A stretch of DNA of 64,000 nucleotides from Mariprofundus aestuarium. GTDB taxonomy: Bacteria; Pseudomonadota; Zetaproteobacteria; Mariprofundales; Mariprofundaceae. Below are positions 1 to 64,000 of the stretch, piece after piece (position 1 is the stretch's first letter; every line of letters begins with the position of its first letter). The position numbers and the translations under genes were made by a program. The stretch is from positions 1,605,001 through 1,669,000 of the forward strand of contig NZ_CP018799.1 in NCBI RefSeq assembly GCF_002795805.1, read 5' to 3'. Below the pieces are notes generated by a model. The model searched no databases and was not told where the DNA came from. It saw nothing but the letters and a program-made list of their open reading frames with translations.

Positions 1-112
1 CAACTGCTTCAAAAACAAAATAAATAGCGCCCCATCATCCGAATTATTATATTAGACTATTCGAATGCTTTAATGATAGAGTTGTCATTCTTGAATCTCC
101 CCGGAGGATATT

Positions 113-802
113 ATGGCCGATCTAAATAACGTCAGCCCACATGAACAATTCAAACAAGAGGATTCAGAAGTCCGCCAAAAGATAGCTAAAGCACATCGCA
201 ATCAAACCATTACGTGGACGCTAAGTGTGCTTCTGGCAGCAATACTCTTTGGGGGGCTGGCTTTCGCCCACTTAAAGCATCTGGCAACCCTTACAGGGAT
301 GGCAGATGACCTATCGCTGATCCTGATGACTGTAACGATTCTGGTTACAACCGGTTATGTTGTCTTTATCTTCTTCTATTTTGGTACCGTACGCAGAATT
401 TACCATGCACACAGCGTCATCCATCAGCGCTTGAAAGATCAGGTACATCCTGATGAACATCCCAAATTCTCATGGCACAGTTATTTCAGAAAAGAAGGTA
501 CTGAATCCCGCAACAGTGGCTTTGGCGTTATCTTTGCCATCACCACGAAGGTTGCCATCCTTTTTGCGGCCATTCTCATTCTCCAATTCGGCTGGATGCA
601 CATGATGGCCGTCAGTGGGCATGAACTACAAACCGAACATTACGCCTACCTTGGTCTTATTGACCTGACCCTGTTTTCCAGCCTTGTCCTATTTATTGTC
701 GTCCTGCTTGCCGTGCGAATTGGTGCGCTGGGAAAGAGAGGCGAAGAACATAAGTTTGCCAAAGAGCATCATCCGCCGGAGGATCCGAACAGAGCCAGAT
801 AA
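113..802 (+). CDS. Four-TM membrane protein, paralogue A
   Basis: Function not recognised. The 229-residue product has a charged N-terminus and about four hydrophobic segments (near residues 33-55, 68-92, 142-165 and 180-202), with a charged His-rich tail. A strong ribosome-binding site (CGGAGGA) precedes the ATG. It is clearly paralogous to the next gene: both share HEQF near the N-terminus, a VRxIYxAxSV segment after the second TM, a WHSYF motif, and a C-terminal EHYxxxGxIDxxLFSSLVLF stretch. The conserved WHSYF loop is probably cytoplasmic. The two genes lie in tandem directly upstream of tgt, but nothing in them suggests a role in tRNA modification. Coding is sure; function is unknown. 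Confidence 0.8.
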   Translation: MADLNNVSPHEQFKQEDSEVRQKIAKAHRNQTITWTLSVLLAAILFGGLAFAHLKHLATLTGMADDLSLILMTVTILVTTGYVVFIFFYFGTVRRIYHAHSVIHQRLKDQVHPDEHPKFSWHSYFRKEGTESRNSGFGVIFAITTKVAILFAAILILQFGWMHMMAVSGHELQTEHYAYLGLIDLTLFSSLVLFIVVLLAVRIGALGKRGEEHKFAKEHHPPEDPNRAR

Positions 803-884
803 AGCTTCAGCCTTGCTGTAACAAACCTCGGATATAGTCTTCTGACTTCAAAACAAGCCATACAGCAGGCTGGACGAGGTTTTA

Positions 885-1511
885 ATGAACGAAGCTACGA
901 TTTCCACTGAACATGAGCAGTTTCTCGAAGAGCACACGCAGATCCGGGAAAAGGTGCTCCGCCTGAAGCGGATAAAAAACGTCATCTGGCTCATGCTCTG
1001 GTTGCCGTCCATCGCTCTGGCTTCATTCATAGCCTACAACCACACCACGATGGAGCCTCAGTCCCTAGCAGAATTCGCCATCCCGCTGTTGAAGTGGGGT
1101 GGCTTGGTCTGCACGATCATCTATCTTGCCTATATCGTGCTGCACGTCCCCGTGGTTCGCGCCATATATCAGGCTAAAAGTGTTGTTTTCCCTCGTTACA
1201 ATTCAGCAGTGACAGAGAAAGAGAAAAAATCATTCCAGTGGCACTCCTACTTCTCCAGGAAGGAAAGCAATATCCCAAGTGGTATAAGTGTTGCATTTAT
1301 TCTGGGTGCAAAAGTCACGACCCTCTTCCTGCTAATCATCTTTTATCAATTCTCATGGATCCACGCACTTGGCCAAATTGGTGAAGAGTTAAATAATGAG
1401 CACTACTCGTTCATGGGTTTTATTGACTTTGCCCTCTTTTCATCTCTGGTTCTTTTCGCCGTTGTACTGATATTCACCCGCGTTTCCTCACTGGCAGGAA
1501 AAAAAGGGTGA
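885..1511 (+). CDS. Four-TM membrane protein, paralogue B
   Basis: Function not recognised. The 208-residue product is a diverged tandem copy of the preceding gene, sharing the WHSYF loop, a KVTTLF transmembrane segment and the IDFALFSSLVLF segment. It lacks the long His-rich tail of paralogue A and ends soon after the last TM (SLAGKKG). About four membrane spans are visible. The ATG follows GACGAGG-type Shine-Dalgarno sequence and starts 82 bases after paralogue A ends, so co-transcription is likely. The shared hydrophilic motif between TM2 and TM3 is the best candidate for a functional site. Confidence 0.8.
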   Translation: MNEATISTEHEQFLEEHTQIREKVLRLKRIKNVIWLMLWLPSIALASFIAYNHTTMEPQSLAEFAIPLLKWGGLVCTIIYLAYIVLHVPVVRAIYQAKSVVFPRYNSAVTEKEKKSFQWHSYFSRKESNIPSGISVAFILGAKVTTLFLLIIFYQFSWIHALGQIGEELNNEHYSFMGFIDFALFSSLVLFAVVLIFTRVSSLAGKKG

Positions 1512-2678
<1,167 letters not shown>

Positions 2679-2711
2679 TCACTGCCGATTTAACTCAGGA
2701 GTTACAGCATC

Positions 2712-3089
2712 ATGAAAACAGTTTTTTCTCTCTCTTTCGCATCCATTGCAGCTGCGATGGGCATCATTACCCCGGCTTTTGCTGAAGCAGGCACTGCGGA
2801 GGGCGGCTTTGCCTCGTTGATTCCACTGCTGCTGATCATGGTGATTTTCTATTTCCTGCTGATCCGTCCGCAGCAGAAGAAGCTAAAAGAGCACCGCGGC
2901 ATGGTCGATTCGCTTAGTAAGGGCGACAAGGTCATGACCGGTGGTGGTGTTTATGGCAAGGTTACTGCCGTAAAGGATGACACCCTGAAAGTGGAGATCG
3001 CCGAGGGCGTGGTTATTACAGTCAAACGTGACACTGTCGCCGGACTTGCTGAAACAGCACCCGCAAAAGAAAAATCTGATAAAGCATAA
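2712..3089 (+). CDS. yajC: Sec translocon accessory subunit YajC
   Basis: Small inner-membrane protein that associates with SecDF and SecYEG. The 125-residue product has an N-terminal hydrophobic stretch, then one strong TM segment ending in the family hallmark LLIRPQQKKLKEH, then a small basic soluble domain with the DKVMTGGGVYGKV motif. An AGGAG ribosome-binding site precedes the ATG. It sits 33 bases after tgt and 11 bases before secD, so these genes are almost certainly one operon. The acidic-basic tail (APAKEKSDKA) is normal for the family. Confidence 0.96.
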   Translation: MKTVFSLSFASIAAAMGIITPAFAEAGTAEGGFASLIPLLLIMVIFYFLLIRPQQKKLKEHRGMVDSLSKGDKVMTGGGVYGKVTAVKDDTLKVEIAEGVVITVKRDTVAGLAETAPAKEKSDKA

Positions 3090-3100
3090 GGATCTGATTC

Positions 3101-4681
3101 ATGCATAGCTTTCCACGCTGGAAATACGGGCTCATTTTAACCGTACTTGTAGTCTCCCTGATGGGAGCCCTACCCAACTTCACCACACCTCCGTCCTGGT
3201 GGCCATCTGCTCTGAGCAATCCTATGTCCCTGGGCCTTGACCTGAAAGGCGGCATACATTTAGTTCTGGATGTTGATGTGGATAAAGCCGTCTCGCACAG
3301 TGTTGAAGGGGATATCGACACGGCCAGACAGGTCCTGCGCAAGGATCGTATCCGTTACTCCAAGCTGGCCAGCGATGGCAGCAGCTTGACCATCGTCATC
3401 AAGGAAGCTGCGGATGCGGATGCAGCAGCTAAAATTCTGGCAGAGAACTTCTCTACCTATGACATCACCAATCCAGCCGCCGACACCTTTGTTCTGAATC
3501 TAAAACCGGCAAGTGACAAAGAGATTCGAAAATTCGCCGTTGATCAGTCAATTGAAGTCATTCGTGGCCGCATTGATGCACTGGGCACGACAGAGCCGGT
3601 TATCGTCAAGCAGGGTGAACGTCGAATTCTGGTCCAGATTCCAGGTTATGAAGACACAACCCATGCCAAGCAGTTGATCGGCCGTACCGCCCAGTTGGAA
3701 TTCAAACTGGTCGATGAGAAGGGTGACCTCGAAAAAGCGCTCTCCGGTCGTATTCCACCGGGTGATATCATCATGTATGCCCCGGAGCAGACCCGGAATG
3801 GTAAGAGCTTCCGCCAGCCATACCTGCTGAAAAAGCATACCGAGCTTTCCGGCAATGAGATTGCCGATGCACGCGTCTCCATCGACTCACGTTTCAATGA
3901 GTATGCTGTCACACTAAAATTCAACAGCAAGGGAGCACGGAAATTCGACAAGCTGACAGCAGCACATGTCGGTGAACGTTTTGCCATCATTCTTGAAGGA
4001 ACCGTCAACTCCGCACCTGTGATCCGCGAACGCATCGCCGGTGGCTCAGCCCAGATTACCGGCAGCTTCTCACCTGAAGAGGCACGCGATCTGGCTATTG
4101 TACTGCGTGCAGGTGCCCTGCCCGCTCCTGTAAAGGTCGTGGAGGAACGCTCCATCGGCCCGAGCCTCGGTCAGGACTCAATCGACCAGGGGTTGAACTC
4201 TATTATTATTGGCTCGATTCTGGTGCTCATCTTCATGGGGATTTACTATCGTATGTTCGGTATGGTTGCCAACGTAGCACTGGCATTCAATATGCTGCTG
4301 ATCCTAGCTGCCATGAGCATTATCGGTGGCACGATGACCCTGCCGGGTATTGCCGGCATCGTACTGACAATCGGCATGGCCGTAGACGCCAATGTACTGA
4401 TCTTCGAGCGTATTCGTGAAGAACTGGCTCTTGGTAAAACACCGCTGGCAGCCATTGACGGCGGTTACGACAAGGCTTTCTCAACCATTGTTGATGCTAA
4501 CATCACCACCCTGATCGCCGCGATCGTGCTGTTCCAGTTTGGATCCGGCCCCGTGAAGGGATTCGCCGTGACCCTCTCTGTTGGTATTCTGGCATCCATG
4601 TTCACCGCCATAACCGTTACACGCGCCATTATTGCACTCTCGACCGCCAAGCGCGCTCGTCTCGAAAAGCTGAGCATCTGA
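3101..4681 (+). CDS. secD: Protein translocase subunit SecD
   Basis: RND-family membrane component that uses the proton-motive force to complete protein export through SecYEG. The 526-residue product has an N-terminal TM, the conserved GLDLKGGIHLVLDVD segment at the start of the periplasmic domain, a large P1 domain, and a C-terminal block of TMs containing AGIVLTIGMAVDANVLIFERIREE, the RND signature region. Length is slightly below that of E. coli SecD (615), as in many proteobacteria. It follows yajC by 11 bases and precedes secF by 10, forming a compact export operon. Confidence 0.97.
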   Translation: MHSFPRWKYGLILTVLVVSLMGALPNFTTPPSWWPSALSNPMSLGLDLKGGIHLVLDVDVDKAVSHSVEGDIDTARQVLRKDRIRYSKLASDGSSLTIVIKEAADADAAAKILAENFSTYDITNPAADTFVLNLKPASDKEIRKFAVDQSIEVIRGRIDALGTTEPVIVKQGERRILVQIPGYEDTTHAKQLIGRTAQLEFKLVDEKGDLEKALSGRIPPGDIIMYAPEQTRNGKSFRQPYLLKKHTELSGNEIADARVSIDSRFNEYAVTLKFNSKGARKFDKLTAAHVGERFAIILEGTVNSAPVIRERIAGGSAQITGSFSPEEARDLAIVLRAGALPAPVKVVEERSIGPSLGQDSIDQGLNSIIIGSILVLIFMGIYYRMFGMVANVALAFNMLLILAAMSIIGGTMTLPGIAGIVLTIGMAVDANVLIFERIREELALGKTPLAAIDGGYDKAFSTIVDANITTLIAAIVLFQFGSGPVKGFAVTLSVGILASMFTAITVTRAIIALSTAKRARLEKLSI

Positions 4682-4691
4682 GGTTATTGAT

Positions 4692-5636
4692 ATGCAACTT
4701 ATTCCTTCCAGCCTCCACATCGACTTTATCGGCAAGCGCAAATTTGCCCTGATCATATCAGCTGTCATGATCCTTGTTTCTCTGGGAGCTCTGGCTACCA
4801 AGGGACTGAATTTCGGCATCGACTTTACCGGCGGCACGCTGGTCGAGGTGAAATTCGACAAGCCTCCAGCCATTGTCGATGTGCGTGAAGCAATCTCACC
4901 AAAAGGTTTCGGAAATGCCGTAATCCAGGAGTTCGGTTCTCCTGAAGAGATCATGATCCGCGTTCAGAACAAGGATGCGGAAAACTCATCGGTTATCAGC
5001 TCTGCGATTCTTGATAGCCTGAGCGAAAAGTTCGGTGCCGATGCCATTGAGATGCGCCGTATCGAGTTCGTAGGCCCACAGGTAGGTGAAGAACTGACCC
5101 GAGCTGGCATTATGGCAGTATTGATCTCGATGCTGGCCATCCTGATCTACGTCACCTTCCGTTTTGAGTTCCGCTTTGCGCTCGGTGCCGATGCCGCCCT
5201 ACTTCACGATATCACTATCGTTCTTGGCCTGTTCGCCCTCACCGGCAAGGAGTTCTCGTTGCCGGTCATTGCAGCCCTGCTGACTGTGATCGGTTACTCG
5301 CTGAATGATACAATTGTGGTTTTCGACCGCATCCGCGAAAACTTTGCCGCCAACCGCAAACGCAAGAATCCGAATGAAGAGAACGGTGTTGTGAACGACT
5401 CGATCAACCAGACACTATCCCGCACCCTGATGACCTCGGTTACCACCCTGCTGGTGGTGCTGGCCCTCTTTTTCTTGGGTGGCGAAGTGATTCATGATTT
5501 CGCCTTTGCGCTGATTGCAGGCATCTTCGTGGGCACCTACTCCTCTATCTATGTCGCCTCACCGGTAATGCTGTCGCTCTCAGGCCGCTTTAAATCCAAT
5601 GAAGACGAAATAAAAGAGATGGAGGCAAGACCCTGA
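4692..5636 (+). CDS. secF: Protein translocase subunit SecF
   Basis: Partner of SecD in the proton-driven accessory complex of the Sec translocon. The 314-residue product shows an N-terminal TM, the GIDFTGGTLVEVKF segment shared with SecD, and six predicted TMs including the conserved TVIGYSLNDTIVVFDRIREN motif. Length is typical (about 310-320). It is spaced 10 bases from secD. The charged C-terminus (NEDEIKEMEARP) is probably cytoplasmic. Confidence 0.97.
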   Translation: MQLIPSSLHIDFIGKRKFALIISAVMILVSLGALATKGLNFGIDFTGGTLVEVKFDKPPAIVDVREAISPKGFGNAVIQEFGSPEEIMIRVQNKDAENSSVISSAILDSLSEKFGADAIEMRRIEFVGPQVGEELTRAGIMAVLISMLAILIYVTFRFEFRFALGADAALLHDITIVLGLFALTGKEFSLPVIAALLTVIGYSLNDTIVVFDRIRENFAANRKRKNPNEENGVVNDSINQTLSRTLMTSVTTLLVVLALFFLGGEVIHDFAFALIAGIFVGTYSSIYVASPVMLSLSGRFKSNEDEIKEMEARP

Positions 5637-5681
5637 TTGCCTGTTTCGATTGCTGCGACGGTAAGGAAGGGGTTCTGATCC

Positions 5682-6071
5682 ATGAAAGGTGATATTTCGC
5701 CTCAACTTCCAGGTGGAACCCTGCTATTCACCGGCTATGAAAACGATCAGATCAGCATCAATCGCAAGCCTTACCAGAGTGGCCTCTACATTCATGACAA
5801 TGTGGTCACTGCTCCATGGGGTCCTGCACGCTTAAGTGAACTCACAGCAGATCAGCTCTCACCGCTTCTGGAGCCTGCGCCAGAGGTACTGATACTTGGA
5901 ACCGGTCGTCAAACCGCATTCCCTTCTGCCGAAATCATGGAGTTTGTCAGCAGTAGAAAAATCGGCCTTGAGTGCATGGATAGCCGTTCGGCTGCTCGCA
6001 CCTATAATATCCTGATCGAGGAAGGACGCACCGTTTCAGCAGCCCTGCTGCTTCCCAATGCCCGGAGATAA
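5682..6071 (+). CDS. Mth938-like domain protein (DUF498 family)
   Basis: A 129-residue soluble protein of the Mth938/NDUFAF3-like family, of unsettled bacterial function. The diagnostic part is EVLILGTGRQTAFP, followed by IGLECMDSRSAARTYNILIEEGR, which matches the family's conserved core (GTG..., then a Met-x-T/S-x-A-A-C/R-T-YN stretch). It begins 45 bases after secF with a GGTAAGGAAGG-rich ribosome-binding region. Members of this family are often found next to secDF in proteobacteria, so the association is probably ancestral. Its 3' end abuts queD. Confidence 0.85.
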   Translation: MKGDISPQLPGGTLLFTGYENDQISINRKPYQSGLYIHDNVVTAPWGPARLSELTADQLSPLLEPAPEVLILGTGRQTAFPSAEIMEFVSSRKIGLECMDSRSAARTYNILIEEGRTVSAALLLPNARR

Positions 6072-6072
6072 G

Positions 6073-6447
6073 ATGGCAACCTTTGAACTCTCAATCCAGA
6101 CCCATTTTTCCGCAGCTCACAGCCTGCGCGACTATCCTGGTGACTGTGCGCGCCTGCATGGCCATAACTGGCATGTAAAACTCTACGTGGAATGTGAAGA
6201 GCTTGATGAGCTGGGACTGGGTATTGATTACAAAATAATGAAAACAGAACTGAAAGCGGCTCTGGAACCATGGGATCACTACAACCTGAATGATGTAGCG
6301 CCGTTTGATAGCATCAACCCATCCAGCGAAAATGTAGCACGCGAACTCTACAATGAGATGAGCGCCCGCCTTGATGATGATCGCGTTCGGGTTTCACGCG
6401 TCGAAATCTCTGAAACCTGCACTGCTAAGGTTACCTACCGTCCATAA
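6073..6447 (+). CDS. queD: 6-carboxy-5,6,7,8-tetrahydropterin synthase (QueD)
   Basis: Converts 7,8-dihydroneopterin triphosphate to 6-carboxytetrahydropterin in the queuosine/7-deazaguanine pathway. The 124-residue product has the zinc-binding His in FSAAHSL, the catalytic Cys in DCARLHGHNW together with the HGH zinc ligands, and a C-terminal SETCTAKVTY segment with the conserved Glu. The ATG at 6073 is preferred because GGAG lies five bases upstream. An earlier in-frame ATG at 6058 sits inside the preceding gene. Together with tgt upstream this shows queuosine synthesis in the organism. A hairpin terminator follows. Confidence 0.93.
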   Translation: MATFELSIQTHFSAAHSLRDYPGDCARLHGHNWHVKLYVECEELDELGLGIDYKIMKTELKAALEPWDHYNLNDVAPFDSINPSSENVARELYNEMSARLDDDRVRVSRVEISETCTAKVTYRP

Positions 6448-6450
6448 GCA

Positions 6451-6482
6451 AAACGTGGGCCACAATGGACCCACGTTTATTG
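6451..6482. terminator. Bidirectional hairpin terminator after queD
   Basis: AAACGTGGG pairs perfectly with CCCACGTTT around a ten-base loop, with T-rich sequence on both sides. It lies between convergent queD (+) and the small Cys-rich gene (-), so it can serve both. Confidence 0.8.
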
Positions 6483-6504
6483 TTTCAAAAATGTACTGGC
6501 TGAG

Positions 6505-6702
6505 TTAAGCCTGGCACTCACTACGGTACAGGCATGGCGTGACCGCGCAGTTTGAAATGCGAGTGAAGCAATCTGTGTTGCCTTCAGCGATCTGGATGGC
6601 GTGAATCAGTTCAGGTTTACGAAGCTTAGCGCCCCCTTTCAAGCCGATCTCCGCAGCTTTCTCAAGCAGATCTTTTTTGGTTATTGTTTTCTTTGCAGAC
6701 AT
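6505..6702 (-). CDS. Small SAP/Rho-N-like protein with C-terminal cysteines
   Basis: A 65-residue protein. Residues 1-40 form a basic SAP/Rho-N-terminal-like helical module (KKDLLEKAAEIGLK, then LRKPELIHAIQIAEGN). The last 20 residues hold three cysteines in a pattern close to EGNxxCF...C...C..R.EC, known from many short bacterial proteins annotated as Rho-N-like. A nucleic-acid contact for the SAP part and metal binding by the cysteines are inferences. The start is supported by AGGATG eight bases upstream. It is transcribed alone, convergent with queD. Confidence 0.75.
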   Translation of the reverse strand: MSAKKTITKKDLLEKAAEIGLKGGAKLRKPELIHAIQIAEGNTDCFTRISNCAVTPCLYRSECQA

Positions 6703-6835
6703 GTTTTTTACATCCTAATTTTATATTTGAATTGGCGCGAACCATAGCGACGGCAAAGTTTCTGGCAAGTAAAACACACAACTTCTCTATATATTTCAAG
6801 AAAATAGTGCGCTTAAGACACACTACAGAGATCTG

Positions 6836-7621
6836 TCAGATGTTAAGGTGCCCCACATGAATATTTTGACCCCACAAGCTGGAGGTCAATGTATCGCTCA
6901 TGGTGCCACTACTCCAGAACTCAACCGACCCGAGATGAGTATCCTCAACAAGCGCGGCACGCTCATGTAGCTGACGTCTAAGCTGCCTGGCAATGGCATC
7001 CCCGGCATCGATAATGGTAATGGATTCGCCGACAATCTTGCGGATCAGTGGCAATACAAACGTATAGTGGGTACAACCAAGGACCAGTGTGTCCATTCCG
7101 CGCTCCAATAGCGGCTGCAGGTAACCATCCAGCAGATGCCTTATCTGCCCTCCATCGAGCTCTCCCGCCTCAATATGTTCAACCAGCCCCGGGCATGGTT
7201 GGACGATAAGCTCAGCCTGGTCGGCATACCTCAGTTTGAGCTGATTGAACTTCTCACTGCCCAGCGTACCGCTGGTAGCCAGTACACCTACAACACCGCT
7301 TATACTGCCGCCAACTGCCGGCTTGACGGCTGGCTCAATTCCAATCACCGGAACATCATATCTAGCCCGGAGTTCATGCACTGCCACTGCAGTAGCCGTA
7401 TTACATGCGACCACAATCGCTTTAACACCCTTTTTGACGAGAAAATCTGATATCTTCAGAGAGCGATCTAGGACCTCTTCAGGTTTTTTGCAGCCATAGG
7501 GGATATATGCGGAGTCGGCAACATAGATGAGCTCTTCAGCTGGAAGTAAGTGATGAATATACGCGAGTACGGAGAGTCCCCCTACACCGGAATCAAATAC
7601 GCCAACTGCTGCTCTCTGCAT
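6836..7621 (-). CDS. murI: Glutamate racemase
   Basis: Makes D-glutamate for peptidoglycan. The 261-residue product carries both catalytic cysteine motifs, VVACNTATA and LGCTHYTFVLP, and the N-terminal substrate motif VFDSGVGGLSVL, with ADSAYIPYG following. Length is standard for the family (about 255-285). It is a single-gene unit, divergent from the ECF sigma factor gene with a 127-base gap that must contain both promoters. Confidence 0.96.
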   Translation of the reverse strand: MQRAAVGVFDSGVGGLSVLAYIHHLLPAEELIYVADSAYIPYGCKKPEEVLDRSLKISDFLVKKGVKAIVVACNTATAVAVHELRARYDVPVIGIEPAVKPAVGGSISGVVGVLATSGTLGSEKFNQLKLRYADQAELIVQPCPGLVEHIEAGELDGGQIRHLLDGYLQPLLERGMDTLVLGCTHYTFVLPLIRKIVGESITIIDAGDAIARQLRRQLHERAALVEDTHLGSVEFWSSGTMSDTLTSSLWGQNIHVGHLNI

Positions 7622-7748
7622 CCTCTATTATCCCTTCTTACACTAATCTAGAGTGGTAAATCTAGCCGAAAAAGCGCTCAGGCGAAGCGAATATATCACC
7701 ATAGCAAACCATGGTTGATGGCAGCAAATCTTCTGTCAGAGTGATCAG

Positions 7749-8312
7749 ATGGACTCAGACCCGCACCAGTGGATCAATGAACATGGCGATTATCTCTATC
7801 GCTATGCGATCTTACGCCTTCACAACGAGGAGCAAGCAGCCGACCTGCTGCAGGATACACTGCTGGCTGCATGGAAAGGCCACAGCAGTTTTGCCGGTCA
7901 ATCTTCGATCCGCACATGGCTGGTCGGTATCCTCAAACACAAAATTATCGACCATATCCGCAAAGAGATCAGAAATCGGAATCTGGCTGAAAGTGTGGAG
8001 AACGATCCAACCTCAGCATATTTCAACAGCAACGGCAGTTGGAGCGAAGCTCCACAGGTCTGGAAAGAGAACCCGGAAGAACTCTGTCGAAACATGCAAT
8101 TCAAGTCAGTTCTCGATTCTTGCGCTGGAAAATTACCTGAAAAACAAAGGATGGTTTTCCGGTTACGCGATATCCTTGGAGAGGAGACGGACACTGTCTG
8201 TAAGAGTTGTGACATTACTCCGACTCACCTGCATGTGCTGCTGCACCGGGCACGCCTTGGTCTGCGCAAATGCCTAGAGCTGCACTGGCTCGGACAGGGA
8301 GAGAAACGATGA
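7749..8312 (+). CDS. ECF-type sigma-70 factor
   Basis: A 187-residue sigma factor with only regions 2 and 4. Region 2 spans about residues 10-80 (YAILRLHNEEQAADLLQDTL, then a WLVGILKHKIIDHIR helix). Region 4 spans about 115-180 (LPEKQRMVFRLRDILGEE, with the helix-turn-helix ending LHVLLHRARLGLRKCL). It redirects RNA polymerase to a small regulon. The TGA overlaps the ATG of the following zinc-finger gene (ATGA), the classic arrangement for an ECF sigma with its anti-sigma. Targets are not visible; the convergent TolB-like genes may or may not belong to the regulon. Confidence 0.92.
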   Translation: MDSDPHQWINEHGDYLYRYAILRLHNEEQAADLLQDTLLAAWKGHSSFAGQSSIRTWLVGILKHKIIDHIRKEIRNRNLAESVENDPTSAYFNSNGSWSEAPQVWKENPEELCRNMQFKSVLDSCAGKLPEKQRMVFRLRDILGEETDTVCKSCDITPTHLHVLLHRARLGLRKCLELHWLGQGEKR

Positions 8313-8560
8313 AACACGCATGCATGCGTGCTACGCGCCTGGCATCTGACAGCATAGATCGGAAGTTAACCCTGTGGGAGAGGTTGCGGTTTCACTTGCA
8401 TCTTGCCATGTGTAGAAACTGCAGAAACTGTGAGCATACACTCAGACTGATTCGACGAACAACTGAACTCATGCGTGAGACCCAGTATGGTAACATTAAA
8501 CTCACTGATTTGCAGCGTGAGCGTCTTCACGCTGCGATCAATGGCAACAACCAAAACTAA
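8309..8560 (+). CDS. Small zinc-finger anti-sigma factor candidate
   Basis: An 83-residue protein that begins at the ATG overlapping the sigma factor's stop codon. It carries an HxxxCxxC core (HLHLAMCRNC) near residues 30-40, the zf-HC2/ZAS motif of zinc-binding anti-sigma factors. There is no TM segment, so it would be a soluble anti-sigma. A longer reading frame starting at 8270 overlaps the sigma gene and has no separate support. Binding to the upstream sigma factor is inferred from family and translational coupling. Confidence 0.8.
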   Translation: MKHACMRATRLASDSIDRKLTLWERLRFHLHLAMCRNCRNCEHTLRLIRRTTELMRETQYGNIKLTDLQRERLHAAINGNNQN

Positions 8561-8588
8561 AGAGTTAAGCTTTTCAGGCTTATTGTTG

Positions 8589-9653
8589 TTATTCGACTCT
8601 GGCAGGAAGCGGAACACTCCAGATATGGAATCCGTTAGTGCTGCCTGAGATGTTATGTAGGTCTCTTGAGTGCTTGTCTGCCTTGCGATCCGAATGAAAG
8701 TATACCCTACCGTCCGATCCGATCGCAGGTGCCCCATCCCGTGCCGAATCAAATGTCAGGCGGGTCAAATGCTGACCATCACGTCGAATCATCCAGACGT
8801 CCCAGTTTTCCTTTCTCGAGTTTGCGTCGGCATCACCGCGGTTGGAGGTAAATGCAATCCATTTTCCATTTGGGCTCCATGTCGGCTGCACATCTGTACT
8901 TCTAGAGTTAGTCAATTGAATCAGATTCGAGCCATCCACATCCATCATAAACAGGTGCCAGCTACGTCCTGTCTGCATTGAAAAAACGATATTATTCCCA
9001 TCAGGAGAAAGGGATGGATTTACGCCCGCAGTCAGGCTGCTCTCGACGCCTTCCTCACTAATATACAATAAACGGGGCTCATTTCCCGCAATACTCCAGT
9101 TACTGAAATCCAGCTTGCCTACTTTGCTTGATTTTGCTGATCGTTTACCCGAAGTCGAGAGTAGACGCACAGCAATTAAACCACCCTCACCCAGAACAAT
9201 TGGATCAACAAACTCTCCGGTCAGACGATAAAGCCGACGAACTGCTCCGTGTCCATCAGCAGCCATCTGCCAGACACCCAAATCGCCTCCACGATCGGAG
9301 AGAAATATGGCATGTTCAGGGCCATTCCAGTTTGTCGAACTGATTGCACGCACATCATCAGTCACCACATTCAAAGGGTCACCGTTTTCTAATAAGCGGC
9401 GGGTTACACTGTTTTTATTGCGCTTTCCTGAAACCACCAGCAGATGCTTGCCATCCGGGGAGATTCTCGGGTACATCTCTGACTCTCCCGACTCCAGAGT
9501 CAGCAACTTTGCTTCAACAGTCGGCACATCGCTGGATGAGGTAGTATTAGAATGCTTCTCAGTCACTTCCTCCAGCCAATCCAGAAGGTCATCAGCACAA
9601 GCTAATGGAGAGAGAGCAATCATAGCGAGAACCGCCAGAGAAAAGCGAATCAT
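8589..9653 (-). CDS. Secreted TolB-like beta-propeller protein 1
   Basis: A 354-residue exported protein with a signal peptide (about residues 1-20, ending SPLACADD) and repeated TolB/WD40-like blades: YPRISPDGKHLLVVSG, NPSLSPDGNNIVFSMQ, QPTWSPNGKWIAFTSNRGD and APAIGSDGRVYFHSDR. The start at 9653 has a near-perfect AGGAGG five bases upstream; the longer frame does not. It lies 25 bases downstream of a second propeller gene on the same strand, so they are an operon. There is no N-terminal TolB domain, so this is a TolB-like periplasmic protein, not TolB of the Tol-Pal system. Confidence 0.88.
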   Translation of the reverse strand: MIRFSLAVLAMIALSPLACADDLLDWLEEVTEKHSNTTSSSDVPTVEAKLLTLESGESEMYPRISPDGKHLLVVSGKRNKNSVTRRLLENGDPLNVVTDDVRAISSTNWNGPEHAIFLSDRGGDLGVWQMAADGHGAVRRLYRLTGEFVDPIVLGEGGLIAVRLLSTSGKRSAKSSKVGKLDFSNWSIAGNEPRLLYISEEGVESSLTAGVNPSLSPDGNNIVFSMQTGRSWHLFMMDVDGSNLIQLTNSRSTDVQPTWSPNGKWIAFTSNRGDADANSRKENWDVWMIRRDGQHLTRLTFDSARDGAPAIGSDGRVYFHSDRKADKHSRDLHNISGSTNGFHIWSVPLPARVE

Positions 9654-9678
9654 GTCACCTCCTCTTCTCGCGACATCA

Positions 9679-10773
9679 TTACTTAATATCCAGTTTCCAG
9701 ATATTCCAGTCGGAGCTTGTACCGCCATTGGCATTGGTCAGACTACGATTGGAGTGGAATACGATACTGTTGCTGTCCAGCCAGGCTGGCCCACCATCGG
9801 TTGCCTTTGGCGAGTTGGTCAAGCGAGTTTCACGATTGCTTGATATTTCCAGCATATAGATCGAAGTCTTATGTACATCACCCCCCGAATCGCGATTAGA
9901 GACAAACAACAGCATTTTGCCATCTGAGCTCCATGCAGGCTCAAAATCGCCATATTCAGAGTTGGTCAGCTGTACTAGGTCACTTCCATCGACATCCTGC
10001 ATCCAGATATCGTAGTTGCCGTTAGTCTCCCTCACAAATGCGACACTCTTACCATCAGGTGAGACAGCGCCATCAAACGCATTTGGAACCATCACTAACT
10101 GACTGTTCTGGCGCGAAAAAACATATAGAACAGGCGCATCGAACTTGTTCTTCTTACCTGCCTTTGTTGCAAGGTACCCCGTTTTGATCCGGAAGTTGTC
10201 TGAATCGTAGGTGCGCCACTGCTGCCCAACCAATTCATGGTGCGGAAAATGGCTAAACTCATTCAACATCTGATTATAGCGCTGTTTCTCGAATGTTGTA
10301 TCAAAACACCACACCTTGCCGTCACTAGATGCATTGAGGTTGTATGGAGCTAGCCCCCCCCTAAAGGTTGCCAGCGAGCCTATGGCTACCTGACCATCAC
10401 CTTTACCCTGCCACATCCATGCAGAAGTCGGGCCAACACGGTTACTTACATAACCGATCGACCCATCTTTAATGGCAACACCAAAACGCATATTGTCAAT
10501 TTTCGCAAGTGGCTTCAATTGATAACGACTGCTGCTTGGAGAGGACTTGGATACACGATTAACTGTATACTCGTCACCTTTACTACGTTGACCAAAAACA
10601 AGGAACTGCCCGGCCACAGAAGGATAAACACTTTCAACGCCCTTATCGACAATATAGGGAGCAACCGGATAGAGAGGCGCAGGTGATGCCTCCATGCTTC
10701 GACTCAAAGCAATCGATGGCTGAACCAGCATAGCTGCAACTGCGAGTCCTGATAGCAGATGTCTTGTTTTCAT
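9679..10773 (-). CDS. Secreted TolB-like beta-propeller protein 2
   Basis: A 364-residue exported protein with signal peptide (residues 1-23, ending PSIALSR). Its propeller blades resemble those of the next gene: AVSPDGKSVAFVRETNGNYD, FEPAWSSDGKMLLFVSNRD and GPAWLDSNSIVFHSNRS. The ATG at 10773 follows a GGGGA site; an in-frame start nine codons earlier is unsupported. It is the first gene of a two-gene unit, with a perfect TGTGA-N6-TCACA palindrome about 110 bases upstream. Ligand or partner is unknown. Confidence 0.87.
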   Translation of the reverse strand: MKTRHLLSGLAVAAMLVQPSIALSRSMEASPAPLYPVAPYIVDKGVESVYPSVAGQFLVFGQRSKGDEYTVNRVSKSSPSSSRYQLKPLAKIDNMRFGVAIKDGSIGYVSNRVGPTSAWMWQGKGDGQVAIGSLATFRGGLAPYNLNASSDGKVWCFDTTFEKQRYNQMLNEFSHFPHHELVGQQWRTYDSDNFRIKTGYLATKAGKKNKFDAPVLYVFSRQNSQLVMVPNAFDGAVSPDGKSVAFVRETNGNYDIWMQDVDGSDLVQLTNSEYGDFEPAWSSDGKMLLFVSNRDSGGDVHKTSIYMLEISSNRETRLTNSPKATDGGPAWLDSNSIVFHSNRSLTNANGGTSSDWNIWKLDIK

Positions 10774-10883
10774 ATAGTGATCCCCTAAATACAGATTCAT
10801 TCTGTTTCGTGAAGACGCTTAACAATAATCTGGTCCCCACCAAAAGCCGAGACGAATTATGCGTCCGCACCCTCTAATAAACT

Positions 10884-10899
10884 TGTGATTTCAATCACA
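10884..10899. promoter_or_regulatory. CRP-like palindrome upstream of propeller operon
   Basis: Perfect TGTGA-N6-TCACA (spacer TTTCAA), the consensus half-sites of CRP-family regulators. It lies about 110 bases before the start of the propeller gene at 10773. The crp gene itself is not in the window, so binding is inferred. Confidence 0.6.
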
Positions 10900-10978
10900 T
10901 ATTAATACCTTTTAATACAGCATTAACCCGCGATCTTCCACGACATATTCAATCGTCAAAAACAATTTCAGAGTAGAG

Positions 10979-12625
10979 CTACTCTTTCCTATGCTCTTTA
11001 TAATAGTTTATCAAGCCATTGGTAGATGAATCGTGGCTGGTTGTATCTTCAAAATCATCCAGCTCCGGCAAAATCTTGCGCGCCAGCTGTTTACCCAACT
11101 CTACACCCCACTGGTCATAAGCATTCACATCCCAGATTACACTCTGCACAAAAATCTTTTGCTCATACATGGCAATCAACTCACCCAGCGTTTTCGGAGT
11201 CAGTTTCTGAAACAGGATTGAGTTGGTGGGTTTATTGCCAGGAAAGACTTTATGCGGCACCAGCGCTTCCAGTTCTTCACCGCTCAACCCTTCCGTGGCA
11301 AGTTCTGCGCGCACTTCAGCTTCATTTTTTCCACACATCAGCGCTTCGGTCTGAGCAAAGAAATTCGATAGCAGCATCGGATGATGACGACCCACCGGAT
11401 TCTTTGTCTCAACCGGCGCCATAAAATCACACGGAATCAGCTTTGTACCCTGATGAATCAGCTGATAGAACGCATGCTGGCCGTTGGTACCCGGCTCTCC
11501 CCAAACAATTGGTCCTGTGGAGTAGTCAACTGGCTTGCCGTCACGGGTGACGCTTTTGCCATTACTCTCCATATCACCCTGTTGGAAGTAGGCGGAAAAG
11601 CGGTGCATATACTGATCATATGGTAACATGGCATATGAATCAGCATCGAAAAAATTATTATACCAGACACCCAGCATCGCAAGAATAACTGGGATGTTTT
11701 CTTCCAGCGGCGCATTACGGAAATGCTCATCCATCTCATGCGCACCTTCGAGCAACTCTTCGAAATGATCCATGCCAAGATAGAGTGCAATGGAGAGACC
11801 TACCGCACTCCATAATGAATAGCGTCCACCAACCCAATCCCAGAACTCGAACATATTGGCCGTATCGATACCAAAGGCAGAGACCGCCTTGGCGTTAGTA
11901 GAGACTGCCACAAAATGCTGGGCAACCGCAGTTTTACTACCACCACGAGTCAGGAACCAGTCACGTGCCGTGCGCGCATTGGTGATGGTCTCCTGCGTTG
12001 TAAATGTTTTTGAAACGATCACAAACAGTGTCGTTTCGCGAGAGAGATGCCTGAGCGTTTCAACCATATGCGTTCCATCCACATTAGAGACGAAATGCAT
12101 ATGCAGTTTATCTCGACCGAATGGCGTTAATGCCTCGGTCACCATTACCGGACCAAGATCAGAGCCTCCAATGCCGATATTAACTACATCGGTAATGGGT
12201 TTGCCTGTACTACCCAACCACTCACCGGAACGTACCGACTCAGTAAAACTGCGCATCTGCTGCAGCACCCTGTTCACATCGGGCATCACATCATGCCCAT
12301 CAACCATCACCGGCGTATTGGAACGGTTACGCAGTGCGGTATGCAGTACAGCGCGGTTTTCTGTATTGTTGATCTTCTCACCATTGAACATGCGCTGTGT
12401 CCAACCGCTAACATCACGTTCACGAGCAAGCTCCATAAGCATCGTCATGGTATCTTCGGTGACAATGTTTTTGGAGTAATCAACAAGTATATCATTGAAG
12501 TGGGTGGAGAATTTATCAAAGCGCTGCGTATCATCAGCAAAGAGATCACGCATGTGCACCTTTTTCATCTCTTCGGCATGCGCCGCTAATTTTTTCCATG
12601 CTGCTGTTTGCGTCAGTTCAGACAC
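10979..12625 (-). CDS. pgi: Glucose-6-phosphate isomerase
   Basis: Interconverts glucose-6-phosphate and fructose-6-phosphate. The 548-residue product has the phosphate-binding [14 protein letters not shown], the [12 protein letters not shown] motif and the signature [18 protein letters not shown] with the catalytic His region. Length equals that of the E. coli-type enzyme (549). It is divergent from glgA across about 175 bases, linking glycolytic hexose phosphate to the adjacent glycogen genes. Confidence 0.97.
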
Positions 12626-12799
12626 GTCCCCTCCCTATGCCACCGATCTACTGAACACCGGAAGCGAAAAAACTCCACTTTTGCACAGACTAAACCTTGT
12701 ATGATCAGGATTCAAATCATCTGGTTTCTCATCAGCAACTGTTTGTTGCAGGCCACGCACATGGTAGTATGCCGTTGTTGTTCAATGGGGAGAGGGCGA

Positions 12800-14254
12800 A
12801 TGGCTAAGCTGAATATCGTATTTATCGCATCAGAAGCATCACCACTTGCGAAAACAGGCGGCTTAGCCGACGTAACCGGGTCACTGCCGCACGCGCTGCA
12901 GCATATCGGGCACACGGTAACAGTGATCCTCCCCTTCTTCCGCAATCAACTAGACAAGAACGGCATCGATACAACGCCGATGAATGTCACCATCGACATG
13001 TGGGCTGACGGCATACAGCGCCTCTGTCCGCTGCATGAGGCCAACATCAATGGATTACGCTTCATCCTTGTTGAACAGGATGACCTTTATGATCGCGAAG
13101 GGATCTATGGCCCCGCCGGCGGCGCCTATGAAGACAACCTGCTGCGCTTTGTGCTCTTCGATCGTGTGGCGCTGGAAGCTGCAGCCCAGCTGAGTAAAAA
13201 GGTGGATATTATCCACTGCCATGACTGGCAGACCGGCATGATTCCCGTGTTGTTAAAAACGCAGTACCAGCACCATCCTATGATTGCGCATGCCAAGACA
13301 GTCTACACCATTCATAACCTCGCCTATCAGGGGAACTTCTCAGCCGAGTGGATTCATCGCTTAGGGCTCCCCAGCCATCACTACCACCCTGATGATTTCG
13401 AGTTCCACAACCAGATCAACTGCATGAAGGGCGGCATTGCTTCAGCTGACGCCGTCACCACGGTCAGCCCCTCCTATGCCGAAGAGATCATGACTCCCGA
13501 ATACGGCTGCCAGTTGGAAGGCTTTCTGCTTAACCATGCAGACAAACTATCCGGTATCGTCAATGGCCTCGATATCGTAGATCTCGATCCTGCAACCGAT
13601 GATGCACTTCCAGCCAACTTCAAAGCAGGCAAGACGGCGGGCAAAAAAATATGTAAGGCAAAATTACAGGAGTCGTGCGGACTTGAGGTCTCTGAAGAGA
13701 TTCCATTGATGGTTCTGATCTCAAGGCTTGCCGAGCAGAAGGGCATCGACCTGCTCCTGGCAAATCTACAACGCTGGATTGATCGCGGTTACCAGGTCAT
13801 CGTTCTTGGATCAGGCGACCCGCACAGTGAACAGGCACTGCACCATATTGCCGATCACAATCGCACACAGTTCCATTTCTGGCGCGGATTTAATGAGAAA
13901 CTAGCTCGCCAGATCTATGCAGGCGGCGATATATTCCTGATGCCTTCACGCTTTGAACCATGTGGCTTGGGTCAGTTGATGGCCATGCGTTACGGCACCG
14001 TGCCCGTCGTACGTGCTACTGGCGGCCTAAGGGATACCGTTACCGATCACAAAGTGCACAAAAGCACTGCGACCGGCGTTCATTTTAGCGACGCCACACC
14101 GGAGGCCTTCGATGAAGCGGTGGAAGATGCCATTTCACTATTCAGAAACAGAACCATCTGGGCACGGATGCGCAGCAACGCCCTGAAGCGCGACTCGTCA
14201 TGGGAAGCCTCGGCAAGCGCTTACGCCGAACTTTACGAGAAACTACTCAACTGA
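12800..14254 (+). CDS. glgA: Glycogen synthase (ADP-glucose type)
   Basis: GT5-family glucosyltransferase that extends alpha-1,4-glucan from ADP-glucose. Diagnostic motifs are SEASPLAKTGGLADV near the N-terminus and PSRFEPCGLGQL near the C-terminus (catalytic Glu and nucleotide site). The ATG at 12800, behind a GGGGAGAGGGCG stretch, gives 484 residues, close to the E. coli length of 477. The longer in-frame extension is low-complexity and has no ribosome site. The stop codon overlaps the glk start by one base, so translation is coupled. No glgB or glgC is present in the window. Confidence 0.95.
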   Translation: MAKLNIVFIASEASPLAKTGGLADVTGSLPHALQHIGHTVTVILPFFRNQLDKNGIDTTPMNVTIDMWADGIQRLCPLHEANINGLRFILVEQDDLYDREGIYGPAGGAYEDNLLRFVLFDRVALEAAAQLSKKVDIIHCHDWQTGMIPVLLKTQYQHHPMIAHAKTVYTIHNLAYQGNFSAEWIHRLGLPSHHYHPDDFEFHNQINCMKGGIASADAVTTVSPSYAEEIMTPEYGCQLEGFLLNHADKLSGIVNGLDIVDLDPATDDALPANFKAGKTAGKKICKAKLQESCGLEVSEEIPLMVLISRLAEQKGIDLLLANLQRWIDRGYQVIVLGSGDPHSEQALHHIADHNRTQFHFWRGFNEKLARQIYAGGDIFLMPSRFEPCGLGQLMAMRYGTVPVVRATGGLRDTVTDHKVHKSTATGVHFSDATPEAFDEAVEDAISLFRNRTIWARMRSNALKRDSSWEASASAYAELYEKLLN

Positions 14255-15177
14255 TGGGGCAAGTGCTTGCCGCTGATATCGGGGGCACCAACCTTCGCCT
14301 CGCACTGATCGACGATAATGGCCAGATTATTGATGAGTGCAGGGTTGAGGCAAAGCTCAGTCGTCACAATCAAAGTACCCGTGAAGATGCAGAAAGTTAT
14401 GTCATTGATGCCCTATGCAATGCAATCTCACCCTTCCTGAAGCTGCATCCTGTCAGCGATATTGGCATCGGTTTCCCCGGCTTTTTCCATGGCACAAGCG
14501 GCATCCTGGCTGGCTCCCCCAACCTTCCACTACTGCAAGACTTCGCGCTGGGGAAACACCTGTCAGAAAGACTGGGCATCCGTGTTGCAGTGCAAAATGA
14601 TGCCCTCTGTGCAGCTATTGGCGAACAGCGTTTCGGTGCGGGTCAAGGTCACGCGAATCTTCTTCATATCACGCTCGGCACAGGCGTGGGTGGCGGCCTG
14701 ATTCTGAATGACTCCCCCTATGCCGGAGAGCGAGGCATGGCCATGGAGTTCGGCCATCTTCGGGTAGTACACAACAATGGGCGGGTTTGTGGCTGCGGCA
14801 ATTCAGGATGTCTTGAGGCCTATGCATCAGCGACTGCTGTTAGCCGTCGCTTTACCGAAAAGACCGGCATTGATGCAGATGCCCGAATGGTTTACGAACA
14901 GGCCTGTGACGGCAACAAGGATGCCGTTTTAATCCTGAAGGAGACTGGCCTCTATCTGGGGCAGGCCATTGCCGAAGCAATCAAGCTTCTCGATATTGAA
15001 ACAGTGACAATCAGTGGCGGCTTAAGCCATGCCTGGCAGCACATTCACCCGCCCCTGATGGCAGAATTGAATGATAATCTCATTCCGCCATTGCGGGGCA
15101 AAGTCAGCGTTATTCACTCTACGCTGGATGATAACGCAGGCCTTCTCGGAGCTGCCGCCATCGCCTCTCTCCACTAG
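14254..15177 (+). CDS. glk: ROK-type glucokinase
   Basis: Phosphorylates glucose, probably released from glycogen or maltodextrin. The 307-residue product has the ATP-binding ADIGGTNLRLAL at its N-terminus, the LGTGVGGGLI loop, the catalytic Asp in QNDALCA and the ROK zinc motif CGCGNSGCLE. The start is the ATG that shares its A with the glgA stop (TGATG). Its tight coupling to glgA supports a role in glycogen turnover. Confidence 0.9.
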   Translation: MGQVLAADIGGTNLRLALIDDNGQIIDECRVEAKLSRHNQSTREDAESYVIDALCNAISPFLKLHPVSDIGIGFPGFFHGTSGILAGSPNLPLLQDFALGKHLSERLGIRVAVQNDALCAAIGEQRFGAGQGHANLLHITLGTGVGGGLILNDSPYAGERGMAMEFGHLRVVHNNGRVCGCGNSGCLEAYASATAVSRRFTEKTGIDADARMVYEQACDGNKDAVLILKETGLYLGQAIAEAIKLLDIETVTISGGLSHAWQHIHPPLMAELNDNLIPPLRGKVSVIHSTLDDNAGLLGAAAIASLH

Positions 15178-15197
15178 GCACCAACTGTCATTTCGCT

Positions 15198-15815
15198 TTG
15201 CGTTCATCATACAATATTCCGGCTGAACATATCTGCGTAGAGCAGGAGATCAAACGCAGTCGTTTCGTCACCGATATCGCTCATGCAGAATCGAAAACCG
15301 ATGCGCTTGCCTTTATAGAGATGATAAAACTGCAACAGCCGGAAGCACGCCACCACTGCTGGGCTTATATCGCAGGTCATCCTGACTCATCAATCGAACG
15401 CGGCTGCTCCGATGCAGGAGAGCCACAGGGAACAGCTGGAAAACCGATGCTCAATGTGCTTCAACACAAAAATATCGGTGAGATTGTCGTTGTCGTCAGC
15501 CGCTATTTCGGCGGCATCAAGCTCGGTGCCGGAGGGCTTGTGCGAGCCTACACAAGCGCGGTACAGCAGGCTGTTGATGCCCTGCCCCTTACACGACACA
15601 TTGATACTACAGACGCCACTCTTCACGCCCCTTTTGCACTGGAGAGCAGCCTGCGTCGACTGCTGGATAAACTGGGCATCGAGATCAAAGAGACGATATA
15701 CCGGGACGATGTTGCCTTTCACATCGCAGTTGAGTCCATCAAAGCGGAGGAGCTAGAAGAGGCGATTACCAATTCCAGCCACGGAACAGCCAGTCTCACC
15801 TTCTCCGATCCATAA
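15198..15815 (+). CDS. YigZ/IMPACT family protein
   Basis: A 205-residue member of the conserved YigZ/IMPACT family, thought to touch translation or nucleic acids; the biochemical role is not settled. The signature is plain: ARHHCWAYIAG, SDAGEPQGTAGKPML and VVVSRYFGGIKLGAGGLVRAY. It is followed by the usual DUF1949-like C-terminal domain. The only in-frame start near the expected N-terminus is a TTG at 15198 without a clear ribosome-binding site, so the exact start is uncertain. It follows glk by 20 bases. Confidence 0.88.
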   Translation: MRSSYNIPAEHICVEQEIKRSRFVTDIAHAESKTDALAFIEMIKLQQPEARHHCWAYIAGHPDSSIERGCSDAGEPQGTAGKPMLNVLQHKNIGEIVVVVSRYFGGIKLGAGGLVRAYTSAVQQAVDALPLTRHIDTTDATLHAPFALESSLRRLLDKLGIEIKETIYRDDVAFHIAVESIKAEELEEAITNSSHGTASLTFSDP

Positions 15816-15848
15816 AAAAAGCGCAGAGCCAAAACTCCACGCTTTTTT
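15814..15848. terminator. Bidirectional terminator
   Basis: AAAAAAAGCG and CGCTTTTTT flank an inner GAG/CTC stem with a short loop. It lies between convergent ends of the YigZ-family gene and glgP. Confidence 0.7.
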
Positions 15849-15873
15849 CATTCAGGAATAGCTGGTTAAATAA

Positions 15874-18366
15874 TCAACTGCACTTCGACGGAATCGGCGT
15901 CAGCTTCCAGATATCACGATTGTAATCCTGCATGGTACGGTCAGTAGAAAATTTCCCACTGTAGGCTGTATTCAACACACTCATCTTCTGCCAGCGATTC
16001 TGATCGAGAAACGCCTCGGCTGCCAGTTGCTGTGCATCAACATAGGCGCGGAAGTCCGCCGCAACCAGCCACGGATCGTGTGGACTACGAATAGCATGGA
16101 AGATCGCTGAAAAAAGGCCCGGCTCGAACTGGCTGAAGTGGCCACACTCCAGCAACTCCATCACACGGGAAAAATCCGCATCGTCAGCAATGATCGCATC
16201 CGGATTGTAATGCCCACGTGTTGCCTCCACCTCTTCAGCAGTCAGCCCGAATAGGAAGAAGTTCTCATCGCCCACCTCTTCGCGTATTTCAATGTTTGCG
16301 CCATCCAGCGTACCGATGGTCATCGCACCGTTCATCATGAACTTCATGTTGCCCGTGCCCGAAGCCTCTTTACCGGCCGTTGAGATCTGCTCGGAAAGGT
16401 CGGCTGCAGGAGCAATCACCTCCATCGCAGAAACGCGGTAGTTCGGGAAGAATACAACTTTAAGTTTATCACCCACTTCAGGGTCGTTATTGACCACCTC
16501 GGCTACGTTATTCACCAGTTTGATGATCTGCTTGGCGATATAGTAGCCCGGAGCCGCTTTGCCACCGATCAACACACAACGTGGCGTCCAGTTATCGGTA
16601 TCGCCACGTTTAATACGATCATAGAGATGGATCACGTGCAGAACATTAAGGAGCTGGCGCTTATATTCATGGATACGCTTCACCTGAATATCGAACATCG
16701 CATCGGGATTGAAGGTAACACCACACTCAGCTTCGACGATGGCCGCCAGACGCTCCTTGTTCTGATGCTTACAGGCCGCCCACTGCTTGCGGAACTCGGC
16801 ATCGTCTGCGTAAGGTACAAGCTTGCGCAGTTCACCAAGATCGGTAACCCAATCTCCACCGATGGTGTCGGTAATCAGCTCCGACATCGGCTTGTTACAC
16901 CATGCCATCCAACGGCGCTGAGTCACACCATTGGTCTTATTGTTAAACTTCTCAGGCCACATGGCATAGAAGTCGGCAAAAAGTCCCTCAACCAGAAGGT
17001 CGGAATGCAGCTGTGCCACACCGTTGACCGAGAAGCTGCCAACCAGTGCAAGGTAGGCCATGCGAACCTGCTGAACAGGTCCCTCCTCGATAATTGACAT
17101 GCGACTCTGACGCTCGACATCGCCAGGCCAGCGGTTGGCCACCTCAGAGAGGAAACGGGCATTGATCTCGTAAATAATCTCAAGAAGACGTGGCAGCAGG
17201 CGGCCAAACAGATAAACAGGCCAACGCTCCAACGCTTCCGGCAGTAGTGTATGGTTGGTATAGGCCATGGTCTGGCTGGTGATAGCCCACGCCGCATCCC
17301 ACTCAAGAGCGTAATCATCCATCAGAATACGCATCAGTTCAGCAACCGATACGGTTGGATGGGTATCATTGAGCTGGAATACGTTCTTCTCGGCGAATTC
17401 GGAGAAGTCGTTGCCATGCACCTCGACCCACTGCCTGAGCACATCCTTGATACTTGCCGATGCCAGGAAATACTGCTGGCGCAGACGCAGCTCTTTACCG
17501 TTCTCGCTGGCATCATTCGGGTAGAGCACCATCGATATGTGTTCCGCCTCATTCTTGGAAGCCACGGATTCAGGATAACTGCCGGCATTGAACTCACCGA
17601 GATTGAATTCGTCGGTCGCTGCTGACTTCCAGAGACGTAGCGTGTTCACTGTACCATTTTTGTACCCAGGAATCGGGGTATCATATGGAACTGCCAGCAC
17701 ATCCTCAGTATCAACCCACCGTGTACGCAGTGTCCCCTTCGCATCATGATAGGACTCGGAGCGGCCGCCGAAATGAACACACTGGGTGTGCTCCGGACGC
17801 TCAAGCTCCCAGATATTACCATTCCTCAACCAGTGATCCGGCTCTTCAACCTGATTGCCATCGACAATCTGCTGACGGAACATGCCATATTCATAACGGA
17901 TACCGTAACCGACCACAGGCAACTGCAGAGTCGCGCAGCTGTCGACAAAACAGGCTGCCAGCCGGCCAAGGCCACCATTGCCCAGGCCTGCATCCGACTC
18001 TTGATCAATAATCTCTTCCACATCCAGACCAAGCTTGTGCAGTGCTTCTTCAGTCTGCTCATCCAGCCCCAGATTCAGCACGGCATTACCAAGCGCACGC
18101 CCCATCAGAAATTCAAGTGAAAGATAGTAGGCGCGTTTCTTATCCTGCTCTTCATGCGCCTCTTTGGTATTTTTCCAGCACTCCATCAGTCGATCCCTGA
18201 TCGTGCAGGCCAGTGCCTTATACTTATAATCAACGGAATTGTTTGGTTTGTGCTGCCCAAAGGTGCGCAGATAGTGGCGCTGTATGCCATTAACCAGGTC
18301 GTCGCTGGTTTTCCCAACCGGCGGCACATCTCTAATATCACGAATTTCTTTGATCTCTTTTGTCAT
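15874..18366 (-). CDS. glgP: Glycogen/maltodextrin phosphorylase
   Basis: Releases glucose-1-phosphate from alpha-1,4-glucan. The 830-residue product matches the family length (about 815-840). Motifs include VKRIHEYKRQLLN and the PLP-lysine region EASGTGNMKFMMNG followed by GTLDGANIEI. The ATG at 18366 is preferred: AAGGTG lies six bases upstream, and the longer frame begins with a GTG inside that site. It is convergent with the YigZ-family gene. With glgA, glk and pgi it gives both synthesis and mobilisation of glycogen. Confidence 0.96.
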   Translation of the reverse strand: MTKEIKEIRDIRDVPPVGKTSDDLVNGIQRHYLRTFGQHKPNNSVDYKYKALACTIRDRLMECWKNTKEAHEEQDKKRAYYLSLEFLMGRALGNAVLNLGLDEQTEEALHKLGLDVEEIIDQESDAGLGNGGLGRLAACFVDSCATLQLPVVGYGIRYEYGMFRQQIVDGNQVEEPDHWLRNGNIWELERPEHTQCVHFGGRSESYHDAKGTLRTRWVDTEDVLAVPYDTPIPGYKNGTVNTLRLWKSAATDEFNLGEFNAGSYPESVASKNEAEHISMVLYPNDASENGKELRLRQQYFLASASIKDVLRQWVEVHGNDFSEFAEKNVFQLNDTHPTVSVAELMRILMDDYALEWDAAWAITSQTMAYTNHTLLPEALERWPVYLFGRLLPRLLEIIYEINARFLSEVANRWPGDVERQSRMSIIEEGPVQQVRMAYLALVGSFSVNGVAQLHSDLLVEGLFADFYAMWPEKFNNKTNGVTQRRWMAWCNKPMSELITDTIGGDWVTDLGELRKLVPYADDAEFRKQWAACKHQNKERLAAIVEAECGVTFNPDAMFDIQVKRIHEYKRQLLNVLHVIHLYDRIKRGDTDNWTPRCVLIGGKAAPGYYIAKQIIKLVNNVAEVVNNDPEVGDKLKVVFFPNYRVSAMEVIAPAADLSEQISTAGKEASGTGNMKFMMNGAMTIGTLDGANIEIREEVGDENFFLFGLTAEEVEATRGHYNPDAIIADDADFSRVMELLECGHFSQFEPGLFSAIFHAIRSPHDPWLVAADFRAYVDAQQLAAEAFLDQNRWQKMSVLNTAYSGKFSTDRTMQDYNRDIWKLTPIPSKCS

Positions 18367-18488
18367 CAAATACACCTTGAGAACGCCGTCCGAACTATGG
18401 CTTTTATTGTTTATCTTGCGGGCGGCGCAGCCTGTCGAAACAGCCCTTTCAAGTCAATGTAAGCCCATCGAATCCAGCTTTCGGAAAA

Positions 18489-18518
18489 TAAAAAGGGCCG
18501 CCTATCGGCAGCCCTTCC
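18489..18518 (-). terminator. Terminator after SUMF1-like gene
   Basis: AAGGGC/GCCCTT with inner GCC/GGC arms, followed on the minus strand by TTTTTATTTT. It lies 20 bases past the SUMF1-like stop. It closely resembles the terminator at 23283-23315. Confidence 0.75.
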
Positions 18519-18537
18519 ATCGCTTACTCAGCTATAT

Positions 18538-19392
18538 TTAATTCTCGCGAACCAGACGGAATCCGAGATATGGCAAACGGTAGCGCGGATGATAAACGCG
18601 ACGGTCGCCTGATCGCAGTCCTTTGGGAAAGAAGTACCAGGCCCCACCACGAACCGAACGGTTATCGTTTGATTTCTTGTCGGAGTACTTCAACTCCGTG
18701 CCATCGAACTCCTCACTGTAAAAGGAACCAGTCCACTCCCACACATTACCGTGCATGTCGTAGAGCCCCCACGGATTGGGCTTCTTCTCTCCAACAGGGT
18801 GGGTTTTCTTATCCGCATTGGTGCTGTTCCAGGCGTATTCAGGGAAGTCGGCCGGGTTATCACCCCAGGAAAATGCCGTCGTGGTGCCTGCACGGGCGGC
18901 GTATTCCCACTCCGCTTCAGTCGGCAGGCGATATTTATAACCGCTGCGTTTGGAGAGCCAGTCGGCATACATCTGTGCATCATGCCATTTCACGTGGATC
19001 ACCGGGCGATTACCACGGCCCCAGTGTTCATCCCTTGCCTTGGAGTTTCCGGTCTTCTTACAAAAATAGTCGTATTGATCGAAGGTGACTTCGTACTTAC
19101 CCATCCAGAAACCTTTTTTGATCTCCACTTCGTGCTGTACTTCATCCGGATAACGACCCGGTTCTGCCTCAGGCGTACCCATGACAAATTTCCCAGGGCC
19201 GATATAAATAAATTCGATACCATGCTCATCGGTCATGATATCGCCGTGTTTTGGTTCAGCTGCTTCTTCAATTGCAGGCGTGGCAGAAGCATCAACCACA
19301 GATACCTCTTCAACTGAAAGCGCCTGCAGAGGGTTCAGCAGCAGAATCAATGACAGGATGGTGCCGAACAGGCCAGTTTTCCGAATATTCAT
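18538..19392 (-). CDS. Exported SUMF1/FGE-fold protein
   Basis: A 284-residue protein with a signal peptide (hydrophobic stretch about 7-25) and a full formylglycine-generating-enzyme-like fold: FVMGTPEAEPGRYPDE, YRLPTEAEWEYAARAG, WGLYDMHGNVWEW and a C-terminal GFRLVREN. The cysteines that serve catalysis in true FGE, normally in the segment just before the final GFR motif, are absent here (RSGDRRVYHPRYRLPYLGF). Sulfatase maturation is therefore unlikely; a binding or other SUMF1-fold role is possible. It sits 19 bases after a cytochrome b gene on the same strand and is probably co-transcribed. A hairpin terminator follows. Confidence 0.87.
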   Translation of the reverse strand: MNIRKTGLFGTILSLILLLNPLQALSVEEVSVVDASATPAIEEAAEPKHGDIMTDEHGIEFIYIGPGKFVMGTPEAEPGRYPDEVQHEVEIKKGFWMGKYEVTFDQYDYFCKKTGNSKARDEHWGRGNRPVIHVKWHDAQMYADWLSKRSGYKYRLPTEAEWEYAARAGTTTAFSWGDNPADFPEYAWNSTNADKKTHPVGEKKPNPWGLYDMHGNVWEWTGSFYSEEFDGTELKYSDKKSNDNRSVRGGAWYFFPKGLRSGDRRVYHPRYRLPYLGFRLVREN

Positions 19393-19411
19393 ATGGTCGC
19401 TCCCGAAACCC

Positions 19412-20005
19412 TTATTTCCACTTAATCTTGATACGCTCGAAAATATCGAGGATATGCTTATGACCCAGAATCAGGTGGTATATCACCATGGAGACATGAC
19501 AGGCCAGGAAGGTCCAGATCACGATGCCAAACGTTTCATGCATTTCAAACATGAACAGCATATCCTGTGTCATCGTACCGTCGGAACGCACCCCGTTCAT
19601 CACATAGGCGCCGGTAAGGCCGAGCGCTATCAGGGTCAGGAATCCGAGGCCGTGCATGGCTCCAGCCAGTGCTGTGCGATTTTCAGGCGGTGCAAGGTTG
19701 CCAGTGAACACACCTGGAAGCTCCTCTTTTGCAGACTTGAAGAATGCCGCACGATGTTTTTTAGAGAACCATGGTACAAGGCGCCCCCAGGCATCCTTTT
19801 CCGCAAATCGAGTCATGGCATAAATACTACTGATCAGGAAAGCACCCCAACCAAAAAGCATGATATGAAGCGAGAAAAGAACCGTTTCATACGTCACCAG
19901 TTTTCCGGGCTCAGGCACAAACATCAGCAACGAACTGATAAGCTGGAATGCAACCGTAATGATCATCGACATATGAAGTACGCGAGTAACTGTATTAATA
20001 CGCAT
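19412..20005 (-). CDS. Cytochrome b561-like membrane protein
   Basis: A 197-residue integral membrane protein with four to five TMs and paired histidines placed as in di-haem b-type cytochromes (RVLHMSMI, SLHIMLFGWG, AMHGLGFL, EMHETFGIV, CHVSMVIYH). It likely passes electrons at the cytoplasmic membrane; the partner is unknown. The ATG at 20005 is preferred because GGAGG sits five bases upstream; a longer frame starts 13 codons earlier. It is the first gene of a pair with the SUMF1-like exported protein, which suggests a shared periplasmic function. Confidence 0.82.
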   Translation of the reverse strand: MRINTVTRVLHMSMIITVAFQLISSLLMFVPEPGKLVTYETVLFSLHIMLFGWGAFLISSIYAMTRFAEKDAWGRLVPWFSKKHRAAFFKSAKEELPGVFTGNLAPPENRTALAGAMHGLGFLTLIALGLTGAYVMNGVRSDGTMTQDMLFMFEMHETFGIVIWTFLACHVSMVIYHLILGHKHILDIFERIKIKWK

Positions 20006-20148
20006 GTAACCTCCACCAAGGTAGTAAAATTGGCTGCGAATCATAGATTAAATAATTATATTATCAACAGCTAATATAACGCAGGTATCTGAACGAGGGA
20101 ATAACCCCGTCCCGAGGGATGCGCAGCCTGCTCCTTTTACCTGCTAAT

Positions 20149-20787
20149 TCAAGTGACCTGCTTGCTTCCCCTGCCCTTGAAGAAAAGGTAGACAATCAAA
20201 CTGAGGATAGCCGCAAAGAAACACCATACCGAGAAGAATGCGGCTGTGTAGAACAGGTAAGCAATAACAAACAGCACTATCGCCAGGGCACCGAAAACCC
20301 GGATCAACCTGTGGCTGGAGAAGAGTGAGACCAGACATGTGGCTGCAATATAGAGCAGCATCATCGGCCATTCGTAAAGGCTGGGTGAGATATAAATAAT
20401 ATGGTGATCTGCCACTGCCGTTAGCGGCTGCAGGGTAATCAGCAGTAGCAAATGAATACTTACCGAAACACCGATAAGGCGGAATATCCACATCGCCTTC
20501 AACCGCCATCTTTCCGTTTCCAACAACCCTACCGCAAATGGCACATAGATAGGCCACAGCACATGTGAAAACATCGTAAACAGATAGGTCATCACTGTTT
20601 TGAGTTGCGGCATATCATAATGGAACGAGAGCCAGAGAGTCCCTTCGATGATTTGCTGAATACCAAACAGCAGAGGAATCAAGGCAAAGCCCAGCTCACG
20701 CTTCTCTTTCGCCAGCTTCAGCGTCAATGCGCCAACCGAGATCAATGATCCACCAACGATGAAACTGGCTGTCGCTGAAAAACACAT
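20149..20787 (-). CDS. DUF6629-like seven-TM membrane protein
   Basis: A 212-residue hydrophobic protein with about seven TM segments. It starts with MCFSATASFIVGGSLI, the hallmark N-terminus of the family annotated DUF6629, and continues with the LLFGIQQIIEGTLWL segment. No enzymatic residues are known for the family. It is monocistronic, divergent from the methyltransferase gene at 20911, and 143 bases upstream of the cytochrome b gene on the same strand. Confidence 0.8.
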   Translation of the reverse strand: MCFSATASFIVGGSLISVGALTLKLAKEKRELGFALIPLLFGIQQIIEGTLWLSFHYDMPQLKTVMTYLFTMFSHVLWPIYVPFAVGLLETERWRLKAMWIFRLIGVSVSIHLLLLITLQPLTAVADHHIIYISPSLYEWPMMLLYIAATCLVSLFSSHRLIRVFGALAIVLFVIAYLFYTAAFFSVWCFFAAILSLIVYLFFKGRGSKQVT

Positions 20788-20910
20788 AACGCCTGCTACT
20801 CTTCAACCGCAACCAGAGCAATTGATAGTTTCAAGTGTAAGCGCTCAGTCGCAATAACCTATGCATCACTTAGAAATAAAACACACTATGGATTTATCCT
20901 GTTTAAGGTC

Positions 20911-21384
20911 ATGATAGCGGTCATGGACAAGTTCAATCTTAAGATCCCTCCGATTCCCCTCGCTCTCATCTGCGGGTTGATGATCTGGTCACTGGCTGAG
21001 CTACTCGGCACGCACTCGATGGGAATCGAGATTCGACGTGCTGTAGCTGTCCTCTTGTTGACCGTAGCTGCGGCGATAGACCTCACCGCGCTGATTACCT
21101 TCTTCAGGTCGAAAACCACTGTCGATCCCCGCTATCCGCACAAAACATCGAAAATGGTGACCAGCGGTATCTACCGTTTCAGCAGGAACCCGATGTATCT
21201 CGGGCTTGCCATCATGCTGGCATCACTGAGCCTCTGGCTGGGCGCCCGATTCGGTCTCTTCGTTGTTGTACTGTTCATCCTCTATATGAACCGTTTCCAG
21301 ATCGAACCGGAAGAGCAGGCGTTGGAAAATCAGTTCGGCAAATCCTATCTGGAGTACAAGTCCAGCGTCCGCCGTTGGATTTAG
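20911..21384 (+). CDS. Isoprenylcysteine/phospholipid methyltransferase family protein
   Basis: A 157-residue membrane protein of the ICMT/PEMT-like fold with about four TMs. The conserved C-terminal half reads TSGIYRFSRNPMYLGLAI, then EPEEQALENQFGKSYLEY and VRRWI, which is the SAM-binding and catalytic region of this family. The substrate in bacteria is usually unknown. TAAGG lies five bases before the ATG at 20911; an alternative ATG is four codons later. It is followed by a gap that contains a CRP-like palindrome. Confidence 0.85.
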   Translation: MIAVMDKFNLKIPPIPLALICGLMIWSLAELLGTHSMGIEIRRAVAVLLLTVAAAIDLTALITFFRSKTTVDPRYPHKTSKMVTSGIYRFSRNPMYLGLAIMLASLSLWLGARFGLFVVVLFILYMNRFQIEPEEQALENQFGKSYLEYKSSVRRWI

Positions 21385-21426
21385 TCAACTTGAACCATCA
21401 CTATTAATGGCGCAGACACCAGTAAC

Positions 21427-21442
21427 TGTGATTGCTATCACA
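21427..21442. promoter_or_regulatory. CRP-like palindrome upstream of HD-GYP gene
   Basis: Perfect TGTGA-N6-TCACA (spacer TTGCTA). It lies in the 226-base gap before the GAF/HD-GYP gene. It matches the site at 10884-10899 in both half-sites. Confidence 0.6.
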
Positions 21443-21610
21443 GCTCGTCGGAGCCATCCAAATACCATTCGGGTGTTTATTTCACTATTGCATAAACTTT
21501 TAGCCAAAGGAGCCGATAGATGGGATTCTGCAACACCGGAATGCTGCTCCTGATGTGAAAAAACTCAGCAGCTGATATAGTTAGGTCTGTTATGACAGGG
21601 AGGTTGAACG

Positions 21611-23284
21611 ATTTCACACTTAGACGCTGCTGTAAAAGAGGATGCAAGCAAACAGAATCAGGATCGCGACCTTCTTTCCAGAATTGAGAAACTGAACGCG
21701 ATCGGCATTGCCCTATCGTCTGAGAAGGATATGCCTCGTCTTCTGGAGATGATCCTCGTCGGGGCAAAGCTTATTACCCGCGCCGATGGCGGCACGCTCT
21801 ACACAGTCAATGATGACAAAAAGCTCTCCTTTGAAATCGTACGCACAACCTCGCTTGGCATCGCAATGGGGGGCACCAGTAATCGCCGGGTTCAATTCAA
21901 GGCGATCTCCCTCTATCACCGCGACGGCAGGCCCAACAACGAACGTGTCGTAGCCTACTCGGCCCTGAACAACGCAACAGTTAACCTGCCTGACGTTTAT
22001 GACGATCAAGGCACAGAGTTCGATTTTACCGGCCCTCGCATGTTCGACCAGCGCATGAACTACCGCACACGCTCAATGCTCTCGGTACCTATGATTAACC
22101 ATGATGGCAAAACGATCGGCGTGATTCAGTTGATTAACAAACAGGACAAACAGAATAGCGCTGTGATGGAGTTCGATAATAATGACGTACACCTGGTCAA
22201 ATCGCTGGCCAGCCAGGCAGCCATCGCACTGACCAACAAACGGTTGGTCGATGATCTCAAAGAACTGTTTGACTCCTTTATTAAAACCATCGCAACAGGT
22301 ATCGATGAAAAATCGCCCTATACCGGCGGTCACTGCAGGCGTGTGCCCGAACTGACCCTTGCACTGGCCGAAGCTGCCAGCCGGGATAACAACCGCATGA
22401 AGGCTTTCACATTAACCAACCAGAAGCGCTACACCCTCGAAGTTGCCTCATGGCTGCACGACTGTGGCAAGCTTTCGACGCCCGTACACGTAGTCGACAA
22501 GGCAACCAAGCTGGAGACAATCCATGATCGCATCCACCTCATCGACACCCGCTTTGAGGTACTTAAGCGCGATGCCGAAATCACCAAGCTGACAAAGCTG
22601 CTGGAGTCCGGCTCAGACAACCCGGAGGCTGAAGCGATCGAGAAGTGCTACACAGAAGAGATCCAAGCCCTGAATGAAGAACGTGATTTCATCCGCCACT
22701 GCAATGCGGGAGTAGAATCCATGGCGCATGAACTAAAGGATCGGGTGAAAAAAATTGCCACGCGCACCTGGCGCAATTGCGAAGGTCAGGTCGCCCCCTT
22801 CTTCTCCGAGGATGAGCTAAACAACCTTCTGATTCACTACGGCACCCTCAATGCCGAAGAACGAAAGATCGTCAACGACCACATCGTGGTCACTAATAAG
22901 ATGCTGGAATCGATGAAGTTCCCGGAGAACATGAAAGAGGTCCCTGAATATGCCGGTGGTCATCACGAACGCATGGACGGCACAGGTTATCCACAGGGCC
23001 TAACGCGCGAGCAGATGAGTGTGCCAGCCAGAGTAATGGCCATTGCCGATGTTTTCGAGGCCTTAACTGCAGAAGATCGCCCCTACAAAGATGGCAAGAA
23101 GCTCTCCGAGGCACTATCCATCCTCGGCAGGATGAAGCTGCAGAACCATATCGATCCCGACCTTTTCGATATCTTTATCCACGAGAAGGTCTATCTCCCC
23201 TACGCCCGTGAGTACATGGATCCGAAGCTGATAGATATCGAAGAGCCTTTTGAGATTCCCGGCTATCCGTTCAAAATGCCATAA
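21611..23284 (+). CDS. GAF / HD-GYP c-di-GMP phosphodiesterase-like protein
   Basis: A soluble protein with an N-terminal GAF domain (about residues 50-205) and an HD-GYP domain with LHDCGKLSTP and HHERMDGTGYPQGL, so the metal and GYP motifs are present. An insert of over 100 residues rich in charged helix separates the HD and GYP parts, longer than usual. The first ATG in frame (21731) cuts the GAF domain: the 40 codons upstream continue in frame with coding character (DLLSRIEKLNAIGIALSSEK). The only start behind a ribosome-binding site is an ATT at 21611, seven bases after GGGAGG. That rare start is inferred. The predicted role is cyclic di-GMP hydrolysis. Confidence 0.85.
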   Translation: MSHLDAAVKEDASKQNQDRDLLSRIEKLNAIGIALSSEKDMPRLLEMILVGAKLITRADGGTLYTVNDDKKLSFEIVRTTSLGIAMGGTSNRRVQFKAISLYHRDGRPNNERVVAYSALNNATVNLPDVYDDQGTEFDFTGPRMFDQRMNYRTRSMLSVPMINHDGKTIGVIQLINKQDKQNSAVMEFDNNDVHLVKSLASQAAIALTNKRLVDDLKELFDSFIKTIATGIDEKSPYTGGHCRRVPELTLALAEAASRDNNRMKAFTLTNQKRYTLEVASWLHDCGKLSTPVHVVDKATKLETIHDRIHLIDTRFEVLKRDAEITKLTKLLESGSDNPEAEAIEKCYTEEIQALNEERDFIRHCNAGVESMAHELKDRVKKIATRTWRNCEGQVAPFFSEDELNNLLIHYGTLNAEERKIVNDHIVVTNKMLESMKFPENMKEVPEYAGGHHERMDGTGYPQGLTREQMSVPARVMAIADVFEALTAEDRPYKDGKKLSEALSILGRMKLQNHIDPDLFDIFIHEKVYLPYAREYMDPKLIDIEEPFEIPGYPFKMP

Positions 23285-23315
23285 AAAAGGGCCACCAGTC
23301 GGCAGCCCTTTTTTT
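23283..23315. terminator. Bidirectional terminator after HD-GYP gene
   Basis: AAAAAAGGGC pairs with GCCCTTTTTT, with an inner CC/GG pair. It lies between the convergent HD-GYP and phosphofructokinase genes. Confidence 0.85.
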
Positions 23316-23338
23316 GCTTAAGATAAGATCGAGTTAAA

Positions 23339-24523
23339 TCAGAAAAGCTTACCCATTTTCGGCATCTCGCCGACCAGCGGAGAAACATAATCAAGCCACG
23401 CCTGTGTGACGTCGTTACCAGCCTCATTGATATACTCATCCTTCATCTCGGTTGCCTCACGTGCCACACTTGAGAGCGGCGTGATAAAACATTCACTGGC
23501 ATATGGTACACTGGAGATCCTGCGGATCGCGACAGAACCGGGTTCAGCGGTTGCCACCGCATGGTTAACACCGAAATCGCCAACCATACGTGCCTCGGAG
23601 GCATCCACTTCGGAGACTACCGCTGGAAAGCTGCGCTGCAGGTAACCGAAGGTATCCGCGCGTACGCGTACTGTTTCACCGGCATAAGCCTCTTTCACCT
23701 TACCGGAAAGGAAGTCACCGAGTGCACCGGTACCGGAGAGTTGAAGGTTGCCGTGGCTGTCACGTTCACCGGAAGTCATAACTGGCTCACCGGCAGCATT
23801 GGTAATGCCTTCGGATACAGCTACAACACAGCGACCATATTTGGCCACAACAGCTTTCACATCAGCCTGGAACTTTGCCACATCAAAGGTACGCTCCGGC
23901 ACATAAATCAGATGCGGGCCATCGCCCTCATCCTGACGCGCCAATGCAGATGCAGCAGTAAGGAAACCTGCATCACGACCCATTACGATATTAATTTTGA
24001 TGCCGGCAAGGGCGGCGTTGTCACGGTCATCGCCCATGAACGCCAGCGCAACAAACTTCGCTGCAGAGGCATAACCCGGGCAGTGATCAGTCACACGCAG
24101 ATCGTTATCAATGGTTTTAGGAATATGGATGGTACAGAAATCGTAGTTGGCCTCTTTGGCCATCTCGGCGATGATATGGGCCGTCTCTGCAGAATCATTT
24201 CCCCCAATATAAAAGAAGTAACGTACATCATTCTTTTTGAACACTTCAAATACGCGCTCGCATTCGGCTTTGCCTGGCTTCAGGCGTACAGAGCCCAGTC
24301 CTGCTGCGGGCGTAGCAGCAAGCAACTCAAGCTCTTCATCACTCTGTGTCGTCAGATCAATGAAATCCTCTTTCATAATCCCTGCAATACCGTGGTGTGC
24401 GCCAAGAATGCCCGTAATATCGGCATGTTTCCTTGCTGCCAGCACCGCGCCTACCAGCGACTGATTAATGACTGCGGTCGGACCTCCGGACTGTCCTATC
24501 ACCATCTTACCTTTCAAAGCCAT
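23339..24523 (-). CDS. PPi-dependent 6-phosphofructokinase
   Basis: A 394-residue phosphofructokinase. The phosphoryl-donor motif is GGNDS rather than the GGDGS of ATP enzymes, and the catalytic loop reads PKTIDNDL, as in pyrophosphate-dependent members. In other autotrophs and methanotrophs such enzymes act reversibly on fructose-6-phosphate and also on sedoheptulose-7-phosphate. The N-terminus MVIGQSGGPTAVINQSL is typical. The ATG at 24523 follows GGAGGG; the longer frame is not supported. It is divergent from the IMPase-like gene and opens the carbon-metabolism block. PPi use is inferred from motif. Confidence 0.88.
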   Translation of the reverse strand: MALKGKMVIGQSGGPTAVINQSLVGAVLAARKHADITGILGAHHGIAGIMKEDFIDLTTQSDEELELLAATPAAGLGSVRLKPGKAECERVFEVFKKNDVRYFFYIGGNDSAETAHIIAEMAKEANYDFCTIHIPKTIDNDLRVTDHCPGYASAAKFVALAFMGDDRDNAALAGIKINIVMGRDAGFLTAASALARQDEGDGPHLIYVPERTFDVAKFQADVKAVVAKYGRCVVAVSEGITNAAGEPVMTSGERDSHGNLQLSGTGALGDFLSGKVKEAYAGETVRVRADTFGYLQRSFPAVVSEVDASEARMVGDFGVNHAVATAEPGSVAIRRISSVPYASECFITPLSSVAREATEMKDEYINEAGNDVTQAWLDYVSPLVGEMPKMGKLF

Positions 24524-24632
24524 GATTAGCCCTCCTATAATTGGAACGGCATAATAGCGTCTTCCAGGCCACATGACATCTCCAATCTGTACAGACAGGA
24601 TATGCTGCCACATCAATCAAGGAATGAAGATC

Positions 24633-25427
24633 ATGACGTTAGAGTCCAGACTGCAGCAGATATCCAGAATCCTGATCAGAGCTGGTCATGAGATCATCAT
24701 ACCCGCATACGAATCGGCAGTATTAACCATGCAGAAAGCAGACGGTTCTATCGTTACCAAGACCGATCTGGCCTGCCAGCACTATATTGAGAATGAACTG
24801 GCAAAGATTGATGGTGATATCGTCTTTCTTGGCGAAGAGATGAGTCTGGATGAGCAACTGGATTGCCTGAAGCAAAAGAGCGGTACTTTCTGGTGCCTTG
24901 ATCCTCTCGACGGCACCACCAACTTTGCGACATCGTTCCCGGGCTTCGCCATTTCACTGGCCCTGATTAGAGAAGGCAAAGTAGAGCTGGCCTGTACGCA
25001 CGATCCTGTTCGCGGAGAGACATTTACCGCAAGCGCTGGTGGTGGCGCATTCCTCAACGGCAGCAAGATTCACTGTTCAAAGGAGGACCAACTCTCCAAC
25101 AGCGTCGGTTTTATTGATTTTAAACGACTGAACAGGGATACCGCATCCCGCTTTGCCACTGAAAAAATATTTCGCAGCCAGCGCAATGTCGGTAGCTGCG
25201 CACTGGAGTGGGCATGGCTGGCAGCTGGCCGTGGTCAGTTCATCATCCACGGTGGCGAGAAGTTATGGGACTATGCCGCCGGCAGCTTGCTGGTCGCTGA
25301 AGCAGGTGGCTGCGTTGGTGATTTTTCCGGCAACCCTCTCTTTCCAGCCGCATCACTCTCATCGCCCATTCTCTCCACGTGCACACACGCTGTTCAGAAT
25401 GAACTAAAACAACAACTGGCATTCTGA
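24633..25427 (+). CDS. Inositol-monophosphatase superfamily phosphatase
   Basis: A 264-residue Mg-dependent phosphatase with the three IMPase metal motifs: LGEE, CLDPLDGTTNFA and WDYAAGSLLVAEAGG. The family includes inositol monophosphatase, histidinol phosphatase, CysQ and some FBPases; sequence alone does not decide between them. AAGGA lies nine bases before the ATG at 24633, and the nearer ATG at 24624 has no spacing, so 24633 is preferred. It is divergent from the phosphofructokinase gene and upstream of glpX, which makes a sugar-phosphate substrate plausible. Confidence 0.85.
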   Translation: MTLESRLQQISRILIRAGHEIIIPAYESAVLTMQKADGSIVTKTDLACQHYIENELAKIDGDIVFLGEEMSLDEQLDCLKQKSGTFWCLDPLDGTTNFATSFPGFAISLALIREGKVELACTHDPVRGETFTASAGGGAFLNGSKIHCSKEDQLSNSVGFIDFKRLNRDTASRFATEKIFRSQRNVGSCALEWAWLAAGRGQFIIHGGEKLWDYAAGSLLVAEAGGCVGDFSGNPLFPAASLSSPILSTCTHAVQNELKQQLAF

Positions 25428-25506
25428 ATTCCTTTGAAAGTAAAGTGCTTTTCAAGCCACTCCATTCGGGGTCGCATTTTATGCACAAAACAGCTAGAGT
25501 GCGGTT

Positions 25507-25520
25507 GCTAAAATTTTAGC
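25507..25520. promoter_or_regulatory. Perfect 14-bp palindrome before glpX
   Basis: GCTAAAATTTTAGC, an uninterrupted palindrome 26 bases before the glpX start. The position suits an operator for the carbon block. The binding protein is unknown. Confidence 0.4.
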
Positions 25521-25546
25521 GTCTTTGTATTTTATGAGGGGGAAAC

Positions 25547-26500
25547 ATGGGAAGCGTTTGCGATCTTAAGATTGATTTGGTGGAAGTGTGTGAGGCAGCA
25601 GCCCGCGCTTGTGCCCCGTTTGTAGGTTCCGGTCAGAAGGATGAGGGCGACGGCCTGGCAGTTGATGCCATGCGCGAACGCATCAATCAGGTAAAAATGA
25701 AAGGTGTTGTTGTCATTGGCGAAGGCGCCAAAGATGAAGCCCCTGCCCTGTATGACGACGAGCCTGTTGGCACAGGCGAAGGCATTGGCGTTGATATCGC
25801 CGTTGACCCGATTGAAGGCACCAACCTGTTTGCTAAAGACATGCCTGGTTCCATTGTAACACTGGCCGCAGCACCTGCAGGCTCCATGTATCGCCCGGGC
25901 GCTTGTTTCTACATGGACAAGCAGGTCTATCCTAAAGCCGCACGCGGCAAAATTGATCCGGAAGCACCGGTTGCAGACCGCTTGCATGCACTTGCCAAAG
26001 CACTCGGCAAAGACATTAAAGAGATTCGTGTATTCATTCTCGATAAACCTCGCCACAAAGAGATGATTCAGGAAGTTTACGCTTGTGGCGCCAAGGTTCG
26101 CCTGGCTACTGATGGCGATGTAAACGGCGCAATTCAGGCTGTACTAAATATGGGTTCCGATGCCCTGTTCGGCATTGGCGGAACACCGGAAGGCATCGTA
26201 ACAGCCTGTGCTGCACGTGCGATGGGCGCGGAAATGTTTGGTCGAATGGCACCTCAGAAGGATTTTGAGATTAAGCTGTGTGAAGAAGAAGGAATTGACA
26301 CCAAACGCATCATCACCCGTGACGAACTCGTCACCTCTGATGACTGCATGTTTGTTGCTACTGGTTTGACCAGTGGTGCATATTGTCATCACGTTAAGGT
26401 TGGCTCTGATGCCGATGGTCGCTACATGACCACCGACACCGTTGTGCTCTCCGGATCTGTTGGCAATATTCGCCGCGTTCAGACCACACTGCACGTTTAA
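25547..26500 (+). CDS. glpX: Class II fructose-1,6-bisphosphatase (GlpX type)
   Basis: Hydrolyses fructose-1,6-bisphosphate and in many autotrophs also sedoheptulose-1,7-bisphosphate, the committed regenerative steps of the Calvin cycle. The 317-residue product shows GEGAKDEAP, VDPIEGTNLFAKD and GIGGTPEGIVTACAARAMG, all GlpX signatures. GAGGGGG is placed before the ATG. It leads the plus-strand series tkt-gap-pgk-pyk-fba. A perfect AT-rich palindrome lies just upstream, and a second inverted repeat lies between it and tkt. Confidence 0.94.
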   Translation: MGSVCDLKIDLVEVCEAAARACAPFVGSGQKDEGDGLAVDAMRERINQVKMKGVVVIGEGAKDEAPALYDDEPVGTGEGIGVDIAVDPIEGTNLFAKDMPGSIVTLAAAPAGSMYRPGACFYMDKQVYPKAARGKIDPEAPVADRLHALAKALGKDIKEIRVFILDKPRHKEMIQEVYACGAKVRLATDGDVNGAIQAVLNMGSDALFGIGGTPEGIVTACAARAMGAEMFGRMAPQKDFEIKLCEEEGIDTKRIITRDELVTSDDCMFVATGLTSGAYCHHVKVGSDADGRYMTTDTVVLSGSVGNIRRVQTTLHV

Positions 26501-26532
26501 TTACTAAAAAAGAGTTAGGGATTAAGCCAACC

Positions 26533-26551
26533 TCATAAGCTGAGCTTATGA
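26533..26551. repeat. Inverted repeat between glpX and tkt
   Basis: TCATAAGC-TGA-GCTTATGA, eight-base arms with a three-base centre. It is followed on the plus strand by an A-run rather than a T-run, so it is not a plus-strand terminator. It could be an operator or mRNA hairpin. Confidence 0.4.
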
Positions 26552-26642
26552 AAAAAATAACAACTACTGATTTGGCATGAATGGTTGCATCTGCGATCAT
26601 TCAGCCGACACTATATAATATAGATAAGGGGAACATAAGCAT

Positions 26643-28631
26643 ATGAGTAATAGCAGCCGTAGACACCTGGCCAATGCCGTTCGCGCACTTGCGATGGATA
26701 GCGTCCAGAAAGCAAATTCCGGACACCCGGGCGCTCCAATGGGCATGGCAGATATCGCCGAAGTCCTGTGGAACGACTACATGAAGCACAATCCGACGAA
26801 CCCTAAATGGGCCGATCGTGACCGCTTCATTCTTTCAAATGGTCACGGCTCTATGCTGATCTACTCTCTCCTGCACCTGACCGGCTACGATCTGGGCATG
26901 GAAGATCTTAAGCAGTTCCGCCAGCTGCACTCCCGCACACCGGGTCACCCGGAGTATGGTTATGCTCCAGGCGTTGAGACCACTACTGGGCCACTCGGTC
27001 AGGGCATTACCAATGGTGTCGGCATGGCTTTGGCTGAAAAGACACTGGCAGCTCAGTTCAACAAGCCAGGTCACGAAATCGTTGACCACAACACCTACGT
27101 ATTCCTCGGCGATGGCTGCCTGATGGAAGGTATCTCTCATGAAGCATGCTCACTGGCTGGCACACTCGGTCTGGGCAAGCTGATTGCATTCTGGGATGAC
27201 AATGGCATCTCAATTGATGGCCACGTTGAAGGCTGGTTCACTGATGATACGCCAGGCCGCTTTGAATCTTATGGCTGGCAGGTTATTCGTGGTGTTGATG
27301 GCCATGATGCTGAAGAGATCAAACAGGCTATTGAGACTGCAAAAGCTGAAACCGGCAAGCCTACTATGATCTGCTGCAAAACAGTTATCGGCTTCGGTTC
27401 TCCAAACATGGCTGGCACTCATGACTGCCACGGCGCAGCCCTTGGTGATGAAGAGATCGCACTGGTTCGTAAAGAGCTGGGTTGGGATCACGCACCATTT
27501 GAAATCCCTGCAGATGTATATGCTGGCTGGGACAACAAAGATGCTGGCGCTGCTGCAGAATCTGACTGGGATGCACGTTTCGCTGCATACGCAGCTGAAT
27601 TCCCTGCTGAGGCAGCAGAGTTCACACGTCGCATTAACAGCGAACTGGCTGCTGATTGGGACGCTGCCGCTGATGCATTCATTGCTGAAGTTGCTGCAAA
27701 GGGTGAAACCATTGCATCACGTAAGGCTTCTCAGAACGCCATCGAAGGTCTGGCTAAGATCACCCCTGAATTCCTGGGTGGCTCCGCCGACCTCGCAGGT
27801 TCAAACCTGACACTGTGGTCTGGTGCTAAACCAGTCATCAACGACGCTGCCGGCAACTACGTGAACTACGGTGTACGTGAGTTCGGCATGGCTGCGATGA
27901 TCAATGGCATCTCCCTGCACGGCGGCTTCGTACCTTATGGTGCAACCTTCCTGATGTTCTCTGAGTATGCACGCAACGCACTGCGTATGGCTGCACTGAT
28001 GAAAGTGCGTCATATCGAAGTATTCACCCATGACTCTATCGGTCTTGGCGAAGATGGCCCTACCCATCAGCCAGTTGAACAGACAGCAACACTGCGCATG
28101 ATTCCGAACATGGATGTTTGGCGCCCTTGTGACGCTGTTGAATCGACTGTTGCCTGGAAAGTTGCGATCAAGAACACAACTGGCCCAAGCTCTCTGATCT
28201 TCTCACGTCAGAACCTGCCACATCAGGATCGTACCGCTGAGCAGATCAAACTGATCGAACGCGGTGGCTACATCCTGAAAGATTGTGCAGGCACTCCTGA
28301 TGTAATCATCATTGCAACCGGTTCTGAAGTCTCTCTGGCTATGGAAGCAGCAGCTGCATCAGATAAGAACGTTCGCGTTGTATCCATGCCATCGACTAAC
28401 GCATTCGATGCGCAGGATGCTGATTACAGAGAGTCTGTACTGCCATCATCTGTGACTGCACGTGTTGCAGTTGAAGCTGGCGTCACAGGTTTCTGGGCGA
28501 AGTATGTTGGCCTGAACGGCAAGGTGATCGGTATCGACACCTTTGGCGAGTCAGCTCCAGCAGGCGAACTGTTCAAAATGTTTGGCATTACCACTGAGGC
28601 GGTAGTCGCAGCGGTCAACGAAGTAGCATAA
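26643..28631 (+). CDS. tkt: Transketolase
   Basis: TPP enzyme that moves two-carbon units between sugar phosphates in the Calvin and pentose-phosphate cycles. The 662-residue length is standard. The N-terminal domain has [31 protein letters not shown] and the TPP-binding motif [13 protein letters not shown]...DDN. The pyrimidine-binding domain has [14 protein letters not shown] and [16 protein letters not shown] lies before the ATG. The central linker (about residues 300-345) is unusually Ala-rich. It is flanked by hairpins on both sides. Confidence 0.97.
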
Positions 28632-28641
28632 ATCAACGCCT

Positions 28642-28699
28642 ATTGGACTTTTTCTGCCTTTCGACTATATATCACTGTCGAAAGGCAGAGAAATCCAAT
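28642..28699 (+). repeat. Long stem-loop between tkt and gap
   Basis: A perfect 12-base stem, CTGCCTTTCGAC / GTCGAAAGGCAG, around an 11-base loop. It is extended outward by ATTGGA/TCCAAT. No T-run follows, so it is more like an mRNA-stabilising or processing hairpin than a terminator. Confidence 0.65.
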
Positions 28700-28721
28700 A
28701 CGCTTTCTTATTAAGATGTAA

Positions 28722-29747
<1,026 letters not shown>

Positions 29748-29755
29748 TCAAATAG

Positions 29756-29782
29756 ACGTGGGAGCTTCGGCTCCCACGTTTG
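29756..29782 (+). terminator. UUCG-loop terminator after gap
   Basis: ACGTGGGAGC and GCTCCCACGT form a perfect ten-base stem closed by a TTCG tetraloop, with a short T-stretch after. It lies nine bases after the gap stop. Confidence 0.85.
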
Positions 29783-29830
29783 TCATTGCCCGTTTGTTTT
29801 TTACCTATGTAACAGCAAGCTGGCAGCGAC

Positions 29831-29846
29831 AAACGTTATTACGTTT
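29831..29846. repeat. Inverted repeat upstream of pgk
   Basis: AAACGT-TATT-ACGTTT, six-base arms, in the 143 bases between the gap terminator and pgk. It could be an operator for the pgk-pyk promoter. Confidence 0.3.
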
Positions 29847-29922
29847 TGATCAACCTGATGCCGCACAACTGACTTGTTCAATGTTCAGCCCGTGCCACAT
29901 CTACTAAAGAAGGAGAAAGAGA

Positions 29923-31101
29923 ATGTCCGTAATCAAAATGACCGACCTCGATCTGGCTGGAAAACGCGTCCTCATCCGCGAAGACCTGAATGTGCCTATT
30001 AAAGATGGCAAGGTAACCTCTGATGCCCGTATTCGTGCGTCCATGCCAACTATCACCCATGCTGCAAATGCTGGCGCCAAGGTAATGCTGATGTCTCATG
30101 TAGGGCGTCCAACCGAAGGTGAGTTCAGTGAAGAGAACTCACTGCAGCCAGTTGCTGACCACCTCTCCTCCCTGCTGGGTAAACCAGTACGTTTAATCCG
30201 TGATTACCTTGATGGTGGCTTTGATGTAGCCGATGGCGAAGTTGTGTTGCTGGAAAACGTGCGTTTTAACGCAGGCGAAGGCAAGAACAATGAAGAGCTT
30301 TCCAAAAAGTATGCAGCTCTGTGCGACATCTATGTGATGGATGCCTTCGGTACTGCGCACCGTGCTCAGGCCTCAACCCACGGTGCCGGCGTTTACGCTC
30401 CTGTTGCCTGTGCTGGACCACTGCTGGCTGGTGAGTTGGAAGCACTCGGTAAAGCCCTGGATAATCCTGCACGCCCAATGGTTGCCATCGTTGGTGGTTC
30501 CAAGGTTTCCACCAAGCTGACCGTACTTGAATCACTGGCCACAAAAGTGGATCAGCTGGTTGTAGGTGGCGGCATCGCCAATACCTTCATTGCTGCTGCA
30601 GGCTACCCTGTAGGCAAGTCCCTTTATGAACCCGATCTGATTGATACCTGCAAGCGTCTCACTGCCGATGCAGTTGCCAATGGTGGCAGTATTCCTGTAC
30701 CAACGGATATCGTTTGTGCCAAAGAGTTCTCCCCTACTGCTGCTGCAACGCTGAAAGCAGCTGATGAGTGCCTTGATGACGATATGATTTTTGATATCGG
30801 TCCAGATTCCGCAGCAGCACTTGCTGATATCATCATGAATGCCGGCACCATCGTATGGAATGGCCCGGTTGGCGTATTTGAATTCGACCAGTTCGGCGAG
30901 GGCACCAAAGCGATCTCGCTTGCCATTGCTGAGTCTAAAGCATTCTCGATCGCTGGTGGCGGCGACACGCTGGCTGCAGTTGATAAATACAACATTGCAG
31001 ACAAAGTTTCTTATATCTCTACCGGTGGTGGTGCTTTCCTTGAGTTCCTTGAAGGCAAAGAGCTGCCTGCCGTTACAATGCTTCAGGAGCGTGCAGCTTA
31101 A
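29923..31101 (+). CDS. pgk: Phosphoglycerate kinase
   Basis: Transfers phosphate between ATP and 3-phosphoglycerate. The 392-residue length is typical. The N-terminal domain has [16 protein letters not shown] and [11 protein letters not shown], the hinge has [13 protein letters not shown], and the nucleotide domain has [19 protein letters not shown] and [23 protein letters not shown] precedes the ATG. The stop codon is immediately followed by the GTG start of pyk with no intervening base, so the two genes are translationally linked. Confidence 0.97.
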
Positions 31102-32556
31102 GTGACCGAATTTCGTAGAACCAAAATTGTAGCAACACTCGGTCCAGCCTCCGAATCTCCGGAGGTTCTGGACCAGCTTATCAAGGCTGGCGTAAATGTT
31201 GTGCGCCTTAATTTCTCGCATGGCTCCGCTGATGATCACAGGATGCGTGCTGAAAGCGTACGTACTGCGGCAAAAAACAACGGCGTCTGTGTTGGCATTC
31301 TGGCTGATATGCAGGGGCCGAAGATCCGAGTCGGTAAATTCAAGAGTGGTAAGACATTCCTCACTCCCGGTCAGAAATTCATCATCGATGGCGCTCTAGG
31401 ACTGGATGATGGCGACGATGAGCGCGTAGGACTCACCTACAAAGAGCTTGTCGGTGATGTTGTGCCCGGTGCACGCCTGCTGCTCAATGACGGCCTGATT
31501 GTCATGGATGTAGACGATATTATAGGTCAGGAAATACACTGTACCGTCGTCGTTGGTGGCGTACTTTCCAACAATAAAGGCATTAACCGTGCTGGTGGTG
31601 GCCTCTCTGCAGCGGCCCTGACCGACAAGGATAAGGAAGATATCAAAACAGCCTGCTCGATTGGCGTAGACTACATTGCAATCTCCTTCCCGCGTGACGG
31701 TGCTGATATGGAGTATGCCCGTTCACTGGTTCGCGCTGAAGGAAGCAGTGCAGGTCTGGTTGCCAAGGTCGAGCGTGCGGAAGCCGTGGAAAACCTTGAA
31801 AGCATCCTCGAAGCATCCGATGTTGTCATGGTTGCCCGTGGTGACCTTGGTGTTGAGATCGGTGATGCTTCCGTACCTCCAGTGCAGAAGCGTATCCTGC
31901 GTGAAGCGCCGAAGCACAATACCCCGGTTATCGTGGCGACACAGATGATGGAATCAATGTGTGAAAACCCGATTCCGACGCGTGCAGAAGTAAATGATGT
32001 AGCCAATGCGGTACTGGATGGCACAGATGCAATCATGCTCTCCGGTGAAACGGCTGCCGGCAAATACCCGGTAGAGGCAGTGCTGGCAATGCACCGCACC
32101 TGCATGGAGACTGAAAAGCAGAAGGTTCTGCCTTCTTCGGCAACCCGCGATCCACGCTTCCCACCTCACTCTATTGATGAGTGCATGGCGCGTCAGGCGA
32201 TGGAGACATCACACATGATGCCTATCACTGCAATTGCCTCATTCACTCAAAGTGGTAATACGGTTCTTTATATGTCACGTCATCTGACCAAGGTGCCGAT
32301 CTATGCACTCACCCCACTGGCCAGCACTGCAGGACGGGTAACGCTGTTCAGAAATGTGATTCCAAAGCCGGTAAGTGACGACTACGGTGAGAAAGATGCA
32401 CCGCAGGCAACCCGCGATATCATGTCTATGATGCTGCATGACGAACTGGTTGAAAGCGATGACTTGGTTATTGTTACCCTTGGTACCCCTATGGGCAAAG
32501 CCGGCGGTACAAATACAATGAAGATTGTCCGCGTTGGAGAAGTCTTCAACGATTGA
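31102..32556 (+). CDS. pyk: Pyruvate kinase
   Basis: Makes pyruvate and ATP from phosphoenolpyruvate. The 484-residue product has KIVATLGPASESPEVL, NVVRLNFSHG, MVARGDLGVEIG, VATQMMESM and SGETAAGKYPVEAV, all canonical. It begins with GTG directly after the pgk stop (TAAGTG). It is the one clearly glycolytic-direction enzyme of the block and would drain triose phosphates to biosynthesis. The C-terminal regulatory domain is complete. Confidence 0.97.
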   Translation: MTEFRRTKIVATLGPASESPEVLDQLIKAGVNVVRLNFSHGSADDHRMRAESVRTAAKNNGVCVGILADMQGPKIRVGKFKSGKTFLTPGQKFIIDGALGLDDGDDERVGLTYKELVGDVVPGARLLLNDGLIVMDVDDIIGQEIHCTVVVGGVLSNNKGINRAGGGLSAAALTDKDKEDIKTACSIGVDYIAISFPRDGADMEYARSLVRAEGSSAGLVAKVERAEAVENLESILEASDVVMVARGDLGVEIGDASVPPVQKRILREAPKHNTPVIVATQMMESMCENPIPTRAEVNDVANAVLDGTDAIMLSGETAAGKYPVEAVLAMHRTCMETEKQKVLPSSATRDPRFPPHSIDECMARQAMETSHMMPITAIASFTQSGNTVLYMSRHLTKVPIYALTPLASTAGRVTLFRNVIPKPVSDDYGEKDAPQATRDIMSMMLHDELVESDDLVIVTLGTPMGKAGGTNTMKIVRVGEVFND

Positions 32557-32645
32557 AGTTGATTGATTAAACGACTCGTGAGGGTCAAGATTTAGCGTAA
32601 CAAATTTATTGGGCTACTGCCCTTTGAAAACATAAGGAGGAAGAA

Positions 32646-33683
32646 ATGGCACTCATTTCATTGCGACAACTACTGGATCATGCAGCTGAAAACAGCTACG
32701 GCATGCCGGCATTTAATGTAAATAACATGGAGCAGGTTCATGCAATCATGCAGGCTGCTGATGAAACCGATTCTCCGGTCATCATGCAGGGCTCTGCTGG
32801 TGCACGCGGTTACGCTGGCGAAGCATTCCTGCGTCACCTGATCTCAGCTGCAGTTGAGCAGTATCCACACATCCCTGTAGTGATGCATCAGGATCACGGT
32901 TCTGAGCCTGCAGTATGTCTGCGCTCTATCCAGTCAGGCTTCTCATCAGTGATGATGGATGGTTCTCTGATGGCTGATGCCAAGACTCCTTCGACTTACG
33001 AGTACAATGTAGCAGTAACCAAGGCTGTTGTAGACATGGCTCACGCCGGTGGCGTATCTGTTGAAGGCGAGCTCGGTTGCCTGGGTTCTCTGGAAACCGG
33101 CATGATGGGTGAAGAAGACGGCCACGGCGCTGAAGGCAAGCTGGATATTGAACAGCTTCTGACAGGTGTTGATGAAGCTGCTGACTTCGTAGAAAAGACT
33201 GGCTGTGATGCACTTGCTATCGCAATCGGCACTTCTCACGGCGCTTACAAGTTCACCAAGCCACCTACAGGCGCGGTTCTGCGTATCGACCGCATTCAGG
33301 AAATCCACGCCAAGCTGCCTAACACGCACCTGGTAATGCATGGTTCCTCTTCAGTTCCTCAGGACTGGTTGGCTACCATCAACCAGTACGGTGGTGATAT
33401 GGGCGAAACTTATGGTGTTCCAGTTGAAGAAATCGTTGAAGGCATCAAGTCCGGCGTTCGTAAAGTGAACATCGATACTGACCTTCGCATGGCTTCTACC
33501 GGTGCTGTTCGCAAGTTCCTGGTTGAAAACCCATCGAACTTCGACCCACGTAAGTTCCTGAAGGCTTCTACAGCTGCAATGCAGGATATCTGCAAAGCAC
33601 GTTTCGAAGCATTCGGTTCTGCTGGCAACGCTTCCAAGATCAAACCACGTTCTCTTGAGAGCATGATCAGCTACTACAGCTAA
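32646..33683 (+). CDS. fba: Class II fructose-bisphosphate aldolase (Calvin-cycle subtype)
   Basis: Zinc-dependent aldolase that condenses triose phosphates to fructose-1,6-bisphosphate (and with erythrose-4-phosphate to sedoheptulose bisphosphate). The 345-residue product has VVMHQDHGS with a zinc His, [30 protein letters not shown] and [13 protein letters not shown]. The length and internal sequence match the CbbA-like subtype. AAGGAGGAAGAA lies before the ATG. A T-run terminator follows, ending the block that starts at glpX. Confidence 0.96.
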
Positions 33684-33702
33684 GAAGATTCATCTTCGCG
33701 AG

Positions 33703-33735
33703 AAAAGGCGGGCCACAAGGCTCGCCTTTTTTTGT
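33703..33735 (+). terminator. Terminator after fba
   Basis: AAAAGGCG and CGCCTTTT with an inner GCC/GGC pair, followed by a T-run. It is the end of the carbon block. Confidence 0.85.
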
Positions 33736-33922
33736 TTCTCCCTAGCCATCGCTTTAACTGAAAGCGGTCACTCATTATTGATGATAAATCAGAAGCACTC
33801 CGAACCGGAAAGCACCTTGATTCCACCTTTAGTCCGCACTGGATATCTCAGCCCTCCTAGAATATTGGTTGTTTTCCCCCTATAGTATTAAAACACATCT
33901 ATTGGAAGGAGGCTCTCTATTC

Positions 33923-34843
33923 ATGGAAGACATAGCACAATCCAGCCCTCCTGAACTGCAGGATTCCGAAACGATTTTACTTAAAAAGCCAGAAGAACGT
34001 TTAAGGCTGCTCGTCATCATCATGGGCTTCGTGGCCATGGCGGTAGCCTGTTTTTCGATTTTCATTCTCTACGAAACAGCAATTGAAGAGGAGCGATTAA
34101 GACTCGTTGACACCGCCCAGAGTCAGGCCCGACTGATAGAGTCAGTAGCCCGGTTTGACAGACAGCACTACCCATCAAACTCATTTGCAACTGCTTTTGA
34201 AGCAACGCTAAGCCAGGTCAGGGAGGCGCATGAACAGTTCCAGGGGTTCGGTAAAACAGGTGAATTCACACTGGCAAAAAGGGATGAAGACCAGATCGTA
34301 TTCCTGTTGAATCATCGCCATTTCGACCTGAACGACCCTAAACCTGTCCACTTCCGAGCAACCGAGGCGGAGCCCATGCGCCGAGCTTTACGAGGTGAGT
34401 CAGGAACAGTCATCGGAGAGGATTACCGAGGAAAAATGGTACTGGCCGCCTACGAACCTGTATCTGAACTCAATCTCGGAATAGTGGCTAAAATAGACCT
34501 GAAAGAGATTCAAAGGCCTTTTATCCAGGCCGGAGCATGGGCTATTATTGCCACTCTACTCCTTGTCGCCATCGGATCCTGGTTGTTTCAACGCGTAACG
34601 GAACCAGTGGTTCGACAACTTGAAACACGTAATCGTGAACTCAATGATGCACTCTCTACAATCAAAACTATCACCGGCATCGTTCCGCTTTGTGCATGGT
34701 GCAGCAAAAAAATAAAGGATGAGAGTGGCGATTGGGTCAAGCTTACGACCTATTTTGATGGCCATACAGATGCCAAGCTCTCACATGGCATGTGTCCGGA
34801 GTGTGCGGAAAAACTCAAAGGTAGCATTTCTGAGAAACAGTAG
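33923..34843 (+). CDS. Membrane sensor with C-terminal four-cysteine module (orphan output)
   Basis: A 306-residue protein with TM1 (about 29-52), a periplasmic Cache-like domain (about 53-203; core EFTLAKRDEDQIVFLLNHRH and GTVIGEDYRGKMVLAAYEPV), TM2 (about 207-228), a short helix (QLETRNRELNDALSTIK) and a terminal Cys module: PLCAWCSKKI, then KLSHGMCPECAEKL. The module is common after PAS or receiver domains in other proteins, but here no kinase, GGDEF or methyl-accepting domain follows. The ATG at 33923 has GGAGG 11 bases upstream. A second protein at 49076 ends with the same module. The ligand and partner are unknown. Confidence 0.82.
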   Translation: MEDIAQSSPPELQDSETILLKKPEERLRLLVIIMGFVAMAVACFSIFILYETAIEEERLRLVDTAQSQARLIESVARFDRQHYPSNSFATAFEATLSQVREAHEQFQGFGKTGEFTLAKRDEDQIVFLLNHRHFDLNDPKPVHFRATEAEPMRRALRGESGTVIGEDYRGKMVLAAYEPVSELNLGIVAKIDLKEIQRPFIQAGAWAIIATLLLVAIGSWLFQRVTEPVVRQLETRNRELNDALSTIKTITGIVPLCAWCSKKIKDESGDWVKLTTYFDGHTDAKLSHGMCPECAEKLKGSISEKQ

Positions 34844-34922
34844 ATTGCAGAGTGTTTACCCACCAACGTCTACCAGCTGAATGAGTCCAACTGAATAGCC
34901 AGGAGAAAACAGGATCAGTCAC

Positions 34923-35375
34923 CTAGGATACATCGGCAAGCAGCCCGGATGCCTTGCGCAATTGCAGACTCAACATCTCTGCTATCCCCTTCAGGAACGA
35001 TATGCCTACAGCCGGATACTGAACCAGAATCTCATCAAATTTTTCTCGGGAAATGATTAGCAGGGTGCATGGTGTATTAGCAACAACAGTGGCCGAGCGA
35101 GGAAACGTATCAAGAAGCGCCATTTCACCAATACTGCGGCCCCGGGATAGCGTGGATACAGCAACCAACTTTCCGCTTTCTGCTCTTTTAATGACATCCA
35201 GCTTGCCAGAGACAACAAAACACATGTAATCGCTTTTCTCACCCTCTGAAAACAGTCGCGCTTTTTCCTCAAGCTTGAGAATATTCATATGTGCCGCAAT
35301 AACATTAAGCTGTGAGCCCGCTATTTTATCGAACAGCGGAATGGCCTGCATCATATCCATTATTTCATGAATCAT
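34923..35375 (-). CDS. Stand-alone cyclic-nucleotide-binding protein
   Basis: A 150-residue single-domain protein of the Crp cNMP-binding fold. The phosphate-binding cassette GRSIGEMALLDTFPRSATVVA is intact, including the Glu and Arg that contact cAMP or cGMP. No helix-turn-helix follows, and a short helix (MLSLQLRKASGLLA) ends the protein, so it is not a transcription factor. The ATG at 35375 follows GGTAAAGAG; a longer frame to 35420 is not supported. It may sense the cAMP expected from the class III cyclase elsewhere in the window. Confidence 0.85.
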   Translation of the reverse strand: MIHEIMDMMQAIPLFDKIAGSQLNVIAAHMNILKLEEKARLFSEGEKSDYMCFVVSGKLDVIKRAESGKLVAVSTLSRGRSIGEMALLDTFPRSATVVANTPCTLLIISREKFDEILVQYPAVGISFLKGIAEMLSLQLRKASGLLADVS

Positions 35376-35538
35376 CTCTTTACCTTCGCATATGGAGCCA
35401 TGTTCACCGGGCACCCTCAATATTCATACCCTGAGTTAGGGGTTAAAAATCATATCTCCACCATAATAAGGAATAACACATGAAAAATGATCTGTATCAC
35501 GTTATGGAGTTATGCCGGCTCTTCTAGTTGATAGATGT

Positions 35539-37476
35539 TTACTCCAAGCCTGACAAACGAAGTTGCGGCATCGGCGCATCCAGTGCATCGGCGATGGTTC
35601 TAAGAAGTTCAATCTCAGGCACGGCAGTTTTTCCATCCGCAAGTACCGTAAAGACACATGCCTTCAGTAATCCCCGCTTGATCTCAGGCGATGCGCGCTC
35701 AGCCTTTCGCAATGCATGATCAAGAACGGAGAGTGTGTCACCGCCAAGCTTCGGCATGGCAGGCATACGCCCCTCTTCGATAAAGATTCGCATTGCAGCC
35801 TCAAACACCTTCTCAGGCAGCAGGTGACTGCCATTACCGATCAGGATGGTTATGATCTCAGCAACATCATCGGCGATCTCCCCTGCTGCATCGAAATGCA
35901 CCTTCATTGGTTTGGATTTCAGGAACGCGGGGTATAGGTGGCGCATCAGCATGCGCTGCATCATGTATTCGAACAGTCCGATTTTCCGGTCAGCCCGGAT
36001 CAATGTGCTGATACAGCTGCGAAAGGCATTGAACTGCTCTACCGAAAGTGATTTCAGGGCGGGCAACAGCATCTCAAGCAGTGGCAAGCGAAGTTCGGGG
36101 CTCAGTTTTGCCACTATGGGCTGAATCTCAAGCATCTCCCGGAACACATTGGCATCGGCCTCCTGCTGCAACCGCCTCAGCTGAACCGTCCTGATTTTAC
36201 TGCAACTATCGAGAAGCAAAGCATACATCGTGGCACGCGCTGTAAACGGGTCATGGGCAAAAGTGGCTAACCGATTCGGCATACGTGCCAATAAACTTTG
36301 TGCCTGCTGCAGTTCATTGCCACCGGGATTACCAATCGAGGCCATCACCGCATCAACACCGGCTGTAAGCCCTGCAGGCACCCCTTCACCACCTGCAAAT
36401 GCACTCACCGCCTCATTCATCACGAACGCACTGCGGCTGGCTGAATCAACAGGTTTAAACTCTCCCTTAAAACCGGGATCCAGCCTGCGGATACGCTCGG
36501 CCAGCGGCGGATGCGTAGCCCACCAATCCCTGTTCTCCCATGATTTTACCGCATTACCGAAAAAGAAGTGGCTGGCCTGCTGGCTAGCGGCATGATCAAT
36601 GCGCGAACCAGCCTTGTACCCTCCGATCACCTTCAGTGCACCGGCAATACCGGTTGGATTGCGGGTGAACTGCACAGCTGCCGCATCAGCAAGAAATTCG
36701 CGCTGTCGGGACACCGCACGTTTGATCATATCTGCAAAAACCGCCCCGATGGTACCCACAAGAAAGATCAGGAAACCGACCACAATCACCGCCGGATGCG
36801 TGCCTCGCCCGCGACCATAATGGCGAGACGAGTTTCTCGCCGTCATCAGCATGATGCCCGCATCGGATATCAACGTTATGCCAAACAGCAATCCCATCAG
36901 ACTCATCTTCAGGCGCGTATCGCCATTAAGAATATGGCTGAATTCATGCGCAATCACCCCCTGCAACTCGTCACGACTGAGCAGTTCAACTGCGCCGTTG
37001 GTAACGGCAATCACGGCATCGGATCTACCAAACCCGGCAGCAAAGGCGTTAATGCCGCTCTGCTGCATCAGATAGACCGGCGGCACAGGCACCCCGGATG
37101 CGATTGCCATCTCCTCAACCACATTCAACAGCCGCCTCAAGAGCGGGTCATCACTATTCGCAGGCAGCCGCTTTGCGCCCAGCATCTCGGCCACCGCCGC
37201 CCCACCACCCTGCCTGAGCTGGTAAGTACGGTAGAGGCTGCCTGACGCCACGATGGCCACAGTAACGGTTATGACCCACAGAAAACGTTCAAAATCCCAA
37301 AACTCGCGGATCAGCCAGCCATTCTGCTGACTAATGAACATCTGGGTAATGAACAACCCCGCCGTCACCGCCACATAGACGGCCAGCACGATCACTGTAA
37401 CGGAACAGATAAACAGCAGCACCAGGCGAGAGGTGTTACGACGGGCCTGCTCCTGCTGTCCAAAAAAATCTCTCAT
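35539..37476 (-). CDS. M48 family membrane metalloprotease (HtpX-like) with C-terminal extension
   Basis: A 645-residue integral membrane zinc protease. The N-terminus has two TMs (about 18-50 and 65-82) and the catalytic HEFSH motif at about 177-181. Two further TMs lie near 200-250, followed by REFLADAAAVQFTRNP with the third zinc ligand. After about residue 340 comes a 300-residue alpha-helical extension not found in plain HtpX, of unknown use. It lies 126 bases downstream of lemA; the LemA-M48 pair is a recurrent arrangement in bacteria. A role in membrane protein quality control is likely. Confidence 0.9.
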   Translation of the reverse strand: MRDFFGQQEQARRNTSRLVLLFICSVTVIVLAVYVAVTAGLFITQMFISQQNGWLIREFWDFERFLWVITVTVAIVASGSLYRTYQLRQGGGAAVAEMLGAKRLPANSDDPLLRRLLNVVEEMAIASGVPVPPVYLMQQSGINAFAAGFGRSDAVIAVTNGAVELLSRDELQGVIAHEFSHILNGDTRLKMSLMGLLFGITLISDAGIMLMTARNSSRHYGRGRGTHPAVIVVGFLIFLVGTIGAVFADMIKRAVSRQREFLADAAAVQFTRNPTGIAGALKVIGGYKAGSRIDHAASQQASHFFFGNAVKSWENRDWWATHPPLAERIRRLDPGFKGEFKPVDSASRSAFVMNEAVSAFAGGEGVPAGLTAGVDAVMASIGNPGGNELQQAQSLLARMPNRLATFAHDPFTARATMYALLLDSCSKIRTVQLRRLQQEADANVFREMLEIQPIVAKLSPELRLPLLEMLLPALKSLSVEQFNAFRSCISTLIRADRKIGLFEYMMQRMLMRHLYPAFLKSKPMKVHFDAAGEIADDVAEIITILIGNGSHLLPEKVFEAAMRIFIEEGRMPAMPKLGGDTLSVLDHALRKAERASPEIKRGLLKACVFTVLADGKTAVPEIELLRTIADALDAPMPQLRLSGLE

Positions 37477-37602
37477 GGGTTGCTCTTTCCTGGATCGGCT
37501 GCAGTCAAAATGAATCCATTCGACGCTGTTTGAACTATTACACTCATTGGGTTAACAGCCATTGATGCAATGGACTTGTATCATGAATAGAAAACCGCGG
37601 CT

Positions 37603-38193
37603 TTAGAAGCTTACCTTCGGAGCCTGTTTCTCTTCCTGCGATTCGATGCGCCAGAGCGCGGCCTCCATGAAGCCAAACATCGGAGCCAGCATCACATCAG
37701 GAAAGGTTTCACGCTGGGTGTTATAGGCCATGACCTCATCGTTATAACTCTGGCGCGCAAAGGAGACCTTGTTTTCTGTCGAGGTCAGCTCTTCGGAGAG
37801 CTGCGCCATGGTCTGGTCCGCTTTCAGGTCGGGGTAATTCTCCATCACCGCGTTGAGATTCAGCATGGCACCACCGAGAGCTGCCTCTGCACCGATCAGT
37901 GACTTCATGGCCGCAGGGTTACCCGGATGGCGTTCTGCCCCTTTAATCGCCGCCAGCGCACTGTTCCGAGCCTCAATCACCTCCTGTAAGGTCTCATGCT
38001 CATGCTTGAGATAGGCCTTGGCTGTTTCCACCAAGTTGGGAATCAGGTCGTAACGTCGTTTAAGCTGCACATCGATCTGTGAGAAGGCATTCTTGAAACG
38101 GTTTTTCAGTTTCACCAGGCGGTTATAGACCATTACGATGTAAACAATCAGAAAAAGAACAACCCCCAGAACCACCAACAGTGTTGTCGCCAT
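37603..38193 (-). CDS. LemA family protein
   Basis: A 196-residue protein with one N-terminal TM (about 4-24) and a coiled alpha-helical domain. The family core is exact: YNRLVKLKNRFKNAFSQIDV, then LKRRYDLIPNLVETAKAYL and EVIEARNSALAA. The start has GAGGAGG upstream, embedded in the end of the MFS gene, which it follows with a two-base gap. It precedes the M48 protease gene. Function is not settled; the LemA/M48 pairing points to a membrane-bound protease complex. Confidence 0.93.
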   Translation of the reverse strand: MATTLLVVLGVVLFLIVYIVMVYNRLVKLKNRFKNAFSQIDVQLKRRYDLIPNLVETAKAYLKHEHETLQEVIEARNSALAAIKGAERHPGNPAAMKSLIGAEAALGGAMLNLNAVMENYPDLKADQTMAQLSEELTSTENKVSFARQSYNDEVMAYNTQRETFPDVMLAPMFGFMEAALWRIESQEEKQAPKVSF

Positions 38194-38195
38194 AA

Positions 38196-39458
38196 TTACA
38201 CCTCCTCTCTCTGAACATTATCCTCTACATAATAGAGGACGATAGCACCAGCTGCAAACAGGAGAACAATCACCAGAATCGAGAAACGGGCACTGCCCGT
38301 CAGATAGCTGGCCACCCCCATTAGCAGTGGTCCAAACACCGTAGCGAATTTACCCAACATATTGAAGAAGCCGAAAAACTCTGCCGACTGCTTTTTAGGA
38401 ATAATACGCGCATACATTGATCGGCTCAAAGCCTGAATGCCGCCCATCACCAACCCGATCGCTGCCGCCAGCCAGTAGAAATCATTCGCATTTTGCATGG
38501 TTGAGCTCCAGATGCAGGCAGCCGCATAGACAGCAATACTGGCGATAATCACCCGCTTGGCACCAAACCTTCCACCCAGCCAGCCAGCCGCAAGGGCTGC
38601 GGGGAAGGCGATAAACTGGGTCATCAGCAGTGCTGAAATCAACACATTGGAGTCAAACCCGAGTGAGAGGCCATAATCGACAGCCATATGCGCCACCGTA
38701 TTAACCCCGTCGATATAGAGGAAGTAGGCAATCAGAAAGAGCCATACCTGTTTCAATGAACGCAGATGATGGATGGTGTCACTAAGTTGATGGAAGCCTG
38801 CCCTGGCTGATGCCAGCCACCCCATACGCCCTGTCTCACCAGCTTCATGGACGTACAGGGCCACCGGAATCGTAAACAGGCCCCACCAGATCGCCACCGA
38901 CAGAAATGACCAGCGTACAGCCTCAGCCTTGTCAGCAAGAAAAAACCAGTCGGGATGCAGTGTCATCACCACATTGATGGCAAATAGGATACCACCACCG
39001 ATATAACCCAGTGCATAACCCAGCGCGGAGACCCGATCCAGATCACTGTGTTCGGCCACATCGACGATCAGGGCATCGTAAAAGACATTGGCGCCTGAAA
39101 ATGCGATTGCCCCGAAGAGGTAGACCAGTACCGCCATGATCCACTGCCCCTCGCTGACCAGGAACAAGGCTGCAGTCATCACCACGGCAAGAGAGGTAAA
39201 GGAGAGCATCATCTGCTTCTTCAATCCGCCCTGATCGGCCATCGCCCCCAGCATCGGTGCCAGCAGCGCGATCACAAGGCCCGCCCCTGCATTAGCTACG
39301 CCAAGCCAGAAGGTGGACTCATTGGCTGTAAGGTCGCTTGCCCAGTACTGCTTGAAAAAAACAGGAAAAAAACCGGCCATGACCGTTGTGGTATAGGCCG
39401 AATTGGCCCAGTCGTAGAGCGCCCATGAGTAAATCGTCTTGCGATTACTTTTGATCAT
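38196..39458 (-). CDS. UMF1-family MFS transporter
   Basis: A 420-residue, 12-TM permease. The N-terminus SWALYDWANSAYTTTVMAGF is the hallmark of the UMF1/Atg22-like MFS family, and GGIQALSRSMYARIIPKKQS is typical of its second half. Substrates in bacteria are mostly undefined; the eukaryotic Atg22 exports amino acids from vacuoles. It is the first gene of a unit with lemA two bases downstream, then M48. Confidence 0.92.
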   Translation of the reverse strand: MIKSNRKTIYSWALYDWANSAYTTTVMAGFFPVFFKQYWASDLTANESTFWLGVANAGAGLVIALLAPMLGAMADQGGLKKQMMLSFTSLAVVMTAALFLVSEGQWIMAVLVYLFGAIAFSGANVFYDALIVDVAEHSDLDRVSALGYALGYIGGGILFAINVVMTLHPDWFFLADKAEAVRWSFLSVAIWWGLFTIPVALYVHEAGETGRMGWLASARAGFHQLSDTIHHLRSLKQVWLFLIAYFLYIDGVNTVAHMAVDYGLSLGFDSNVLISALLMTQFIAFPAALAAGWLGGRFGAKRVIIASIAVYAAACIWSSTMQNANDFYWLAAAIGLVMGGIQALSRSMYARIIPKKQSAEFFGFFNMLGKFATVFGPLLMGVASYLTGSARFSILVIVLLFAAGAIVLYYVEDNVQREEV

Positions 39459-39510
39459 CTGTGTAACTTAAGTGTTAGGCCTGAGTTTGGCGAGGCAATT
39501 TGCCAAGCCT

Positions 39511-40587
39511 CTACTCCTTCGGCCAGCTGCCATCAGCATGTGGAATAATCCAGAGATGACTGAACCAGTAGTAGCTGCGGTAATTATCTCTTGCCGGGGC
39601 CGTGCAGGTGTATTTAGTTCGTCCGGCAGGAAGATCGGCTTCACTTACGAGCTCGAATATCCTCTTTTTCCTCTCCACCCATTTTATCTCCATCGGTTCG
39701 CCTGATGAGAGAAAGCAGCGCAGCGCCTGCGTTTTAAAACCGGCACTGCCCAACTGTGCCCGCAGTAGAGGCCGCCGCTGATCAGCCTTAAGCACATTAT
39801 CTTCACCATGCAGCACCTTTACCGGCAGTGGCCTGCTGTTCACACGCAGGGCAAATGCCTTTTTGCCGGCATATCTCCCCATCATCGGAAAGCGCGGAAT
39901 TGCTGCGATGTCGGAGAATGGAGAGACCACACCGGACTGTTGCGCCAATCCGGTATAACCAAGCATGACCACAAGGCTTTTCAGTTCCGGGCTAAACTCT
40001 CCGTAGGGGTAGGCCAGAAGCCGCGGCGCTGCACCGGTTTCAGCCTCGATGCGCTGCTGTGCCTTGGTGATATCGGCGCTTACCCGCTTCTCCCACTCCT
40101 GCGTGCTTTCACCTGCTAACCTGCGGATAAGGTGACCATGGCTGCTGGTATGGTTGAGTAGCTCCCCACCCATTTTCCTGACCTCCCTCAACTCATCCCA
40201 GTTCATATAGGCACCATAACGACGATCGATGGCCTGCGGATTAATAAAGATCGCGAACGGCCAGCCGCGTGCCTTCAACAGCGGAACAGCGTTCTGATAG
40301 ATAGATTTGTAACCGTCATCGAAGGTGATAGCAGCGCTTTTTTCCGGTAACGCCTTGCCGGTAGCCACCCACTCCAGAAGCTGTGAGAGCGGCATAACAT
40401 GAAATCCGTTGCGATCGAGGTAATTGAGATGTTCGGAAAACTCGACCGGGTTCACACTGGTCACCGCCGGAGTATCATCAGCAACATGGTGGTAGAGCAG
40501 GATGACAGCATGTTCGGCTGCTGCTGCAGGACTCAACCAGAGAAAGCCGCAGATAAAAGGGATAATCAGCGTCCAGACTCGAAACAT
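39511..40587 (-). CDS. Secreted polysaccharide deacetylase (NodB domain)
   Basis: A 358-residue exported protein. The signal peptide is about 1-20 (FLWLSPAAAAEH). The NodB homology domain has AITFDDGYKS with the catalytic and metal Asp residues, LLNHTSSHGHL with the HxxxH-type metal ligands, and LLAYPYGEFSPELKSLV. A C-terminal domain of about 120 residues follows. The ATG at 40587 has AGGAGG upstream; the longer frame is not supported. Likely it removes acetyl groups from an exported or cell-wall polysaccharide. It is divergent from dtd. Confidence 0.9.
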   Translation of the reverse strand: MFRVWTLIIPFICGFLWLSPAAAAEHAVILLYHHVADDTPAVTSVNPVEFSEHLNYLDRNGFHVMPLSQLLEWVATGKALPEKSAAITFDDGYKSIYQNAVPLLKARGWPFAIFINPQAIDRRYGAYMNWDELREVRKMGGELLNHTSSHGHLIRRLAGESTQEWEKRVSADITKAQQRIEAETGAAPRLLAYPYGEFSPELKSLVVMLGYTGLAQQSGVVSPFSDIAAIPRFPMMGRYAGKKAFALRVNSRPLPVKVLHGEDNVLKADQRRPLLRAQLGSAGFKTQALRCFLSSGEPMEIKWVERKKRIFELVSEADLPAGRTKYTCTAPARDNYRSYYWFSHLWIIPHADGSWPKE

Positions 40588-40676
40588 ATTAACCTCCTGA
40601 TAACTCCCGTAACATACCATGCCACAGGCAGGAGATAGCGAAAAAAACGCCATCTAAAAAGAAACTGGGGGATTTC

Positions 40677-41114
40677 ATGCGTGCAATCATACAACGGGTA
40701 AGCAGTGCAATGCTTGTGACCGATGACACCAAAGTGAAAAAGATCAGCAGAGGCATCGTTGTGCTCATCGGTGTGCAGAAGGGAGATAACGCCGCATCGG
40801 TCAGGAGAATGGCTGAACGGTTGACCAGTTACAGGGTTTTTCCTGATGCAGAGGGGCGCATGAATCTGAGCATCAACGATATTGGCGGTGATATTCTGCT
40901 TGTTCCCAACTTCACCGTTGCCGGCCGACACCAAAAAGGGAACCAGAGCAGGATTCTCAACTGCAGCAGAACCTTCTGAAGGCGAAAAACTGTTTCTGGA
41001 GCTGGCAGAAACTCTTACAAACCGTTTCCCCTCCCTGCAGACCGGCGTCTTCGCGCCAACATGCAAATCTCCCTCACCAATGATGGCCCGGTTACATTTA
41101 TTCTGGAGAGCTGA
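40677..41114 (+). pseudogene. dtd: D-aminoacyl-tRNA deacylase, broken by two frameshifts
   Basis: Dtd removes D-amino acids from mischarged tRNAs. The reading frame starts normally (MRAIIQRVSSAMLV; GGGGGA site upstream) through GGDILLVPNFTVAG. It then needs a +1 shift near 40925 to continue as DTKKGTRAGFSTAAEPSEGE, and a compensating shift near 41046 to return to the first frame and finish as RANMQISLTNDGPVTFILES. Unshifted, it stops at 40979 after 100 residues and lacks the C-terminal GP motif. Both breaks sit next to GGC and look like one extra C and one missing C. They may be base-calling errors or true decay. All family motifs are otherwise well preserved. Confidence 0.8.
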
Positions 41115-41122
41115 TACCTAGG

Positions 41123-41170
41123 AGGGGAATGTCACCGATTTAGCGGTGGACGCAAAACCCGCCTCCTTCT
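41123..41170 (+). other. Nested inverted repeats upstream of DASS transporter
   Basis: AGGAGG and CCTCCT enclose an inner hairpin, GTCACCG-ATTTAG-CGGTGGAC (one bulged G), and a GGACGCAAAACC stretch. It could be a structured 5' leader. The GACGCAAA string is reminiscent of a GEMM riboswitch, but the other required helices were not found. Confidence 0.3.
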
Positions 41171-41231
41171 ATGCTGTTCTCATGAATAAAACGGCACCTT
41201 ACAGCAACGGCAGCCTGAACATGGAAAAGCG

Positions 41232-42689
41232 TTGAGTATCAACAGTAAAAACGCAGCCATCTTCGCCGGCCCTGCAGTTGCAACAGCCTGCCTACTGCTG
41301 GTCGATATCACAGGTCATCCCACCGCATCTGCCATGCTCGCCGTTGCGCTCTGGATGGCAATCTGGTGGATCTCTGAATGTGTGCCGCTGGGGGCGACAG
41401 CAATGATCCCGTTGGTCGCCTTCCCCCTGCTCGGCATTGCAGCAGGCAAGGAGATAGCCCCCCGCTACTTTAACAGCATCATTTTTCTCTTTATCGGCGG
41501 CTTCCTGATCGCCCAGGCGATGGAGAACTGCGGCCTGCATAAACGCATCGCACTGAATATGCTCAGCCGCCTGCATGCCAGCCCTCTGCAGCTGGCCATG
41601 GGCTTTGCCGGAGCAACGGCATTCCTCTCCATGTGGATATCCAATACTGCTACCGCCATGCTGATGGTAACCATTGCCCTGCCGCTACTGAAACGGCTGA
41701 TGGAGGAGCATGATGCAGAAGAGATTGCCCCGGTGGCTGCCACCTTCCTGTTGATTATCGCTTACTCGGCTAACATCGGTGGTATGGGCACGCCTGTCGG
41801 CTCACCGCCCAACCTGGTTTTCCTTGAAAACATGCGTGTAAGCCTGCCCAACTCTGTTCCCTCGTTCCTTGAGTGGATGATGATCGGCATTCCGATGGTG
41901 ATTGTCGGCCTTATCGTCCTTTTTGTCATTCTCGGCCCGAGGCTGGCGAAGCTGCCCTGGAAAGGATCGGATGGAACTCAACTTAAACAGTCCCTGCATG
42001 ACTTGGGGCGCATGCGACTGGAGGAGAAGCTGGTTGCATGGGTACTTACCATTACAGCACTGCTCTGGATGACCCGTTCCGGCATCCAGAGCGAGGGACT
42101 GGATATTCCCGGCTGGTCCTCCCTGCTTCCATACAAAGGTGTAGATGACGGCACTGTTGCCATTTTCATGGCCTCGCTTCTCTTTCTGTTTCGCGGTGAA
42201 GAGGGTAGTGCCGTTCTCGGGCGCGAAGCCTTTTCCAAGCTGCCTTGGGATATTGTACTGCTCTTCGGTGGCGGCTTTGCACTTGCCTACGGCATGCAGC
42301 ACTCGGGCCTCTCTTTCTGGATCGGCGAACAGTTAGAGTTCCTCAAAACCGTGCCGCTTCCACTGATGATGCTGGTTGTAGCCGTGGTGATCATTTTTCT
42401 GACCGAGATCACCAGCAACACCGCAACCACGCAGGTGATGCTGCCGATCCTTGCAGCTGCCAGCCTTGCCAATGGTCTCGATGCGATGTCGGTGATGCTG
42501 GTGGCCACCATCGGCGCCTCATGCGCGTTCATGCTGCCGGTTGCAACGCCGCCCAACGCCATTATCTTCGGCTCCGGCCTTGTGCCGATGCACGCCATGG
42601 TCAGGGCAGGTATTCGATTGAATCTGATTATGATTGTCGTGGTAACAGCCATGGTTTATCTCTTCCGCCCACTTCTACCTGCCATCTGA
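41232..42689 (+). CDS. DASS/SLC13-family sodium-coupled anion symporter
   Basis: A 485-residue, about 12-TM transporter. Both SNT substrate/Na+ motifs are visible: WISNTATAMLMV and ITSNTATTQVMLPI, plus GTPVGSPPNLVFLENM. The family carries dicarboxylates, citrate, sulfate or phosphate; specificity cannot be told from sequence. The start is a TTG, with the stop of a four-codon ORF (ATGGAAAAGCGTTGA) overlapping it. A structured leader may lie upstream. Confidence 0.92.
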   Translation: MSINSKNAAIFAGPAVATACLLLVDITGHPTASAMLAVALWMAIWWISECVPLGATAMIPLVAFPLLGIAAGKEIAPRYFNSIIFLFIGGFLIAQAMENCGLHKRIALNMLSRLHASPLQLAMGFAGATAFLSMWISNTATAMLMVTIALPLLKRLMEEHDAEEIAPVAATFLLIIAYSANIGGMGTPVGSPPNLVFLENMRVSLPNSVPSFLEWMMIGIPMVIVGLIVLFVILGPRLAKLPWKGSDGTQLKQSLHDLGRMRLEEKLVAWVLTITALLWMTRSGIQSEGLDIPGWSSLLPYKGVDDGTVAIFMASLLFLFRGEEGSAVLGREAFSKLPWDIVLLFGGGFALAYGMQHSGLSFWIGEQLEFLKTVPLPLMMLVVAVVIIFLTEITSNTATTQVMLPILAAASLANGLDAMSVMLVATIGASCAFMLPVATPPNAIIFGSGLVPMHAMVRAGIRLNLIMIVVVTAMVYLFRPLLPAI

Positions 42690-42813
42690 ATTTTCGATCA
42701 ACCTGATCAAATTTTATTGATTTACTAGCCGATTCAATCAGCTCAAGAATTCGCTCGCGGTTTCACAAAGCCGCCTTGATTTTCAGTGAAATTATGTCAG
42801 GAGAGCAACACAT

Positions 42814-42960
42814 ATGGGTCATCACGCATTTGATTACTCAATTTGGGAAAAGGGTGAAACCCCGAAGCAGGAAAAACTGAAACACAGCCAACGATTCGAA
42901 CTGAAACAGCAACAGAAAAAGAAACGAGACTATGATGAGTGGGATGAGTGGGAGGATTAA
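42814..42960 (+). CDS. Small charged protein, 48 residues
   Basis: A short ORF with good support: AGGAGAG lies eight bases before the ATG and a strong terminator lies 60 bases after its stop. The product starts MGHHAFDYSIWEKGETPKQ, continues as a Lys/Gln-rich helix (LKQQQKKKRDYDEW) and ends in an acidic EWED. It has no TM and no cysteine. No homologue is recognised. The arrangement (own ribosome site, own terminator, 123 bases clear upstream) is what is expected of an independent small gene. Confidence 0.6.
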   Translation: MGHHAFDYSIWEKGETPKQEKLKHSQRFELKQQQKKKRDYDEWDEWED

Positions 42961-43019
42961 ACAGCATAACCAAGCTGGCTAAACTAAAACCCCAGAACTC
43001 CTTCCAGCCACAAAAGAAT

Positions 43020-43048
43020 GAGGCCCCCTGATGTAGTCAGGGGGCCTC
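43020..43048 (+). terminator. Strong terminator after small ORF
   Basis: GAGGCCCCCTGA and TCAGGGGGCCTC make a perfect 12-base stem around TGTAG, followed by TTCATTT. It could also act on minus-strand readthrough from the MBL gene. Confidence 0.85.
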
Positions 43049-43166
43049 TTCATTTCACTTGCTGGTCACTCATAAGGTGCTGTTGATGCATATGGAAAAA
43101 CGAAGCCTGAAAAAGAGATAAAACGATTAACAAGAAAGGTAAGAGCCTCTTTTGCTTAGACTTCAA

Positions 43167-44048
43167 CTACCATTCGATACTCAACCCCTCTCTGGCCAGT
43201 GCGATCTCTGGCACATCAACAGTGAGACTCTCCAGACTCTCCTTGAAAACCGCCTCCAGCGCATCATCACTGCGCGTCGGTTCGTGGTGGGTCAGGAACA
43301 GCCGTTTCGCCTGCGCCTTCTCGGCCATCTTCATACAACTCTGGAAGGTGCCGTGTCCCCACCCTTTCTTGGAGGGGTACTCAGCCTCAGTATAAGAGGA
43401 GTCTGCAATCAGAACATCCACACCTTGAATCTGTTCAAGGAAATCGGCTTCGTTTTGCTCCAGAAGAGACTGGTACATATCGAACTCATCATCTTCCGGA
43501 TCATAAATATTATACGGCTTCTCATAATCGCCTGTAAAAAACATCGATTTGCCACGGCAATCGATCCTATAACCGAAATTGACCACCGGATGATTCAGCA
43601 GTACAGGTGTGATGGTAACCTCACCGAGGGTAACCTTTTCCCCCTCTTTCAGAGAAACATAATCAATTTTTGCATTCAGCTCACATTCTCTAATCGGAAA
43701 AAATCGATACTGCAGCTGCACACTGAGAATCTCATCGATGCTGTTATGGGTAATCGGATCAGAAGCACCATAAATTGTGGCACGATTATTCGGTACAAAC
43801 AGAGGGATGAAAAATGGCAGCCCCTGAATATGGTCCCAGTGAGGATGGGTATTGAAGATATGAGCATGTAACGGAAATTCACCAAACAGCGTCTGTGACA
43901 AAGGAAAGATACCGGTTCCGGCATCGAGAATAATTAGGTGCCCATCATCGGTTCTGACTTCGATACAGGTCGTATTGCCACCATATCGAACCGTGTTAGG
44001 TCCCGGCGATGGAATCGAACCGCGCACACCCCAGAAACAGACCTTCAT
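43167..44048 (-). CDS. MBL-fold metallohydrolase (phosphodiesterase-like)
   Basis: A 293-residue metallo-beta-lactamase-fold enzyme. The N-terminus MKVCFWGVRGSIPSPGPNTV and the metal motif THPHWDHIQG, with later His and Asp ligands (LFFTGDYEKP, FLTHHEPTRSD), match the MBL branch that includes phosphodiesterase-like and PhnP-like enzymes. The substrate is unknown. Its start overlaps the stop of the HDOD gene by ATGA, so the two are translationally coupled. A nucleotide or signalling substrate is plausible but not shown. Confidence 0.9.
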   Translation of the reverse strand: MKVCFWGVRGSIPSPGPNTVRYGGNTTCIEVRTDDGHLIILDAGTGIFPLSQTLFGEFPLHAHIFNTHPHWDHIQGLPFFIPLFVPNNRATIYGASDPITHNSIDEILSVQLQYRFFPIRECELNAKIDYVSLKEGEKVTLGEVTITPVLLNHPVVNFGYRIDCRGKSMFFTGDYEKPYNIYDPEDDEFDMYQSLLEQNEADFLEQIQGVDVLIADSSYTEAEYPSKKGWGHGTFQSCMKMAEKAQAKRLFLTHHEPTRSDDALEAVFKESLESLTVDVPEIALAREGLSIEW

Positions 44049-44905
44049 CCGCGCACCGCACTGATAAGCCTGCCAACCTCATCCGGAAGCCCCTGCATCT
44101 GCGCCACCACATCCTCAAGAGTGCATTCCAGACGCCGACTCATGATTTCGGAAAAATCGCCGACATATGGGTCTCCGTTATCTCCAAGCTGCATTGCCTT
44201 TACGACAGTGCTTGCAGCTGCCACGGTCAATGTCAGGTCAGATGAATCCTTGTTACAATCTAACTGCGTTCTGATGCAGTTCACCAGCTGCTCAGGCAAC
44301 TTCCAGCTCTCGGCAAGCATAGCCCCCACCTCCGCACTGGATATACCCAGATGCTCCATTTCGACTAACTTCAGTGGCAAACCCTTCTCTTTAGCTTCAC
44401 GAATGAGCTTTCCATAGGTCGCCGGTTCAAACTGGATAAACACCGCTTTGCCAAAGTCATGCAGCAGGCCAGCGACAAAATGGTCGGAAGCATCACGGAT
44501 ATGGAGCTTGTTCTTCGCCAGCCACTGGGCAACTGACGCAGTGGCAAGTGAATGCGTCAAAAAATCTGACATCTTTAGTTCAGGAATACTCTGCCTTGGC
44601 AGTGCATCGATCGTGGCGACACTGACAGCAAGGTTCTTAACCGTATTCAGGCCAAGATAGACCAGCGCATGCTGAACCGACGAAACATTCCGGGACAATG
44701 CAAAAAAGGCAGAATTCACCATCTTCAGGATTTTCATGGTCATCACCGGATCGCGCTCAATCACCTTCACAAGATCCTTGGGAGAGCAGTTGATGTCGGT
44801 GGTAATCTCTATGATCCGGCACACGCTTTCGGGAAACGCAGGCATGGAGTCCACCATGATCGTTAAACGCCGTTTTAAATCTTCACCACTATTAGTCGTT
44901 GTCAT
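44045..44905 (-). CDS. HDOD-domain signalling protein
   Basis: A 286-residue protein consisting mostly of an HDOD domain (about 12-210). Typical features are MPAFPESVCRIIEI, IERDPVMTMKILKMVNSAFF and GLLHDFGKAVFIQF, with the altered HD motif of the family. HDOD proteins usually work in regulatory pathways (motility, stress, second messengers) rather than as hydrolases. It ends in an ATGA overlap with the MBL-fold gene. No receiver or GGDEF domain is attached. Confidence 0.88.
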   Translation of the reverse strand: MTTTNSGEDLKRRLTIMVDSMPAFPESVCRIIEITTDINCSPKDLVKVIERDPVMTMKILKMVNSAFFALSRNVSSVQHALVYLGLNTVKNLAVSVATIDALPRQSIPELKMSDFLTHSLATASVAQWLAKNKLHIRDASDHFVAGLLHDFGKAVFIQFEPATYGKLIREAKEKGLPLKLVEMEHLGISSAEVGAMLAESWKLPEQLVNCIRTQLDCNKDSSDLTLTVAAASTVVKAMQLGDNGDPYVGDFSEIMSRRLECTLEDVVAQMQGLPDEVGRLISAVRG

Positions 44906-45037
44906 GTGCCCTCAGAGCAAGAATCATACCGCATTGATCATCAGGTTCGCACCTCTTAGAGCCGCTACCAGAGTTGCAAAACTTACGCATTAAGTTAACT
45001 CGACACAAGGGAGGCGATACTGTCAGGCGAGCGTTCT

Positions 45038-45166
45038 ATGCCATTTTATCGGGTAGAAGAAACCCTTCAAGAACTACTAGAATTCAGGTGCAGAGAAACA
45101 CATTTAATAAAACTCGGCATAAAACAGGGTAGCCATAACATTGACATCGGAGCCCCCCCTTCCTAA
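45038..45166 (+). CDS. Possible 42-residue ORF upstream of hemL
   Basis: An open stretch beginning [16 protein letters not shown] in the 293 bases between the HDOD gene and hemL. It has no convincing ribosome-binding site. It may be spurious; nothing else was seen in this gap beyond presumed promoters. Confidence 0.2.
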
Positions 45167-45198
45167 CGTCGCGTCACTTTTCGAAACAAGGATTTCTC

Positions 45199-46500
45199 AT
45201 GTCAACCACTACCCAGTCACAAAAAGATTTCGAACAGGCCTGCAAGCTGCTTCCGGGTGGCGTCAATTCACCTGTTCGCGCCTTCAAGTCGGTCGGCGGC
45301 ACCCCCCGCTTCTTTGCCAAAGCCAGTGGTGCCTATGTCTGGGATGTCGATAACAACCAGTACATCGATTATGTCGGTTCCTGGGGTCCGATGATTCTTG
45401 GCCACACCCACCCCGATGTCGTCAAAGGCGTACAGGAGACTGCCGCGCTCGGCATGAGCTTCGGCGCACCGTGTGAACTGGAGATCGATCTGGCACAGCT
45501 TGTGATCGATATGGTGCCTTCGATTGATGTAGTCCGTTTTGTAAACTCAGGATCTGAAGCAACCATGAGTGCGCTGCGACTGGCGCGTGGTTTCACTGGC
45601 CGTGATAAGTTCATCAAGTTTGACGGCGGTTACCACGGTCATGCCGATGGCTTTCTGGTTAAAGCTGGTTCCGGCGCAGCGACCTTTGGCGAACCTGACT
45701 CTGCAGGTGTACCTGCTGATTATGCCAAGCTGACCCTGACTGCTCCATTCAATGATATTGAAGCGGTGAAAAATCTCTTCGCCGAGAACAAGGGTGAAAT
45801 TGCCTGCATCTTCGTTGAACCTGTACCGGGCAATACCGGTGTAATGCTGCTCAACGACAACGGTTTCCTGCAGCAGCTGCGTGACATCTGTGATGCTGAA
45901 GGCGCTCTATTGATCTTTGACGAGGTGATGTGTGGTTTCCGTGTCTCTGCCGGTGGTGCACAGGAGCGTTTCGGTATCATGCCTGACCTCACCTGTCTGG
46001 GTAAAATTATCGGTGGTGGCCTGCCGGTCGGCGCTTACGGTGGTCGTGAAGAGATCATGCGTAAGATTTCTCCCGATGGCCCTGTCTATCAGGCAGGTAC
46101 ACTTTCCGGCAATCCACTGGCTATGCGTGCGGGCATTGAAACACTCTCTCGCCTGCGTGTACCGGGCTTCTATGAGGATCTGGAGCGCAAAACCACCCGT
46201 CTGGTTGAAGGCCTGCTGGAAGGTTGCAAGGCTGCCGGTGTTCCTGCCGTAGCTAATCAGGTTGGTGCGATGTTCACTGTATTCTTTACCGAGCTTGATG
46301 CGGTCACCTGCTGCTCCGATGTTAGTAACCACTGCGACCTAGCCTTCTTCGGTAAGTTTTTTAACGCCATGCTCGATGAGGGCGTTTACCTCGCCCCATC
46401 CCAGTATGAAGCCGCATTTATGTCGGCAGCCCACACCGATGCAGATGTAGAAAACACCATCGCCGCAGCCTCTCGTGCACTCGCGAAGCTGACAGCATGA
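45199..46500 (+). CDS. hemL: Glutamate-1-semialdehyde 2,1-aminomutase
   Basis: PLP enzyme that makes 5-aminolevulinate for haem in the C5 pathway. The 433-residue product shows [15 protein letters not shown], the [12 protein letters not shown] segment, [18 protein letters not shown] and the PLP region [11 protein letters not shown], with the PLP-lysine in [22 protein letters not shown] precedes the ATG. The TGA overlaps the hisI ATG (ATGA), so haem and histidine genes are translationally coupled here. Confidence 0.97.
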
Positions 46501-46853
46501 GCCTGCTCGAAAAAATCAAGTTCAACGAAGCAGGACTCGTTCCTGCTATCGCACAGGATGCAGCCACTGGCCGCGTGTTGATGATGGCCTGGATGAATGA
46601 AGAGGCACTTGAGCAGACTCTGGCAACAGGCTTTGCCCACTACTACTCCCGCTCCCGTAGCAAGCAGTGGAAAAAAGGTGAATCCTCGGGACACGTGCAG
46701 AAGGTGATTGATATGTTTCTCGACTGTGATGGCGATACCCTGCTGCTTATCATCGAGCAGACCGGCCCCGCCTGCCACACCAACCGTAAATCCTGCTTTT
46801 ACAAACAGCGTCAGGATGGCGAGTGGATTACCATTGAGGAGCCCATCATATGA
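46497..46853 (+). CDS. hisI: Phosphoribosyl-AMP cyclohydrolase
   Basis: Opens the purine ring in histidine synthesis. The 118-residue product has [30 protein letters not shown] and the metal-binding [20 protein letters not shown] with NRKSCFY. It is separate from HisE, unlike the fused HisIE of enterics. It overlaps hemL upstream and hisE downstream, each by ATGA. Confidence 0.96.
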
Positions 46854-47161
46854 GTGATATTCTGAAAGAGTTAGCGGCCATACTGGAAGCGCGCAAGTCC
46901 GAATCACCTGACTCCTCTTATGTAGCCTCCCTCTACGCCAAACCGGATAAAATGCTGGAGAAGATCGGTGAAGAAGCAGTGGAAACGATCATTGCTGCTA
47001 AGAATGAGGATCGTGAACAGATCATCTATGAAACCGCAGATCTCTGGTTCCACTCTATGGTGATGCTGGCCCAGAAAGGGTTATCACCGGATGATGTTCT
47101 CAATGAACTGGCCCGCCGCTTTGGCGTTTCGGGGCACGATGAAAAGGCATCTAGAAAATAG
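46850..47161 (+). CDS. hisE: Phosphoribosyl-ATP pyrophosphatase
   Basis: Removes pyrophosphate from PR-ATP, the second step of histidine synthesis. The 103-residue product is an all-alpha MazG-like fold with [19 protein letters not shown] and [14 protein letters not shown], the EExxE metal-binding pattern. It starts inside the end of hisI (ATGA overlap). It catalyses the step just before HisI's, so the pair works in sequence. Confidence 0.96.
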
Positions 47162-47213
47162 CCTGACGACAAACAATGGGATGGAGTTAAAGAAATTCAG
47201 CCAAGGAGAAAGC

Positions 47214-47282
47214 ATGGACAATACCTGTTCTAAAACCATACCTCCGAGATCTTTAGTTCACTCGCTGCCCGATTGCGCCTGA
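47214..47282 (+). CDS. Possible 22-codon leader peptide before the Kef-type gene
   Basis: ATG with an excellent CCAAGGAGAAAGC ribosome site, encoding MDNTCSKTIPPRSLVHSLP plus three residues. It ends 31 bases before the TTG start of the antiporter. It may be a translated leader; the alternative is a remnant of a longer gene. Confidence 0.35.
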   Translation: MDNTCSKTIPPRSLVHSLPDCA

Positions 47283-47313
47283 TTGTATGTCACTGAACAT
47301 CCCACGATAAATT

Positions 47314-48915
47314 TTGGAACCGCAACTCCTCTCCATTCATTACAGTGACCCGCTCTGGATAGCTACCGCTTTTCTGTGTGGGTTAGTGATCAGCCGGGTG
47401 GGTCTGCCGCCGATGGTCGGCTTTCTGGCAGCAGGATTTTTGCTCAACGCTCTGGGGGTGGAAGGTGGTGATTTCCTCAATGTCATGGCAGATCTTGGCA
47501 TCACTCTGCTGCTATTCTCCATTGGTCTCAAGCTCAAGATAAAGTCGTTAGTCAGGCCCGAGGTGTGGGGTGTCGCGACACTACATATGGGCATGATCAC
47601 GCTTCTGGTCGCCGCCATAATAATGGTACTCTCATATACCAGCCTGCCGCTTATTTCCGGCGTTGATATAGGGACAGCCCTACTCATCGGTTTCGCCATG
47701 TCTTTCTCCAGCACAGTATTCGCGGTAAAGATCCTCGACGAGATGGGTGCGACGAATGCCAGACATGGGCAGGTCGCGATTGGTCTGTTGGTGGTGCAGG
47801 ACATCGCGGCAGTCGTATTTATTGCTGCCTCAATGGGTAAGTTACCTACGCCATGGGCGATGGCGTTGATTGGGCTGATTCCCCTGCGCTTCCTGATTTA
47901 CAGGATACTCGACAGAGTCGGACATGGTGAGCTGCTGATTCTGTTCGGTATTGCACTAGCACTGGTCGGCGCGGATATCTTTGAATTGGTCGGTATCAAG
48001 GCAGATGTCGGAGCGCTGGTATTCGGGATGATGCTTGCAAACCACCCTAAAGCCAACGAGCTGTCGAAAGCTCTGCTTGGCCTCAAGGAGTTGTTTCTGG
48101 TGGGGTTCTTCCTCAGCGTCGGCATGACTACCCTGCCGGGTTGGAGTGAAGCGCTCATTGCGTTGCTGTTCGTCCTGATCTTGCCACTAAAAATAGCGAT
48201 CTATTTCGGGCTCTTTAACCTGTTTCGCCTCAGGTCCAGCACCTCATTGCGCGCCTCACTCAACCTTGCAAACTACAGTGAGTTTGGTCTGATTGTCGGT
48301 GCTATAGCTGTCTCGGCAGGATGGTTACCAACAGAGTGGCTCGCTGTTTTTGCTGTCGTGATGTCGATCTCATTTATCGTTTCAGCACCATTGGTGAATG
48401 TCCGGGATAGGCTATATCAGGTATGGCGCCCATGGCTCAAACGGTTCGAACGCTCAGAGCGTCTTCCCGGAGAAGAGAACCTGGAGTTGGCGAGCATTAA
48501 GGTGGTGGTGTTCGGCATGGGGCGGATGGGAACTGCGGCCTACAACGTATTAGAGCCGGACTATGCTGCTAGCCTAATCGGTGTGGAGATAGAGCAGGAG
48601 AAGGCTATTAAGCACTCTGCAGAGGGGCGAAATGTCGTTAGCGGGGATGCGACCAATCCAGATTTCTGGACTCGCGCACCGGAATTGCTCGACAAACTGG
48701 AGTGGGTATTGCTGACCTTACCATCACAAAAGGCAAATATGGATGCCGCATTGCGACTTAAAGAGATGGGATATCAGGGGCGTATCGCTGCTACGACAAA
48801 ATTCCGGGATGAGGAAGATGCTTTGAAGGCTATTGGCGTCGACCACACTTTCAATATCTACACCGAAGCTGGCTTGGGGTTCGCCAATGAACTACAGACT
48901 TTCGTGGGTAAATAG
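47314..48915 (+). CDS. Kef-type K+/H+ antiporter with TrkA-N domain
   Basis: A 533-residue CPA2-family antiporter. About 12 TMs occupy residues 10-375 (core SFSSTVFAVKILDEMGA, then GQVAIGLLVVQDIAAVVFIA). A cytoplasmic TrkA-N/RCK domain (about 395-530) begins KVVVFGMGRMGTAAYNVLEP, a nucleotide-binding GxGxxG. A TrkA-C domain is not evident. The start is a TTG without a good ribosome-binding site. A short ORF with an excellent one lies just upstream. Cation specificity is inferred. Confidence 0.88.
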   Translation: MEPQLLSIHYSDPLWIATAFLCGLVISRVGLPPMVGFLAAGFLLNALGVEGGDFLNVMADLGITLLLFSIGLKLKIKSLVRPEVWGVATLHMGMITLLVAAIIMVLSYTSLPLISGVDIGTALLIGFAMSFSSTVFAVKILDEMGATNARHGQVAIGLLVVQDIAAVVFIAASMGKLPTPWAMALIGLIPLRFLIYRILDRVGHGELLILFGIALALVGADIFELVGIKADVGALVFGMMLANHPKANELSKALLGLKELFLVGFFLSVGMTTLPGWSEALIALLFVLILPLKIAIYFGLFNLFRLRSSTSLRASLNLANYSEFGLIVGAIAVSAGWLPTEWLAVFAVVMSISFIVSAPLVNVRDRLYQVWRPWLKRFERSERLPGEENLELASIKVVVFGMGRMGTAAYNVLEPDYAASLIGVEIEQEKAIKHSAEGRNVVSGDATNPDFWTRAPELLDKLEWVLLTLPSQKANMDAALRLKEMGYQGRIAATTKFRDEEDALKAIGVDHTFNIYTEAGLGFANELQTFVGK

Positions 48916-49075
48916 GTATTGAACCGACTCAATAACAGGAATTCACAGCACCGCCCATATACCCAACCATTATTGATCACAGATAGACAATTATTCCATG
49001 TCTGGCATACATATTGCAGGAACGCTAACCAGTGCAGTATAATCAGCACTATGACTTAATCTGCCGGAGGCGAGA

Positions 49076-50272
49076 GTGAAATATTGGATATTATCTCTTC
49101 TCTCAATCACATATTTCACACTGTTTCCTCTCCTGCTGCATGCAGATGAATCGGCTTTACTAGTATCGGGTAAAACCAGCTATTCATCCCAGACCAAATC
49201 GCTGTTCACACCCAAAGAAATGAAGTGGCTAGAGAGCAAACAACCTATTACTTATGTTTATGACCCGGACTGGGCTCCATTTGAATGGAAAAATGATATT
49301 GGCAATCACACCGGTATTATCTCTGATGTTTTAAACCTTATTAAGCAGAACACAGGTATCGAATTCATAGCTGTTAACACTGATACATGGGAAGAGTCAG
49401 TAGAACTCGTTAAAAGCGATAAAGCAGATATGTTCAGTGCTATAACCCAAAACAGCGCCAGGGAGGAGCACCTTTATTTCACATCTAGGGATATCTACTC
49501 ATACCCTGCTGTTCTTATTACCAACTTTGATGATAAAGGTGTTTATCTCGACCCTGCAAAAGACTTTAAAGGAAAAACGATTGGTGTTGTTAAAGGCAGT
49601 GGTCTGGGGCAATACATCAAAGAGAAATACCCTGAGCTTGAATTCGTAGAACTTCCTGCCACACATGATGGATTTTCATCCGTACAAGACGGTAAGGTTG
49701 ATCTGTTTGCCATCAATACAGTTACAGCCAAATATTATATAGAAAAGCAGGGATTTGATGATCTGAAAATTGCCCTGAAACTTGATTACCTCTATCACCT
49801 GAAAATTGCCCTGCGTAAGGATTTACCAGCTGAGATCATATCAATTTTAGATAAGTCACTGGCTCGCATCAGTGAGGAAGAGCTGAATGATATTTTCAAC
49901 AAATGGACAGAGATATCTACTGAACACCATACTGACTGGAAACTCCTGCTTCAGATTGCTGCTACCCTGTTTATTGTCATTATATTTCTAATCATCAATA
50001 ACCGAAGATTAAACATGAAGGTGAAAGCCCGAACAGAAGAACTCTCAACTGCAAACATTGAACTTGGCAATGCACTCAAGGAGATAAAAATCCTGCGCGG
50101 AATCATCCCAATCTGCTCTTATTGTCACAGTATTCGGGATGACAAAGAAACATGGCATAGGTTAGAAACATATTTATCAAACCATTCAGACGCCAGGTTC
50201 AGTCATTCCATCTGCCCAGAGTGCGCACCTAAAGTGCTTTTAGAAGCTCGTCTTGATGAAGAGGCACCCTGA
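49076..50272 (+). CDS. SBP_bac_3 sensor with TM, coiled coil and four-cysteine module
   Basis: A 398-residue protein. It has a signal peptide (about 1-23), a type-3 periplasmic solute-binding domain (about 50-275; YVYDPDWAPFEWKNDIGNHT and KGKTIGVVKGSGLGQYI), one TM (about 300-318), a helical stretch and a Cys module: PICSYCHSIRDD, then FSHSICPECAPKV. The GTG start follows CGGAGG. The periplasmic part should bind a small solute such as an amino acid. As in the protein at 33923, no kinase or GGDEF follows, so signalling must go through partners or the Cys module. Confidence 0.85.
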   Translation: MKYWILSLLSITYFTLFPLLLHADESALLVSGKTSYSSQTKSLFTPKEMKWLESKQPITYVYDPDWAPFEWKNDIGNHTGIISDVLNLIKQNTGIEFIAVNTDTWEESVELVKSDKADMFSAITQNSAREEHLYFTSRDIYSYPAVLITNFDDKGVYLDPAKDFKGKTIGVVKGSGLGQYIKEKYPELEFVELPATHDGFSSVQDGKVDLFAINTVTAKYYIEKQGFDDLKIALKLDYLYHLKIALRKDLPAEIISILDKSLARISEEELNDIFNKWTEISTEHHTDWKLLLQIAATLFIVIIFLIINNRRLNMKVKARTEELSTANIELGNALKEIKILRGIIPICSYCHSIRDDKETWHRLETYLSNHSDARFSHSICPECAPKVLLEARLDEEAP

Positions 50273-50415
50273 AAGTAATCACTTCAAGCCTCTCCATTAG
50301 AGGTCATTCAGGTTCCTGATTCGTCAATTCATACCTATTCCTGTAGGATGCCGATCCTCGTAGTGAATTAGTTGACTCACGCATGCTGCGTTTAACTGAT
50401 TTATACAGGAGTTTC

Positions 50416-51072
50416 ATGTCTTCACTACGCGTTCGCTACCAAACCATGGAGTTTGGCCCTGCGGACATCCACGTCCGAACTTTAAGGGACAAGCAGGAGT
50501 TCTCTGACGATACCGGCATTGCCGAAAAGTTAGGGATTTCGTCCTCTACATGGCCACTGTTCGGTATCATCTGGCCTTCAGGGCAGGTGCTCGCACATCT
50601 CATGTCCGATTATCAAATTGCAGGAAAACGAATTCTGGAGGTCGGCTGTGGCATTGCGCTCTCATCTCTGGTGCTCAATCAACGAAATGCCGATATTACC
50701 GCTACAGATTACCACCCTGAAGCCGGAAACTTTCTTCAGGCAAACACTGAACTCAACGATGATAAAGACATCCCCTTTATTCGCACTGGATGGGAAGATA
50801 AAGATGATGGTTTAGGTGAATTCGATCTCATTATCGGCAGTGACCTGCTCTATGAGCGAGGCCATGCTGAAATGCTGTCAGAATTTATTGATCATCATGC
50901 CAAACCACAATGTGAAATAATCATTGTTGATCAAGGACGTGGGCATCATGCCCGCTTCAGCAAACAGATGGTGAAGCTTGGTTATTCGCATAGTCAGGGC
51001 AGGCCAGAAAACACCGAAGGGTATCTGGAAAAACCACTCCCAAAAGGACAGGTACTGCGCTACCAGCGCTAG
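50416..51072 (+). CDS. SAM-dependent methyltransferase (Methyltransf_16-like)
   Basis: A 218-residue class I methyltransferase. Motif I is RILEVGCGIALSSLV; acidic loop TATDYHPEAGNF and motif IV FDLIIGSDLLYE follow. This branch includes lysine methyltransferases of proteins, but the substrate is unknown. The ATG at 50416 has CAGGAG five bases upstream; the longer frame is less likely. A hairpin at about 50346-50359 (AGGAT/ATCCT) precedes it. Confidence 0.85.
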   Translation: MSSLRVRYQTMEFGPADIHVRTLRDKQEFSDDTGIAEKLGISSSTWPLFGIIWPSGQVLAHLMSDYQIAGKRILEVGCGIALSSLVLNQRNADITATDYHPEAGNFLQANTELNDDKDIPFIRTGWEDKDDGLGEFDLIIGSDLLYERGHAEMLSEFIDHHAKPQCEIIIVDQGRGHHARFSKQMVKLGYSHSQGRPENTEGYLEKPLPKGQVLRYQR

Positions 51073-51131
51073 CTCCACCGTACTCCCTATGATTTGATAC
51101 CCGCTTAAGTTCACTGCAAGATAACGATCAA

Positions 51132-52079
51132 ATGAAGAACCCAAACAGAGAGACGGCGTCCAATCTTGAGGAACTTCCGAATATAGGAAGGGCCATTGCT
51201 CGTGACCTCCACTCTATTGGAATTAACCATCCCAAAGAACTGATCGCGAAAAACCCTTTTCAACTTTATGATCAGCTTTGCCGCATATCAGGAAAAAAGC
51301 ATGACCCCTGTGTAATTGATGTGCTTATGTCGGCCATCCACTTTATGGAAGGCGGCGAGCCACTGCCTTGGTGGTCATTTACAGATGAGCGCAAGAATAC
51401 CGGCAATGGCACGATTGACTTCAGCATGCACAGAACCAAGCATCGCCTGCTAAATTTATCACCTGATGCAACCGATGTGGTGGCTTCATCCGAAGGAACA
51501 TTAATCATGAGCATAGAAAAAGAACTGCAGACACGTAGCGAATCCAAATGTGAATTGTGTGGTGCTACCGATGAACTGGGTGTCTACGAAGTGCCCCCTA
51601 CCTCTGATGGCAGTGCGGATCAGTGTATCTTGGCTTGCGAAATCTGTCGTGGGCAGATTGAGAACCCGGACACGGTAGATGCAAACCACTGGCGCTGCCT
51701 GAATGATTCCATGTGGAGCCAGGTGCCTGCGGTGCAGGTTATGGCGTGGCGCATGCTTACGCGCCTGCGTGCTGAGGGCTGGCCTCAGGATCTTCTCGAT
51801 ATGATGTATCTGGAAGATGAAACCCGTGCCTGGGCTGAAGCAGGTAGCGCCGAGGCTGTTGAAGAGAAGATTATTCATCGCGACAGCAACGGTGCAGTGC
51901 TTGAAGCCGGCGACACAGTAACACTGACTAAGGATCTTGATGTAAAAGGTTCAACCATTACGGCCAAGCGCGGCACGGCAGTACGTAATATCCGCCTTGT
52001 TCAGGATAACGCAGAACAGATCGAAGGACGCGTTGATGGCCAGCAGATCGTGATTCTGACCAAGTTCGTGAAGAAATAG
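51132..52079 (+). CDS. Cdd1-like domain fused to PhnA protein
   Basis: A 315-residue single reading frame joining two normally separate proteins. Residues about 10-90 match Cdd1/pathogenicity-locus helix-hairpin-helix proteins (EELPNIGRAIARDLHSIGI, then KKHDPCVIDVLMSAIHFMEG and EPLPWWSFTDERK). Residues 126-315 match full-length PhnA, beginning MSIEKELQTRSESKCELCG with zinc-ribbon cysteines and ending TKFVKK. The 36-residue linker lacks motif. The PhnA part has its own ATG at 51507 with AAGGAA nine bases upstream, so it may also be made alone. Neither part has a firmly known function; the PhnA family is not itself a phosphonatase in most bacteria. Confidence 0.85.
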   Translation: MKNPNRETASNLEELPNIGRAIARDLHSIGINHPKELIAKNPFQLYDQLCRISGKKHDPCVIDVLMSAIHFMEGGEPLPWWSFTDERKNTGNGTIDFSMHRTKHRLLNLSPDATDVVASSEGTLIMSIEKELQTRSESKCELCGATDELGVYEVPPTSDGSADQCILACEICRGQIENPDTVDANHWRCLNDSMWSQVPAVQVMAWRMLTRLRAEGWPQDLLDMMYLEDETRAWAEAGSAEAVEEKIIHRDSNGAVLEAGDTVTLTKDLDVKGSTITAKRGTAVRNIRLVQDNAEQIEGRVDGQQIVILTKFVKK

Positions 52080-52111
52080 AGCTGAACAAACTTCTAACCA
52101 CAAGTACGCAC

Positions 52112-52146
52112 ATCCGCCCCGCTGTCCTGCAGGCTGCGGGGCGGAT
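52112..52146. repeat. GC-rich perfect hairpin between PhnA fusion and HIT gene
   Basis: ATCCGCCCCGC and GCGGGGCGGAT form an 11-base stem around a 13-base loop that itself contains CCTGCAGG. No T-run follows. It could be an mRNA end stabiliser or a weak terminator. Confidence 0.55.
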
Positions 52147-52242
52147 AGATGCATTCAAGCAAACCATCTTTGATTATCACTGCTCCCTTGTTACATTTCA
52201 GAACATGCCGGATTTATTACTGTCGCAAAAAGGGAGAACATC

Positions 52243-52578
52243 ATGACTGACTGCCTATTTTGTAAAATTGCTGCCGGGGATATCCCCTCGAACAAGGTCT
52301 ACGAGGATGAGAATTTCTTCGCCTTTCACGACATCCACCCCAAATCGCCGATCCATGTGCTGGTCATTCCGAAACTCCATCTGCAAAGCCTGGCCGATGC
52401 TACAGAGCAGGATACCGCGCTGCTCGGTCTGATGATGGATCGTGTGCGCCACATTGCCGATGCCGAATTGAAGCTTGGTGTTGGCTACCGTGTTGTCATC
52501 AATGTGCGTGAAGGTGGCGGCCAGGAAGTAGATCACATCCATGTCCATATTCTGGGCGGCAAGAAACTTCCATTTTGA
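52243..52578 (+). CDS. HIT-family nucleotide hydrolase (HINT-like)
   Basis: A 111-residue protein of the histidine-triad family. The N-terminus CLFCKIAAGDIPSNKVYED and the catalytic triad DHIHVHILGGKKLPF are typical of HINT purine nucleoside phosphoramidases. GGGAGA precedes the ATG. Its end overlaps the possible start of the DciA-like gene. Confidence 0.95.
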   Translation: MTDCLFCKIAAGDIPSNKVYEDENFFAFHDIHPKSPIHVLVIPKLHLQSLADATEQDTALLGLMMDRVRHIADAELKLGVGYRVVINVREGGGQEVDHIHVHILGGKKLPF

Positions 52579-53095
52579 AAAATCTGCCACTTTGAGCTTT
52601 CGCCCTAAACGCCCCCGCTCTAAACTCAAGGGAATACATGGAGATCTGTCCGAAATTCTCGGTGAGGAATCGCTGGGAAAACTGATGGGTATGGCACGCC
52701 TGCGCCGGGCATGGCCCGATATTGTCGGTCCCATGATGGCCACTCGAACTGAACCGATTGTGATCGAACCTATTGCCGATGATGGCTTCTGCCTCTGGGT
52801 TGCGGTTGATCACTCGATTATGGCACAGCAGATTCGATTCCTGCGCGATGATATTCGCAAGGCTTGCTTCAAACATGCGAAGATCGCCAACCTGCATAAA
52901 ATCAGCACCCGCCTACAGCCGGGAGCAGGCATCAAACCCAAAGCGCCAAAACCTAAGGGCAGGCCTCTGAGCTTTAGTGAAAAACGCAGGGTTGCACAGG
53001 ATGTCGCAGCCATTAAGAATCGCGACCTGCGAAGAGCTGCATATCAGGCTCATATCGCTGAAGTCGCATACGGGATGAACGAGGAGAATAGATGA
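52541..53095 (+). CDS. DUF721/DciA-like protein
   Basis: A 184-residue basic protein. The core (LGEESLGKLMGMARLRRAWP, then DIVGPMMATRTEPI and FLRDDIRK) is the DUF721 domain of DciA, the DnaB loader of bacteria without DnaC. A basic disordered tail follows (KPKAPKPKGRP). The ATG at 52541 lies 38 bases inside the HIT gene; an in-frame TTG at 52592 is a possible shorter start. It ends in an ATGA overlap with the Tim44-like gene. Confidence 0.75.
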   Translation: MSIFWAARNFHFEKSATLSFRPKRPRSKLKGIHGDLSEILGEESLGKLMGMARLRRAWPDIVGPMMATRTEPIVIEPIADDGFCLWVAVDHSIMAQQIRFLRDDIRKACFKHAKIANLHKISTRLQPGAGIKPKAPKPKGRPLSFSEKRRVAQDVAAIKNRDLRRAAYQAHIAEVAYGMNEENR

Positions 53096-53991
53096 AAAAA
53101 CTGATTACAATGGCGATGATCGCCATCTTCGGCATCATGATTTCAGGCGTAGATATGGCTGATGCCAAACGCTTCGGCATGGGTTCAAGCTTTGGCAAAC
53201 AGCGCATGAGCCAGCCTAAGTCGAACAGCTTTTCACAGCAGAAAGCAGCACCGCAGAAGCAGTCTGCCGCTGCTGGGCAGCGTGGTAGCGCCCGTACAGG
53301 CATGATGGGAATGATTGGCGGCCTGGCCCTTGGTGGCCTGCTCGGCGCCATGTTCTTTGGCGGCGCATTTGAAGGCATCAACATGTTCGACATCCTGTTA
53401 ATCGGCGCCGGCATCATGCTGCTGATGTTCTTCCTGCGAAAACGTGCAGCAGCTGCACAACAATCCGCTTATTCAGGCGGCGCGAGATATAGTGAGCCTT
53501 CCGTCAGCTCTTTTCCGGGCAGCAACAGCGATGCTGATGCCGTACAGGAGGAGTTCGATTTTCAGGATCAGAGCCGCGAGCCAGTCGGCAGTGCTGTGCG
53601 TCCTGAGGTTGATGCGAACCATTTTGTTCCTGCAGCCAAAGAGATATACATACGTATGCAGAAAGCATGGGACTCCGGTGACATCGAGGATATCCGTAAG
53701 TTCTGCACCCCTGAAATTGCCGATCGCATATCCCGCGATATGAGTCCAAACAGCGAGAACCGCACTGAGGTTGCTACGCTCAATGCCGAGATTGCTGACA
53801 GCTGGATTGAGTCGGATATGGAGTGGGTAGCAGTAAACTACTCCGCCATGCTGCGTGAGCAGACAGTGGATCACACCGGAGCCACGGTTGAAGACCAGAC
53901 GGCTGAGGTCAACGAAGTTTGGATTTTCCAGCACACCCCGAATTCGGATGATCCAACCTGGTATCTGGCTGGGATTCAGCAAGCCCACTAA
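53092..53991 (+). CDS. Tim44-like domain membrane protein
   Basis: A 299-residue protein with an N-terminal signal/anchor (about 1-20), a Ser/Gln-rich region, a Gly-rich segment (MGMIGGLALGGLLGAMFFGG) and a TM (about 102-118). The C-terminal Tim44-like domain (about 165-297) has EIYIRMQKAWDSGDIEDIRK and a final VWIFQHTPN...WYLAGIQQ. Its bacterial role is not settled. It is translationally coupled to the DciA-like gene and followed by a strong terminator. Confidence 0.88.
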   Translation: MKKLITMAMIAIFGIMISGVDMADAKRFGMGSSFGKQRMSQPKSNSFSQQKAAPQKQSAAAGQRGSARTGMMGMIGGLALGGLLGAMFFGGAFEGINMFDILLIGAGIMLLMFFLRKRAAAAQQSAYSGGARYSEPSVSSFPGSNSDADAVQEEFDFQDQSREPVGSAVRPEVDANHFVPAAKEIYIRMQKAWDSGDIEDIRKFCTPEIADRISRDMSPNSENRTEVATLNAEIADSWIESDMEWVAVNYSAMLREQTVDHTGATVEDQTAEVNEVWIFQHTPNSDDPTWYLAGIQQAH

Positions 53992-54012
53992 TCAGGCAGC
54001 TCAAACTCAAGT

Positions 54013-54050
54013 AAAAAGGCTGGCGGGGAATCCCGACCAGCCTTTTTTAT
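54013..54050. terminator. Bidirectional terminator after Tim44-like gene
   Basis: AAAAAGGCTGG and CCAGCCTTTTT with an inner GGG/CCC stem. It lies between convergent genes. Confidence 0.85.
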
Positions 54051-54066
54051 TCATCTCAAACTCTGA

Positions 54067-54522
54067 TCATTCTTTTGGGTCATTCACCTCATCGGAGTTG
54101 TCTCCCTCTTTGGGGCTCTTCCGTATCATCAGATTAACCATAACCAGGCCGATAAACCCGACAGTGGCAATCAAGCTTGAAAGGATCAGCCATATGAGCC
54201 TTAAAGCCTCAGCACTGAGGAACCAGCCCACCAGAAACAGGATAACTCCAATACTATAGGGAATAAGCAGAGCCCAGCCGCCTTTTTCAATGCACGTTTT
54301 CATCATGCCGCTCTTCTCGCAGCAATCCATACAATGCTTCATCATGCTGCCCATCTTCTTGCCGCATCTAGAGCAGACCTCTTTCACTGGGCCCATCTTC
54401 TCGCCACATGTCTCACAGGCCTCTTTTACGGCATCCACTTTCTCGCCGCATGACGCGCAGAATTTCTCAAAATCGCTTTGTTCGCTTACCGGGGGAACTT
54501 TCTCGTTAGGATCAGGACTCAT
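54067..54522 (-). CDS. Membrane protein with four tandem 14-residue zinc-ribbon-like repeats
   Basis: A 151-residue protein. Residues 22-76 are four tandem copies of a 14-residue unit starting CxxC: CASCGEKVDAVKEA, CETCGEKMGPVKEV, CSRCGKKMGSMMKH and CMDCCEKSGMMK, followed by one more Cys. Each unit looks like half a zinc ribbon. Two TMs follow (about 82-102 and 108-130), then a charged tail. The repeat period is exact in the first three copies, suggesting recent duplication. Zinc binding is inferred. It is convergent with the Tim44-like gene, divergent from the FecR gene and not obviously related to either. Confidence 0.8.
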   Translation of the reverse strand: MSPDPNEKVPPVSEQSDFEKFCASCGEKVDAVKEACETCGEKMGPVKEVCSRCGKKMGSMMKHCMDCCEKSGMMKTCIEKGGWALLIPYSIGVILFLVGWFLSAEALRLIWLILSSLIATVGFIGLVMVNLMIRKSPKEGDNSDEVNDPKE

Positions 54523-54686
54523 AATTCAATCCTCCTGTACATATTATTATAGCAGCTGCACCATGATTTTGCTGACGGTGGCAATAAAAAACCTGACAGG
54601 CAATAGAGATATTTTCTCCAATCTGCTAAAGTAAAGGTGTGGCTGTAACTTATTCAATAATAACTGTTTGATTCAAGGAGGGTAAG

Positions 54687-56435
54687 GTGTTCAACTTACG
54701 ACGCATCCAGACTTTCATTTCTCAGGCAACGCCCCTGCTTGTTGCTGCAGTTCTTTGCTTGCCCGCTTCAGCTCAAGCAGAAGCTGTCGGCCAGTTCTCC
54801 GCAACCCTAAACAAGGTTGATCATCTCCGAACAGGTGCAACCGAAGCGGTAGAGGCAAAGGTCGGCAGTGGTGTGGAACTTAAGGATCTCGTCACAACAC
54901 TGGAGCGATCCCGGGCACAGGTTACCTTCGTGGACGAGACAGTGCTCAGGATTGCCTCCTCCTCTCAGGTTGAAGTTACCGAATTCATGTTTGACAACAG
55001 TAAGCTGCAGAGTGGCTCCATCAAAATGATACGTGGCACACTGCGCTCAATCGTTCACCATACCGATGCTGGAGATGCCCAGTTTGAAGTGAGAACCCCT
55101 ACGGCGGTAGCAGCAGTTCGAGGAACGGATTTTTTTACTATTGTGATGGGAAACATCACCCGATTTGTCTGCAATCAGGGACAGGTTGAGATCAGGAATA
55201 TCAATCCCGGCGTGGCTGGCGCGCAGATGTGTGCTATCGGACAAACCGTGGATGTCAGTCAGGGCCAGCCCCCAACACCGCCAAGCCCTACCGACCCAAA
55301 GCTTCTTGATCAGCTGATTAAGGCTACAGACATAGCTACGCCAACAGCGGGTGATCCCTCCCCTCCACAGGGTCCTGGAGGAGTGGAGGAAGTCGTAGCG
55401 GCAACTGAAGGAACGGGTGTCGGCGCAGCTGCAACAGCTCTGGGCGTTGCAGCCATAGGTGCAGTTGCAGTAGGTAGTGTCTCTACTGGCGGAGTGCCAA
55501 CAGGTGCAATTCCGGGTGCTGTCACAGTTACTGTTGAGGACTCCATCTATGTGATGCAGGCATGGATGCCACCTCCTGCAGGGGGAGCAATCACAATGAC
55601 CTATGGTGTTCCTTCAGGTTCTGATGCCGGCAATGTCATGACTGTCACACGCAATGCAGGTGGCAATATCACAAGCGTCAGAATTCAGGGTACGCATGCA
55701 ACTAACTTACCTTTCGCAACAGCTACGGGAGCATTCGACTACACCTTCAACACTGCGGTGGCCACCAATGAGCTTGCACTCGGTGGTGCCGCTACAGATA
55801 GCCCCGCTGCAGTGGGAGCAGGTCCCAACTCGGTCGTCATCAACCAGATTGGAAACCTACCCGCTGTAACAGGTTATCAATATGCCTCACTATTCCACTG
55901 GGGTGTCGAGACAACCGCTACGCCAGGAAACTGGCTGGCAGGTATCGGCGTATTCGGCACACTGACACCTGTAGCTTCGGTTCCTGCTGTAGGCACTGCC
56001 ACCTATGCCGGCCTTGCCCAAGGTTGGTACTATCCGCCCGCAGCCACGCCACCAGCAGGTCTTCCTACAGTAGAATCACTCTTCACAGCTGACCTGACCG
56101 CCAATGTAGACTTTGCTTTAGGGGAGATGGCAATCACCACTATAAACTCACAAACATCACCAGTTGGTGGTCCTCTAGCATACACCGCGGCTCCAAACCT
56201 GAATCTGGCCGCGCCAGTAGTGCTTCTTAACGCCGGAGCCAATCGCAACACATTTACAGCCATAGAAACTGTTACAAATCCAGCAGGCATGGCAGGTACT
56301 ATTCAGGGGGGGTTCTTTGGGCCAGCCACCAAGGCACCTCTAACAGGAGCTAACAATGTACCAGCCAATATCGGTGGCAGCCTTACCCTTACGGGTGGCG
56401 GAGCTTCAATGGTGGGTGTATTCGTCGGTCAATAA
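54687..56435 (+). CDS. Secreted FecR-domain protein with C-terminal TbpB-like barrel
   Basis: A 582-residue exported protein. The signal peptide (about 1-32, ending SASAQA-like LPASAQAEA) has no clear lipobox. A FecR-type domain spans about 55-160 (VRTPTAVAAVRGTDFF), then a Pro-rich linker and a Gly/Ala segment (about 230-270). The C-terminal part ends with GTIQGGFFGPATKAPL, then a GGSLTLTGGGASMVGVFVGQ tail, which resembles the last strands of TbpB-type barrels found in Slam-dependent proteins. The start is GTG behind AAGGAGGG. The next gene is a Slam-like translocator, so this protein is a candidate cargo. That is inference; the barrel call needs structure prediction. Confidence 0.8.
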   Translation: MFNLRRIQTFISQATPLLVAAVLCLPASAQAEAVGQFSATLNKVDHLRTGATEAVEAKVGSGVELKDLVTTLERSRAQVTFVDETVLRIASSSQVEVTEFMFDNSKLQSGSIKMIRGTLRSIVHHTDAGDAQFEVRTPTAVAAVRGTDFFTIVMGNITRFVCNQGQVEIRNINPGVAGAQMCAIGQTVDVSQGQPPTPPSPTDPKLLDQLIKATDIATPTAGDPSPPQGPGGVEEVVAATEGTGVGAAATALGVAAIGAVAVGSVSTGGVPTGAIPGAVTVTVEDSIYVMQAWMPPPAGGAITMTYGVPSGSDAGNVMTVTRNAGGNITSVRIQGTHATNLPFATATGAFDYTFNTAVATNELALGGAATDSPAAVGAGPNSVVINQIGNLPAVTGYQYASLFHWGVETTATPGNWLAGIGVFGTLTPVASVPAVGTATYAGLAQGWYYPPAATPPAGLPTVESLFTADLTANVDFALGEMAITTINSQTSPVGGPLAYTAAPNLNLAAPVVLLNAGANRNTFTAIETVTNPAGMAGTIQGGFFGPATKAPLTGANNVPANIGGSLTLTGGGASMVGVFVGQ

Positions 56436-56459
56436 GCTGCAACGACTGAACATTGAGGG

Positions 56460-56485
56460 AGCGGCCTTGTAAGGAGGCCGCTTTT
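56460..56485 (+). terminator. Attenuator-like hairpin between FecR and Slam-like genes
   Basis: AGCGGCC and GGCCGCT around a nine-base loop, followed by TTTTC. The short T-run suggests partial termination before the Slam-like gene. Confidence 0.7.
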
Positions 56486-56499
56486 CTAGGGAGGGGAAA

Positions 56500-57867
56500 A
56501 TGCTTGTTCGGATGTTGGGGACACTGGTGATATGCGCCATTCCTTTTTCTGGTTATGCCGAAGAGTCCGTATCTACATCCATCCCGACAGCAGGTGTTGC
56601 ATCGTCCCCCGAGAAAACTCATCTTAATAACTACTCCCAAGCCACCCCTGAGGAGCTTGCACAGGTCGCCACACAGCTGCTGGTAGAGGGAAATCCTGAA
56701 CTGGCAGGCATTGTAGTGGCAGAGCTGCTAAAGAAACCGAGCCCACCTATGCAGGCATTGTTCATCGCAGGAAAACTGGCTGAACTGCGCGGTGACTGGA
56801 AAACAGCCATCAAGTTCTACCGCACCATGCTTGAACGTGATTCATCTGTTCTGCGCGTGCGACTGGATCTGGCCCGCGCGCTGCTCATGATAGGCGATAC
56901 CGAGGCATCCCAGCACCATTTCCAGCGTGTACTCGGCGAGCCGGGACTACCTGAAGGCGTACGCAAAAATGTGCTTCTGTTTATCAACCAGATCGAACGC
57001 CTCACCTTCAGCCAGATGCTCTCATTTGAAATCCTTGGCGACAGTAACGTTAATCAGGCTACGGCAAGTGAAGCTGTCATCATTGGCGGCCGTCGCTTTG
57101 TCCTCAGTCCCACTGCAAGACAGCAGAGCGGCAAAGGCATTGGTATCAACTGGCAGGGACAGTACCGCTTTGGTGAATCGCGGCAATTCAGCCTGCGCGG
57201 TATCGTACAGCACCAGAACTACCCATCTACCAACCAGTACAACCTGACCTATCTGATGGGATTTACGGGCTGGACGATGCAGTGGAGTCCGGGCCACTCA
57301 ACATCCTTTGAAGCCGGCTGGCATGCTTCATTCTATGGCGGCCGCGACCTGTTCGACGGCGCAGCATTCCGCATCTCTGACCTCTATCGCACGATTGGCG
57401 GCTGGACCGTGAATCCTGCCATCGAGAGCAAACAACTGCGTTATCCCGATTACCCACTTCGCGATGGCTGGCAGCACTGGCTGACACTGGATACCTCCAA
57501 GGCTACCGCGAGTGGTATTGTGTGGAATGCTGGCGCAAGCATCGGGCGCAATAGCGCACGCGATGATATTTATAATTTCATCTCATCCGGAGCAAAAGCG
57601 GGCGTTTCCGCAGAGCTACCTTTGAAACTGAATGCCTCGTTGATGCTTGATTATCTGGAAACCCGTTATTCGTTGGCTGACCCCTTCTTTGGTAAAAAAA
57701 GGCAGGAAAAGAAGCAATCGGTAGAGCTTGCCATTACCACGCTGGCGTTAAGCGTGGGCGGCTTTGCACCTAGAATCATGCTTGGTCATGTGAAAAATCG
57801 GTGTAACATTGATCTGTATCGGTATCAGAGAACATATGGCAAGGTATCATTTGTACGCGATTTTTGA
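56500..57867 (+). CDS. Slam-like outer-membrane translocator (TPR plus DUF560 barrel)
   Basis: A 455-residue protein with a signal peptide (about 1-21), TPR-like helices (about 45-160; LRVRLDLARALLMIGDTEAS and HHFQRVLGEPGLPEGVRKNV), then a beta-barrel domain to the end. The barrel starts FEILGDSNVNQATAS and ends RIMLGHVKNRCNIDLYRYQR plus a terminal FVRDF, both characteristic of the DUF560/Slam family. The length is close to known Slam proteins (about 480). Slams move surface or secreted proteins across the outer membrane and are often encoded beside their cargo, here the FecR/barrel protein 64 bases upstream. AGGGAGGGG is before the ATG. Confidence 0.85.
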   Translation: MLVRMLGTLVICAIPFSGYAEESVSTSIPTAGVASSPEKTHLNNYSQATPEELAQVATQLLVEGNPELAGIVVAELLKKPSPPMQALFIAGKLAELRGDWKTAIKFYRTMLERDSSVLRVRLDLARALLMIGDTEASQHHFQRVLGEPGLPEGVRKNVLLFINQIERLTFSQMLSFEILGDSNVNQATASEAVIIGGRRFVLSPTARQQSGKGIGINWQGQYRFGESRQFSLRGIVQHQNYPSTNQYNLTYLMGFTGWTMQWSPGHSTSFEAGWHASFYGGRDLFDGAAFRISDLYRTIGGWTVNPAIESKQLRYPDYPLRDGWQHWLTLDTSKATASGIVWNAGASIGRNSARDDIYNFISSGAKAGVSAELPLKLNASLMLDYLETRYSLADPFFGKKRQEKKQSVELAITTLALSVGGFAPRIMLGHVKNRCNIDLYRYQRTYGKVSFVRDF

Positions 57868-57918
57868 TCTCTATTTTGTTAATCGGGCAAATTATCTCCT
57901 GCCCTGAGGGGTGGCGTT

Positions 57919-57984
57919 ATGGCCGGAAACAACAGCAATGAAACACCCACTGACCTGCTTCTTGTCTTCATGAGGCTGGAGTAA
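57919..57984 (+). CDS. Possible 21-codon leader ORF before the cyclase
   Basis: ATG with an AGGGG site upstream, encoding MAGNNSNETPTDLLLVFMR plus two residues. Its TAA is separated by one base from the ATG of the cyclase (TAATATG). The geometry suggests translational coupling to the CHASE2 gene. Confidence 0.4.
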   Translation: MAGNNSNETPTDLLLVFMRLE

Positions 57985-57985
57985 T

Positions 57986-60055
57986 ATGCGGGCAGTTAAG
58001 CAAAAAAGCCCCTACTTCCTGCTGGCCTCGATGATTGTTGCCGTTGCCATCTTTGTAACGGTCAGTCCGCCCATGTTTGTCGACTACCTGGAGTCCAAGA
58101 CGTTCGACATCCGCACCTTGCTGCGCGGTGAACGGTCAGTCAGGCCTGACATTGCCATCGTTGCCATCGATGACAAGACACTGGAGCAACTCGACCTGAA
58201 TATCTGGACTCGGGAATATATGGCCGCACTGGTCGATAAACTTGCATTAATGCAACCGAAGGTGATCGGCATTGATTACCTCTACCAGCTTCCGGAGATG
58301 AACAAAGGGCTGCAATCAGTCCGCGAACTCAATCTGGCTTACCAAGCCTTGCCACAGGCGGATAAGGCTTTTCTTGGAAAGCTGCAAACACTGGAGCAGC
58401 TCAACGATGTTGATGCGGCTTTGATTAGGGCTGTCAAAAAGGCAGGAAATGTTGTTCTGGCCTTTGCTCCGCATGTATTCGAAGCCATGTCATCGGTTGA
58501 CAGCAAGCAGGTATCTCAGCTTCCGGAGTACATGCCATGGTATGCATTCATGCTGACCAAGCCTGGCCCAGCCTACAAACCAGTAGTGGCTCAAACAGCC
58601 CTGACCCCATTTGAAGGACTGGCAGAGGCGGCTGCATCTATCGGCCACGTCTACTCCCTTTACGATCAGGATGGAGCCATTCGCTGGGAGCCTCTTTACG
58701 TCAAAATCGGTCCGGATATTTATCCTTCGTTTGGACTTGAAATCGCAAGAATATTCAAAGAACTGAGACAGCAGGATGTGAAGGTAATCACTGGTGACCG
58801 GATCATTCTGGGAGAGAAGATTGACCTGCCAACGGATATTTCCGGCCGTATCCTGATCAACTATCCGGGCAAGCGCAAAAGGTTCACCACCTATTCGGCC
58901 ATCAATATCCTTGAAGGAACCATTCCCGTATCTGAACTGAAAGAGAAAATTGTATTGATCGGTGCCACAGCGCTTGGCACTGGCGATATCCATGTCACGC
59001 CATTTACCGAACTAGCCGGTGTTGAGAAGCAGGCCACTGTGGTTGAAAACATTCTCAGTCTCAATTACATGGTGAAAGAGGAGATGACTACGCTGATTGA
59101 TATAGGCGCGATCATCTGTTTTGCCTTCGTTATGGCGCTGGTCGTCCCCTACTTCGGTGCATTCGCAAGCGGCCTCTTCTTCGGATTTCTTCTTATTGTC
59201 TATCTCGGACTCACTCAGTACGCATTTGTGGCCCATAACATCTGGGTGCATGTGGTTGTGCCAGCACTCACCTTGAGCATTCTTTATACAACCTTGACGA
59301 CCTACCGCTTCTTTACTGAAGAGAACAGAGCAAGGCATATTCGCTCGATTTTTTCCAGTTATACCACTGAGAAGGTAGTTGATGAGATGATTGAACATCC
59401 AGAAATGCTGAAGCTTGGCGGCGTGCGTAAAAATGTAACCGTACTTTTTTCTGATGTGCGCGGTTTCACCACCTTTTCGGAGAATCATACGCCCGAAGAG
59501 GTAGTAGAGGTATTGAACGAATTCCTGGCGGCAATGACCGATGTGATTATGCACTGGAATGGAACGCTCGATAAATTTGTCGGTGACGAAATTATGGCTT
59601 TCTGGGGCGCTCCGGGGGAACAGGAAAACCATGCTGAACTGGCCACGCACTGCGCGATGCATATGCTGCATCGCCTCTATGAGCTACAGGAGAAGTGGGA
59701 ATCTGAGGGTAAGGAGAAACTGGATATTGGTATTGGTCTGAACAGTGGTGAGGTAGTTGTCGGCAATATCGGCTCCGAATCCAAGAAGATGGATTACACG
59801 ATCATTGGCGATGCGGTAAACCTGGGTGCACGCGTTGAGGCCTTAACCCGCAACTTCAATGTCCATCTGATGATCACCGAGTTCACCTTAGCCGAGATCA
59901 GCCACCTGTTGCCTGATGAAAATGGCAAAGGAAAAGAGGGTGGTCTGGGACACCTGCAACCCAGGCGTTTGGACGAGGTTAAGGTTAAGGGTAAACAGAA
60001 GCCTGTTGTTGTTTATGAGTTGGTTGACCTGGAACTGGATTCACGCCCCCTTTAG
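57986..60055 (+). CDS. CHASE2-domain class III adenylate cyclase
   Basis: A 689-residue membrane enzyme. After an N-terminal TM comes a CHASE2 periplasmic sensor (about 35-340), then three TMs (about 365-450), then a class III cyclase catalytic domain (about 485-670). Catalytic features are VTVLFSDVRGFTTFSE with a metal Asp, GTLDKFVGDEIMAFWGAP with the second Asp and an adenine-selecting Lys, and DYTIIGDAVNLGARVEA with the transition-state Asn/Arg. It is predicted to make cAMP. It lies downstream of the FecR and Slam-like genes and is coupled to a tiny leader ORF, suggesting that outer-surface or envelope events are reported through cAMP. Confidence 0.9.
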   Translation: MRAVKQKSPYFLLASMIVAVAIFVTVSPPMFVDYLESKTFDIRTLLRGERSVRPDIAIVAIDDKTLEQLDLNIWTREYMAALVDKLALMQPKVIGIDYLYQLPEMNKGLQSVRELNLAYQALPQADKAFLGKLQTLEQLNDVDAALIRAVKKAGNVVLAFAPHVFEAMSSVDSKQVSQLPEYMPWYAFMLTKPGPAYKPVVAQTALTPFEGLAEAAASIGHVYSLYDQDGAIRWEPLYVKIGPDIYPSFGLEIARIFKELRQQDVKVITGDRIILGEKIDLPTDISGRILINYPGKRKRFTTYSAINILEGTIPVSELKEKIVLIGATALGTGDIHVTPFTELAGVEKQATVVENILSLNYMVKEEMTTLIDIGAIICFAFVMALVVPYFGAFASGLFFGFLLIVYLGLTQYAFVAHNIWVHVVVPALTLSILYTTLTTYRFFTEENRARHIRSIFSSYTTEKVVDEMIEHPEMLKLGGVRKNVTVLFSDVRGFTTFSENHTPEEVVEVLNEFLAAMTDVIMHWNGTLDKFVGDEIMAFWGAPGEQENHAELATHCAMHMLHRLYELQEKWESEGKEKLDIGIGLNSGEVVVGNIGSESKKMDYTIIGDAVNLGARVEALTRNFNVHLMITEFTLAEISHLLPDENGKGKEGGLGHLQPRRLDEVKVKGKQKPVVVYELVDLELDSRPL

Positions 60056-60075
60056 AAGCATATGACTAAAACAGG

Positions 60076-60507
60076 TTACAACCTGCTCCCATGCTGGCTC
60101 ATCCACGATTCCAGATTTCGCTTGGAAGAAGCAGTTGGCTCCTCCTCCAGCGCCTTAATGAGATCACCCTCAAACAGATACCTGGCCTCTCCATCAACCA
60201 CAAGATCAGGGGCTCCTTTTAACGTATAAGTCATTCGCCATCGCCTGGTTAAACGATCGCCATCCGTAACAGGAGGCGACAGCGCAATGAGGGTGCGGTT
60301 ATCGAATCGTCGATCTGTGTTTGAAACATCTGCTTTCAGGTAATCCAGAATGGCTTTGCGCCCTTTGCATTTGGGATCGGGAGATCCAACGTTTTGGTAC
60401 GTAGCATCCTCTGCAAAGTAATCTTCTAGCCTCGACCAATCATCATCGCGCAGAGTTGCCTCAAAATCGCGTGCGAAATCCTCAAATATTTTAACGATCT
60501 TCTTCAT
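60076..60507 (-). CDS. SnoaL/NTF2-like protein
   Basis: A 143-residue protein with the cone-shaped NTF2/SnoaL fold pattern (DDDWSRLEDYFAEDATYQNV, then RRWRMTYTLKGAPDLVVDG). Such folds serve as small enzymes or binding proteins, and the substrate cannot be told. The ATG at 60507 has AGGAGAG upstream. It follows rluC by 16 bases on the same strand and is probably co-transcribed with it. It is convergent with the cyclase gene. Confidence 0.75.
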   Translation of the reverse strand: MKKIVKIFEDFARDFEATLRDDDWSRLEDYFAEDATYQNVGSPDPKCKGRKAILDYLKADVSNTDRRFDNRTLIALSPPVTDGDRLTRRWRMTYTLKGAPDLVVDGEARYLFEGDLIKALEEEPTASSKRNLESWMSQHGSRL

Positions 60508-60523
60508 AAGCACTCTCCTGGTG

Positions 60524-61459
60524 TTAAAGAAGCTGGTTCCAATTATCCGGCCAGAGAGCTTTAAGCTCGAGGGGTTTGCCTGTAACCGGATGGTTAAAAC
60601 GCAGCCGCCAGGCGTGCAGCATCAGTCCGCGACCACCAAGGGATTTATAAGAAGCTAACTCTTCCTTTCCAGCATATTTAGTGTCGCCAAGAATGGAGTG
60701 ACCTTCGTTCTGTAGTTGTACGCGCAGTTGATGGGTGCGACCGCTGTGAGGATTGAGTGCAACCATCGCGTAATCAAAATCATCAGACTCATACTCAATC
60801 ATCACCTGATAGTCGGTGACTGACTCCTTCCCCTCCTCACTATCAATCACCATCCGCTCACCGCCTTGCACCACGCCCTTGGCAAGCTTGGAGGTCATCC
60901 GCCCGGCATGGGCGAACGGGTGACCGGCAATCAGGGCGAAATAGGTTTTCTGCATATCGCGTTCGCGGAATGATTCGGTTAACCGGCGCAACGCCTCGAG
61001 ATTCTTTGCCATTAAAAGCACGCCTGAGGTATCGCGATCAAGCCGGTGAGCAAGCCTGAGGTCGGATAGACCGCGTAACTCCTTCAGTGCTTCAATCAGT
61101 CCGCCTTCGTGACCGGATCCCCCATGCACAACGAGTCCCGCCGTTTTATTCACCACCAGAAGCCAATCATCCTCAAAAAGCACAGGCATCGCCTCTACCT
61201 TTCTCAAAAGGGATGCAGGGATCGCTGCTTTTTCAAGCTGCTGCTCAGGTTCGCGCAGACTGACAGGCAGAAAAATGAGGTCACCGCATGCAACATGCAC
61301 CTCCGGTTTCACCCGTTTTTTGTTTACGCGCACATTGCCCTTGCGAATAAGCCGCAGGATCAGTGAGCGACGCGATGCCCCCAGATGACGGATCAGCACC
61401 CGATCCAGGCGGCTTCCATCTTCGTTTTGATCTACTGTTAAGGTACCGTTTTCGTGCAT
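60524..61459 (-). CDS. rluC: Pseudouridine synthase (RluC-type)
   Basis: Makes pseudouridines in 23S rRNA. The 311-residue product has an N-terminal S4 RNA-binding domain (SRLDRVLIRHLGASRRSLIL) and the RluA-family catalytic motif AHRLDRDTSGVLLMAK with the nucleophilic Asp. HSGRTHQLRVQL and LMLHAWRLRFNHP are also present. It is divergent from rne, the same arrangement as in E. coli rne/rluC, which supports the RluC assignment. The start at 61459 is an ATG four codons into a longer TTG-initiated frame. Confidence 0.88.
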   Translation of the reverse strand: MHENGTLTVDQNEDGSRLDRVLIRHLGASRRSLILRLIRKGNVRVNKKRVKPEVHVACGDLIFLPVSLREPEQQLEKAAIPASLLRKVEAMPVLFEDDWLLVVNKTAGLVVHGGSGHEGGLIEALKELRGLSDLRLAHRLDRDTSGVLLMAKNLEALRRLTESFRERDMQKTYFALIAGHPFAHAGRMTSKLAKGVVQGGERMVIDSEEGKESVTDYQVMIEYESDDFDYAMVALNPHSGRTHQLRVQLQNEGHSILGDTKYAGKEELASYKSLGGRGLMLHAWRLRFNHPVTGKPLELKALWPDNWNQLL

Positions 61460-61501
61460 TTTTCTTGCCAAACCGCCTTTGGGCTATAGAGTCGCGTCGG
61501 A

Positions 61502-61765
61502 ATGCAGCGAGCTCCGTGTTATCCTGCATCACACGACAATCACCAACGCACAGGCAATAGTAGTGATTTGTACTCGGGAATCCCAGCCTCCGACTTAGTA
61601 GATGGCAGGGTCACTTTTCATCCCGGTATTGCTCTGAGCGTAAAGATGTTATGTGATCGTTTGCCAACGTTGAGCCTGCATAAATTAAAGAAAGTGTTTG
61701 AAAGACTTGAAGCTTACCAACCCGATTTAGCGAGGATGGAAGCGAACATAGATGTGACTGAATAG
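61502..61765 (+). CDS. Uncertain 87-residue ORF in the rluC-rne gap
   Basis: The only long open frame in the 446-base gap between rluC and rne. The second half (VKMLCDRLPTLSLHKLKKVF, then ERLEAYQPDLARMEANIDV) could be a short helical protein, but the first half looks non-coding and there is no good ribosome-binding site. It is probably part of the rne 5' region. Confidence 0.2.
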   Translation: MQRAPCYPASHDNHQRTGNSSDLYSGIPASDLVDGRVTFHPGIALSVKMLCDRLPTLSLHKLKKVFERLEAYQPDLARMEANIDVTE

Positions 61766-61806
61766 ACCATAATTTCAATAGCTGTAAGGGTTTCTCTATA
61801 CCAAAT

Positions 61807-61877
61807 ACAGCGGGCTATTCCGCCGTTTGGCAGGGCTGTTCGTGTGAACTGGCATACTGCCGATCTGTAGAAGACAG
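61807..61877 (+). promoter_or_regulatory. Structured rne 5' leader
   Basis: A run of small stem-loops in the 100 bases before rne: ACAGC/GCTGT enclosing CGG/CCG, then GTTC-GTGT-GAAC, then GGCA-TAC-TGCC, then CTGT-AGAAG-ACAG. In E. coli the rne leader is structured and mediates RNase E autoregulation, so a similar role is possible. Confidence 0.4.
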
Positions 61878-61905
61878 GTCTCTCAAACGCCAAAAGGATG
61901 ATGGC

Positions 61906-64000
61906 GTGACTGAATCAAAAAAACTCATGCTCATCAGTGCTGTTCACGACGAAGAGAGTCGTGTCGCCATTGTTGAGGACGGTTACCTGCACGAACTGGA
62001 TATAGAATCAGCCAGCAAGGCACTGACTAAAAGTAACATTTACAAGGGTAAAATCACCAAGGTAGAGGCAAGCCTGCAGGCAGCTTTTGTCGAATACGGC
62101 TCTGCCCGTCAGGGTTTCCTGTCACTGAACGAGATCCACCCTGATTACTGGAAGGATGGCGTTGATAAAAATGCCAATCCACGGAACCTCTCGATTCAGG
62201 ACATACTGCAACCGAAACAGGAGATCCTGGTTCAGGTGGTCAAAGAAGAGCGGGGCAATAAAGGCGCTGCACTAACCACCCAGATTTCACTGGCCGGCCG
62301 CTATCTGGTACTGAGCCCTAACACCACACGCGGCGGCATTTCCCGCAAACTATCTGATGAAGATCGCCGCTCAATGAAAGAGATTCTATCACAACTGGAA
62401 GTTCCAGATAATATGGGGCTTATCATCCGCACCGCTGGCAAGGATCAGAACCTTGAGGCTCTGCAGCGTGACTACTCTTACCTGCGCCGATTGTGGGACG
62501 AAATCCGCATCAAGAGCGAAACCACACCTTCCCCTGCCCTTATCTACCTCGAAGGTGATCTGGCCACCCGCGCTATTCGTGACCACTTTTCCGATGATGT
62601 GCAGGAGATCTGGGTTGATAACCATGAAGTTTATACCCACACCAAAGCATTTGTGCATGCCGTACTCCCGGGTAAGGAGAAGCTGGTTAAACTCTATCGT
62701 GGCAAGAAACCACTGTTCCGTAGCTACGGTATTGAACAGCAGTGCGAAGAGGTACATGAGCGCGAAATTCGTCTGCCAACTGGCGGCTCCATCGTACTCG
62801 ACCCAACCGAAGCACTAACTGCGATCGACATCAACTCAGCACGTGCCACCAAAGGCAAACATATCGATGATACCGCACTTGCAATCAACCTGGAGGCTGC
62901 AGAAGAGATTGCCCGCCAACTGCGCATCCGCGATATTGGTGGCCTGATCGTGATTGACTTTATCGACATGGCCAGCCGCAAACACGGCCAGCAGGTTGAA
63001 GAGACACTGCGCAAGGCATGCAAGGGAGATAAGGCCCGCATCCAGTTTGCCCGCATCTCCCGCTTTGGGCTTCTCGAGATGTCACGTCAGCGACTGCATC
63101 CGTCGGTGCGTGAGTCGACCACCGAGCCCTGCCCTCGCTGTCAGGGGCGCGGCTCGATCCGTGTTGTCGAATCAATGGCATTACAGATGCTTACACGCAT
63201 GGAAGATTGGGCCGAAGTGGGTAAGAAACCGACGCTGATCGTACAGGTACCATCGGACACCGGCGAATACCTGATGAACAACAAGCGGGCCAATATCGCA
63301 CGCATTGAAGAGGTGTATGAGGTTCAGATCACCCTTCAGATCCGTCCGGACTTGGATATTCCGCATTACCGCATCGAGCGTCAGTGGAGTGAAAATAACC
63401 AGCAGCGCGTTGAGGTGCTTGAAGACACAACCAAGCGTATCAAGCCACCGCGCTCCGGTCGCAAGCTCAAGCCTGTGAAACCAGTTGTGGGCATCCCTAC
63501 TCCGCCTCCACCTGAGCCGGAAGAGAAGAAGGATGGGCCGCTTAAGACATTAATCAATATGCTCACCGGCGCAAAGCGCAAGGAGAAGCTGCAGAAACAG
63601 GCTGAAGAGGAAGAGCTTCGCCTGAAAAAGGAAGCTGAAAGTACACGCAGGCGCCGTGGTGGCAGTGGTGGTGGCAGAAACCGTCGTCGCCCTTCGCCTG
63701 ACAAGAGCAATGAAGAGAGCACTTCAGCCCAAAGCGGCCAGCAGAAAGGTGAAGCCCAGAAGCCGAAACGCAAACGCACGCCTAAACCCAAGACAGAAAA
63801 ACCTGAAGCCGAAAAAATTACGGCCAGTGATGGCGGTGAGGCTACTGAGGGCAAACCACGCAGGCGCAGGCGCAGGCGTAGGCGTCCTGCCGGAAGTGAA
63901 GGTGGGGCAACACAAAACCAGGGGCAAGATTCTGGTGCAACTGCACAGCCTTCTCAGTCCAATGAACAGAGCTCCACCCCAGCTAAAGAACAGAGACCTG
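61906..64000 (+). CDS. rne: Ribonuclease E/G family endoribonuclease, 3' end cut by window
   Basis: Main mRNA and rRNA-processing endonuclease and scaffold of the degradosome. The first 698 codons are present. An S1 domain (about 35-120; NIYKGKITKVEASLQAAFVE) is followed by catalytic Asp motifs DPTEALTAIDINSARATKG (about 302-320) and IGGLIVIDFIDM (about 343-355), then the zinc-link CPRCQGRG (about 408). The tail is disordered and very basic, with an Arg-rich run after GKP. The GTG start follows AAAAGGATG; an overlapping three-codon ORF (ATGATGGCGTGA) ends at this start. An ATG at 61927 is a shorter alternative. Confidence 0.95.
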   Translation, partial: MTESKKLMLISAVHDEESRVAIVEDGYLHELDIESASKALTKSNIYKGKITKVEASLQAAFVEYGSARQGFLSLNEIHPDYWKDGVDKNANPRNLSIQDILQPKQEILVQVVKEERGNKGAALTTQISLAGRYLVLSPNTTRGGISRKLSDEDRRSMKEILSQLEVPDNMGLIIRTAGKDQNLEALQRDYSYLRRLWDEIRIKSETTPSPALIYLEGDLATRAIRDHFSDDVQEIWVDNHEVYTHTKAFVHAVLPGKEKLVKLYRGKKPLFRSYGIEQQCEEVHEREIRLPTGGSIVLDPTEALTAIDINSARATKGKHIDDTALAINLEAAEEIARQLRIRDIGGLIVIDFIDMASRKHGQQVEETLRKACKGDKARIQFARISRFGLLEMSRQRLHPSVRESTTEPCPRCQGRGSIRVVESMALQMLTRMEDWAEVGKKPTLIVQVPSDTGEYLMNNKRANIARIEEVYEVQITLQIRPDLDIPHYRIERQWSENNQQRVEVLEDTTKRIKPPRSGRKLKPVKPVVGIPTPPPPEPEEKKDGPLKTLINMLTGAKRKEKLQKQAEEEELRLKKEAESTRRRRGGSGGGRNRRRPSPDKSNEESTSAQSGQQKGEAQKPKRKRTPKPKTEKPEAEKITASDGGEATEGKPRRRRRRRRRPAGSEGGATQNQGQDSGATAQPSQSNEQSSTPAKEQRP

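What the first reader, a model, noticed from the sequence alone, without database searches (positions are those of the whole stretch)
54687..60055. FecR-barrel protein, Slam-like translocator and CHASE2 adenylate cyclase in one locus
Seen directly: three consecutive plus-strand genes, a FecR-domain exported protein whose last 60 residues look like TbpB-type barrel strands (GTIQGGFFGP, then a GGASMVGVFVG tail), a TPR plus DUF560 barrel with the Slam ending, and a CHASE2 class III cyclase. From known biology, Slam proteins transport cargo bearing C-terminal 8-stranded barrels and are usually encoded next to that cargo. Inference: the FecR protein is a secreted Slam cargo, and the cyclase is a co-regulated sensor or reporter. 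A FecR domain on a Slam cargo and its link to cAMP would be new as far as I know.
Basis: partly seen in the sequence, partly recalled or inferred. Interest (0 to 1): 0.75.

Follow-up and report, generated by a model that had tools for sequence, protein, structure and literature searches.

The report
Surface-export cargo wired to cyclic-AMP sensor
Three neighbouring genes in the iron-oxidising bacterium Mariprofundus encode a surface-export gate, the one protein it appears to export, and a membrane enzyme that makes the messenger cyclic AMP, which suggests a way for the cell to couple what it exports through its outer membrane to a signal inside.

Summary
In detail: a FecR protein, a true Slam/SlipAM translocator and a CHASE2 class III cyclase lie in one operon-like row. 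The FecR protein ends in a TbpB-type Slam-cargo barrel: a profile made only from cargo beside Slams in other bacteria finds it (E=1e-8; ortholog 2e-16; best of 1000 shuffles 7.8 bits against 31), and the joint alignment finds TbpB (6e-23). In 23 Mariprofundus genomes the one Slam and the one barrel protein occur together, only in the same four, with the cyclase always next. FecR-barrel proteins beside a Slam recur in two other proteobacterial families without the cyclase. So 'FecR as the N-terminal domain of a Slam cargo' is supported, and I found it described nowhere. The FecR/CHASE2-cyclase link is not new: S. meliloti NsrA-CyaK (NsrA is FecR+TPR+barrel), Campylobacterota clusters and the Burkholderia biofilm operon share it. 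New here: the TPR outer-membrane proteins in ordinary [OMP]-[FecR]-[CHASE2 cyclase] operons of Zetaproteobacteria and Nitrospirota are remote Slam homologs (barrel-only E=4e-23, controls >0.02). The window is a variant of that module in which FecR became the translocator's own cargo. Secretion and FecR-to-CHASE2 signalling are inferred, not shown.

The parts
54687..56435 (+). FecR-domain Slam-cargo protein (582 aa); N-terminal Sec-type signal (residues ~1-32, ...LPASAQA)
   Evidence: ORF; Pfam; orthologs 59-60% identical in three genomes
54888..55190 (+). FecR domain (residues 68-168)
   Evidence: PF04773 E=7.4e-14
55413..55496 (+). conserved hydrophobic Ala/Gly-rich stretch (residues 243-270), role unexplained
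   Evidence: hydropathy and orthologs
55893..56432 (+). C-terminal TbpB-type (Slam-cargo) barrel domain (residues ~403-582)
   Evidence: independent Slam-cargo HMM E=1.1e-8, shuffles negative; A7 profile vs PDB TbpB E=6.2e-23
56500..57867 (+). Slam (SlipAM/DUF560, type 11 secretion outer-membrane protein), 455 aa
   Evidence: PF04575 E=1.4e-17 over cut-off; the only one in the genome
56647..57006 (+). periplasmic TPR domain of the Slam (residues ~50-169)
   Evidence: Pfam TPR/TPR_Slam; AF2 helices
57007..57864 (+). 14-stranded outer-membrane barrel of the Slam (residues 170-455)
   Evidence: AF2 pLDDT 80.5, 14 strands
57986..60055 (+). CHASE2 class III nucleotide cyclase (689 aa), catalytic residues D490, K530, D534, N612, R616 present
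   Evidence: Pfam; invariants; residue check; PDB adenylate cyclases E to 5e-44
58037..59122 (+). periplasmic CHASE2 sensor domain with flanking transmembrane helices
   Evidence: PF05226 E=3.8e-53; hydropathy
59429..59878 (+). cytoplasmic class III cyclase catalytic domain
   Evidence: PF00211 E=2.7e-25

Best explanation
This is a one-cargo type 11 (Slam) secretion unit built onto a FecR-CHASE2 adenylate cyclase signalling module. The FecR protein crosses the inner membrane by Sec, and its C-terminal TbpB-like barrel docks on the TPR/barrel of the Slam. The FecR part is then displayed or released outside, or held in the translocator. In the periplasm the FecR domain meets the CHASE2 sensor of the cyclase. 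Loading, export or jamming of the cargo therefore changes cAMP synthesis and, through a CRP-family regulator, transcription. Shown by computation: the families, the barrel, the exclusive Slam-barrel pairing, conservation of the trio, and its descent from OMP-FecR-CHASE2 operons. Inferred: secretion, FecR-CHASE2 contact, and the direction of signalling.
For: SlipAM over cut-off with TPR helices and exactly 14 barrel strands in the AF2 model (pLDDT 80.5), as described for Slam1 in PMC5449769. Cargo barrel by independent profile and by TbpB in the PDB, E=6e-23. One Slam in the genome. One barrel protein per genome, in exactly the four genus members with the Slam and always the FecR protein. The trio is contiguous in all four, although G053/G054 have different flanking genes. 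In the cyclase and FecR trees the window group is sister to a Zetaproteobacterium with the plain OMP-FecR-(lipoprotein)-cyclase layout. 17 of 24 informative nearest cyclase loci have a Slam-family OMP and a FecR gene directly upstream. S. meliloti NsrA, required for signal perception through CyaK (PMC7529298), is FecR+TPR+barrel and abuts the cyclase gene. The genome has two CRP-type regulators. FecR genes also sit beside Slams in G231, G239 and G359, two of them with barrels.
Against: No experiment. The AF2 model of the barrel region from two sequences was useless (pLDDT 36). TbpB_B_D alone is below Pfam's cut-off. A conserved hydrophobic stretch (residues 243-270) between the FecR domain and the barrel could anchor the protein in the inner membrane, which would conflict with export. 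If export is complete, FecR leaves the periplasm and could no longer touch CHASE2. In G231, G239 and G359 FecR and Slam occur without a nearby cyclase, so the two links can be separate.
Confidence: 0.6

Rival explanations
1. NsrA-like outer-membrane receptor: the Slam-like protein is no longer a translocator but a sensor. The FecR protein stays in the periplasm, plugs or docks on it through its barrel, and passes an outside stimulus to the CHASE2 cyclase.
For: Domain set and order parallel NsrA-CyaK. Remote Slam relatives next to FecR-CHASE2 pairs have short FecR partners without any barrel, so a Slam-fold OMP can serve FecR-CHASE2 modules without an obvious barrel cargo.
Against: The window's OMP is a standard SlipAM, far closer to cargo-exporting Slams than to the module OMPs (barrel-only E=6e-28 vs 1e-4). 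NsrA's barrel is not detectably related. The acquired barrel is the export signal of Slam cargo.
Confidence: 0.25
2. Ordinary type 11 secretion pair that merely lies next to a cyclase: the FecR protein is a secreted effector or adhesin, and the cyclase is only co-transcribed or accidental.
For: FecR-barrel cargo without a cyclase in G231 and G239.
Against: FecR and this cyclase share ancestry and adjacency beyond the Slam. The trio stays together in two different genomic contexts.
Confidence: 0.13
3. Classical FecI/FecR/FecA-type cell-surface signalling (FecR as anti-sigma factor).
For: A FecR domain is present.
Against: No sigma factor or TonB receptor among the neighbours searched. The protein begins with an export signal, not a cytoplasmic anti-sigma domain. 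FecR E. coli family model only E=0.0097, far below its cut-off.
Confidence: 0.02

Closest known systems
Slam / type 11 secretion system (SlipAM, DUF560) with TbpB-, haemophilin- and fHbp-type cargo (PMC5449769, PMC8406197, PMC12282271)
   Same: TPR + 14-strand barrel translocator; neighbouring Sec-exported protein with C-terminal TbpB-type barrel; barrel-pedestal-effector layout
   Different: The effector part is a FecR domain, absent from the ten published cargo architectures and from the main texts; the partner gene is a CHASE2 cyclase rather than iron or haem genes
S. meliloti NsrA-CyaK (PMC7529298, PMC13001267)
   Same: FecR + TPR + outer-membrane barrel next to a CHASE2 adenylate cyclase
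   Different: NsrA is one fused 1219-aa protein whose barrel is not detectably Slam-like; here FecR and the TPR-barrel are separate and FecR has its own cargo barrel
Campylobacterota CHASE2 adenylate cyclase clusters (PMC9239204)
   Same: CHASE2 cyclase, FecR protein and TPR protein gene neighbours, there with a cAMP phosphodiesterase
   Different: No Slam or cargo barrel reported; no phosphodiesterase in the window trio
Burkholderia BiofilmReg operon LysM-FecR / CHASE2 histidine kinase (PMC5192318)
   Same: FecR protein paired with a CHASE2 sensor
   Different: Kinase output, LysM anchor, no outer-membrane protein

Membership tests
Slam / T11SS outer-membrane protein | SlipAM (DUF560) barrel profile match | tested here: met
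   PF04575 64.6 bits, cut-off 22
Slam / T11SS outer-membrane protein | N-terminal TPR domain and 14-stranded barrel | tested here: met
   TPR profiles (TPR_Slam 31.1 bits, just under its 35.2 cut-off); AF2 seven TPR-like helices and 14 strands, pLDDT 80.5
Slam / T11SS outer-membrane protein | gene next to a barrel-bearing cargo | tested here: met
   FecR-barrel gene 64 bp upstream; adjacent in four genomes; only barrel protein of the genome
Slam / T11SS outer-membrane protein | transports cargo across the outer membrane | not testable with these tools
   needs experiment
T11SS cargo | C-terminal 8-stranded TbpB/FHBP-type barrel | tested here: met
   by profile homology; Pfam model alone below cut-off; structure model inconclusive
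T11SS cargo | Sec signal peptide | tested here: inconclusive
   hydrophobic N-terminus and LPASAQA by sequence and hydropathy; no dedicated predictor available
NsrA-CyaK-type receptor | FecR domain + TPR-barrel OMP + CHASE2 cyclase together | tested here: met
NsrA-CyaK-type receptor | barrel homologous to that of NsrA | tested here: not met
   hhalign E=0.49 against Slam profile, single NsrA sequence
FecI/FecR/FecA signalling | neighbouring ECF sigma factor and TonB receptor; FecR inner-membrane anti-sigma factor | tested here: not met
   neighbours are Tim44-like, zinc-ribbon and SnoaL proteins; neighbours farther off not scanned
CHASE2 class III cyclase | CHASE2 domain, transmembrane segments and catalytic residues | tested here: met
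   adenylate rather than guanylate specificity inferred from K530

The most novel reading that the evidence does not exclude
Slam-family translocators are a standing component of a widespread trans-envelope cAMP system (Slam-like OMP, FecR, often a surface lipoprotein, CHASE2 cyclase) in Zetaproteobacteria, Nitrospirota and others. The cyclase reads out whether a surface protein is being delivered through the translocator. In Mariprofundus the cargo and the messenger FecR have become one molecule.
Probability: 0.35. Interest if true: 0.82.

Novelty: new variant of a known kind. Interest (0 to 1): 0.62.

Why it matters
It adds FecR to the known effector domains of type 11 secretion cargo. It also points to Slam-like outer-membrane proteins outside the published T11SS clusters, including Nitrospirota. 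It gives a concrete gene set with which to test how an outer-membrane export event could be reported to cytoplasmic cAMP. CHASE2 domains have no known ligands in most systems; a FecR/Slam partner is a testable candidate input.

Tried and rejected
PDB search with the four FecR-cargo orthologs: no hit; the broader cargo alignment worked. Foldseek of the Slam model found only general barrels, best BcsC, a TPR-barrel exporter (TMq 0.42); no Slam structure among the hits. NsrA's barrel as a Slam relative: rejected. Spirochaete CHASE2 cyclases: no FecR and no full OMP next to them. Promoter/terminator scan gave nothing above shuffles.
Full report
Observation. The window lies in a 2,537,610-base single-contig genome. 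Two relatives with named contigs of identical length (G054:C11 = Mariprofundus sp. KV, 306,068 bp; G048:C3 = M. ferrooxydans PV-1, 1,418,196 bp) place it in Mariprofundus. Size and contig number fit M. aestuarium CP-5 (2.54 Mb, 1 contig; PMC8250860), and G047 fits M. ferrinatatus CP-8 (2.3 Mb); both assignments are inference.

The translocator. It is the only SlipAM protein of the genome. An AF2 model from 18 sequences (pLDDT 80.5) has TPR-like helices and exactly 14 barrel strands, the published Slam architecture (PMC5449769). A barrel profile from Slams outside the genus finds it with E=6e-28.

The cargo barrel. The genes next to Slams in other Proteobacteria mostly end in a GxFFGPxAxEvGGxF...G.F motif. 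A profile from 14 of these C-termini, containing no Mariprofundus sequence, hits the FecR protein and its orthologs over the last ~180 residues: 31 bits for the window and 45-57 bits for orthologs. The best of 1000 shuffles scores 7.8 bits, and the short FecR proteins of the genus do not match. The joint alignment finds TbpB C-lobes in the PDB with E=6.2e-23 and full coverage. Pfam's own TbpB model stays below its cut-off for this sequence alone, and the AF2 attempt failed, so the barrel rests on sequence-profile homology.

Exclusive pairing. Across 23 genomes of the genus the Slam occurs in four and a barrel protein in the same four, once each, always the FecR protein (a fifth weak hit has six stop codons). 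That co-occurrence has probability 1/8855 if random, without correction for relatedness. The trio is contiguous in all four; G053 and G054 have different neighbours on both sides, so it behaves as a unit. Gaps in the window are 64 and 118 bp, and terminator-like sites in the region are no more frequent than in shuffles.

FecR on Slam cargo elsewhere. In 23 other Slam-bearing genomes, FecR genes lie directly beside the Slam in three. In G231 an 899-aa FecR protein ends in a cargo barrel. In G239 a 1152-aa FecR protein ends in a TbpB_B_D match (E=3.4e-4), and all three FecR genes of that genome are within 7 kb of the Slam. In G359 a 416-aa FecR protein follows the Slam. None of these Slams has a CHASE2 gene nearby. 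Their FecR domains branch apart from the Mariprofundus group, which suggests independent fusions. The T11SS papers read here do not mention FecR in their main texts; supplements could not be read. No paper in the library holds both FecR and 'surface lipoprotein assembly modifier'.

The FecR-CHASE2 module. FecR-CHASE2 adjacency is the rule in the genus. Among the nearest cyclases in public genomes, 17 of 24 loci with enough upstream DNA have a TPR outer-membrane protein and a FecR gene just upstream, in Zetaproteobacteria, Nitrospirota and others. Often a lipoprotein-signal gene with Ig, fn3, beta-propeller or beta-helix domains, or a cAMP phosphodiesterase, lies in or beside the cluster. Those TPR proteins are remote Slam homologs: full-length hhalign E=5e-31; barrel-only E=4e-23 against Slams from outside the genus, with reversed, column-shuffled, TonB-receptor, porin and NsrA controls all above 0.02. 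The profile comparison used the six module OMPs from Mariprofundus; the others were found with a profile of these six. Pfam assigns them only TPRs or sub-threshold SlipAM. Cyclase and FecR trees both make the window group sister to a Zetaproteobacterium with the plain layout (the FecR branch has SH-aLRT 91, below the starred level). The simplest history is that a resident OMP-FecR-CHASE2 operon received a genuine Slam and its FecR gained the cargo barrel.

Known relatives and mechanism. S. meliloti NsrA, the outer-membrane protein needed for signal perception through CyaK (PMC7529298), is FecR + TPR + barrel fused, and its gene abuts the cyclase gene; that L115 holds nsrA-cyaK is inferred from its position, length and domains, because the record carries no annotation. 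Campylobacterota show CHASE2 cyclase, FecR, TPR and phosphodiesterase clusters (PMC9239204). Burkholderia pairs FecR with a CHASE2 kinase (PMC5192318). These support FecR as a periplasmic partner of CHASE2. I therefore propose that the FecR cargo's loading on, or export through, its Slam sets cAMP output. Whether the retained or the exported state is the active one cannot be decided here. A conserved hydrophobic stretch at residues 243-270 is unexplained and could either tether the protein or simply pass through.

Verdict. The cAMP link is a variant of a known module. The recurring FecR-barrel cargo and the Slam ancestry of the module's outer-membrane proteins are the new points.

Noticed in passing
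L136, L137, L143, L155-L165 (upstream of the CHASE2 cyclase): TPR outer-membrane proteins in [OMP]-[FecR]-[CHASE2 cyclase] operons of Zetaproteobacteria and Nitrospirota are remote Slam homologs not recognised by Pfam, often with a variable surface-type lipoprotein gene in the cluster.
   Followed up: partly
L153 5651-9005 and L117 7894-11248 (M. ferrooxydans PV-1): The CHASE2 cyclase of the OMP-FecR-cyclase operon is split into two ORFs (508 and 320 aa) about 870 bp apart; disruption or assembly error.
   Followed up: no
L125 7128-10444 (own genome, ~1.693-1.696 Mb): A second FecR-CHASE2 pair with a small FecR protein, a 283-aa protein with an OmpA-like ending and a CHASE2 protein without a strong cyclase match.
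   Followed up: no
L068 899-8288 (G239): Two Slam-like proteins flank two FecR proteins, one with a TbpB-type barrel: a FecR/Slam island without a cyclase.
   Followed up: partly
window 55413-55496: Conserved hydrophobic Ala/Gly-rich stretch between the FecR domain and the barrel region of the cargo.
   Followed up: partly
L064 6809-10079 (G359): A LolA-type lipoprotein carrier gene directly upstream of a Slam that is followed by a FecR gene.
   Followed up: no
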